Positions 1 to 36,595 of a stretch of DNA of 36,595 nt are shown here, one piece after another. How positions within the stretch are numbered: position 1 is the first letter of the stretch; each line of letters begins with the position of its first letter. The stretch spans positions 1 through 36,595 of the forward strand of contig PGYD01000010.1 in assembly GCA_002839495.1 (NCBI GenBank), written 5' to 3'. Position numbers and translations under genes: made by a program. The stretch is from Planctomycetes bacterium HGW-Planctomycetes-1 (lineage in GTDB: Bacteria; Planctomycetota; Phycisphaerae; Sedimentisphaerales; UBA12454). The notes under the pieces were generated by a model. The model was not told where the DNA came from. It saw only the letters and a list, made by a program, of their open reading frames with translations, and ran no database searches.

Positions 1-1
1 C

Positions 2-82
2 GGCGACCATTTAACCAATATCGCACAGGCTGTAATCGGCGGATTGCAATGGGACGGCATTGATGAAAAACCGAGATACTGA
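2..82 (+). CDS. C-terminal end of an unidentified upstream gene (partial)
   Basis: An open frame enters from the left edge and ends at a TGA at 80-82, giving 26 residues. It contains GDHLTNIAQAV, which loosely resembles the GDHxTNIAE segment at the end of PhoU-type phosphate regulators. The following residues (GGLQWDGIDE) do not match PhoU well, so no function is assigned. A phosphate link would fit the Na/phosphate cotransporter 3.8 kb away, but this is only a guess. The frame is open right up to the window edge. Confidence 0.45.
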   Translation, partial: GDHLTNIAQAVIGGLQWDGIDEKPRY

Positions 83-136
83 CAATCGACCGTAAATTCC
101 GCTTGTATGTGGAAAAATAAAGATTAAAATTCATAT

Positions 137-1636
137 ATGCGAACAAAATTATTACTTATTTTGTTATGTGTGGTTTCGTATCCGGTTTATGCCCTTGAAC
201 CGAATATCCCTGTCGAAACGCCGCGGACAACTGCCGCCGTTATAACGTGCAGCGGCCTGATTGACGACGGCTTGTTTTCTTCAATTAAACGGCGGGCAAA
301 TACCGCTCTCGATATGGGGGCGGATTACATAATCCTCGAAGTCGGCACCTACGGCGGGCTCGTAAAAAGCGCAGACGATATATCGAAATATCTAATCCTC
401 GAACTTTCGCAAAAGGCAAGGACAGTTGCCTATATTAACACCGAGGCCATCAGCGCCGGCGCTATGGTCAGCGTTTCCTGTCAGGATATAATTATGCGGA
501 AAAATACCACTATCGGCGATTGCGCACCGATTCAGATGGGAGAAAAACTCGAAGGAGTTGAACGCGAAAAGGCCGAAAGTTTTATCCGCGCTACATTCCA
601 AAGGGCAGCACAGGCAAACAATTATCCCGAAGCCCTGCTCGAAGCGATGGTAAGCAGACATAAAAAAGTATGGCGGGTACAAAATACAAAAACAAAACTC
701 TATGAATTCTATGAAGAAGAAAAACTGCCGAATGACACTAAAGTTTACGACCTGAAAGACAAAGAGCTAATCGTCAGTGAAAATGAAATTCTGACCCTGA
801 CCGCTCAAAAAGCAAACGAATACGGAATCGCAAGAGCGGTTGTAAGCGATATAGACGAGGCAATTGCGTTTCTGGCAAAACGTGATAATGTGGCTTTTTC
901 ATCACCGCCTATACGCCTTGAGCCGAACTGGTCGGAGCAGCTCGTAAGAATGCTCAACCATCCCTCGGTCAGCGGGATTCTGTTTATGATTGCGATGCTC
1001 GGAGTGTATATCGAATTAAAGACGCCCGGCATCGGCCTGCCCGGCCTTGTGGCGGTAGTTTGCTTTGCGATACTTTTCGGCAGCAGATTTTTGACCGGTA
1101 TGGCGACGTGGTGGGAAGTGGCGGTCTTTGCAATCGGAATTACTCTGCTGGCAGTTGAAATTTTCGTCATTCCCGGCTTCGGCGTTACAGGCGTTCTGGG
1201 CATCTTATTTATTCTTATAAGTTTATTCGCGATACTTGTCCCCAACAGACCCGATGAATTGCCCTGGCCGAGATACGATTTTGACGATGTCCAGTGGCGG
1301 ATTTTGTCCAACGGGGCCTGGGGCTTTGCGGTACTGGCGTATATATTGGCGAAATTTCTGCCTAAAAGAGGCCCGCTTACAGGCCTTGTACTCGAACCTG
1401 CTCTGGCAGGACCTAAAATGGAGGCGGATATGACCGCCCCGCCTGGCAGAACTGGCGAACTGAAAACAGGGGATACCGGAGTCGCAATTACGAAACTGCG
1501 GCCGGCAGGACAGGCAAGATTCGACAGCGCCGTCGTCGATGTCGTCGCCGAAGGCGAGTTTATCGAAAAAGGCCGGAAAATAAAAATAATGCAGATTCAG
1601 GGCAATAAAGTCGTAGTCAGAAAAACGGAGGAGTAA
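137..1636 (+). CDS. NfeD family membrane serine protease (long, ClpP-class form)
   Basis: A 499-residue membrane protein of the long NfeD class (NfeD1b/YqeZ-like). Residues 1-20 form a signal peptide. Residues about 30-245 are a ClpP-like protease domain; Ser106 in AISAGA matches the family nucleophile and Lys145 (EREKAESFIR) is a candidate for the catalytic lysine of the Ser-Lys dyad. Four or five hydrophobic segments follow between about 275 and 410. The C-terminal 70 residues are the NfeD OB-fold (GDTGVAITKLRPAGQARF). In this family the protease is thought to act on membrane proteins together with flotillin/stomatin partners. It heads a cluster with a short NfeD gene 3 nt downstream and then a flotillin gene, which supports that pairing. 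No strong Shine-Dalgarno precedes the ATG. Confidence 0.9.
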   Translation: MRTKLLLILLCVVSYPVYALEPNIPVETPRTTAAVITCSGLIDDGLFSSIKRRANTALDMGADYIILEVGTYGGLVKSADDISKYLILELSQKARTVAYINTEAISAGAMVSVSCQDIIMRKNTTIGDCAPIQMGEKLEGVEREKAESFIRATFQRAAQANNYPEALLEAMVSRHKKVWRVQNTKTKLYEFYEEEKLPNDTKVYDLKDKELIVSENEILTLTAQKANEYGIARAVVSDIDEAIAFLAKRDNVAFSSPPIRLEPNWSEQLVRMLNHPSVSGILFMIAMLGVYIELKTPGIGLPGLVAVVCFAILFGSRFLTGMATWWEVAVFAIGITLLAVEIFVIPGFGVTGVLGILFILISLFAILVPNRPDELPWPRYDFDDVQWRILSNGAWGFAVLAYILAKFLPKRGPLTGLVLEPALAGPKMEADMTAPPGRTGELKTGDTGVAITKLRPAGQARFDSAVVDVVAEGEFIEKGRKIKIMQIQGNKVVVRKTEE

Positions 1637-1639
1637 AAA

Positions 1640-2134
1640 ATGTTCTGGTGGCTCGTTTTAGCAATTTTTCTATTTTTACTTTGTGCCGCACTTCTCGTTG
1701 CGGAAGTTTTTGTGCCGAGCTTCGGCCTGATTAGCCTCTGTGCCCTTGCTTCGCTCGTCGGCGGCATAGCAATCTTCTTCAAGCTAAGTCCGACGGCAGG
1801 CTGGGCCGGCGTACTGGTTGCTGTGATTATGATACCGGCTGCGCTTGGATTCGCGTATAAAATCTTTCCGAAAACGCGGTTCGGCAAAGAAGTTTCGCTC
1901 GACGGCCCAACAAGGCAAAAAGGCGACGCTATACCGGATACAGAGCAATTACAGGGGCTTTTGGGCAAACAGGCAATGGTAATCAGTCCGCTTAGGCCGG
2001 TAGGAATGTGCGATTTTTCCGGAACAAGGCTTGAATGTGTCGCTGAAAGCGGTTATGTTGAAAAAGGTAAAACCGTCGAGGTTATAAAAATCGAAGGTAC
2101 GCAATTAACGGTAAGAGAAATCGAAAATTCTTAA
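1640..2134 (+). CDS. Short NfeD-like membrane protein
   Basis: A 164-residue protein with three hydrophobic segments in residues 1-75, then a soluble C-terminal OB-fold of the NfeD type (QAMVISPLRPVGMCDFSG, ending with a basic/acidic strand pair). It lacks the protease domain, so it is the short NfeD class. Family knowledge says such proteins partner with flotillins in membrane microdomains. The ribosome-binding site GGAGG lies inside the last codons of the preceding NfeD gene, and only 3 nt separate the two genes, so they are translationally linked. It sits between the long NfeD and the flotillin gene, an order common in planctomycetes and resembling the Bacillus yqeZ-yqfA-yqfB arrangement. 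Confidence 0.88.
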   Translation: MFWWLVLAIFLFLLCAALLVAEVFVPSFGLISLCALASLVGGIAIFFKLSPTAGWAGVLVAVIMIPAALGFAYKIFPKTRFGKEVSLDGPTRQKGDAIPDTEQLQGLLGKQAMVISPLRPVGMCDFSGTRLECVAESGYVEKGKTVEVIKIEGTQLTVREIENS

Positions 2135-2149
2135 GGAAAGGATTTTAAA

Positions 2150-3181
2150 ATGACAATTACAAATCTGTTCATTCTCGCTGAAATGCCCAAGGCCGTATCG
2201 GGTATCGGCCTGATAGTTATTCTGGTACTTATTTTTATTTTGGGTTTGCTGATTCTCGCTTACGGCCGATTGTGGCTGCAGGCAAAATTGTCCGGCGCTC
2301 CGGTTTCAATCGGCGAACTTATCGGAATGACGCTGCGAAAAGTTAACGCAAGCAGAATAGTCAGCGCACGAATTATGGCAATTCAGGCAGGTCTTGACTT
2401 GACTCGCCGCGACCTCGAAAGCCATTATCTTGCCGGAGGCCGAGTTGAAAATGTCGTGCGGGCGCTCATTGCCGCCGACAGGGCAAACCTAAATTTGACT
2501 TTCAAGGTCGCCACCGCAATCGACCTTGCAGGCAGGGATATTCTCGATGCGGTTCAGACTTCCGTAAATCCCAAAGTGATTGACTGCCCCGACCCGGGAA
2601 AAGGCAGGGAAACTATTGACGCTGTTTCGCAGGACGGCATCCAGCTAAGGGCAAAGGCACGCGTTACAGTCCGTACAAACCTTCAGCGTCTTATCGGCGG
2701 AGCTACAGAACCAACCATTATCGCACGCGTCGGCGAAGGCATCGTAACAACCATAGGCAGCGCGATATCTCACAAAAGCGTACTCGAAAATCCCGATAAT
2801 ATTTCCAAGCAGGTTCTCGCCAAGAGCCTCGATGCAGGTACGGCTTTCGAAATTCTTTCGATTGATATCGCCGATATCGACGTGGGCGATAACATCGGCG
2901 CAAAGCTTCAGGCCGACCAGGCAAAGGCAGACCTCGCCAGGGCACAGGCTGAGGCTGAAAAACGCCGTGCAATGGCCGTCGCCCGTGAGCAGGAAATGAA
3001 AGCCCTCGTACAGGAAAATCAGGCAAAGGTAGTCCTTGCCGAGGCGGAAGTGCCGCTTGCTATGGCAGAAGCCTTCAGAAAAGGCAATATGGGTATAATG
3101 GACTATTACAAAATGAAAAATATCGTGGCTGATACGACGATGAGAGATTCCATCGCCAAGCCGCCGAAAAAAGAAAATTAA
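2150..3181 (+). CDS. floA: FloA-type flotillin-like scaffold protein
   Basis: A 343-residue protein close to the length of the UPF0365/FloA (YqfA) family. Residues 17-40 are a single hydrophobic membrane anchor. A PHB/SPFH-type domain follows ([21 protein letters not shown], then [11 protein letters not shown]). Residues about 255-300 form an alanine/glutamate-rich coiled coil ([20 protein letters not shown]) typical of flotillin oligomerisation. It is expected to organise membrane microdomains together with the two NfeD proteins upstream. AAGGAAAGGA precedes the ATG at good spacing, and the gene starts 15 nt after the short NfeD gene. It is likely part of one operon from 137 to at least 3181. 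Confidence 0.92.
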
Positions 3182-3195
3182 AATTCAGATAAAAA

Positions 3196-3729
3196 ATGTT
3201 TAATTTATTTAAAAATCTGCTTGCCAGAGGCAATGACGAAAATGCCTGGATACAGATTCTCATCATAGCGGCGGTAATCGGGTTCGGCATATTGCGCAAA
3301 GTTGTCAGCGGGGCGAAAGCCTCGGCGCAGCAGGATTCGCAAAGCGACGAAGAAAAATATCTGCCGCAGGAGTTAAACAAAACTTCCGACACGGACGATG
3401 ATTACAAAACTCTCGAACAGATTCGCCAGGAAAAAATCGCTCAAATCAGGGCTGCTTTCGGCATACCCGAACCGCCAAAGCAGGTTCCGCTCCGACGGGT
3501 CGAAAGCAGGCCGATACCTCGGCAAGGGCCCATCCATCGGCAAGGGCCCATCCATCGGCCGGCGGCCCAAAAAGCGAAACCTCGTCCGCAGGCAGAAGAA
3601 ACTAAACAAGCCAAACCTGTCCAGCTCCAGCAGACTGAAGATATTCTGCTCAAATTATCTTCTCCGCAGGATTTGCGTTCTGCGATTTTATATCAGGAAA
3701 TTCTCGGCCCGCCTGTCGCGCTGCGATAG
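3196..3729 (+). CDS. Hypothetical single-pass membrane protein downstream of floA
   Basis: A 177-residue protein that I do not recognise. Residues about 15-35 (AWIQILIIAAVIGFGILRKV) are one membrane segment, followed by a polar region and a proline/glutamine/arginine-rich stretch at about 95-140 with a short tandem repeat (RQGPIH twice). The C-terminus (LLKLSSPQDLRSAILYQEIL) looks like the short conserved tail found at the end of several small planctomycete membrane proteins. It follows floA by 14 nt, so it is probably the last gene of the NfeD-flotillin operon. The low-complexity middle part suggests a flexible cytoplasmic linker. Function unknown. Confidence 0.7.
   Translation: MFNLFKNLLARGNDENAWIQILIIAAVIGFGILRKVVSGAKASAQQDSQSDEEKYLPQELNKTSDTDDDYKTLEQIRQEKIAQIRAAFGIPEPPKQVPLRRVESRPIPRQGPIHRQGPIHRPAAQKAKPRPQAEETKQAKPVQLQQTEDILLKLSSPQDLRSAILYQEILGPPVALR
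3521..3556 (+). repeat. 18-bp perfect tandem duplication inside a coding region
   Basis: The unit GGCAAGGGCCCATCCATC occurs twice in a row, at 3521-3538 and 3539-3556. It encodes the repeated residues RQGPIH in the low-complexity region of the floA-linked hypothetical protein. The unit is a multiple of three, so reading frame is kept. Replication slippage is the simplest origin. Confidence 0.9.
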
Positions 3730-3765
3730 GCGGAAATTCTTTGTTCCAGCGGTATATTTTTGTTC

Positions 3766-3793
3766 TTGCCAAAGCATTTCTTCAGTGTACAAT
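3766..3793 (+). promoter_or_regulatory. Candidate sigma70-type promoter for the Na/phosphate cotransporter
   Basis: TTGCCA at 3766-3771 and TACAAT at 3788-3793 are separated by 16 bp, in the non-coding gap between the floA operon and the cotransporter gene. The transcript would start about 60 nt before the ATG at 3863. Assigned by eye only. Confidence 0.4.
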
Positions 3794-3862
3794 CCGCGCC
3801 ATCTATCTCATTTCTGTCAAAATTTTAAGTAAATATTGAATCTCGGGCATAAGGACTATCCT

Positions 3863-5557
3863 ATGGAAGCCAAAGTTGTCGTAGAGATGATTTTTACCAT
3901 CGTCGGCGGTTTGGGCATTTTCCTCTTCGGAATGATGAGCGTTTCGGAGGGTATGCAGGCCGTCGCCGGCGAACGGCTCAGAAAACTGATTAACGCCGTT
4001 ACAAATAACCGCTTTATCGCCTGCGGCATCGGCGCCGTGGTTACCTCTATTATTCAGTCAAGCTCGGTTACCACGGTAATCGTGGTCGGCCTTGTCAACG
4101 CCGGTCTTATGACGCTAACTCAAGCTATCGGCGTCATTTACGGCGCAAACATCGGCACCACCATAACGGCCTGGATTTTGGTAGTTGACCTGGGTAAATA
4201 CGGCCTGCCGATATCGGGTATTTCAGCTATGTTTTACCTGTTCACCAAGAGGGAAAAGCTCCGCTATACCGCGATGGCCTGTATGGGGCTGGGTATGGTT
4301 TTCTTCGGTTTGGAGCTGATGAAGAACGGCTTTGCCCCCCTAAAAACTATGCCCGAATTTATAGTCTGGTTTTCGCGGTTTTCGCCGGATTCCTATATCG
4401 GCGTTATGAAATGCGTCCTTGTCGGAACTATCGTTACCGGAATCGTGCAATCGTCCTCGGCCACGGTCGGCATCACAATGGGCCTGGCTTTCAATGGAAT
4501 TATAGATTATCCGACAGCGACGGCACTCGTATTGGGGCAAAATATAGGTACGACCATAACGGCTTTATTGGCCTCTATCGGCACCGCTCCCAACGCCCGC
4601 AGAACCGCCCTTGCACATATGCTGTTTAACGTCACAGGCGTATTGTGGATAACGCTAATATTCTTTTCATATATAAAGGGTATCGAAACGTTTGTTCAAT
4701 GGCACAGCGGTGTCGATGTAGCCGCAGCGGTTATAAGGGACGGCAAAACCGTATATCCGCATACTATGGAGGCCATCGCCCTGACGCATACGTTCTTCAA
4801 CGTATTTAATACCATCGTATTTATGCCGTTCGTGCGGCAGCTTGCGAATCTGCTGGTATACCTTATCCCGGAAAAAGCAGTGCCCGAAAGACCAAGACTT
4901 ACCGCACTGGATATCAGGCTTTTCGAAGCGCCTGCCCTGGGAATCGAGCAGTCCGAGCGTGAAATCGTCATAATGGGAAAAACTGTCACCGATATGATGA
5001 CCGGCATTAAAGAAATAATCATCGCCGGCGGCGGAACAAAGGTAGAACAGGAACGCATCTTCGAGAAAGAGAAGGAACTCGACGTCATACAAAAGGAAAT
5101 TGTCGAATTCGTAAGCCATATAATGACCGGCATTATTCCTTATGAAGTCGCCGCACAGGCCAGACACCAGATACGAATGGCCGACGAGTACGAATCGATA
5201 AGCGATTACATCGTGAGCATTCTCAAGCTTAATCTCAAGCTGCAGAACGCAAAGCTGCAAATAACCGAAGAAGGCAAAAAAGCGATTCTCGACCTGCACG
5301 GCCAGACCGCAGACTACGTTTCATTCATAAATGAGGCGGTCAAAAACTCCAACAGGGACATCCTGATAGAAGCCGAGTGCAGGGGCAGATTTATTACAGA
5401 TCTTATGAAAAAGTACCGCAACGAACATATCGCAAGAGTGGAAAGCGGCAAAGCCTCGCCCGTCAAGAGTCTTATTTATACCGATATGCTCAATGCCTAC
5501 AGGCGGATAAAGGACCACAGCCTGAATATCGCTGAAGTGCTGGCGGGAGAAAAATAA
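3863..5557 (+). CDS. Na/phosphate cotransporter family protein with PhoU-like C-terminal domain
   Basis: A 564-residue membrane protein of the Na+/Pi cotransporter (NptA/PF02690) family. Two inverted-topology repeats each carry the signature QSSS (residues 65-68 and 196-199), each followed by a GANIGTT/GQNIGTT motif. About eight to ten membrane segments occupy residues 1-340. The last ~200 residues are helical and resemble PhoU, as in many bacterial members. It is expected to import phosphate with sodium across the inner membrane. The frame extends upstream to a TTG at 3836, but the ATG at 3863 is preferred because AAGGA (3851-3855) sits 7 nt before it. It is separated from the floA operon by a 133-nt gap with a candidate promoter. 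Confidence 0.9.
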   Translation: MEAKVVVEMIFTIVGGLGIFLFGMMSVSEGMQAVAGERLRKLINAVTNNRFIACGIGAVVTSIIQSSSVTTVIVVGLVNAGLMTLTQAIGVIYGANIGTTITAWILVVDLGKYGLPISGISAMFYLFTKREKLRYTAMACMGLGMVFFGLELMKNGFAPLKTMPEFIVWFSRFSPDSYIGVMKCVLVGTIVTGIVQSSSATVGITMGLAFNGIIDYPTATALVLGQNIGTTITALLASIGTAPNARRTALAHMLFNVTGVLWITLIFFSYIKGIETFVQWHSGVDVAAAVIRDGKTVYPHTMEAIALTHTFFNVFNTIVFMPFVRQLANLLVYLIPEKAVPERPRLTALDIRLFEAPALGIEQSEREIVIMGKTVTDMMTGIKEIIIAGGGTKVEQERIFEKEKELDVIQKEIVEFVSHIMTGIIPYEVAAQARHQIRMADEYESISDYIVSILKLNLKLQNAKLQITEEGKKAILDLHGQTADYVSFINEAVKNSNRDILIEAECRGRFITDLMKKYRNEHIARVESGKASPVKSLIYTDMLNAYRRIKDHSLNIAEVLAGEK

Positions 5558-5572
5558 TTTTTCGGCATCTAT

Positions 5573-5606
5573 AAAAAAGCAGCCGCCGGATTTATTCGGC
5601 GGCTGC
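5573..5606 (-). terminator. Rho-independent terminator of the htrA gene
   Basis: GCAGCCGCCG (5579-5588) and CGGCGGCTGC (5597-5606) form a perfect 10-bp stem with an 8-nt loop. Read on the minus strand, the stem is followed by a run of six T (5578-5573). It lies between the convergent cotransporter and htrA genes and is oriented to end htrA transcription. The stem could also slow transcription from the plus strand. Confidence 0.88.
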
Positions 5607-5621
5607 GAAACATCCCATTTG

Positions 5622-7100
5622 TTACTGTGCAAGTTTTACCGCTATATATCTTGCGTACTCGCCCTGCCGGACATAAAGCAGAATAGAGTTGCCCGCTTTT
5701 TGAATCAGATTCCAGAATTCATCGGCGTCTTTTACTTTTTGGCGGTTCACTTCCATTATCAAAGTGCCGCTGACTATGCCGGCGTCCGCCAGAGGCGAAT
5801 CGGCCTCCACATCGGTTACAATAACACCTGTTTTGTCATCCTTATAGCCGAACTGTTTGGCGATTTCCGGCGTCAAGTTCTGAACGGTTATGCCGAGCTT
5901 TTGAGCGGATTCATCCTTAACATCGGCCGAAGCCGTCGTTGGCTCTCTTGCGGCAAGCTCTATTTCAACATCCTTTTCTTTGCCGTCTCTGACAACAGTA
6001 AGTTTTATTTTCTCGCCCGGCGGTATTCTTGCAACCTCGTTCCTGAAACTGTCCCAGTTTTCTATTTTTCCCCCATCTTTCTTTATAATGATATCGCCCG
6101 TCTGCAATTGGGCTTTTTCCGCGGGACTGCCCTCGACGATATTATTCACAACCACGCCCTTATGCCCTTTTGCGCTAAGCATCTCAGCCATTTCATCGCT
6201 GACATCCTCGCCGTAAACGCCGATATAACCCCTCGTAACCTTGCCTTCGGCGAGAAGCTGCCCGTAGATATATTTGGCCATATTGACCGGAATGGCAAAA
6301 CCGATGCCGATATATCCGCCGCTCTGGCTGTAAATCGCCGAGTTTATACCCACTACTTTTCCATCTATATTAATCAACGGCCCGCCCGAATTGCCGAAAT
6401 TTATGGCGGCGTCCGTCTGTATAAAGTCCTGATACTCAAGCTCCGCATCGACAAACATGAGGCCGCTTCTGCCCTTTGCCGAGACTATGCCTGCCGTTAC
6501 GGTATGGCTCAGCCCGAACGGATTGCCGATTGCCAAAACCCACTGGCCGACTTTCAGTGTATCGGAATCTCCCAATTCGACCGCAGGCAAATCATTCGCA
6601 TCAACCTTAATCACAGCGATGTCGGTTGCGGGATCTGTACCAATTATCCTGGCCTGCAATTCCTTATCATCGGACATCTTAACGGTTATTTTACTGGCAT
6701 CTCTAACAACGTGATTATTGGTCAGGATATAACCATCTGCTGAGACAATAAAACCCGAGCCCTGTCCGCGGCGGATTTGCTTCCGCTCTCTGGGCTGTTG
6801 CTGCTGCTGCTGACGCTGTCGGAATTGAGGACCGAAAAATCTCTGAAAAAATTCATCGTTTTGAAACTGCTCGAACGGGTCAAAGTAACGCATATCGGGA
6901 ATTTTCTGGGTATATTCCTGCTCGACACTGACGAAAACGACCGCGGGGCTAACCTTGGCTGCTATATCGGCAAAAACTTCGCCGGTACTGCGCAAAGTTT
7001 CGATATCCGCCTTTTTATCAGGTTCCGCTGAACAAATCGGGGCCAGTAAGAAAATAACCGCAATGGTAAAACCAATTATCGGGACTTTTTTGCTTCTCAT
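5622..7100 (-). CDS. htrA: HtrA/DegP-type periplasmic serine protease
   Basis: A 492-residue secreted protease/chaperone of the Do (DegP) type. Residues 1-25 are a signal peptide, with probable cleavage after CSA. The trypsin-like domain (about 110-275) has His130 (TNNHVV), Asp160 (ATDIAVI) and Ser238 (NFGNSGGPL) as the catalytic triad. A glutamine-rich segment (97-102) lies in the region of the regulatory LA loop. Two PDZ domains occupy about 285-375 and 395-490. It is expected to degrade or refold damaged envelope proteins. AAAGGA (7109-7115 on the minus strand) sits 8 nt before the ATG. It is a single-gene unit with its own terminator at 5573-5606. Confidence 0.95.
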   Translation of the reverse strand: MRSKKVPIIGFTIAVIFLLAPICSAEPDKKADIETLRSTGEVFADIAAKVSPAVVFVSVEQEYTQKIPDMRYFDPFEQFQNDEFFQRFFGPQFRQRQQQQQQPRERKQIRRGQGSGFIVSADGYILTNNHVVRDASKITVKMSDDKELQARIIGTDPATDIAVIKVDANDLPAVELGDSDTLKVGQWVLAIGNPFGLSHTVTAGIVSAKGRSGLMFVDAELEYQDFIQTDAAINFGNSGGPLINIDGKVVGINSAIYSQSGGYIGIGFAIPVNMAKYIYGQLLAEGKVTRGYIGVYGEDVSDEMAEMLSAKGHKGVVVNNIVEGSPAEKAQLQTGDIIIKKDGGKIENWDSFRNEVARIPPGEKIKLTVVRDGKEKDVEIELAAREPTTASADVKDESAQKLGITVQNLTPEIAKQFGYKDDKTGVIVTDVEADSPLADAGIVSGTLIMEVNRQKVKDADEFWNLIQKAGNSILLYVRQGEYARYIAVKLAQ

Positions 7101-7254
7101 AACTGCTGTCCTTTCAATGACTTATAAAAACATAAAAATGTTAAAACAAAATTAAATTGCTCTGAAAAGTTTATTCTGTTATTTACGGATAAAAGCGTAA
7201 ATTTGTTCGGTTTTTACAGACAAATCTATACAAATTATATATTCTAAACATATT
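7101..7254. promoter_or_regulatory. AT-rich divergent promoter region between htrA and rluA-like gene
   Basis: This 154-bp AT-rich spacer separates two divergently transcribed genes and must hold at least the htrA promoter. On the plus strand TTTACA (7213-7218) and TATATA (7236-7241) are 17 bp apart, which would place the start of the pseudouridine synthase transcript only a few nucleotides before its ATG at 7255. No clear Shine-Dalgarno precedes that ATG, so translation from a very short leader is possible. No coding content is seen. Confidence 0.35.
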
Positions 7255-8040
7255 ATGGCTGGAAATAAAATAGAAATTCTTTATCAGGACAGCGACATTA
7301 TCGCCGTTAACAAGCCGGCTGGGTTGGAGGTTACAAATGACCGCAGCGGCGGCGAAAATCTCATAGCCCTTTTGCAAAAGCAGGCTGATGAAGACGGTTT
7401 AATAATTATTCATCGGCTGGACAAGAACGCAAGCGGCGTGATATTGCTGGCGAAAAATGAAGACGCTCAAACCCGATTCCAAAATCTGTTCGAGGAATCA
7501 AAGATTAAAAAAACATATCTCGCTCTTGTATCAGGCAGGCCGGAAAACCGAACAGGTCAAATCGATGTCCCTTTTATGCAATGCAAAAGAGACTCGCGCA
7601 AAGTGGAAATCGCTGAAAAAAAAGGCAAAGACGCCGAAACACGCTGGGAGCTTTTGGCTGATTTCGGACGGATAAGCCTCCTTGCCGTGGTGCCGATGAC
7701 CGACAGAACCCATCAGACAAGAGTCCATTTCCAATACGCCGGTTTCCCGCTCGCTATCGACCCGCTGTACGGGGCAAATACGCCGATAATGCTTTCGAGC
7801 TTTAAACCGGATTACCGCTTTTCAAAAGATGCCGAGGAGATACCGCTTATAGAAAGACTCACCCTTTGTGCGTATGAACTAAAAACAGAAAACATCCATC
7901 TTGTTGCACCGCTCGAAAAGAAGTTCAAGGCAACAATCAAAATGCTCACCAAATACAACCCTAAAGGCCCTGCCGCGTTTTTAAACGACCGGAACTTTCA
8001 GAAACTTTTAAACTCCGAGCTGCTTGAGCTGCACATATAA
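7255..8040 (+). CDS. RluA family RNA pseudouridine synthase
   Basis: A 261-residue protein of the RluA/RluC/RluD family that isomerises uridine to pseudouridine in rRNA or tRNA. The signature HRLDKNASGVILLAKN is present, with catalytic Asp56 in HRLD. The usual opening motif (IIAVNKPAGLEVT) is at residues 15-27. There is no N-terminal S4 RNA-binding domain, so it resembles the shorter RluA-like members; substrate position cannot be told from sequence. It is divergent from htrA and followed 70 nt later by hom, with a small hairpin between. Confidence 0.9.
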   Translation: MAGNKIEILYQDSDIIAVNKPAGLEVTNDRSGGENLIALLQKQADEDGLIIIHRLDKNASGVILLAKNEDAQTRFQNLFEESKIKKTYLALVSGRPENRTGQIDVPFMQCKRDSRKVEIAEKKGKDAETRWELLADFGRISLLAVVPMTDRTHQTRVHFQYAGFPLAIDPLYGANTPIMLSSFKPDYRFSKDAEEIPLIERLTLCAYELKTENIHLVAPLEKKFKATIKMLTKYNPKGPAAFLNDRNFQKLLNSELLELHI

Positions 8041-8076
8041 GAACAGGTCGATTTTTGCTTGCTTATCCGGTATTTT

Positions 8077-8093
8077 AACGGTAATTTACCGTT
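8077..8093 (+). promoter_or_regulatory. Small hairpin between the pseudouridine synthase gene and hom
   Basis: AACGGTA (8077-8083) and TACCGTT (8087-8093) form a 7-bp stem with a 3-nt loop, followed by only three T. It lies 18 nt before the hom start codon, close to its AGGA ribosome-binding site. It could be a weak terminator or a leader element; the short T run argues against strong termination. Confidence 0.35.
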
Positions 8094-8110
8094 TTCACAG
8101 GATTTGAGCT

Positions 8111-9433
8111 ATGTCTGAAAAAACTATAAAAATAGGAATCGTAGGTTTCGGCACGGTAGGCAGCGGCGTTGCGAAGATTCTGCTCGAAGACGCCGACCAT
8201 ATCGAGGCAAGAACGGGCATTAAACTCGAACTTGCGAAGGTCGTGGACATCGACACAAAGAAAGCCCGTCCCGTAAAACTGCCTGACGGAATCCTTACCG
8301 ACGATTTGAACAGCCTTCTTAACGACAAGGATATTCAAATCGGTATCGAGCTTATCGGCGGAACGACTATTGCCAAAGATATCCAGTTGAAAATGCTCGC
8401 CGCCGGCAAAGACGTAATCACAGCCAACAAGGCGCTTTTGGCCGAGCACGGCAATGAACTTTACGCTGCCGCGCACAAGGCCGACAGGTGTATCGCTTTC
8501 GAGGCGAGCTGTGCGGGCGGTATCCCGATAATCTCGGCTATCCGGACAGGACTGGCCGCCAACAGGATAAAGGCGATTTACGGAATATTAAACGGAACCT
8601 GCAACTATATCCTTTCGAATATGACGAAAAAGGACGAAAGTTTTAAGGCCGCGCTGAAGCAGGCACAGAATAAAGGCTATGCCGAGGCGGACCCGACTTT
8701 GGACATCAACGGTCAGGACAGCGCACACAAACTTGCGATTCTTTCGTCAATCGCTTTCAGCTGCGAGATTCTGCCCGGCGATATTTTCGTCGAAGGCATA
8801 GAAAATATCGACATAGTCGATATCCGATACGGCAGGGAAATGGGCTATACCCTCAAACTATTGGCAATCGGCCAGAAAACCGACGACGGCAAAATTTTCC
8901 TGCGGGTTCATCCGTCATTTATATCCGGCGATAACGCCTTGGCGAGAGTCGATGGACCTTTTAACGCCGTCAGCATATTCGGCCACGCCGTAGGCCAGAC
9001 GATGTTCTACGGCCGCGGCGCAGGAATGATGCCGACCGCATCGGCTGTCGTAGCTGATATTATCGAAGTGGCGATGGGCAACTCGAAAAAGCTCTTCAAA
9101 CATCTGTCCCTCGAACCGAAAAACAAGGTTGCCGGCATTATCGGTAAAATTGACGAGCTTGTCAGCAGATTTTATATAAAGCTGCGGGTATCCGACAAGC
9201 CCGGCGTGTTCGCTCAAATCTGTACGATTCTCGCCAATCACGAAATAAGCCTTTCCGGCGTTCTTCAGCACGAAGAGCATAATTCACATAATATAGTGCC
9301 TGCTATTGTGATAACCCATCTGACACAGCAGAAAAAAAACACTGCGGCACTGGCCGACCTGGCAAAACTGGAAATCGTAAAAGAAAAACCGGTGTGTATA
9401 AGAATAGTCGATATACCGGAGGATAGCGATTGA
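8111..9433 (+). CDS. hom: Homoserine dehydrogenase with ACT domain
   Basis: A 440-residue NAD(P)-dependent enzyme that reduces aspartate semialdehyde to homoserine on the threonine/methionine branch. The Rossmann motif GIVGFGTVGSG is at residues 9-19, and the substrate-domain signature LNGTCNYILS is present. The C-terminal ~85 residues (IKLRVSDKPGVFAQICTIL) are an ACT domain, expected to give threonine feedback inhibition. AGGA precedes the ATG at good spacing. It is the first gene of a hom-apgM-lysC cluster covering the aspartate pathway. The space after its stop codon forms half of a long inverted repeat with the start of the next gene. Confidence 0.96.
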   Translation: MSEKTIKIGIVGFGTVGSGVAKILLEDADHIEARTGIKLELAKVVDIDTKKARPVKLPDGILTDDLNSLLNDKDIQIGIELIGGTTIAKDIQLKMLAAGKDVITANKALLAEHGNELYAAAHKADRCIAFEASCAGGIPIISAIRTGLAANRIKAIYGILNGTCNYILSNMTKKDESFKAALKQAQNKGYAEADPTLDINGQDSAHKLAILSSIAFSCEILPGDIFVEGIENIDIVDIRYGREMGYTLKLLAIGQKTDDGKIFLRVHPSFISGDNALARVDGPFNAVSIFGHAVGQTMFYGRGAGMMPTASAVVADIIEVAMGNSKKLFKHLSLEPKNKVAGIIGKIDELVSRFYIKLRVSDKPGVFAQICTILANHEISLSGVLQHEEHNSHNIVPAIVITHLTQQKKNTAALADLAKLEIVKEKPVCIRIVDIPEDSD

Positions 9434-9436
9434 TGA

Positions 9437-9550
9437 ATCCCGCACCTTTTAAATATTCAATATTTCATATACACCTTTCAAAAAATTCGGAGAGTAATAG
9501 TTTTTATAAAGATAGACCTTTTAAAAATAGAATAAAAAAAGGTGCGGGAT
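9437..9550 (+). promoter_or_regulatory. Long-range inverted repeat pairing the hom stop region with the apgM ribosome-binding site
   Basis: ATCCCGCACCTTTT (9437-9450), 3 nt after the hom stop codon, is perfectly complementary to AAAAGGTGCGGGAT (9537-9550). The second arm contains the AAGG ribosome-binding site and the first two bases of the apgM ATG. The 86-nt loop is very AT-rich and holds a palindrome (AAATATTCAATATTT, 9451-9465) and two further anti-Shine-Dalgarno-like copies (cacctttc near 9472 and gacctttt near 9516). A ribosome finishing hom would cover the left arm and could free the apgM start, so translational coupling is the likely role. This role is inferred. Confidence 0.6.
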
Positions 9551-10733
9551 GAAATATGCGATAATAATTCCGGATGGCGCAGCAGATGAGCCGATTGAAC
9601 AGTTCGGCGGCAAAACGATATTCGAGGCGGCCGAGATTCCCAACATCGACAAAATCAGCAAGGCCGGCAGACTGGGGATGGTCCAGACGGTAGCTGAAAA
9701 TATGTCTCCCGGCAGCGATGTCGCAATGATGAGTCTGCTCGGCTACGACCCTCAAAGATACTACACCGGCAGAGCCCCCATTGAAGCGGTCGCGATGAAT
9801 ATCCCGCTCGAGGTGACCGACTGGGTGTTCAGGTGCAATCTCGTAACGATTGCCGATGAGCAAATGGCCGACCACAGCGCAGGCCATATATCCAGTCCGG
9901 AAGGCGCAAAAATAGTCGAGGATTTGAATCGAGTGCTCGGCAGCAAGAACGTAAAGTTTTATCCAGGCGTCAGTTACAGGCATATTTGCGTTATAAAAGA
10001 CGTTGATTTCGACGTTTATACCGAACCGTCTCACGACATAATCGGCCGGCCGATAGCCAAGAATCTGCCTCGCGGCAAAAACGCCGAGATACTCGTCAAT
10101 ATGATGGCTCGTTCGAGGCAGTTGCTCGCCGACCACGAAATCAACAAAATCCGTCGGGATTTGGGCGAAAATCCGGTAAGTTCCATCTGGCTTTGGGGTC
10201 AGGGCAAAAAGGCCGCGATGGACAGTTTCGAGAGCAGGTTCGGCCTTAAAGGCGTCGCGATAACCGCAGTTGACCTTGTTCGGGGTCTTGCCAAGCTGAT
10301 AGGTTTCGACCTTATCAAGGTAGAAGGAGCAACCGGCTTTGCGGATACGAATTATAACGGAAAGGCAGAGGCCGCAATAAAAGCCCTCGAAAAATATGAT
10401 ATAGTTTTCGTACATATCGAAGGCCCGGACGAAGCCGGCCACGCAGGAAACGCAGATTTGAAGAAAAAAGCGGTAGAACGTATTGACAAATACATAGTCG
10501 GGCCTGTATATAATGCCCTGCAAAAATACGAAAGTCGGCGGATTCTGGTTATGCCGGACCATCCGACACCTGTGAGCCATAAGGCTCATACCGGCCAGCC
10601 CGTACCTTTTGCGATGGCGGGCACCGGAATCGACCCCCTGCTGAACAGTCCTTTCAGCGAAGCTGAGGCGGCACAATCCGGACTGAAGATTGAAAAAGGC
10701 TGCGAACTTATGGAGTACTTTATAAAGAGCTGA
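9549..10733 (+). CDS. ApgM-like metalloenzyme, probable homoserine kinase substitute
   Basis: A 394-residue protein of the cofactor-independent phosphoglycerate mutase, archaeal type (ApgM), alkaline-phosphatase superfamily. Metal-site motifs are visible: IIPDGAADEP (residues 6-15, Asp10), the nucleophile Ser56 in PGSDVAM, GPDEAGHAG and MPDHPTPVSHKAHT. Members of this subfamily lying in aspartate-pathway clusters have been proposed as non-orthologous homoserine kinases (the TIGR02535 family). Here it sits between hom and lysC, with lysC starting 2 nt after its stop, and no thrB is seen. I therefore favour homoserine phosphorylation over glycolysis, though phosphoglycerate mutase activity cannot be excluded. 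Its start region is paired with sequence after the hom stop codon. Confidence 0.85.
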   Translation: MKYAIIIPDGAADEPIEQFGGKTIFEAAEIPNIDKISKAGRLGMVQTVAENMSPGSDVAMMSLLGYDPQRYYTGRAPIEAVAMNIPLEVTDWVFRCNLVTIADEQMADHSAGHISSPEGAKIVEDLNRVLGSKNVKFYPGVSYRHICVIKDVDFDVYTEPSHDIIGRPIAKNLPRGKNAEILVNMMARSRQLLADHEINKIRRDLGENPVSSIWLWGQGKKAAMDSFESRFGLKGVAITAVDLVRGLAKLIGFDLIKVEGATGFADTNYNGKAEAAIKALEKYDIVFVHIEGPDEAGHAGNADLKKKAVERIDKYIVGPVYNALQKYESRRILVMPDHPTPVSHKAHTGQPVPFAMAGTGIDPLLNSPFSEAEAAQSGLKIEKGCELMEYFIKS

Positions 10734-10735
10734 TT

Positions 10736-11989
10736 ATGAGTAAAAAGAAGAAAATTATCGTACAGAAATTCGGCGGAACATCGGTAGCCAACGCCGAGAA
10801 AATCAAAAGAGCGGCCAAAAGAGCCGTCGATGAGTTCAAGCGGGGCAAACAGGTTGTTATGGTTGCCTCGGCCCGCGGAAAGCAGACTGATGAACTGATT
10901 GCCGACGCTCTTGAGGTTAATCCTAACCCGCCAAAGCGGGAGATGGACCAGCTTTTGAGCACCGGCGAACAGCAGACCATTTCGCTCGTAGCTATGGCAA
11001 TCGAAGCAATGGGCTATAAAGCGATAAGCCTTACCGGCGCTCAGGTCGGATTAGTTACCGACAGCGTCCACACAAAGGCGAGAATTAAGAGTATTAACGC
11101 CGAAAGAATAAAAAAACATCTCAACGCAGGCAATATCGTCATCGTCGCCGGTTTTCAGGGCATCGACGAAAATGCAAATGTTACGACATTGGGCAGAGGC
11201 GGCTCGGACACAAGCGCCGTCGCACTGGCCGCGGCTTTGAAAGCGGATACCTGCGATATTTATACCGATGTTGACGGCGTTTATACGACCGACCCGCGAA
11301 TATTCAAAAAGGCCGCCAGGCTCGAAAAAATAAGCTACGACGAAGTACTCGAAATGGCAAGTCTCGGCTCGGGAGTTATGCACGGCCGCTCGATTGAGTT
11401 CGGCAAAAAATATAGCGTAACCATACATGTCAGAAGCAGTCTAACAGGCAAAAAAGGAACTTTAATTATTCATGAGGTCCCGCAAATGGAAGGTATACTT
11501 GTATCAGGAGCGACGATTGAAAAAAATCTTGCAAAAATAAGTATGATAGGCGTCGCTAACAAGCCCGGCAACGCTGCAAAAGTCTTCGCGCATCTTGCCA
11601 AGGCCAGAGTAAGCGTCAATGACATCATCCAGACCGAGGTCAGCAAGCAAAAGGCTAACATCTCTTTTACTGTCAATAAAAACGACTTTGCCGATGCCAA
11701 AAAAGCCGTCGAGGAAATCAAGGACAAAGTAGGATGCAAGGAAGTTTTCTACCGTGACGACATCGCAGAAGTGTCCATAATCGGCGTAGGTATGCGGACT
11801 CACTACGGTGTCGCAAATATGATGTTTAGCACGCTGGCAAAGCAGAAAATCAATATCGATTCGATTACAACCAGTGAAATACGTATAAGCTGTATCGTTG
11901 ACAAGCATCAGGGCGATAAGGCGCTTATCTGCTTATGCAAAACTTTCGAACTCGACAAACCCGTCAATAAACGCAGTTATGTTAAATAG
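10736..11989 (+). CDS. lysC: Aspartate kinase
   Basis: A 417-residue monofunctional aspartokinase that phosphorylates aspartate, the first step to lysine, threonine, methionine and diaminopimelate. The N-terminal motif KFGGTS is at residues 11-16; the kinase-domain motif GRGGSDTSAVALAAAL is at about 152-167. Two ACT domains follow (ISMIGVANKPGNAAKVFAHL and VSIIGVGMRTHYGVANMMFS), the usual site of lysine/threonine feedback. It starts 2 nt after the apgM-like gene, so the three genes are one operon. The diaminopimelate branch links it to the meso-DAP-type murE elsewhere in the window. A GC-rich hairpin follows its stop codon. Confidence 0.96.
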   Translation: MSKKKKIIVQKFGGTSVANAEKIKRAAKRAVDEFKRGKQVVMVASARGKQTDELIADALEVNPNPPKREMDQLLSTGEQQTISLVAMAIEAMGYKAISLTGAQVGLVTDSVHTKARIKSINAERIKKHLNAGNIVIVAGFQGIDENANVTTLGRGGSDTSAVALAAALKADTCDIYTDVDGVYTTDPRIFKKAARLEKISYDEVLEMASLGSGVMHGRSIEFGKKYSVTIHVRSSLTGKKGTLIIHEVPQMEGILVSGATIEKNLAKISMIGVANKPGNAAKVFAHLAKARVSVNDIIQTEVSKQKANISFTVNKNDFADAKKAVEEIKDKVGCKEVFYRDDIAEVSIIGVGMRTHYGVANMMFSTLAKQKINIDSITTSEIRISCIVDKHQGDKALICLCKTFELDKPVNKRSYVK

Positions 11990-11994
11990 TGTTT

Positions 11995-12019
11995 AGCCCC
12001 CACCCCTGCGGTGGGGGTT
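11995..12019 (+). terminator. GC-rich hairpin after lysC (weak terminator or leader hairpin)
   Basis: CCCCCACC (11997-12004) pairs with GGTGGGGG (12010-12017) around a 5-nt loop, extended by one wobble and one A-T pair. It begins 5 nt after the lysC stop codon and ends 4 nt before the ATG of the thermonuclease gene. There are only two T after it, so termination would be weak, but it sits where it could block ribosome access to the next gene. Confidence 0.5.
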
Positions 12020-12023
12020 ATAA

Positions 12024-12743
12024 ATGAAAAACAATAATATAAAATACGCACAAAGCCGATTGCAGCGGAATATTCTGCTGCTGTCGGCTTTTTTATTGGC
12101 GTCGGCACTCGTATGGCTCGACAGAAATGTTATCAGCCGTGATAAACCTGCCGCCGGTGAACAAACAGCAAGTCTCAGCGATTGGGACAAATATAACGGA
12201 AAAAGTTTTACCGTAGTAAAAGTCGTTGACGGCGACACAATCGACATAAACATACCGGACCCGCCTTCGCTAAAGCTACGGCGGGCAGGTGGAAATTACG
12301 CAAATACGAGTCCCGTTAGAGACAAGACATCTTTGATGTCTGACGGCCGTCTTGGACGGCCTGTCTCTAACGGGACAAGAATCCGCCTCTGGGGCGTTGA
12401 TACTCCGGAGACTAAACACCCTAAACTCGGAGTTATGCACTTCGGCCCCGAAGCCGCCGAGTTCACAGAGAAAATGTGTTTTGAAAAACAGGTTACGGTC
12501 TATCTCGATAAGGAAAATAATACAAGGTGCAGATACGGCCGGTTATTAGCTTATGTACAGCTTCCCGATGACAGATTCCTTAACGAGGTATTATTAAGCG
12601 AAGGTTTTGCCTACGCCGATACGCGTTTTCCGCACAGTCGGCTTGAAGAATATATTCAGCTCGAAAAAACCGCAAGAGAACAAAAAAAGGGATTGTGGGA
12701 AAAAGTTACACCCGACCAGATGCCGAAGTGGCGGCAAAAATAG
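12024..12743 (+). CDS. Membrane-anchored thermonuclease (SNase domain) with in-frame insertion
   Basis: A 239-residue protein. Residues 16-32 are an N-terminal membrane anchor or uncleaved signal, and the rest is a staphylococcal-nuclease-like domain that hydrolyses DNA or RNA outside the cytoplasm. Conserved residues are present: Asp69/Asp71 (VVDGDT), Arg121 and Glu129 (RIRLWGVDTPE) and Arg173 (YGRLLAY). Residues about 81-115, between the first strand and RIRLWG, are extra relative to the family. They are encoded by two palindromic repeats at 12260-12285 and 12311-12375, which together keep the frame. The extension falls in a loop, so activity may survive. No Shine-Dalgarno is seen before the ATG, which lies right behind a hairpin. 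Confidence 0.85.
   Translation: MKNNNIKYAQSRLQRNILLLSAFLLASALVWLDRNVISRDKPAAGEQTASLSDWDKYNGKSFTVVKVVDGDTIDINIPDPPSLKLRRAGGNYANTSPVRDKTSLMSDGRLGRPVSNGTRIRLWGVDTPETKHPKLGVMHFGPEAAEFTEKMCFEKQVTVYLDKENNTRCRYGRLLAYVQLPDDRFLNEVLLSEGFAYADTRFPHSRLEEYIQLEKTAREQKKGLWEKVTPDQMPKWRQK
12260..12285 (+). repeat. Small palindromic repeat inside the thermonuclease gene
   Basis: CCCGCC (12260-12265) and GGCGGG (12280-12285) flank TTCGCTAAAGCTAC, giving a hairpin of a type that recurs in many bacterial genomes with a CGCTAAAGCTACGGCGGG core. It lies in the coding sequence for the extra loop of the thermonuclease and is followed 25 bp later by a second, larger palindromic element. Confidence 0.7.
12311..12375 (+). 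repeat. 65-bp three-way-junction palindromic element inserted in frame
   Basis: TCCCGTTAGAGACA (12311-12324) and TGTCTCTAACGGGA (12362-12375) form a perfect 14-bp outer stem. Inside it are two abutting hairpins: AGACATC/GATGTCT with loop TTT (12325-12341), and GGCCGTC/GACGGCC with loop TTG (12345-12361). The whole folds as a Y-shaped three-way junction with almost no unpaired bases. It lies within the thermonuclease coding sequence and encodes residues about 97-117 of the insertion. This looks like a REP/MITE-type mobile palindrome rather than chance. Confidence 0.85.
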
Positions 12744-12754
12744 CCACAAAAAAC

Positions 12755-12784
12755 TTGCTTTTACTTCTGGTTTGAAGATATAAT
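12755..12784 (+). promoter_or_regulatory. Candidate promoter of the Mrr-like endonuclease gene
   Basis: TTGCTT (12755-12760) and TATAAT (12779-12784) are 18 bp apart in the gap between the thermonuclease and the restriction gene. A strong ribosome-binding site, AAGGAG at 12845-12850, follows 8 nt before the ATG at 12859. Confidence 0.5.
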
Positions 12785-12858
12785 GACAGTTTTCCAAGAT
12801 AATTTGAAGGTACCAATGTGATAAAGATAAAAAACAAACGACTAAAGGAGAAATTAAA

Positions 12859-13887
12859 ATGGCAATATGGTTAGTTAGAGCAGGGTCAAGAGGACAACAA
12901 CAAGAATGGGCTCTTGATAAAGGGCAAGTAGTAATTGGATGGAGTGAAATGGAGACCTTGTCCCAGTTCAATACACGTGAAGAAATGTTAGATGGCTTAC
13001 GTAAAGCCTATCCTGACGCACTGCCAGCGAGGTTATACAACTATCAAGGACAGCTTTGGGCTTTTGCAAAACGTATAAAAACAGGAGATTTGGTAATCCT
13101 TCCGTTAAAAGGGCAGGATGCAATCGCAATTGGTAAGGTAACCGGAGATTATAAATACCGACCTGAAAATCCTCGGGATGCAAAACATACAAGAGATGTT
13201 GATTGGATTCAAGAAGATATTTCTCGTAGCCGTTTCGACCAAGACTTGCTTTATTCTTTTGGCGCATTTATGACTGTTTGCCAAATTAAGCGAAACAATG
13301 CGGAAGAACGCATAAAGGCAATTTTAGAGGGCAAAACCACTTCACAAGTTATAATTGCTGATGAAACTGAAGAAGTAAGTGATGAGAGAATTGGGCAATT
13401 ATTGGATTTAGCTGATAATGCAAGCACACAAATTCGTTCTTGGATTGCTCAAAAATTCACCGGTCATCAACTTGCGGATTTAGTCAATGCGATTTTGGAA
13501 TCGCAAGGATATGTAACGGAGGTATCCAAACCGGGGCCTGATGGTGGCGTCGATATAATCGCAGGACGTGGCCCGATGGGATTTGATCCACCTCGTTTGC
13601 TTGTTCAAGTAAAGGGGGGAGACACACAACAGGACATCAAGATTCTTCGTGAACTAAAAGGAATAATGAAGGACTTTAGAGCAGAGCAGGGACTTCTTGT
13701 GGCATGGGGAGGATTCAAGCGAACAGTCATTGCTAATGCAAGGCAAGATTTCTTTGAAATAAGAATTTGGGACGCGGGTGATGTAGTCGAAAATGTATTA
13801 AGATATTATGAAAGCTTTCCCGAAGAAATTAAGGCGGAACTGCCATTAAAGCGTATTTGGGTATTGGTTCAGGAAACAGAGTCGTAA
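12859..13887 (+). CDS. Mrr-like restriction endonuclease, solitary
   Basis: A 342-residue protein. The N-terminal ~150 residues (AIWLVRAGSRG, LWAFAKRIKTGDLVILPLKG, IAIGKVTGDYKY) look like a PUA/EVE-type module that may read modified bases. The C-terminal part (about 195-300) is an Mrr-type PD-(D/E)XK nuclease domain with Asp232 (PDGGVDII) and Gln250-Val-Lys252 (LLVQVKGG). No methyltransferase or specificity gene is adjacent, so a type IV, modification-dependent role against phage DNA is the best reading. Codon use is clearly more AT-rich than in neighbouring genes, and the gene has its own promoter and strong ribosome-binding site. Both suggest recent horizontal acquisition. The 166 bp that follow hold no gene I can see. 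Confidence 0.85.
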   Translation: MAIWLVRAGSRGQQQEWALDKGQVVIGWSEMETLSQFNTREEMLDGLRKAYPDALPARLYNYQGQLWAFAKRIKTGDLVILPLKGQDAIAIGKVTGDYKYRPENPRDAKHTRDVDWIQEDISRSRFDQDLLYSFGAFMTVCQIKRNNAEERIKAILEGKTTSQVIIADETEEVSDERIGQLLDLADNASTQIRSWIAQKFTGHQLADLVNAILESQGYVTEVSKPGPDGGVDIIAGRGPMGFDPPRLLVQVKGGDTQQDIKILRELKGIMKDFRAEQGLLVAWGGFKRTVIANARQDFFEIRIWDAGDVVENVLRYYESFPEEIKAELPLKRIWVLVQETES

Positions 13888-14053
13888 AAAGAAAGCGTTT
13901 CCCCCACGACCCGCAACTGTTAAGCCCTTGCTTCATGAGAAATCTAAACAGAATTTAATAAAACTTCATTTGAGCAAGAGATTTGATCGAGGGGTTACTA
14001 AAAAACCACTCCAATAATTCGCGTCAGTTTGTGGCTAATTAAAAATCGGGAAA

Positions 14054-15397
14054 TTACTGAATGCCGTACTCTTTTATTTTTCGATAAAGCGTTCTTTCGC
14101 CGATGCCGAGGAGTTTGGCCGCCTTTTTACGGTTATTCTGCGTTTTAGCCAGCACATCGATAATAGCCTGTTTTTCAAGAGCGTCGAGCGAAGCTCCGCC
14201 TGCCACCTGCCCTGAAATTTGTCTGACCTGATAAATCTCGGCGGGTATATCCTTTACATCGAGTTTTTCGGAATCGCCCATAACGACCATTGTCCTGATG
14301 CAGTTTCTAAGCTGTCTTATATTGCCGGGCCAGTTATAAGCCTTGAGGATATTCAATGCGCTGTCGGAAATAGTCTTCTTCGGCTTTCCTAATTCCTCGA
14401 CAGCCTGTGTCAAAAAGTAATCGGCAAGCCGGCCGATATCTTCGACCCTGTCCCGCAGAGGCGGAACTGTAACGCTGACGCCTTTGATTCTGAAATAAAG
14501 GTCCTGTCTGAATTTGCCCTGTTCGACCAGCTTGTCAAGGTCGTGATTCGTAGCGCTGATAACTCGAACATCGACAACTGTCGATTTATTCGAGCCGACC
14601 GGCACGATAATCCCGTCTTCGAGCACCCTTAAAAGTTTCGCCTGCATCGCAAGCGGCATATCGCCGATTTCATCGAGAAAAAGAGTTCCTTTATCAGCGA
14701 CTTCAAACAAACCCTTGCGGGTTTCGGTCGCTCCCGTAAAAGCGCCCCTCGAATGGCCGAATAATTCGCTTTCAAGCAGTGATTCGGTAAAACCGGCGCA
14801 ATTTATAGGTTTAAACGCGTTGTTTCTTCGCAGAGAATTTTCGTGAATCGCCTGCGCAAGCAGCTCTTTTCCCGTGCCGGATTCGCCCTCGATTAAAACG
14901 GTTATATTTGTCGGCGCAACCCTTTCGAGAACAGCCAATACGGAACGCATAGCGCCGCTCTTGCCGATTACGCCGTCAAATTTGAAACCGTCGCGGTCTT
15001 TCGCGGCGCCGGAAGCGGTCAAAAACTTTTTAAGAACCCTTTCCGTCATCGCCCGAAGCTGGTCGATATCGATAGGCTTGACAAGATAATCAAACGCACC
15101 TTCGCGGAGCGCCTCTTTGCAGGTTTCTATCGTGGCATAAGCGGTAATAAGAATAACATCGCTGTTGGGATTTTGTTCTTTGGCGGTCTTCAGGATATCA
15201 ATTCCGTTGATTTTGTCATTGTGCAGGTTCAGGTCGGTTATCACAATATCGATATGTTTTGTGCTGAGCAGTTCGATTGCGTTTTTGGCGTCATAGACGG
15301 CAATTGTTTCGCCGCCGCTTTGCGCAAGCGCCTCGGCCAGAACATCCGCGTGTCCGGCTTCATCGTCAATAATCAGTATTGCAGGTTTTTCCGCCAT
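14054..15397 (-). CDS. NtrC-family sigma54-dependent response regulator
   Basis: A 447-residue three-domain regulator. The receiver domain (1-120) has Asp11/Asp12, phospho-acceptor Asp55 (VITDLNL) and Lys107 (LVKP). The AAA+ domain has Walker A GESGTGKE (171-178), the sigma54-contacting GAFTGA loop (218-223) and Walker B LFLDEIGD (239-246). The C-terminus is a Fis-type helix-turn-helix ([22 protein letters not shown]). It should activate sigma54 promoters when phosphorylated. The frame extends upstream to 15460, inside the kinase gene, but the ATG at 15397 follows the kinase stop codon by 1 nt and gives the standard receiver start. Its partner is the adjacent histidine kinase. Target genes cannot be read from this window. 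Confidence 0.93.
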
Positions 15398-15398
15398 A

Positions 15399-16121
15399 TT
15401 ATTTTTCTTCCAGAGGCAGTTGAATAGTAAACGAGCTGCCTTTTTGCAGTACGCTGTCAACTCTTATCGAGCCGTTATGGGCCTCTATGATTTTTCGCGA
15501 CGTTGGAAGTCCCAGTCCGCTGCCGCCGGATTTGGTGGAATAATAAGCGTCGAAAATCTTATTCAAATTTTCCGGTTCTATTCCTTTGCCCGTATCGCTG
15601 ACAATAATTACCGCATTGGGTCCGTTTTTCTGTGTTCTGAGCATCAAATCTCCGCCGTCAGGCATCGCCTGCTGGGCATTGATAAAGAGATTAAGCAGTA
15701 CCTGTTTTAACATATCGGCGTCCGCTTTGCAAATCAACTGTCCGCTGTCCAAAGCAACCCTGAGCGTAATCGAACGGCTTGCAGCCTGCGGCGAATAGAA
15801 ATCCGCCATATCCATTACGAGCTGATTAATATCCACAGAGACAGGATGCAGCTCGGTTTTACGGATATACCGCAGAAAATCTTCGAGAATCTGTTCCAGC
15901 CGGTCGGTCTCTTTGCGGACGACGTCAATCTTTCTTGCGGCCCTTGCCGGATTGGCTTCTTTGGATGCAAGTTCTTCGCTTATCAGTTTGAGATTGACCT
16001 TGATAATCGAAAGAGGGTTTTTTATCTCGTGAGCAAGTCCGCCCGTAAGCCGGCTCAATTCCTCAAGTTCCGACACTTTCGGAGTTTGCGCCTGCGTGTT
16101 TTTTCTGCGATTATGGAACAT
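15399..16121 (-). CDS. Soluble NtrB-like sensor histidine kinase
   Basis: A 240-residue kinase with no membrane segment and no recognisable sensory domain. The HisKA domain carries His31 in GGLAHEIKNPLS, and the HATPase domain has the N (LLNLFINAQQAMP), G1 (VSDTGKGI) and G2 (SGGSGLGLP) boxes. It should phosphorylate the sigma54 regulator encoded 1 nt downstream. With only a ~20-residue N-terminus before HisKA, input must come from another protein, or the protein may act as a cytosolic nitrogen/energy sensor of the NtrB kind. It starts 40 nt after pnp on the same strand with no terminator visible, so rpsO-pnp-kinase-regulator may be co-transcribed. No strong Shine-Dalgarno is visible. Confidence 0.9.
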   Translation of the reverse strand: MFHNRRKNTQAQTPKVSELEELSRLTGGLAHEIKNPLSIIKVNLKLISEELASKEANPARAARKIDVVRKETDRLEQILEDFLRYIRKTELHPVSVDINQLVMDMADFYSPQAASRSITLRVALDSGQLICKADADMLKQVLLNLFINAQQAMPDGGDLMLRTQKNGPNAVIIVSDTGKGIEPENLNKIFDAYYSTKSGGSGLGLPTSRKIIEAHNGSIRVDSVLQKGSSFTIQLPLEEK

Positions 16122-16161
16122 ACACAGTTTGGAACAGCCCGCCGGTTATCGTTCGAAAAAT

Positions 16162-18285
16162 TTATGCCTTCGCCTGTCCTTCGGCTTTCATTTGTGCAAG
16201 AGCGGCCTTTCTCGAAAGTTTGAACCTGCCCTGGTCGTCCATAGAAAGAAGCTTAACCGGTATTTCATCTCCGATTTTACAAATGCTATCGACATTTTTA
16301 ACGAAACCGTCGGCCAGTTCGCTGATATGGCAAAGACCTTCGACGCCCGGTATTATCTCGACAAACGCTCCGAAGTCCTTTATCGAAACGACTTTCGATT
16401 TCGGATAAATACGACCGACAGTCGGCGGTTCGGTCATCGCCTGAATAAGCTGCTTGGCTTCCATATGTCCTTCGCCGCCTACGCAGCTTATATAAACCGT
16501 GCCGTCCTCTTCGATTTCTATCTTTGTGCCGGTCTTTTCCTGGAGGGCTTTTATATTTTTCCCGCCCGGACCGATTAACTTGCCGATGAATTCGGGGTCG
16601 ATTTCTATGCTGGTTAGTTTCGGAGCATATACGCTCAGCTTTTCTCTTGGTTTGCTTATGGTCCGTGTCATAATTTCAAGCAGTTTAAGACGGGCCTGTT
16701 TGGCCATTTCAAGCGATTCGACCATAATATCATAAGACAAAGTATCTGCCTTTATATCAAGCTGAATAGCTGTAATACCGTTTTTCGTACCGGCAACCTT
16801 GAAATCCATATCGCCGAAATGGTCTTCATCGCCGATTATGTCCGTCAGTAATGCGTATTTGTCTTTTTCCTTTACAAGACCTATCGATATTCCCGCAACG
16901 GGCTCTACAATCGGAACGCCCGCATCCATAAGAGCGAGTGTTCCGCCGCATACGGTCGCCATCGAACTCGAACCATTCGACTCGGTAATGTCGGAGACAA
17001 TCTTCATCGTATAAGCAAAGTCGTCGATGTTCGGCCTTACCTGTTCCAGCGCCTTTTCGGCCAGTGCACCGTGACCTATTTCACGTCTGCCCGGACCCCG
17101 CATCGGCTTGACTTCGCCGACAGAATAAGGCGGGAAATTATAATGCAGCATAAACTTCTGGCCGTATTCTTCTATAAGACCATCGACGATTTGTTCGTCC
17201 ATACTTGTGCCGAGCGTAACTGAAACCAGAGACTGCGTCTCGCCTCTTGTAAAAAGAGCCGAACCGTGAGCACGCGGCAGCAATCCTACTTCGCAGCTTA
17301 TCGGCCTTATTTCGACAGCAGACCTTCCGTCAGGCCTTTTGCCGTCGAGTATCCTGTCCCTTACAATTCGTTTCTGTATGCTGTCAATTATTCTTCCTAA
17401 AAGTCTCTTCGAGCAGCGAGGCTCCTGGCCAATCTGCGGCTCCGGACAGTACTGCTCCGTTATTTCCTTAACAATATCCTTAAGGGCATTGCTTCTGTCG
17501 CTTTTGACCTTAATTCCAAATGCATCTTTGAACTTATCGGAATATTTTTTGCTTATTTCATCGGCAAGAGCCTGGTCCCATTCAAGCTCTGGAACCTGTT
17601 TTTCCTTACCGCATTTTGCAACCAGTTCGTCAATCAGTTCGCAGATATCCTTTATCGACTGCTGGGCGATTTTAATCGCCTCGGCTGCGACGTCTTCAAA
17701 AACCTGTTTCGCATCGACTTCAATCATATTTATAGCGTCGAGTTTGCCGGTCAGTACGAGATTGAAATCGCTTTTCTCTCTGTTTTCATACGTCGGATTG
17801 ATAACGAATTTGCCGTCTATTCTGCCTAATCTTACTGCTCCGATAGGCCCCTCGAACGGTATTGTGCTTATGGAAAGAGCGGCGCTGGCTCCGATTACTG
17901 CAAGAATATCCGGGTCGTTTTCCGGGTCGGCACTGATTACAGTAGCGCTTATCTGTACCTCGTCAAAATATCCGTCCGGGAAAAGCGGCCTCAGCGGCCT
18001 GTCAATTAATCTTGAGGTCAGGATTTCTTTCGTGCTGGGTCTGCCCTCTCTCTTCATAAACCCGCCGGGAAATTTGCCCGCTGCGCTGAGTTTCTCACGA
18101 TATTCGACGCTAAGCGGAAAATAATCGAGTTCTCTCGAAGGCGACGCTGACACTGCCGCCACCAAAACCATCGATTCGCCGTAAGTTGCTATAACGGCGC
18201 CGTCTGCCTGTTTTGCTATTTTACCTGTTTCTAAAATAAGTTTCTTTTCACCAATCTGCTTTTCTACCCTAACAACATCTGCCAT
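16162..18285 (-). CDS. pnp: Polyribonucleotide nucleotidyltransferase (PNPase)
   Basis: A 707-residue phosphorolytic 3'-5' exoribonuclease, core of RNA decay. Two RNase PH-like domains, an intervening helical domain, a KH domain (about 555-615, EFIGKLIGPGGKNIKALQ) and a C-terminal S1 domain (about 624-700, KVVSIKDFGAFVEIIPGVEG) occur in the canonical order, at normal length. The frame can be extended to a TTG at 18303, but the ATG at 18285 has GAGG just upstream and begins MADVVRVEK. It follows rpsO by 87 nt, the classical order, with a stem-loop in between that could be the site of PNPase autoregulation or RNase III processing. Confidence 0.97.
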   Translation of the reverse strand: MADVVRVEKQIGEKKLILETGKIAKQADGAVIATYGESMVLVAAVSASPSRELDYFPLSVEYREKLSAAGKFPGGFMKREGRPSTKEILTSRLIDRPLRPLFPDGYFDEVQISATVISADPENDPDILAVIGASAALSISTIPFEGPIGAVRLGRIDGKFVINPTYENREKSDFNLVLTGKLDAINMIEVDAKQVFEDVAAEAIKIAQQSIKDICELIDELVAKCGKEKQVPELEWDQALADEISKKYSDKFKDAFGIKVKSDRSNALKDIVKEITEQYCPEPQIGQEPRCSKRLLGRIIDSIQKRIVRDRILDGKRPDGRSAVEIRPISCEVGLLPRAHGSALFTRGETQSLVSVTLGTSMDEQIVDGLIEEYGQKFMLHYNFPPYSVGEVKPMRGPGRREIGHGALAEKALEQVRPNIDDFAYTMKIVSDITESNGSSSMATVCGGTLALMDAGVPIVEPVAGISIGLVKEKDKYALLTDIIGDEDHFGDMDFKVAGTKNGITAIQLDIKADTLSYDIMVESLEMAKQARLKLLEIMTRTISKPREKLSVYAPKLTSIEIDPEFIGKLIGPGGKNIKALQEKTGTKIEIEEDGTVYISCVGGEGHMEAKQLIQAMTEPPTVGRIYPKSKVVSIKDFGAFVEIIPGVEGLCHISELADGFVKNVDSICKIGDEIPVKLLSMDDQGRFKLSRKAALAQMKAEGQAKA

Positions 18286-18334
18286 AATTACCTCAAGAAA
18301 CAAAAATGCTTTAAATAAATATTAAATAGGTTAA

Positions 18335-18374
18335 AAATACCCATAACCGTAAAAGACTTGCGGATAGGGTATTT
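18335..18374 (-). terminator. Stem-loop between rpsO and pnp (attenuator or processing site)
   Basis: On the minus strand AAATACCC (18374-18367) and GGGTATTT (18342-18335) pair, with an inner CCG/CGG helix, and the right arm runs into five T. The hairpin overlaps the rpsO stop codon (18375-18373). In Escherichia coli the rpsO-pnp spacer carries a terminator and an RNase III hairpin through which PNPase controls its own mRNA; this element sits in the equivalent place. Partial termination is the most likely role. Confidence 0.55.
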
Positions 18375-18639
18375 ATTTGCGGAGTCCGAGACGACTGATA
18401 ATCTCTTTGTATTTTTTTATGTCTCTTTTGCTTATATACTTAAGCAGTGCAGTCCTGTTGCCGACCATTCTCAGCAAGCCTCTTCTTGATGAATGGTCTT
18501 TAGGATGGGCCTTGAAATGATCGGTAAGTTCGTTAATCCTCGTAGTAAGAATTGCTATCTGGACTTCCGACGAACCGGTGTCCTTTTCTGAAACTTTAAA
18601 TTCCTTAATTACCTGCCCTTTTTTTTCCTTCGTCAACAT
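18373..18639 (-). CDS. rpsO: 30S ribosomal protein S15
   Basis: An 88-residue protein matching S15 at its usual length; the family signature region ([19 protein letters not shown]) is near residues 48-66. It binds 16S rRNA and helps nucleate the 30S platform. AAAGG precedes the ATG. It is the first gene of the rpsO-pnp unit and has a good candidate promoter at 18705-18732. A hairpin overlapping its stop codon separates it from pnp. Confidence 0.97.
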
Positions 18640-18704
18640 CTTTTAATTCTGCCTTTCGAAAACAATCTTTATTTACCCAGAATCCTAAATCTGGCGAATT
18701 AAGG

Positions 18705-18732
18705 ATTATAACAGCTAAATTCTTTAATGCAA
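18705..18732 (-). promoter_or_regulatory. Candidate sigma70 promoter of rpsO-pnp
   Basis: On the minus strand TTGCAT (18732-18727) and TATAAT (18710-18705) are 16 bp apart, with a perfect -10 box, about 65 nt before the rpsO start codon. The downstream leader contains AATCCT/AGGATT as a small inverted repeat (near 18681-18706), a possible site for S15 feedback. Confidence 0.6.
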
Positions 18733-18816
18733 TAGTTTTGCGAAAGATTATATCCGTTATTTTAGAAAGGAATCCTATTTGCACGTATGTCGTTATATAT
18801 GCTTAAGTTAGCGACC

Positions 18817-19092
18817 TCAGCGTGACATAATTGTGGATATTCTGAATATCGGAAGCAAAAGAGCGATAGCGATAGTACCGATAATGCATCCCATTATAAT
18901 AATCATTAAAGGCTCAATCATACCGGTTACGTTTTTAATGGTATTTTTGAGTTTTTTATCATAAAAGTCGCTTATTTTACTGCAAACTTCGCCTATATCG
19001 CCGCTTTTTTCGCCGGCTTTTATCATTTGCATAACTACCGGCGAGACCATCTCGCTGTTGGCGGCAAATTTCATCGCCCCGGAGAACTGAAA
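18817..19092 (-). pseudogene. C-terminal fragment of a PilC/GspF-type secretion platform gene
   Basis: The frame encodes the last ~91 residues of a type II secretion F/PilC protein: SGAMKFAANSEMVSPVVMQM, then MIKAGEKSGDIGEV, a membrane segment (EPLMIIIMGCIIGTIAIALL) and LLPIFRISTIMSR. A full family member has about 400 residues, so some 75 percent is missing. Homology starts abruptly near 19092, where a plus-strand fragment begins. It is not a copy of the intact pilC at 34915; the sequences are clearly different paralogues. No ribosome-binding site is apparent. It is best read as a decayed gene left by a rearrangement. Confidence 0.75.
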
Positions 19093-19162
19093 GCCCGACG
19101 GAAAACTTGAGTTCGCGGCGGAAAAAGTTTACGACCCGAAAGAAGCGTATAAGAAAAAGTAA
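19091..19162 (+). pseudogene. Possible C-terminal fragment of an unidentified gene
   Basis: An in-frame stretch of 23 codons preceded by a stop (TGA at 19088-19090) and ending at TAA 19160-19162 reads KPDGKLEFAAEKVYDPKEAY plus three lysines. It looks like a normal protein tail with coding-type composition, joined head-on to the pilC fragment on the other strand. I do not recognise the family. It may be non-functional debris from the same rearrangement. Confidence 0.35.
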
Positions 19163-19465
19163 CCGCGGATTACACGGATTTCACGGATTTTTAAGTATTT
19201 GTTTTTGTACACTTTTCGCTGCAAATTTGAATTATTTCCGGCCTGACCCTGCATTGATACCAACCGACCTGCGTTCGCCTGCGTTTGACCCCAAAACCCC
19301 CTGTTTTTGAGGGGCTTGGAAGATTTAAAACCGACCCTGACAACCACAACCGATAACTGAATTGCCGATAACCGATAACTATTATTTATCTTGATTTTGA
19401 GGTAAGGAAAGATAAGGTATAAGAGCATAAGGCAAAAGGTAAAAGAGATTTCTTGCAGAGGCAGT
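19163..19465. repeat. Non-coding region made of dispersed-repeat-like sequence
   Basis: No credible gene is seen in these ~300 bp. The left end (CGCGGATTACACGGATTTCA and following) is a phrase seen widely between genes in many bacterial genomes. A second related phrase (GACACGGATTAACACGTGAT) occurs at about 25156. Near 19360 the unit CGATAAC is repeated three times. CCCCAAAA and TTTTTGAGGGG (19290-19315) form an imperfect hairpin. A minus-strand open frame of 115 codons crosses it but has the composition of a repeat by-product. Confidence 0.45.
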
Positions 19466-19714
19466 ATGAAAAACAATTTAGCGATTTTCGAAGGCTATAA
19501 AATCCGCCGACATTTCGATGAAAAAACCGAAACGTGGTTCTTTTCGGTGGTAGATATTGTACAGGTTTTGATACAGCAGCCTGATTTCCAAACCGCCAGA
19601 AAGTATTGGAACAAGTTGAAAGAACGGTTAGGAAAAGAAGGCAGTGAGTCGGTGTCAAATTGTCACCGACTGAAATTGGAGGCTGCTGACGATAAAAAAT
19701 TGAGCGGGAAATGA
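19466..19714 (+). pseudogene. Truncated Bro-N/DinD-like phage antirepressor gene
   Basis: An 82-residue frame whose first ~70 residues (IFEGYKIRRHFDEKTETWFF, FSVVDIVQVLIQQPDFQTAR, KYWNKLKERLGKEGSES) match the start of Bro-N domain proteins found in phages and mobile regions. The homology stops after LKLEAADDKK, where the family normally continues for another 100-200 residues; here a stop codon follows at once. GAGG precedes the ATG. It is probably an inactive remnant, although a free Bro-N fragment could still bind DNA. It marks the region as a site of past mobile-element activity. Confidence 0.7.
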
Positions 19715-19774
19715 CAGGGAAATAGAACAAGATTCATCTTGATTCTGATAAGTTTTGAGATATAATTCATTATT

Positions 19775-20095
19775 ATGGTTAGTTTCGACAAATCAGTACT
19801 AAATAAATGTAAAACCGCAGTGAAAAAAGTATCGCCGGATGCTGATATTATCTTATTTGGCTCACGCGCTCGAGGCCAGGCACAAGAATATTCCGATTAC
19901 GATATTTTAATCCTTGTTGACCAACGGGCAGATTTAAAACTCAGCGAGAAGATTCTCGACCATATTTATCCAATCGAACTTGAGACTGAAGCAATGATAA
20001 GCTTCGTCGTTCAAAACAGAACTGTGTGGAACAGTCCTTTGTCCCGCGCAATGCCGTTCCATAAGAATATCGACAGGGAAGGAATCCGAGTTTGA
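19775..20095 (+). CDS. MNT-type nucleotidyltransferase (MntA-like antitoxin)
   Basis: A 106-residue minimal nucleotidyltransferase. The GSX10DXD motif is exact: Gly29-Ser30, then Asp41 and Asp43 (FGSRARG...SDYDILI). In type VII toxin-antitoxin pairs, MntA neutralises its HEPN-domain toxin by transferring AMP to a tyrosine. The HEPN partner follows directly, its TTG start overlapping this gene's TGA. The pair lies in the accessory region next to phage-gene debris. Whether the pair is a true toxin-antitoxin module depends on the partner, whose catalytic motif is not canonical. Confidence 0.85.
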   Translation: MVSFDKSVLNKCKTAVKKVSPDADIILFGSRARGQAQEYSDYDILILVDQRADLKLSEKILDHIYPIELETEAMISFVVQNRTVWNSPLSRAMPFHKNIDREGIRV

Positions 20096-20493
20096 CAAAA
20101 GAGTCAAAAGAATTAGCCAAATACAGACTCGAAAGAGCATTCCAAACTCTTGAAGAAGCAAAGTTGCTGTTCGATTCAGGTTATACAAATACTTATGTCA
20201 ACCGGTTATACTATGCCTGTTTTTACGCGGTTTCAGCATTGCTGATATCGCAGGATAAATCCACGAGCAAACACGGCCAATTAAGAGCTATGCTGCATAA
20301 GGATTATGTAAAAGCCGGATTATTATCAAAAGAGTCCGGCAGGCATTTTGACCTTTTATTTCAGAGCCGTCAAACCGGCGATTATGTCGATAATGCCGCT
20401 TTCAATCCAGAAGAGGTTAAAGACTGGCTCGAAAAAACAAGACGATTTGTCGAAGAAATACAAAAATTTCTCTCTGCAAATTTCGAAGTCTGA
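20092..20493 (+). CDS. HEPN domain protein paired with MNT
   Basis: A 133-residue helical protein of the HEPN superfamily (AYRLERAFQTLEEA-like first helix, then NRLYYACFYAVSALL). It is expected to be the partner of the upstream nucleotidyltransferase. The canonical RNase motif Rx4-6H is not visible; the corresponding position reads RQTGDYVD, with Arg followed by Asp-Tyr and no His. The Tyr could be an AMP acceptor. So it may be a non-ribonuclease HEPN. The start is a TTG overlapping the upstream stop (TTGA), supported by GGAAGGA about 8 nt before it. Confidence 0.8.
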   Translation: MTKESKELAKYRLERAFQTLEEAKLLFDSGYTNTYVNRLYYACFYAVSALLISQDKSTSKHGQLRAMLHKDYVKAGLLSKESGRHFDLLFQSRQTGDYVDNAAFNPEEVKDWLEKTRRFVEEIQKFLSANFEV

Positions 20494-20542
20494 AAAATCA
20501 GCAATCTCTTCAGAGGATAATCATTATTGAAGGGAGATAGAA

Positions 20543-20860
20543 ATGGTTTACATAGAAAAGAAAAAAGAGGGCAACAAGAATATTTGGGTCTTCAAGTATT
20601 GTGCGTTATATTATTGGCTAATGTGGCCAACTATCATTGTTTCCATTTTTGCTTGGCAAAGCGAAGGGAATTACTTGGGATTCGTTGCAGCTATTTTATG
20701 GATATTGTTGATTTCATTGGCGATACCTTACTGGCCGTCAATCTTCAAGTTAAGGAAAGTAATGAAAGAAAAAGGAATTCAGGCCAGCGGAAGCAAGTAT
20801 TCCTTATCTAATCCATTGCGTTATGAATGGGAAGACCCCCATTATTCAGGAAAATATTAA
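20543..20860 (+). CDS. Small two-pass membrane protein, unknown function
   Basis: A 105-residue protein with two hydrophobic segments, about 20-38 (CALYYWLMWPTIIVSIFAW) and 46-66 (GFVAAILWILLISLAIPYW). The N-terminus is basic and the C-terminal ~40 residues are soluble and probably cytoplasmic. I do not recognise a family. AGGGAG lies at good distance before the ATG, which supports it as a real gene. It sits alone between the HEPN gene and the eno promoter. Its AT-rich codon use resembles the accessory genes rather than eno. Confidence 0.6.
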   Translation: MVYIEKKKEGNKNIWVFKYCALYYWLMWPTIIVSIFAWQSEGNYLGFVAAILWILLISLAIPYWPSIFKLRKVMKEKGIQASGSKYSLSNPLRYEWEDPHYSGKY

Positions 20861-20900
20861 CAATTTTTCTGGAAGGAAATAAAATCCATAGGTCGAAAAG

Positions 20901-20947
20901 TTAGTCAGCGATGGCCAAACTCTATCCAAACTTTAGGCCTTGACTAA
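20901..20947 (+). promoter_or_regulatory. Inverted repeat overlapping the -35 box of eno
   Basis: TTAGTCA (20901-20907) and TGACTAA (20941-20947) are perfect inverted copies, with inner GGCC copies at 20913-20916 and 20936-20939. The right arm covers the -35 hexamer of the eno promoter. The two arms are about 40 bp apart, so a dimeric regulator bound to both would occlude the promoter. No regulator is known. Confidence 0.35.
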
Positions 20948-20968
20948 ATGGGGGAAAATAGCTATTCT
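20940..20968 (+). promoter_or_regulatory. Candidate sigma70 promoter of eno
   Basis: TTGACT (20940-20945) and TATTCT (20963-20968) are separated by exactly 17 bp. Transcription would start about 40 nt before the eno ATG at 21015, which has AAAGGA at good distance. Confidence 0.6.
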
Positions 20969-20999
20969 TCTCGTTTCAACAAACACTATAAATCATTAA

Positions 21000-22301
<1,302 letters not shown>

Positions 22302-22322
22302 AAGCCGTCAGAAAATGTTTTT

Positions 22323-22357
22323 AAACCCCCTGGAAATAAAAGCCGGGGGTTTTATTT
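22323..22357 (+). terminator. Rho-independent terminator of eno
   Basis: AAACCCCC (22323-22330) pairs with GGGGGTTT (22345-22352) around a 14-nt loop and runs into TTTATTT. It isolates eno from the peptide gene that begins at 22388. Confidence 0.85.
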
Positions 22358-22387
22358 AACACTAAAACCAAAAAACGAGACTCGGAT

Positions 22388-22528
22388 ATGGAAAAGGAAC
22401 AATCAGAAATCAGCGAAGCAAAATCTGCCGTAGCCAACAAGGGTAAAGCAAAAAAGAAATGGCAGAAACCAAAACTTGAAGATGTTTCCGGAAAAGTAAT
22501 GGCCCAGCCTTATATCCGATTTACTTAA
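22388..22528 (+). CDS. Candidate RiPP precursor peptide
   Basis: A 46-codon frame from ATG 22388 to TAA 22526-22528. The N-terminal half is charged (MEKEQSEISEAKS) and lysine-rich (KGKAKKKW), like a leader. WQKPKLEDVSG at residues 25-35 resembles the aromatic-x-x-Pro recognition element that RRE/PqqD domains bind in other RiPP leaders. The C-terminal segment GKVMAQPYIRFT is the likely core; Tyr42 is the only tyrosine and Phe45 the only phenylalanine. It lies upstream of a PqqD-like protein, a radical SAM enzyme and a membrane prenyltransferase on the same strand. SynChlorMet-type cassettes (PqqD homologue, PqqE-like radical SAM enzymes and a short peptide) are, from memory, the nearest analogue. 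No strong Shine-Dalgarno is visible. The assignment rests on context and leader features. Confidence 0.65.
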   Translation: MEKEQSEISEAKSAVANKGKAKKKWQKPKLEDVSGKVMAQPYIRFT

Positions 22529-22542
22529 TTGGTTATTATTTG

Positions 22543-22572
22543 TTGGTGATTGTCAATCAGATTATATATAAT
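22543..22572 (+). promoter_or_regulatory. Candidate promoter between the precursor peptide and pqqD-like gene
   Basis: TTGGTG (22543-22548) and TATAAT (22567-22572) lie 18 bp apart in an AT-rich 112-nt gap. A separate promoter here would let peptide and enzymes be made at different levels. Assigned by eye only. Confidence 0.3.
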
Positions 22573-22640
22573 AATAGTATTTTGTGCGTGTACTTATGCT
22601 CTTGTACGTAGATGGCATTTGTGAAGAAAAAGAGTTTTAG

Positions 22641-22892
22641 ATGAATTTCACTAAACATACGAAAATCAGAAAAGAAAGATTCGGGGCAGTGGTGTTTGAC
22701 ACTTTGACCGAAAAGATATTTGTAACTGATGAAATCGGCGGAGAGATTTTGCGGTTAATCGAAAAGGGAAAAGACTTGACGCATATCATAAGCGTGCTAT
22801 GTGACAACTACGATGGTGACAGACAAACGATTGAAAAAGACGTTATTGAGTTTACCAACCAATTGAAGTCAAACAGCATAGTCAGAGCATAG
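22641..22892 (+). CDS. PqqD-like RiPP recognition element protein
   Basis: An 83-residue protein with the PqqD fold pattern: a three-strand start (AVVFDTLTEKIFVTDEIGGE) followed by helices (ILRLIEKG, TIEKDVIEFTNQL). Such proteins bind the leader of a precursor peptide and present it to a radical SAM enzyme. It ends 8 nt before the radical SAM gene and follows the small lysine-rich peptide gene, the typical setting. The ATG at 22641 gives a normal length; only a weak purine stretch precedes it. Codon use is AT-rich compared with eno. Confidence 0.85.
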   Translation: MNFTKHTKIRKERFGAVVFDTLTEKIFVTDEIGGEILRLIEKGKDLTHIISVLCDNYDGDRQTIEKDVIEFTNQLKSNSIVRA

Positions 22893-22900
22893 GAGTAAGC

Positions 22901-23917
22901 ATGGATATTGCAGCTGAAGATAAAAAATTGGCTCGTTTAACCAATCCCGGGCCGGACGACCAGCTTCGGGAAATTCTCAGGGGCAGCAACTTCGAAGATT
23001 ATAAGGCACCGCTCTTCATTGCCTGGCAGCTTAATTCAGCCTGCAATTTAAGGTGCCTGCATTGTTGTGAGGAGTCCGGCCACAGTATGCCCGATGAGAT
23101 GACCAAAGAAGAGGCTCTCGATTTCTGCGGGCAAATTGCAGAATCAAATATTCCTTATGTGGCTATATCAGGTGGAGAGCCGATGCTTTGCCCCTACTTT
23201 TTCGAGGTCTGCGAGTTTATTAGAAATAACAGTATAAGCCTCAAGATAGAGACCAACGGTGAGTTTATTGATGAACAGGCCGCTGACAGACTGGCAGAGC
23301 TGAAACTGCGGTCGGTACAGATAAGTCTCGATGGCGCAACACCCGAGACGCATGAGAGGTTAAGAGCAGGAGGCAATTGGGCAAAAGCAGTATCGGCTTG
23401 TAAATGTCTTATAAAAGGCGGTGTAAATACCGAAATTGTCTTCGTTCCTACGAAATTTAACTACCACGAAATAGGCGATATTATAGATATGGCCTATTCG
23501 ATGGGAGCTTACGGCGTTTACACAGGCAAAACAATGCGAATCGGACGAGCAGCGAAAAACTGGGATACTATATGTTCATCGCTTGAGGAATATGATAAGT
23601 TTTTCAATATACTAAAGGAAAAAGCCGATGCTTACGAAGGTAAGATGAAGGTTTATTATTATCCTTCAGACATTATTGAAGAGTTAAAATACCGTTTGGA
23701 CCAACCAGCAGCGAGTCTGTTAATTTTGCCAAACGGCAAGGTTAAACTCATATCTGCTTTGCCCTTTATCTGCGGTGACCTGAAGAAACAAAGTCTGAGA
23801 GAGGTCTGGCAAAATTATAGGTTGGCCTGGCGGAATCCCAAGGTAGTCGATTTCGCCGAAAAAGTAATTGCCGACCCGCAGCTTTTAGCTCAGTCAAATA
23901 ACTGGATAGAAATTTAA
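22901..23917 (+). CDS. Radical SAM enzyme with degenerate SPASM-like C-terminus
   Basis: A 338-residue radical SAM protein of the PqqE/SPASM lineage. Cys48, Cys52 and Cys55 (ACNLRCLHC) bind the [4Fe-4S] cluster used to cleave SAM, and GGEP is at 91-94. The C-terminal ~70 residues align in style with a SPASM domain (LLILPNGKVKL, LPFICGDLKKQSLREVW), but the cysteines that bind auxiliary clusters are gone; only Cys291 remains after residue 225. The enzyme may therefore lack auxiliary clusters. The partner PqqD-like protein and the peptide suggest it modifies the peptide core. GGAG lies 5 nt before the ATG. It may be translationally close to the prenyltransferase gene, 7 nt downstream. Confidence 0.88.
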   Translation: MDIAAEDKKLARLTNPGPDDQLREILRGSNFEDYKAPLFIAWQLNSACNLRCLHCCEESGHSMPDEMTKEEALDFCGQIAESNIPYVAISGGEPMLCPYFFEVCEFIRNNSISLKIETNGEFIDEQAADRLAELKLRSVQISLDGATPETHERLRAGGNWAKAVSACKCLIKGGVNTEIVFVPTKFNYHEIGDIIDMAYSMGAYGVYTGKTMRIGRAAKNWDTICSSLEEYDKFFNILKEKADAYEGKMKVYYYPSDIIEELKYRLDQPAASLLILPNGKVKLISALPFICGDLKKQSLREVWQNYRLAWRNPKVVDFAEKVIADPQLLAQSNNWIEI

Positions 23918-23924
23918 TCCTGCT

Positions 23925-24785
23925 GTGAATCTGATAGAACTAATAAGGTATCGTTTTTTTCTTTTCGCGGGACTGCTTCCGTTTCTTTTAGGTCAGGCTG
24001 TAGCGTTTAACGCCCAGAGGAAACTCAACCAGCTTCGTTTTTGGCTGGGATTTGGGGGAATATTTTTTGTTCTCGTCGCGGTGGAATTGTTCAATGAATA
24101 CTTTGATGCAAAAGAAGGCGGCGACAGAGTTTTTTCTCAGAACCAACCAGAAATTCCAGGTTGGTTTTTTAAATTGGGAATTCTGGCTCTCGGACTTGCG
24201 TTTGTCATCGGCCTTTATCTGACTTTGCAGACAGGCTGGCCGGTGCTTTTGTTTTCTTTCCTTGGATTTCTCGGTGCGTATTTTTATGCAGGTCCGCCGA
24301 TTAGATGGGCATACCGCGGATTTGGGGAAATAGTGATAGGTCTCTGCTATGGCCCATTTATGGTACTGGGCAGTTACTACATTCAACTGCAAAGAGTTGA
24401 CTTTGTGCCGTTTTTTATCTCTATAATCAGCGGTTTGAGTGTGTTTTGCCTGGCGATTCTCAACGAAATACCGGACTACTATCAGGATATGCTCGTTGGG
24501 AAACGAAATCTGGTAGTGAAACTCGGAAAACAAAGAACGATTCTGCTACTAAAGCTGGGTTTAGCAGGTGTATTTGCCCTTTTGGCTTTAGGCGTTGTTC
24601 TAAAAATAATACCTGCAACAGCAATAGTTGCTGTAGTAACACTGCCACGGATTTTTAAAAGCATAAAAATCGCCGAGAAAAATTGTGATAATCCCAAGGC
24701 ATTTCTTTTTGCGATAAACACAATTGTAGTCGTGCACATTGTAATTGTTCTGTCTTTGGGAATAAGTTTCTTGGGAAGTAAATAA
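23925..24785 (+). CDS. UbiA/MenA-type membrane prenyltransferase
   Basis: A 286-residue integral membrane protein with about eight hydrophobic segments. The first Asp-rich motif is NEYFDAKEGGD (Asn57, Asp61, Asp67) and the second is NEIPDYYQD (Asn180, Asp184, Asp188); both hold Mg-diphosphate in the UbiA superfamily. YAGPPIRWAYRGFGEIVIGL resembles MenA, which prenylates 1,4-dihydroxy-2-naphthoate. It starts with GTG 7 nt after the radical SAM gene, so the two are probably one unit. UbiA enzymes are not the usual RiPP tailoring prenyltransferases, so a peptide-derived aromatic acceptor would be novel. The alternative is a menaquinone-pathway gene that only happens to be here; no other men genes are nearby. 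Confidence 0.88.
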   Translation: MNLIELIRYRFFLFAGLLPFLLGQAVAFNAQRKLNQLRFWLGFGGIFFVLVAVELFNEYFDAKEGGDRVFSQNQPEIPGWFFKLGILALGLAFVIGLYLTLQTGWPVLLFSFLGFLGAYFYAGPPIRWAYRGFGEIVIGLCYGPFMVLGSYYIQLQRVDFVPFFISIISGLSVFCLAILNEIPDYYQDMLVGKRNLVVKLGKQRTILLLKLGLAGVFALLALGVVLKIIPATAIVAVVTLPRIFKSIKIAEKNCDNPKAFLFAINTIVVVHIVIVLSLGISFLGSK

Positions 24786-24870
24786 AATAAATCATAGGCG
24801 TAAACTGCCGATAATACCAATTTGATTTAATAAGTGCGCCGAGCATAAGAGGTATGGCAGACAGATTTAA

Positions 24871-25083
<213 letters not shown>

Positions 25084-25102
25084 AAATTACACTAATTATA
25101 TC

Positions 25103-25137
25103 AAAGCCCTGCCATTGCAAAACAGCGGGGCTTTTTT
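25103..25137 (+). terminator. Rho-independent terminator after the enolase remnant
   Basis: AAAGCCCTGC (25103-25112) pairs with GCGGGGCTTT (25125-25134) with one G-T wobble, and six T follow (25132-25137). It is a different sequence from the terminator of the intact eno at 22323-22357, so the remnant brought its own 3' flank. Confidence 0.85.
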
Positions 25138-25188
25138 ATGCGCAACTTTATATTTGACACGGATTAACACGTGATTTAAACTGATTCT

Positions 25189-25479
25189 ATGGGAACAGAA
25201 GAGATAATAGGCAAACAAAGAGAGCAGATACTTGCTCTTGCGGCAAAGCGCGGCGCTTTTAATGTCAGAATTTTCGGCTCAGTCGCAAGGGGCGAGGCAA
25301 AACCAGACAGCGATGTGGATTTTCTGGTTGATTTGGAAGAGGGACGCAGTCTCTTTGACCTTGGCGGATTATTATACGACCTGCAAAATCTTCTGCAACG
25401 CAAAGTCGATGTCGTTACAGAAGCAGGGCTTCATTGGTATATAAAAGACAAAATCATCAAAGAGGCCAAATCTTTATGA
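25189..25479 (+). CDS. MNT-type nucleotidyltransferase (MntA-like), partner truncated
   Basis: A 96-residue minimal nucleotidyltransferase with an exact GSX10DXD motif: Gly30-Ser31, Asp42, Asp44 (FGSVARGEAKPDSDVDFLVD). The middle (FDLGGLLYDLQNLLQRKVDV) is typical of MntA/DUF-type antitoxins. In an intact pair it would AMPylate the HepT toxin encoded next door. Here the following gene starts in overlap (ATGA) but is cut short after 45 residues, leaving this antitoxin without a functional toxin. It lies at the right end of the accessory region, just before mraY on the other strand. It is a different subtype from the MNT at 19775. Confidence 0.88.
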   Translation: MGTEEIIGKQREQILALAAKRGAFNVRIFGSVARGEAKPDSDVDFLVDLEEGRSLFDLGGLLYDLQNLLQRKVDVVTEAGLHWYIKDKIIKEAKSL

Positions 25480-25613
25480 AGGATGATAAACTTTATCTGA
25501 TTTACATAATCGAATGTATTGAGCATATCGAATCATATACGAAAAATGTGAACAAAGAAACTTTTATGAACACACCTATCATACAGGATGCTGTCCAGGA
25601 AATGATAAAGTAA
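25476..25613 (+). pseudogene. Truncated HepT (DUF86) toxin gene
   Basis: ATG at 25476 overlaps the stop of the nucleotidyltransferase. The 45-residue product (KDDKLYLIYIIECIEHIESY, then TKNVNKETFMNTPIIQDAVQ) matches the first helix of DUF86/HepT proteins. It ends with EMIK and a stop at 25611-25613, where the family normally runs on for another ~65 residues carrying the RNxxxH catalytic motif. That motif is absent. The mraY gene ends 5 nt beyond it on the other strand, so the deletion or junction point lies at this border. Confidence 0.8.
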
Positions 25614-25618
25614 TTTCG

Positions 25619-26758
25619 TCAGCGAATCTTTAGCGTCGCAAGCGCAAGTGTCGCAAAAGCGGCGGCTATGAGCCAAAATCTCACTACGACCTGCGGCTCT
25701 GACCAGCCTGCCAGATGAAAATGATGATGAATCGGGGCGCATCTGAAAAGTCTCCTGCCGCCGGTATATTTGAAATATAATACCTGCAGGATAACGCTGA
25801 TAAGTTCGATAACGAACACGCCGCCGATAATCAGAAGCAGAATTTCATTTCTGGTAACCAGCGCACCGTAGCCCATCGCTGCGCCGAGCGGCAATGAACC
25901 GACATCGCCCATAAAAGTCTGGGCAGGATGACAATTAAACCATAGAAAGCCCATCGCTGCGCCGAGAATCGCGGAAAAGAATATACTCAGTTCGCCGGAC
26001 TGCGGGATGTGGGGCAAAAGCAGATAGCCCGCCCAAGTCATCGTCGAGGTTCTCGTCATAGATTCGGACGCGACGTAACAGAGAATTACGAGCGTCATAC
26101 TGGCGATGGCAACGCAGCCGGTCGCAAGGCCGTCCATTCCATCGGTTAAATTCACGGCGTTGCTCGTAGCGGAGATATAAAGAATCGCGATAATAACAAA
26201 CAGCCAGCCGGTAATGGGTATTCCGTATTTATAGAACGGCAGCCAGAACCGTGTGGCATCGGGGATTTTTTCGACATCGAAATAAAGAAAAGTAGCGATT
26301 AGAACCGCCCCGCCGAATTGGAAGATGAGTTTTTCCCACGGCTTGAGGCCGTTGCGGCTGCGCTGACGAATTTGGCTGGTGAGTTTGAGCCAGTCGTCAA
26401 CGGCGCCGATGCCGCCGAACCACAACACAAGAATTATTGCTTTCTGTATGAAAGGGTTGTTGAGCTTTGCCCACAATAGAGTACCGGCGAGAACAGCCGC
26501 AATAATAATCAGTCCACCCATCGTGGGAGTGTTTGCTTTTTCCTTGTTTAGGTCGTTGAGCTTTTCGTGATGAAATTCCGGCCTGTCGCCGATTTTTTTG
26601 CGCATCAGCCAGCGGATAATTTTAGGACCCAAAAGCCAGGCAACGGCGAGACTCGTCAGCGCAGCCATTATGCAGCGGAACAGAACCTCCTGCCAGGCAT
26701 AAAAACCGAGCGAACGGGTTGCAAAATCTTCCAAAAGAGAAAGCAAATGATAAATCAT
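25619..26758 (-). CDS. mraY: Phospho-N-acetylmuramoyl-pentapeptide transferase
   Basis: A 379-residue integral membrane enzyme that joins the UDP-MurNAc-pentapeptide to undecaprenyl phosphate, making lipid I. Family motifs are clear: NTPTMGGLIII, GAVDDWLKL with the catalytic aspartates, NAVNLTDGMDGLATG, FMGDVGSLPLGAAMG and HHHFHLAGWSEPQVVVRFW. About ten membrane segments are evident. It follows murF by 8 nt in a murE-murF-mraY operon. The usual next genes (murD, ftsW, murG) are not present; the operon instead ends beside a toxin-antitoxin remnant. The final codons lie 5 nt from the truncated hepT on the opposite strand. Confidence 0.96.
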   Translation of the reverse strand: MIYHLLSLLEDFATRSLGFYAWQEVLFRCIMAALTSLAVAWLLGPKIIRWLMRKKIGDRPEFHHEKLNDLNKEKANTPTMGGLIIIAAVLAGTLLWAKLNNPFIQKAIILVLWFGGIGAVDDWLKLTSQIRQRSRNGLKPWEKLIFQFGGAVLIATFLYFDVEKIPDATRFWLPFYKYGIPITGWLFVIIAILYISATSNAVNLTDGMDGLATGCVAIASMTLVILCYVASESMTRTSTMTWAGYLLLPHIPQSGELSIFFSAILGAAMGFLWFNCHPAQTFMGDVGSLPLGAAMGYGALVTRNEILLLIIGGVFVIELISVILQVLYFKYTGGRRLFRCAPIHHHFHLAGWSEPQVVVRFWLIAAAFATLALATLKIR

Positions 26759-26766
26759 ATTTTTAA

Positions 26767-28119
26767 CTAATGTCCGATAAAAAGCGTCTTAAATTTGTCA
26801 ATAACGGTTTCAAAGCGTTCGCTTCGCGAGGCTTTGACCAGTACTATATCGTCAGGTTTGATAAATTTGTGCAGATTATTGCAGAGCTGCGCGGTATTTT
26901 CAAATACACCGATGGAAATATCGCAATCTGCGGATTTTTTCGCGGCATCGGCAGCAAGTTCGCAATCTCCTTTTGTCGTCAGTAAAACCGGAATTTTATG
27001 CTGAGCGATTCTTTCGCCAAGCTCGGTATGCAGTTTTCCGCTATCTCTGCCAAGCTCGCCCATTTTGCCGCAGATAAAGACAGCCCTTTTGCCCTGCTGG
27101 TTCGCCATAAGGGATAAGGTTTCAATCGCATTGGCCATCGAGCCGGGATTGGCGTTATAGCAGTCGGCAAGCACAAGACAGGAGTCAAACTTCAAAGGCT
27201 CAAGTCTCATATCGACCGGCTTTACCGATGCGATGGATTTTGCAAATTGATTCGCCGAGATGCCCAGACTTTTGCAGACTGCCCAAGCGGCGGCAGCATT
27301 CTCGACGTTCGCCCTGCCGATAAGCGGAAGACTAACCGCGACATTGTCGATAACAAAAGTACTTTTGTCGCCTGAAAGTTTAAAATCCGGCACTTCAAAA
27401 GTTTCAAAGGATAATTTCCGAGTTTTGCAGTAATCAACGAGTTTTTTTATCGAGCCGTTGATGAAAAATTTTCCGCCTGTTCTTAAGCCTGCCGTGATGG
27501 AGACTTTTTCCTCTATTATCGCATCGATACTGCCGAAACCTTCGAGATGAGCCGGACATATTGTCGTTATGACGGCGATATCGGGCTGAATTATCCGCGT
27601 AAGCTGACTGATTTCACCGATATGATTGCTGCCGAGCTCTGAAATCAGAATTTGGGTATCCTGCGGAGCATCCAGTATCGTAAGCGGAACGCCGATGTGG
27701 TTGTTATAGCTCTTCGGCGAAGAAAAACACCTGAATTTATCGCTTAAAATATGGCTGATTATGTTTTTTACGGTCGTTTTTCCCGCCGAACCTGTAATCG
27801 CGACAACTTTATATGATGAATTTTCTCTTACATACTTCGCCAATTCGCCAAGCGCCTTAATCGTATCATCGACGAGCAGAACAGGTTTGTCGGTTTCGAT
27901 TTTTTTCTGCACAACTGCGCAGGCTGCACCGCTCTTTAAAGCCTGTTCGACAAAATCGTGGCCGTCGTGGTTTTCACCCTTAATCGCGAAGAATACACAG
28001 CCGGGCGAGATTTTTCGGGAGTCAATACTTACATCTGAAATTTGAAATTTGAAATTTGAAATTTCAGATGTCTGAGCTTTTATAATTTCAGCAAGTTTTT
28101 TAATTTTCAGAGGTTTCAT
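26767..28119 (-). CDS. murF: UDP-N-acetylmuramoyl-tripeptide--D-alanyl-D-alanine ligase
   Basis: A 450-residue Mur ligase that adds D-Ala-D-Ala to UDP-MurNAc-tripeptide. The ATP-binding motif ITGSAGKTTVK is at residues 108-118, SIDSRKISPGCVFFAIKGEN forms the N-terminal substrate motif, and LADCYNANPGSM the central one. Its start codon overlaps the murE stop by 4 nt. Residues 17-29 (TSEISNFKFQISD) replace the usual loop before VSIDSR and are encoded by a palindromic repeat at 28032-28070. The insertion is in frame and sits in a variable surface loop, so function is expected to be intact. Confidence 0.95.
   Translation of the reverse strand: MKPLKIKKLAEIIKAQTSEISNFKFQISDVSIDSRKISPGCVFFAIKGENHDGHDFVEQALKSGAACAVVQKKIETDKPVLLVDDTIKALGELAKYVRENSSYKVVAITGSAGKTTVKNIISHILSDKFRCFSSPKSYNNHIGVPLTILDAPQDTQILISELGSNHIGEISQLTRIIQPDIAVITTICPAHLEGFGSIDAIIEEKVSITAGLRTGGKFFINGSIKKLVDYCKTRKLSFETFEVPDFKLSGDKSTFVIDNVAVSLPLIGRANVENAAAAWAVCKSLGISANQFAKSIASVKPVDMRLEPLKFDSCLVLADCYNANPGSMANAIETLSLMANQQGKRAVFICGKMGELGRDSGKLHTELGERIAQHKIPVLLTTKGDCELAADAAKKSADCDISIGVFENTAQLCNNLHKFIKPDDIVLVKASRSERFETVIDKFKTLFIGH
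28032..28070 (-). repeat. Palindromic GAAATTT repeat inside murF
   Basis: CATCTGAAATTT at 28032 and AAATTTCAGATG ending at 28070 are inverted copies, joined by further GAAATTT units, so the 39-bp block is both a 7-bp tandem repeat and a hairpin. It codes for the SEISNFKFQISD segment near the MurF N-terminus. Similar ISNFKFQIS-coding repeats are common between and within genes of other bacteria, which supports a mobile or amplified small repeat. Confidence 0.8.
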
Positions 28120-29585
28120 CCCGCCAGGAATTTTGCTGCCGTTTCAATATCGCTGAAATGAGTTTTTTCCGTACCGATAATCTGATAATTTTCGTGCCCC
28201 TTTCCGGCAATGAGAATTATATCATCTTTCTTCGCGGCGTTTATCGCTTCGGCGATTGCTTGTTTTCTGTCGGGCTGGACGACAATACTGTCGGCCTGCG
28301 GATTGGTAAAACCCGCAAGAATGTCTTCAATTATGGCCGCCGGTTTTTCGGTTCGCGGGTTATCGCTCGTAATAAAAATTTTCTCGGCAAACTGCTGGGC
28401 GACCTGAGCCATTCGAGGTCTTTTTGTTTTGTCCCTGTCTCCGCCGCAGCCGAAAACCGCTATCAGCCTGCCCCTGCATAAGGGCTTTAAAGTTTCGAGC
28501 ACCTTTTTGAGGGCATCGTCGGTATGGGCATAATCCACAAGCACCGTAAAGGCTTTGCTGCAAGGGACTTTCTGCAATCTGCCGGGGACGGCGGCAAGTT
28601 TCGACAGGCCTTTGGCGATTGTTTTAAGGTCGAATCCTGCTCCGATTGCCAGCCCTGCGGCGGCAAGATGATTGCTGATATTGTGCCTGCCGATGAGCGG
28701 CGATGAGACCTTGATTTTTTCGCCTTTGAACATAAGTTCAAAAACCGTACCGTTAATATCCATCGAAATTATTTTCGCAGTCAGGTCGGCACTCGCCTCG
28801 CTTTGCGGTCGAAGCGGGTCGGTTTCGAGCGAGTAGAAGATTTTTTTCGCTTTTGTCGCTTCAGCTACCTGCTGCCAGACAGAATCGTCCTTATTTATTA
28901 CCGCAGTCGCATCGGATTCGAGTCCCTGAAATAATCTTAACTTGGCGGCAAGGTACGCCTCCATTGTTTTGTGATAATCGAGATGGTCGCCTGTAAAATT
29001 CGTAAAGGCCGCGGCGCTAAAATCGATTCCAGCAAGACGGTTCTGCTCAATGGCGTGACTGCTTGCCTCCATAATCATATATTGTGAACCGGCATTCGCC
29101 ATTTTGTCGGCAAGCGAGGCAAGCTCTAATGCATCCGGCGTCGTCATCAATGATTCGACGCTGTCCTGACCGCTGCCGAGGTCGATTGTTACAGTTCCTA
29201 TTAGTCCGCACTTTTTTCCGGCGCTTGTAATAATCGAGCGGACAAGATATGCCGTAGTCGTTTTGCCGTTTGTGCCGGTAACAGCGAGATTGACTAATTT
29301 GCTGTTGGGATAATTGTAATAAGCCTGCGATAGAAGGCCGAGCGCCTTTGCAGTATCATCGGTCTGAATAACTTCTGCTGAAGCGACTTGCGCGGGCTGC
29401 TGAGTAACGATGTATCTCGCGCCTGAGACGGCGGCCTGGCCGATAAAATTATGGCCGTCAACACGAGTGCCTTTGATAGCGACGAAGATATCGCCCTGCC
29501 GAAGATTTCTCGAATCGCTGCATACACGCGGCCGCCAAACCAAAGGCTTGTTTTCCACCAGCTTTAATAATTGCTCTAATGTCAT
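28116..29585 (-). CDS. murE: UDP-N-acetylmuramoyl-tripeptide synthetase, meso-DAP type
   Basis: A 489-residue Mur ligase that adds the third amino acid to UDP-MurNAc-dipeptide. GTNGKTTT (residues 104-111) is the ATP loop, and SSHAIEQNRLAGIDF is the central signature. The motif DNPR at 408-411 is the known marker for meso-diaminopimelate specificity, so the organism should make DAP-type peptidoglycan. It is first in the murE-murF-mraY operon and overlaps murF by 4 nt. The 100-bp gap upstream is shared with a divergent DUF434 gene and should hold both promoters. Confidence 0.97.
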   Translation of the reverse strand: MTLEQLLKLVENKPLVWRPRVCSDSRNLRQGDIFVAIKGTRVDGHNFIGQAAVSGARYIVTQQPAQVASAEVIQTDDTAKALGLLSQAYYNYPNSKLVNLAVTGTNGKTTTAYLVRSIITSAGKKCGLIGTVTIDLGSGQDSVESLMTTPDALELASLADKMANAGSQYMIMEASSHAIEQNRLAGIDFSAAAFTNFTGDHLDYHKTMEAYLAAKLRLFQGLESDATAVINKDDSVWQQVAEATKAKKIFYSLETDPLRPQSEASADLTAKIISMDINGTVFELMFKGEKIKVSSPLIGRHNISNHLAAAGLAIGAGFDLKTIAKGLSKLAAVPGRLQKVPCSKAFTVLVDYAHTDDALKKVLETLKPLCRGRLIAVFGCGGDRDKTKRPRMAQVAQQFAEKIFITSDNPRTEKPAAIIEDILAGFTNPQADSIVVQPDRKQAIAEAINAAKKDDIILIAGKGHENYQIIGTEKTHFSDIETAAKFLAG

Positions 29586-29685
29586 AATTCTGATTCCAGA
29601 TTCCGATTACCAAACAACATAAGGCAGTTATTTTAACAAATGATTTTGTTTAATATCAACAATAAAGAAGATATAATTAAAAAAT

Positions 29686-30390
29686 ATGCCGGACAAGAGG
29701 AAACATCGAGGCGCCAACCCGCAGGACAGCAAGCTGTTCAGCGGGGATAATATCTCCGCTTTGCGGCAGGCGACGGCGGATTACTCGCTGCTTTTGACAA
29801 AAGACTATCCGCAAAACGCCGCCCTGAAGCTCGTAGGCGATAAATTCGAGCTTACCGACCGTCAGAGACTGGCCGTGATGCGGAGCAGTTGTTCTGACCG
29901 CCGGCTCGCCGCAAGACTTGCCAAACAGCTCCGGCCGCAAGAGCTTGCCGGACAGAAAATCATCATCGACGGCTATAACGTGCTGATAACCGTCGAGGCG
30001 GCAAAAAGCGGTGCGTTTCTTTTCATCGGACGCGACGGCTGTATAAGAGACCTTGCCGGGATGCACGGAACGTACAGGAAGGTTGCCGAAACCATACCGG
30101 CGATTGAGCTTATCAATAACTGCCTTAAAGAACTGAAGTTAAACCAAATCCTGTGGCTGCTCGACAGGCCTGTCTCCAACAGCGGCAGATTGAAGAAAAT
30201 CATCGAAACAGTTACCGGCGGGACGGTAAGGCTTATCAATAATCCCGATACGGAATTGATAAAAAGCGATGCCGCAGCGGCCAGCAGCGACAGTGCCGTT
30301 CTCGATGGTGCAAAGCGGTGGTTCAGCCTTGCGGCTTATATAATAGGTGAAACCGCCCTGCCTGCGAAAATAATCGACTTAAGCGATTAA
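29686..30390 (+). CDS. DUF434 domain protein (predicted nuclease-like)
   Basis: A 234-residue protein. The N-terminal ~85 residues are DUF434 (KHRGANPQDSKLFS, ALKLVGDKFELTDRQRLAVM). The rest resembles the PIN-like domain that usually accompanies it: IIIDGYNVLITVEAAKSGAF has the first acidic residue, LWLLDRPVSNSGRL the second, and SSDSAVLDGAKRW the later ones. PIN-like folds suggest RNA or DNA cleavage, but no activity is established for this family. It is transcribed divergently from murE and followed by a tRNA gene about 95 nt later. Only a weak GAAG precedes the ATG. Confidence 0.8.
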   Translation: MPDKRKHRGANPQDSKLFSGDNISALRQATADYSLLLTKDYPQNAALKLVGDKFELTDRQRLAVMRSSCSDRRLAARLAKQLRPQELAGQKIIIDGYNVLITVEAAKSGAFLFIGRDGCIRDLAGMHGTYRKVAETIPAIELINNCLKELKLNQILWLLDRPVSNSGRLKKIIETVTGGTVRLINNPDTELIKSDAAAASSDSAVLDGAKRWFSLAAYIIGETALPAKIIDLSD

Positions 30391-30485
30391 TAAGGTATTT
30401 GGCTGTCCATAATTATTACAGGAACTTTCTATATCTTCTTGCAAAATAACCCCTTTGGCTATAAACTATGTTTTATATAGAACCC

Positions 30486-30647
<162 letters not shown>

Positions 30648-30718
30648 TGATTTCATTTTTCGTGAATCTGCCGGATAAGCAGATAGAATTTATCTTGTTG
30701 TTATGGGGAGGGCCAAAA

Positions 30719-31207
30719 ATGGGCGGTCTCGAAAATGTCGAAGATGTACTGCGGCTTGCAATCAGCAGAGAAATCGAGGCTAACGTCTTTTATAACCTGC
30801 TTTCGCAATATACCGACATTCCGCAAATCCGCAGCCTGTGCGTTGAATTCGCATCCGAAGAACTCGAACATAAAGCCAAACTCGAACTGGAACTAATGAA
30901 ACTGGGCAATACCGTAAAACCCTATCCGACGCAAAACCAAACCCCTAAACCGCTCGATTATATGGTCGATATGTCCAAAATAATGCAAATGGACTACGAA
31001 GGACTGCTGCTGTTGGCAATGCAAAAAGAGAAAATATCGTTCAGGTTATATATCGACCTGCTGTCAACAATAACCGAGCCGTCACTGAAAGAGGTCTTAA
31101 TAGAACTTGCCGAGGAAGAGGCCAGACACAAAATCCGGTTCGAACTCGAATACGATTTGCTGATGGCAGGAAAAGGGAGGACTATAGAAGAACAGGTCAG
31201 GAGATAG
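30719..31207 (+). CDS. Ferritin-like/rubrerythrin-type diiron protein
   Basis: A 162-residue four-helix protein with two diiron-type ExxH repeats: ISREIEANVFYNLL with SEELEHKAKLELE in the first half, and AMQKEKISFRLYIDLL with AEEEARHKIRFELE in the second. It should bind two irons and act in iron handling or peroxide defence. The open frame extends upstream to a TTG at 30626 inside the tRNA trailer hairpin, but the ATG at 30719 is chosen because GGGGAGG (30705-30711) lies 7 nt before it and the first helix starts there. Its last 11 bp overlap the end of the convergent histidine kinase gene. Confidence 0.85.
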   Translation: MGGLENVEDVLRLAISREIEANVFYNLLSQYTDIPQIRSLCVEFASEELEHKAKLELELMKLGNTVKPYPTQNQTPKPLDYMVDMSKIMQMDYEGLLLLAMQKEKISFRLYIDLLSTITEPSLKEVLIELAEEEARHKIRFELEYDLLMAGKGRTIEEQVRR

Positions 31208-32453
31208 TTTCTTCTAAGATTTCGTCGCCGGCACTGTCAAGTTCGTTTAAATCCTGCGGAGGTTTCAGAGGCAGTATAATCGTGAAAGTTGTTCCCTTGT
31301 CCGGCTCGCTGTCAGCCATTATCTTTCCGCCGTGATGTTCAATTATCTGTGCGACAATCGGCAGGCCGAGGCCGGTGCCCGGGATTTCCTTTCCCGGTCT
31401 TCTTATACGGTAAAATCTTTCAAAAATTCTGGGCAGGTCATCTTTGGGTATGCCCATACCAGTATCCGAGACGACAATAACCATTTCTCCGTTTTGCCGG
31501 TCGATACTAATCACAACTTTCCCGCCTGCCGGGGTAAATTTAATGGCATTACTCAAAAGATTGGTAATTAACTGAATCATCCTGTTATGGTCGAATACGG
31601 CCTGGCAGCAGTCGGATTTAATTTCAACAGACATATTAATCTCAGCCTTTTTGGCGACAGGGGCCATTGTTTGAGCCGCTTCTTTAACTGTTTCCGCCAT
31701 ATCGCCGGGGTCAAAATCAAACCTCATTCTTCCCGATTCGAGTTTCTGGAAATCAAGGACATCATTGACCAGCATACTGAGGCGGTCGACGTTTCTTCTG
31801 GAAAGTTCGAGAAACTGCTTTTGTTTTTTATTCAGCCGTCCCGCTTCTCCTTCAAGGACGATATTGAGGCCTTCCTTGATGGCGGCAAGCGGAGTTCTAA
31901 GCTCGTGCGAGACAGTCGAGATAAACCGCGATTTCATCTCCATCGTCTCGTGCAGCTTTTCCTCGGAAAGTTTCCTCTCAGTTATATCGTTAAGGCAGAC
32001 GACGACGTATTTTCGGCCGTCGATGTCCACCGGCTCAACGCTTAGCGAAAACCAAAGTCTCGTATTTCTATCCTGAAAATAAGTATCGCTCTGAAATTCG
32101 ACTCCCCTGACAGGCTGAAAAGTTTCAAATACCCTGAGAATATTAACTCTTAAAGGGCATATTTTGCAGTGCGGAGTTTCGCAGCAGTGATATTTGCCCG
32201 AGGCGATCATTTTGCAGCCAAGAGCGCCCCCGAAAGATTTGTTGATTATCTGGTCGTAGTCCCTTTTAGCTATCCGCCGAATAGCGTCATTTACTCTTAC
32301 AACAATCAAATCCTCGTTAACAAGCAAAAGCCCGACGGGGACAGCGTCGAAAATCGCTTCGAGATTTTTGCGTTTCTCTTCGATGAATTTTTCAATCGTT
32401 TCGGCTTTGGACAGTGTCGCCGGTACGGTGTTATCGGGTTTTTCGCGGTTCAT
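31197..32453 (-). CDS. PAS-domain sensor histidine kinase with cysteine motif
   Basis: A 418-residue kinase without membrane segments. A PAS domain spans about 30-160, then HisKA with His183 (FISTVSHELRTPL), then HATPase with N (LLSNAIKFTPAGG), G1 (VSDTGMGIP) and G2 (GTGLGLP) boxes. Inside the PAS domain Cys80, Cys90, Cys91, Cys96 and Cys99 (GALGCK, HCCETPHCKICPLR) form a cluster seen in other PAS proteins that may bind metal, an Fe-S cluster or sense redox. Its ATG overlaps the stop of the upstream response-regulator gene by 4 nt, so they are one operon. It ends within the tail of the ferritin-like gene. Confidence 0.9.
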   Translation of the reverse strand: MNREKPDNTVPATLSKAETIEKFIEEKRKNLEAIFDAVPVGLLLVNEDLIVVRVNDAIRRIAKRDYDQIINKSFGGALGCKMIASGKYHCCETPHCKICPLRVNILRVFETFQPVRGVEFQSDTYFQDRNTRLWFSLSVEPVDIDGRKYVVVCLNDITERKLSEEKLHETMEMKSRFISTVSHELRTPLAAIKEGLNIVLEGEAGRLNKKQKQFLELSRRNVDRLSMLVNDVLDFQKLESGRMRFDFDPGDMAETVKEAAQTMAPVAKKAEINMSVEIKSDCCQAVFDHNRMIQLITNLLSNAIKFTPAGGKVVISIDRQNGEMVIVVSDTGMGIPKDDLPRIFERFYRIRRPGKEIPGTGLGLPIVAQIIEHHGGKIMADSEPDKGTTFTIILPLKPPQDLNELDSAGDEILEETIS

Positions 32454-32848
32454 TTTTTGTCCAGAATCTGTGAAATTTTTCCGAGTAATTGTGCAAAATC
32501 GAAAGGTTTTGTAACGTATTCCGCCACATTAAAAGAGGCAGCGGTGTTAATATCACGCGGCTCACTAGCGGCCGTGAGCATTATGACCGGAATATCCTGC
32601 AATTCTTTATCCTGTCGCAATCGTTCGAGCATTTGCAGACCCGTCATTTCGGGCATATTGCAATCAAGCAGTATAAGGTCAGGTTTTACCTGTGCCGCCA
32701 CTTCGAGGCCCTGCTGTCCATTCGACGCCGTTTCGACGTTGAACTTGTGCCATTCGAGACGTGTCTTAACGGTACTTACAAGGTCGGGCTCATCGTCCAC
32801 AACGAGAATAACTGCCGACTTTCTTTTTGTTTTAAACAGGCCAAGCAT
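32450..32848 (-). CDS. Single-domain response regulator
   Basis: A 132-residue receiver-only protein. Acidic Asp18/Asp19 (VVDDEPD), phospho-acceptor Asp62 (LILLDCNMPEM), Thr92 and Lys114 (YVTKPFD) are all present. There is no output domain, so it acts by protein contact, like CheY or a phosphorelay intermediate. It is the first gene of a pair with the PAS kinase, overlapping it by ATGA. AGGAG lies about 6 nt before the ATG. The 254-bp gap upstream is divergent to the pilB-type gene. Confidence 0.92.
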   Translation of the reverse strand: MLGLFKTKRKSAVILVVDDEPDLVSTVKTRLEWHKFNVETASNGQQGLEVAAQVKPDLILLDCNMPEMTGLQMLERLRQDKELQDIPVIMLTAASEPRDINTAASFNVAEYVTKPFDFAQLLGKISQILDKK

Positions 32849-33102
32849 AACTGTCTCCTATAAATAAAGATTCAGCCGGTTCTTTTTCGGCTGTTAAAGC
32901 GATAGTTTTAAGCAAAACTTTAGTAAGTTCGCATAATAGCAGTTATAACACGGTTTATTATTGCTGTAGGCGATATTATCGGTCTTTGGGACGGGTTTAC
33001 TGATTTAACTTAATTTAATCGTTCGTTAAGCCGAGAGGGATTTTTGTCGATTTTTGTTATGCGATGAAAGTATGCAGATAAAGATTATACGGAACTATAA
33101 TT
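32849..33102. other. Divergent intergenic region between response regulator and pilB-type gene
   Basis: A 254-bp AT-rich spacer with no coding content. It should contain promoters for both directions. I see several TATTAT/TATAAT-like boxes but none with a convincing -35 partner. TTAATTTAATCGTTCGTTAA near 33007 is a loose palindrome. No repeat or RNA family is recognised. Confidence 0.4.
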
Positions 33103-34806
33103 ATGCCAAAGTTAGATACCGAAAATTCGCTGTTCGATGAAATTATCCGGCTGGGCATCGCCGACGAACCGAAGCTTACTTCGCTGTATGAAGAATGCGC
33201 TAAAAGCGGACGCAACATCATAACAGTTCTGAAAGAGAACGGCCTTCTGACCGACGAGCAGTTCGGCATCCTTATCGCGAAAAGTCAGAATATAGAATTT
33301 TTAAATCTTTCACCTGATAAGGTTGAGCCGATAGCGGCACATATGATTCCGTACGAGCTGTCGAACGAGCATAATCTAATCGGCGTCCGTATGGAGGGCG
33401 ACAAACTTTATGTGGCGATGAGTTCGCCGATGGACCTTGCGATTCGCGACCAGATAGAGATGCGAACCGGCTGCCGGGTGATACCGCAGGCAGCGGCTCC
33501 GAACGCTATAAAATCATCTATTCGTTATCATTTCAACGTTCAAAACGTAACCAAGCAGACCATCGCGTCGATGAGGCTTAAGAAAACCACCGAGCTGGAA
33601 AAACAGCGTCCGACGGCGATTTTAGACCAGCTCCAGGAAAGCGAAGACCCTGTCAGCAGCCTTGTGGCGTCAATTATCGCCGGCGCGATAGACTCGCGTG
33701 TGAGCGATATTCATATAGAGCCGCAGGAAAAAGATATGATTATCAGGTACAGAATCGACGGCGTTCTGCGAAAAGAATTAAACATACCATCATCGGCGCA
33801 GGCGGAAATACTCAGCCATATAAAAATTCTGGCTAAAATGGACATAGCGGAAAAACGTCTGCCGCAGGACGGACATATTACAACGGTTCATCAAAACAAA
33901 GAATACGACCTTCGTGTTTCCTCGCTGCCTTCGATTGTCGGCGAAAAAATCGTTATAAGAATTCTCGATAAGACCGGCAGCAAATGGAACATCGATAACA
34001 TTACGCCCGATTCGCGCGACAATGAGGGAATGAGAAAACTTGTCGAAAACCCTTATGGAATGATTCTGCTGACCGGCCCTACCGGCAGCGGCAAAACAAC
34101 GACGCTTTATTCTCTTTTGCAGCTTTTGAACAACGGCAGAAGAAATATCATAACCGTCGAGGACCCTGTCGAGTACCGGCTCGACGGCATTACGCAGGTA
34201 CAAACTAATGCCAAGGCGGGCCTTACGTTTGCCTCGGCGCTGAGAAGTATTTTAAGGCAGGACCCCGATGTAATTCTTATCGGCGAAATTCGAGACCCCG
34301 AAACGGCGGAAATCGCGGTCAGCGCAGCAATGACGGGACATTTGGTTCTTTCGACGCTGCATACCAACGATGCGGCCGGGGCGCTGTCGAGACTGATAAA
34401 CCTCGATGTACCGCCGTTTATGCTCGCATCTTCGCTGCTCGGAGCTATCGCTCAAAGACTCGTCAGGACATCATGCTTTGCCTGTAAAGAGGCATATAAG
34501 CCTGAGCCGGAGATTAGAACACGGCTGTTCCCGAACGAACCTGAAGATATGGTCCTCTATCGCGGCAGCGGATGCGACAACTGCTCTAAAACAGGTTATC
34601 TCGGCAGAAGAGGCCTGTACGAGATACTTCCTGTTACAAACACAATCCAGAATATGATAATCGAAGGCAAAAGCGACACCGAGATAAAGCGGCAGGCTAT
34701 AAAAGAAGGTATGAGAACACTCAAGCAAAGCGGACTCCAGCAGGTTCTATCGGGCTCGACAACGCTCGACGAACTTTATCGAGTCGTTGATATGCAGGAG
34801 GAATAA
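33103..34806 (+). CDS. pilB: Type IV pilus/type II secretion assembly ATPase (PilB/GspE)
   Basis: A 567-residue secretion ATPase that powers pilin polymerisation. The N-terminal ~150 residues are the MshEN-type domain (EIIRLGIADEPKLTSL, NIEFLNLSPDKVEP), a fold that binds c-di-GMP in some relatives. Walker A GPTGSGKT is at 325-332, the Asp/His boxes and Walker B (ILIGEIRDPETAE) follow, and Cys458, Cys461, Cys491 and Cys494 form the zinc tetrad. It is followed by a pilC-type gene and a prepilin gene. Whether the system makes a pilus or a type II pseudopilus cannot be told here. Sequence directly after its stop codon pairs with the ribosome-binding site of the next gene. Confidence 0.95.
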   Translation: MPKLDTENSLFDEIIRLGIADEPKLTSLYEECAKSGRNIITVLKENGLLTDEQFGILIAKSQNIEFLNLSPDKVEPIAAHMIPYELSNEHNLIGVRMEGDKLYVAMSSPMDLAIRDQIEMRTGCRVIPQAAAPNAIKSSIRYHFNVQNVTKQTIASMRLKKTTELEKQRPTAILDQLQESEDPVSSLVASIIAGAIDSRVSDIHIEPQEKDMIIRYRIDGVLRKELNIPSSAQAEILSHIKILAKMDIAEKRLPQDGHITTVHQNKEYDLRVSSLPSIVGEKIVIRILDKTGSKWNIDNITPDSRDNEGMRKLVENPYGMILLTGPTGSGKTTTLYSLLQLLNNGRRNIITVEDPVEYRLDGITQVQTNAKAGLTFASALRSILRQDPDVILIGEIRDPETAEIAVSAAMTGHLVLSTLHTNDAAGALSRLINLDVPPFMLASSLLGAIAQRLVRTSCFACKEAYKPEPEIRTRLFPNEPEDMVLYRGSGCDNCSKTGYLGRRGLYEILPVTNTIQNMIIEGKSDTEIKRQAIKEGMRTLKQSGLQQVLSGSTTLDELYRVVDMQEE

Positions 34807-34911
34807 TCCCGTTAAACTTCTTTGATGTTATAGGCCTGTTTTTAAGTATCGGAAAGGTAAAACATTTTATGCAGATGCAGAAGTTAACAGATTAAAGGAG
34901 GTTTAACGGGA
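34807..34911 (+). promoter_or_regulatory. Long-range inverted repeat masking the pilC ribosome-binding site
   Basis: TCCCGTTAAACTTCTTT (34807-34823) begins at the base after the pilB stop codon. It pairs with 34895-34911 (AAGGAGGTTTAACGGGA) over 17 consecutive pairs, two of them G-T. The second arm holds the full AAGGAGG ribosome-binding site of the pilC gene, whose ATG is 3 nt further on. The left arm could instead pair with AGAAGTTAAC (34880-34889), with one bulge, which would leave the site free. The design matches the hom/apgM gap and suggests coupling of pilC translation to pilB. The role is inferred. Confidence 0.62.
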
Positions 34912-34914
34912 CTA

Positions 34915-36111
34915 ATGGCGACCTATGAATATACGGCCCGTGACGAAACGGGACATATTTTCGGCGGTATTTACGATGATATAAGAAATGTGTCCGCCCT
35001 TCGCAGAGAACTTGCCAAAATCGGCTACAATCTTGTGCGCGCAAAGCGGCAAAGAAAATTCAATCCTGATTTCATTAATATCAAACAATCGGAAGTTACG
35101 GCCTTTGCGTTCAAATTCGCCGGAATGTGTACTGCCGGACTTCCAATCATACCCTGCCTTGAGACCCTTGAAAAACAAACCGAAAACCGGTCTTTAAAAT
35201 ATATTATCGCCGATGTAAAAAAGAACGTGCAAATAGGATTGTCGCTCACCGATTCGTTTGCCAAATATCGGGATGTATTTTCCGATTTCTTCCTCGGTAT
35301 GATTGAGGCGGGCGAATCGAGCGGAAAACTGGCTGAAAGTCTTGAGATAAGCGCACGTTATCTCGAAAAACAGGCTGATTTGAAAGCCCGGCTCAAAGGC
35401 GCATTTGCGTATCCGATAATCGTACTGATTATGTGCCTTGCAGTGGTAACTGCGCTTGTGATATTCGTTGTGCCGATTTTTTCAAAGGTTTACCGTCAGC
35501 TCGGAGCAGCTCTGCCGGGGCCTACCCAAATGCTTATTGTGCTAAGCGTAGTTTTAAGGCAGTTCTGGCCTGTTCTGCTGATAGTAATAGCCTTCCTGCC
35601 GTTTCTGTTCAGGTATCTCCGCAAAAATAAATATATAAAGACCAAATGGGACTACCTTAAATTTCAACTGCCTCTGTTCGGCAAGCTGAATAGAATAGTC
35701 GCGGCATCGAACTATGTTAAGACCTTCGCTATGCTGATAATGACGGGCGTACCGATAATCAAGGCGCTTCAGGTGGCAGGTCTTGTGGCGAACAACGAAA
35801 GAATATCCTATATAAGCGCCGATATCCAAAAATCGGTTCAGTCCGGTTTGAGTGTGGCCGAATCGCTCGAAAGACACGATATTTTCCCGCCGCTGATTAT
35901 TCAGCTTGCCGACTCCGGCGAACAGTCAGGCCAGCTCGGACAGATGCTTAATAAAGGTACCGAGTTTCTCGAAAAAGATATCGACCGGACAATCAACGCC
36001 CTGATGACCAAACTTGAGCCGGCGCTTACGCTGGGTATGGGTGTAGTTATCGGACTTATACTGATGGCGGTATATCTGCCGATGTTCGAATATATGTCCC
36101 ATTTGAAGTAA
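34915..36111 (+). CDS. pilC: Type IV pilus/type II secretion platform protein (PilC/GspF)
   Basis: A 398-residue inner-membrane protein with two GspF domains, at about 60-185 and 265-390, each with the family signature (GMIEAGESSGKLAESLEISA and QLADSGEQSGQLGQMLNKGT). Hydrophobic segments occur near 163-190, 205-235 and 365-390. It anchors the assembly ATPase and helps pass pilin into the growing fibre. It is intact, unlike the paralogue fragment at 18817-19092. The ATG has a strong AAGGAGG, but that site is predicted to be base-paired with sequence after the pilB stop codon 78 nt upstream. Confidence 0.95.
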   Translation: MATYEYTARDETGHIFGGIYDDIRNVSALRRELAKIGYNLVRAKRQRKFNPDFINIKQSEVTAFAFKFAGMCTAGLPIIPCLETLEKQTENRSLKYIIADVKKNVQIGLSLTDSFAKYRDVFSDFFLGMIEAGESSGKLAESLEISARYLEKQADLKARLKGAFAYPIIVLIMCLAVVTALVIFVVPIFSKVYRQLGAALPGPTQMLIVLSVVLRQFWPVLLIVIAFLPFLFRYLRKNKYIKTKWDYLKFQLPLFGKLNRIVAASNYVKTFAMLIMTGVPIIKALQVAGLVANNERISYISADIQKSVQSGLSVAESLERHDIFPPLIIQLADSGEQSGQLGQMLNKGTEFLEKDIDRTINALMTKLEPALTLGMGVVIGLILMAVYLPMFEYMSHLK

Positions 36112-36226
36112 TTCAGGCCTAAATGCGGGTTTTTACGAAAGTGCCCCCCTTTTTGTGCCGAATACTTATTATGGTTTAACAGGAATACTAATAGAAAAAT
36201 TATCGGCTTATCGAAAGGAGATAGCA

Positions 36227-36547
36227 ATGAATCGTAGAAAAGGGTTTACATTAATTGAACTGCTGATAGTGGTTCTGATTCTCGGTGCATTAGCGGCCAT
36301 CGCAATACCGAAAATCGCCTCAAGCAGCACAACCGCAAAGGAAGCCGCCTGCAAAACAAACATGAGGATAATGGACTCTCAGGTTGAGCTGTGGTTTGCC
36401 AACAAAGAGGCGTATCCGGCAAGTGTGGATGTACTAACAGCCGACGACACCTACTTCCCTGAAGGTAAACCGGTATGTCCCAGCGGCGGTGCTTACACTC
36501 TTGGGGCTAATAACAGAGTAACCTGCAGCGTCCATGTTGTTCCGTAA
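36227..36547 (+). CDS. Type IV prepilin
   Basis: A 106-residue prepilin. The leader MNRRKG is followed by FTLIELLIVVLILGALAAIA, with the cleavage site after Gly6, mature Phe1 and Glu5. The rest is a short globular head with cysteines in the EAACKTNM, KPVCPSGG and RVTCSVH segments. PSGGAYTLGANNRVTCSVH resembles the C-terminal region of many planctomycete and clostridial pilins or pseudopilins. The frame extends to an ATG at 36155, but the ATG at 36227 has GAAAGGAG 6 nt before it and gives the normal short leader. It lies 115 nt after pilC, whose spacer contains a C-rich stretch (near 36147). Confidence 0.92.
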   Translation: MNRRKGFTLIELLIVVLILGALAAIAIPKIASSSTTAKEAACKTNMRIMDSQVELWFANKEAYPASVDVLTADDTYFPEGKPVCPSGGAYTLGANNRVTCSVHVVP

Positions 36548-36595
36548 CGGCAGGTAATTTTTCAGATTTGCGATAAAAACGGTACCGTATAGATG

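Follow-up and report, generated by a model that had tools for sequence, protein, structure and literature searches.

A putative mobile cassette of Planctomycetota joins a ribosomal peptide and a radical SAM enzyme to an integral UbiA-type prenyltransferase

A four-gene cassette in eleven Planctomycetota genomes

What could be made by a short peptide, a PqqD-type protein, a radical SAM enzyme and a membrane prenyltransferase encoded side by side? The question is raised by a locus within the window, the whole stretch of 36,595 nucleotides that was analysed. Between positions 22388 and 24785 the genes for the peptide, the PqqD-type protein, the radical SAM enzyme and a UbiA/MenA-like protein lie in a row, exactly where the initial annotation had placed them, with intergenic gaps of 112, 8 and 7 nt. 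The cassette is present in 11 Planctomycetota genomes with the same gene order and place. Twelve copies were counted in these 11 genomes, the second copy of genome G804 lying on a contig that ends before any peptide gene. UbiA and radical SAM genes are neighbours in 11 of the 12 copies and, outside G804, each copy has one radical SAM gene. The gap between the peptide and PqqD genes was searched for an RNA element in four loci; the z scores (1.18, 0.48, −4.20 and −0.93) scatter and therefore give no shared signal. No printed account of the cassette was found in a literature search limited to openly licensed papers. From the sequence comparisons described below, it is near certain that peptide, leader motif, PqqD-type protein, radical SAM enzyme and UbiA protein constitute a RiPP-type cassette, kept in one order in 11 genomes. 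We give a probability of about 0.5 to the reading that this mobile cassette turns the C-terminus of the peptide into a prenylated membrane-bound molecule, the likeliest product being a redox lipid of quinone type.

The peptide core is invariant and its leader carries an RRE recognition-like motif

The precursor gene (positions 22388 to 22528, + strand) encodes a peptide of 46 amino acids, MEKEQ...KKKWQKPKLEDVSGKVMAQPYIRFT, with orthologues in 11 genomes. The 17 C-terminal codons of the orthologues were compared, the G804 peptide being cut by the contig end. The segment V37 to T46, VMAQPYIRFT (positions 22496 to 22525, + strand), is protein-identical in 11/11; nine of its ten codon positions vary, all synonymously, and the tenth is Met. 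Identity of the core combined with synonymous codon change indicates that the peptide gene is genuine and under constraint, and rules out a chance ORF; at the codon level, the core is demonstrably under purifying selection. The initial annotation would have been contradicted by the lack of a conserved short peptide beside the pqqD, radical SAM and UbiA genes; the invariance of the last ten residues in all 11 genomes disposes of that objection. A short invariant C-terminus with synonymous codon change is also the pattern that led to mycofactocin, as recounted in PMC3023750.

Upstream of the core lies the motif W25-x-x-P28-x-L30 (positions 22460 to 22477, + strand). W and P are invariant in the 10 full-length peptides and L30 is kept in nine, the tenth (G626) having F, hence WxxPx[LF]. 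The W-x-x-P element noticed at the outset is thus borne out in the longer form W-x-x-P-x-L. A W/Y/LxxP/L/I sequence is described as an RRE recognition sequence in PMC12710340. The second gene (positions 22641 to 22892, + strand) encodes an 83-residue PqqD-type peptide chaperone of the stand-alone RRE family, matching PF05402 with an E value of 4.6e-13 and 49.7 bits (cut-off 23.4). It scores 35.5 bits against the PQQ-specific PqqD model (cut-off 46) and 15.8 bits against MftB (cut-off 33). The cassette thus combines a putative RRE domain with a matching leader motif in all 10 full peptides, and binding of the one to the other is predicted.

A radical SAM enzyme related to those of peptide-derived cofactors

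The third gene (positions 22901 to 23917, + strand) encodes a radical SAM enzyme of 338 amino acids (PF04055, E 1.9e-24). Its cluster motif, C48-x3-C52-x2-C55 (positions 23042 to 23065, + strand), is invariant in an alignment of 14 rows, as is C56. The nearest solved sequences are SkfB and PqqE. The enzyme falls below the cut-off of all 25 NCBIfam families listed out of 71; the best match among those listed is MftC (133.7 bits, cut-off 265), and ScmE (100.5 bits, cut-off 400) and PqqE (68.5 bits, cut-off 381) also lie far from their thresholds. The SPASM set of auxiliary-cluster cysteines is absent, C291 being the sole invariant cysteine past residue 200; the Pfam model for SPASM, though, falls only slightly short of its threshold (21.1 bits for a cut-off of 21.5).

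These relationships place the cassette near several known systems and identical to none of them. It shares with mycofactocin (MftA/MftB/MftC) a short precursor with an invariant C-terminus, an RRE chaperone, a related radical SAM enzyme and a redox setting. It differs in the subthreshold MftC and MftB scores, in lacking the SPASM cysteine set and in having an integral UbiA protein. The precursors differ as well: MftA ends in Val-Tyr, whereas the cassette peptide ends in ...PYIRFT. With PQQ (PqqA/PqqD/PqqE) the cassette has in common the PqqD family and a radical SAM enzyme with PqqE among its nearest solved sequences; the W-x-K-P-like start of the conserved part of the peptide, as in PqqA, is a further likeness. 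Here too the PqqD and PqqE scores are below cut-off, the auxiliary-cluster cysteine set is missing and a UbiA gene is present. PqqA carries a Glu-x-x-x-Tyr pair; the cassette core does not. The radical SAM enzyme is distantly related to those of SynChlorMet (ScmE/ScmF), from which the cassette is set apart by the low ScmE score, the single radical SAM gene per copy outside G804 and the UbiA gene.

Could the product be a soluble cofactor like PQQ or mycofactocin, which the UbiA enzyme merely anchors or leaves alone, acting on something else? An invariant short precursor accompanied by a PqqD/RRE chaperone and a PqqE/MftC-related radical SAM enzyme resembles what PMC3023750 describes for mycofactocin. 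We consider this reading quite unlikely, however, given that UbiA follows in 11/12 copies with its Asp-rich motifs intact (10/10), that the SPASM cysteine set is missing and that inspection by eye recognised no PqqB/C/F or MftD/E-like gene beside the cassette. Another possibility is that the radical SAM chemistry goes no further than closing a cyclophane across Tyr-Ile-Arg, the product being a modified prenylated peptide of unassigned role. The core Y-I-R would fit an aromatic-x-x motif of the radical SAM enzymes that form cyclophanes, and the cassette enzyme is distantly similar to WgkB (78 bits). Cyclophane-forming enzymes, however, carry SPASM clusters, and the lone invariant C-terminal cysteine of the cassette enzyme makes this explanation very unlikely.

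An integral prenyltransferase in a peptide-maturation cassette

The last gene (positions 23925 to 24785, + strand, GTG start) encodes a UbiA/MenA-like integral membrane prenyltransferase of 286 amino acids (PF01040, E 4.4e-24). Both Asp-rich motifs (NEYFD and DYYxD) are intact in the 10 cassette copies compared. The nearest solved sequence is UBIAD1 and the best NCBIfam relatives among those listed are DHNA polyprenyltransferases. The protein thus belongs to the same integral membrane family as MenA, MqnP, UbiA polyprenyltransferases and UBIAD1, with NxxxD and DxxxD motifs. It departs from MenA, MqnP and UBIAD1 in its position within a peptide-maturation cassette, in the failure to find DHNA-making genes in most carriers (see below) and in its score against TIGR00751 (menA), 56 bits for a cut-off of 102; it is below the other listed models too.

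In prenylating a ribosomal peptide or a derivative of it, the cassette enzyme would resemble the cyanobactin F-family, ComQ and PalQ. These RiPP-prenylating enzymes have in contrast an ABBA-barrel or trans-IDS-like fold according to the review PMC13290415, in which the word UbiA never appears. Leaving any quinone role aside, the cassette represents a family of RiPP type that includes an integral prenyltransferase of the UbiA kind.

Menaquinone genes are mostly not found in the carriers

The affinity to DHNA polyprenyltransferases also fits ordinary menaquinone synthesis, with the UbiA protein as the MenA or MqnP of the genome and the peptide, PqqD and radical SAM genes as an unrelated neighbouring RiPP locus. 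The quinone-gene search covered menaquinone synthesis. MenD was above cut-off in 0/6 carriers (all except G461, G602, G626, G785 and G804) and MqnC in 0/9 (all except G785 and G804), the genomes being incomplete. A partial MqnC match in G222 was closer to CofH (191.8 versus 160.7 bits) and was for this reason left out of the MqnC count. MqnA/D was matched in 1/11 carriers, by one family match in G461, and not found in the other 10. Furthermore, the UbiA gene sits inside a co-inherited unit, and another, MenA-like UbiA protein of the window genome passes the TIGR00751 cut-off missed by that of the cassette. Some other carriers also have a second, MenA-like UbiA protein, a point that speaks against the redox-lipid reading. 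The suspicion that the cassette gene might be the sole menA, with men genes elsewhere, thus finds no support. Ordinary menaquinone genes are disfavoured by these gene searches as an explanation, and we regard this alternative as highly improbable.

At class level, MqnA/D is found in 273/397 genomes versus 1/6 carriers (P 0.013, with shared ancestry ignored). In the order, 143/161 genomes are without MqnA/D, so that absence is the rule there. Mutual exclusion of the cassette and MqnA/D within the order was considered and dropped, the probability of no overlap for nine carriers being 0.33, which is not significant.

Respiratory neighbours of the cassette

In four of the 11 genomes (G647, G756, G602 and G626; three genera of one family), nqr genes lie on the upstream side of the cassette. 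The cassette follows nqr immediately in G647, and one small ORF separates nqrF from the peptide gene in G756, G602 and G626. The linked subunits match NQR models best, with nqrD above cut-off in the three loci scanned (L008, L009 and L056); several NQR subunits are below their equivalog cut-offs, some narrowly, and the first subunit of G549 is nearer RnfC than NqrA. Being limited to one family, the NQR linkage may represent one ancestral event. NQR-type genes are held by 6 of the 8 carriers checked. The window genome (93.8% complete) yielded Rnf but no NQR, and G222 (83% complete) yielded neither; an electron-carrier role in the window genome would thus be without its partner.

Other neighbours point in a similar direction. 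In G626 a polyprenyl diphosphate synthase gene (PF00348, E 4.9e-63) starts 5 nt past the UbiA gene, and genes for NrfD, Fe-S and molybdopterin subunits follow at a greater distance; in G785 the cassette is downstream of a V-ATPase operon. Together, nqr, the polyprenyl diphosphate synthase, the NrfD complex and the V-ATPase make a membrane redox lipid more likely. Cytochrome bd was dropped as a sign of quinone use, subunit I being matched in only 2/6 carriers.

Downstream in L009, L055 and L056 lies the gene for a histidine kinase whose membrane domain is PilS-like. This association would suit a prenylated RiPP that is no redox carrier, with the whole core retained in a lipopeptide signal or membrane-active peptide; ComX, for one, is a signal peptide. 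Moreover, the prenylated RiPPs treated in PMC13290415 are natural products or signals. However, the same type of kinase follows the cassette-free nqr locus L062, the four genes of the cassette include neither an exporter nor an immunity gene, and the core shows no diversification across families and two classes. We therefore think it unlikely that the product is of this kind.

A proposed route to a peptide-derived redox lipid

Returning to the redox lipid, we propose the following sequence of events. The PqqD-type protein would bind the WxxPxLxDVS leader and present the peptide to the radical SAM enzyme. The core residue attacked by this enzyme would most plausibly be Tyr42, either through a crosslink to a neighbour or through breakage of the side chain. 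Genes for a peptidase, a ring-oxidising enzyme or ring hydroxylase, or a methyltransferase do not occur within the cassette; trimming would be performed by a peptidase encoded elsewhere in the genome. Within the membrane, the UbiA enzyme would then append a polyprenyl chain. Relatives that respire would use the product, instead of menaquinone, as the acceptor of electrons from Na+-NQR. On this reading the redox lipid would stand in for menaquinone and have a quinone role.

In its full form, the proposal is of a further respiratory lipid quinone route, in which a radical SAM enzyme cuts or builds the head group from an invariant ribosomal peptide and UbiA supplies the tail; the route would be borne on a 2.4-kb mobile cassette and would replace menaquinone in Na+-NQR-bearing Planctomycetota. 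We advance it tentatively, with more doubt than confidence. To our knowledge, all respiratory lipid quinones have small-molecule head groups and none of the peptide-derived redox cofactors (PQQ, mycofactocin) is a polyprenyl lipid; we know of no printed lipid quinone route resembling a peptide-derived head group tailed by UbiA. If the proposal is true, a membrane electron carrier can be ribosomally encoded, and respiration would be accounted for in those NQR-bearing Planctomycetota that gave no match to the menaquinone genes tested. The 2.4-kb cassette is a compact expression target.

Signs of horizontal transfer

In the window genome the cassette is flanked on both sides by a direct repeat of 175 nt. 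The first copy (positions 22129 to 22303, + strand) is the end of the intact eno gene (21015 to 22301); the second (positions 24911 to 25085, + strand) is a displaced enolase gene end, 93% identical to the first, so that the pair brackets the cassette. The copies differ by 12 synonymous changes and 1 non-synonymous change. The cassette was found in 0/6 genus mates of the window genome. The enolase-end repeat points to horizontal arrival of the cassette by recombination, and a horizontally mobile cassette of RiPP type that makes a redox lipid is the explanation we favour, at about even odds. Plasmids searched for the peptide gave no match, and inner branching in the radical SAM tree is too weak to name a donor. 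Viral contigs yielded 19 distant radical SAM matches (20-29% identity).

A further feature is found at the C-terminal end of the radical SAM protein, where a tail (positions 23828 to 23878, + strand) matches the peptide profile and resembles the leader and core start of the peptide (W-x-x-P-x-V...KVIA-x-P). The tail is the best peptide-profile match in 13 of 14 radical SAM enzymes; in four of the 14 its score exceeds the best of 4200 shuffles (5.8 bits), the top value being 8.5.

Organization and distribution of the cassette

The precursor peptide gene lies at positions 22388-22528 of the window and is followed, on the same (+) strand, by a PqqD family gene (22641-22892), a radical SAM gene (22901-23917) and a UbiA gene (23925-24785). 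All four genes were found where the initial annotation had placed them. The last three score above their Pfam cut-offs. For the peptide, Pfam gave nothing and NCBIfam only a weak match to a lasso peptide model (13.8 bits, cut-off 27). PqqD, radical SAM and UbiA proteins fall below the cut-off for every NCBIfam family among the matches listed (25 of 71 for the radical SAM enzyme). A literature search limited to openly licensed papers returned no description of such a cassette.

Pooling all searches identified 11 carrier genomes. A draw of 392 genomes from the phylum yielded radical SAM matches at E 1e-30 or better in four, with the cassette in the window genome (G000) and in G222; the other two matches had no peptide, PqqD or UbiA match within their short loci. 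Scanning GTDB contigs added four cassettes, L008-L011 (assigned from contig number and position to genomes G647, G756, G549 and G794, also handled as G392-G395), and a fifth, distant radical SAM match (L012) without other cassette genes. The cassette is present in 6 of 397 genomes drawn from the class and in 9 of 161 from the order. Beyond Planctomycetota, the search covered the GTDB contig scan, viral contigs and plasmids only. Family f102 comprises carriers G549, G602, G626, G647, G756, G785 and G794; the others are the window genome (f1), G804 (f4), G461 (f112, sharing the window's class) and G222 (f57, sharing its phylum only). G602 and G756 belong to one genus and have near-identical cassette regions. 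Twelve of the 13 f1 genomes listed lack the cassette, including six genus mates of the window genome.

The order peptide-PqqD-radical SAM-UbiA is conserved in 11/11 carriers, and the UbiA gene adjoins the radical SAM gene in 11 of the 12 cassette copies. G222 has its UbiA gene broken across two frames. G804 harbors two copies (L090 and L091), both with a tandem pair of radical SAM genes (L090 1513-3567; L091 5872-7940) about 65-71% identical to the window enzyme. The peptide gene of L090 is truncated by the contig end; in L091, UbiA is absent beside the radical SAM genes and the 440 bases separating the first of these from the contig end contain no PqqD or peptide match. The NEYFD and DYYxD motifs are intact in all ten cassette UbiA copies compared, and the single relative among solved sequences at E 0.001 was UBIAD1. 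Judged from sequence, the cassette is a real, conserved RiPP-type unit with an integral prenyltransferase. In L009, the gap between peptide and PqqD genes (3937-4065) is predicted to fold strongly (z -4.2); three other loci showed no such folding.

The precursor peptide and its predicted product

The initial annotation had proposed looking upstream of related gene sets for a conserved short peptide, and one was found there, its core invariant in 11/11 genomes. Comparison of the last 17 peptide codons in these genomes showed the VMAQPYIRFT segment (V37-T46) to be identical in protein while codons vary at nine of ten positions. The D-V-S residues upstream of this segment are likewise invariant, the W-x-x-P motif (W25 to P28) is retained in all ten fully readable peptides, and the N-terminal half is weakly conserved. 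An RRE recognition sequence, W/Y/LxxP/L/I, is on record (PMC12710340). The enzymes of the same set diverge more, with identity to the window's proteins down to 59% for radical SAM and 40% for PqqD. Since the core is invariant while codons and partner enzymes vary, the pattern is that of a precursor of a product with one fixed structure, as opposed to a diversifying toxin or antibiotic. A like argument was made for the mycofactocin precursor (PMC3023750).

Phenolic rings are prenylation substrates of UbiA-family enzymes. Since the core has one Tyr and one Phe, Tyr42 is proposed as the candidate residue, and attack at this position would be the most economical chemistry. The cassette itself contains neither a peptidase nor a ring-oxidising enzyme, so the missing steps would be supplied by helper genes elsewhere, or the radical chemistry itself would release the aromatic piece. 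The best reading, to which we give about even odds, is that a respiratory lipid is made from the peptide.

The radical SAM enzyme and its C-terminal tail

Cysteines C48, C52 and C55, plus C56, are present in 14/14 aligned radical SAM enzymes. The SPASM cysteine set is absent, C291 being the only invariant cysteine beyond residue 200 in the 14-row alignment; the Pfam SPASM model scores 21.1 bits, just below its cut-off of 21.5. Among solved sequences, SkfB (E 4.9e-23) and PqqE (E 8.2e-12) come closest. The C-terminal tail (window 23828-23878) reads W-x-x-P-x-V ... K-V-I-A-x-P, repeating the spacing of the peptide. When the peptide profile was run on the 14 enzymes, the tail was the top match in all except that of G222, where the top match falls outside it. 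Tail scores range from 8.5 to -2.4 bits, and 4/14 exceed the highest of 4200 shuffles (5.8); because the enzymes are related, the 14 matches count as one observation. The tail resembles the peptide leader and the start of the core, and may act as a mimic or competitor in PqqD docking.

Other quinone pathways in carrier genomes

MqnA/D, scored by a PF02621 match, was absent from the six carriers of a first set and from all nine carriers of the order; it was found in one of six class carriers (G461, E 1.1e-39), that is, 1/11 overall. MqnC was above cut-off in 0/9 carriers and in four of five non-carriers, these picked for having PF02621. No MenD match passed the cut-off in six carriers, four of which gave weak matches (49-65 bits vs 244). 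PF02621 occurs in 273/397 class genomes and in only 18/161 order genomes, so its absence is common near the window; all 13 f1 genomes listed lack it. Within the order, no genome has both cassette and PF02621, but this lack of overlap is not significant (P 0.33). For the class, the 1/6 figure gives P 0.013, kinship uncorrected. Some carriers whose menaquinone head-group genes went unfound have a second MenA-like UbiA: those of L059 (5090-6016; window genome, C95) and L016 score 125.8 and 127.8 bits, respectively, with TIGR00751, above the cut-off of 102.15, and L013 falls narrowly under it (100.5).

According to a Phycisphaerae survey (PMC11266412), one Sedimentisphaerales group, not necessarily the window's, is strictly fermentative and its respiratory chain is missing. 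The consulted portion of a 2026 survey of bacterial quinones (PMC13386864) treats ubiquinone, rhodoquinone, plastoquinone and menaquinone routes and names no peptide-based one.

Association with nqr genes

Genes for nqr lie upstream of the cassette in 4/11 genomes from three genera, all of f102: G647 (L008, nqrA-F), G756 (L009, nqrC-F present on the contig), G602 (L055) and G626 (L056). The peptide gene directly follows nqrF in G647, whereas G756, G602 and G626 have a small, conserved ORF separating the two (L055 5873-6334; L009 3277-3738; L056 10089-10523), with no Pfam match in L055 and L056, the two scanned. Top matches of the linked subunits are NQR models; nqrD is above cut-off in L008, L009 and L056, and those of the A, B, C, E and F subunits that were scanned are under theirs, some by little. 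In G626, a polyprenyl diphosphate synthase gene begins 5 nt past UbiA, and beyond it lie genes for a response regulator and a histidine kinase, along with an NrfD/Fe-S/molybdopterin set. A V-ATPase operon precedes the cassette in G785, one PTS-like gene separating them, and multihaem cytochromes lie near the cassette in G549. The NQR search covered eight carriers (G000, G222, G549, G602, G626, G647, G756 and G794; f102 non-carriers would be the fair control). Besides the linked genes, it found NQR-type genes away from the cassette in G794 and G549 (L062, L094), only Rnf in the window genome, and neither in G222. Those of G549 include a first subunit closer to RnfC and an NqrF-like subunit (276.7 bits vs 295).

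Duplicated eno ends flank the cassette

Two 175-nt copies of the eno 3' end bracket the cassette (window 22129-22303 and 24911-25085). They differ by 12 synonymous and one non-synonymous nucleotide changes, against a random expectation of 23% synonymous (P 1.8e-7). Because the differences are nearly all synonymous, the most likely history is that the copies separated as functional genes in two different genomes, as opposed to a gene and a decaying copy. The simplest account of these sequences is that the cassette entered on DNA bearing an eno end of its own, where recombination took place. Between the copies, no integrase was observed. Two toxin-antitoxin-like elements lie in the vicinity: a nucleotidyltransferase-HEPN pair upstream of eno (window 19775-20493) and, downstream of the cassette, a nucleotidyltransferase on its own (25189-25479).
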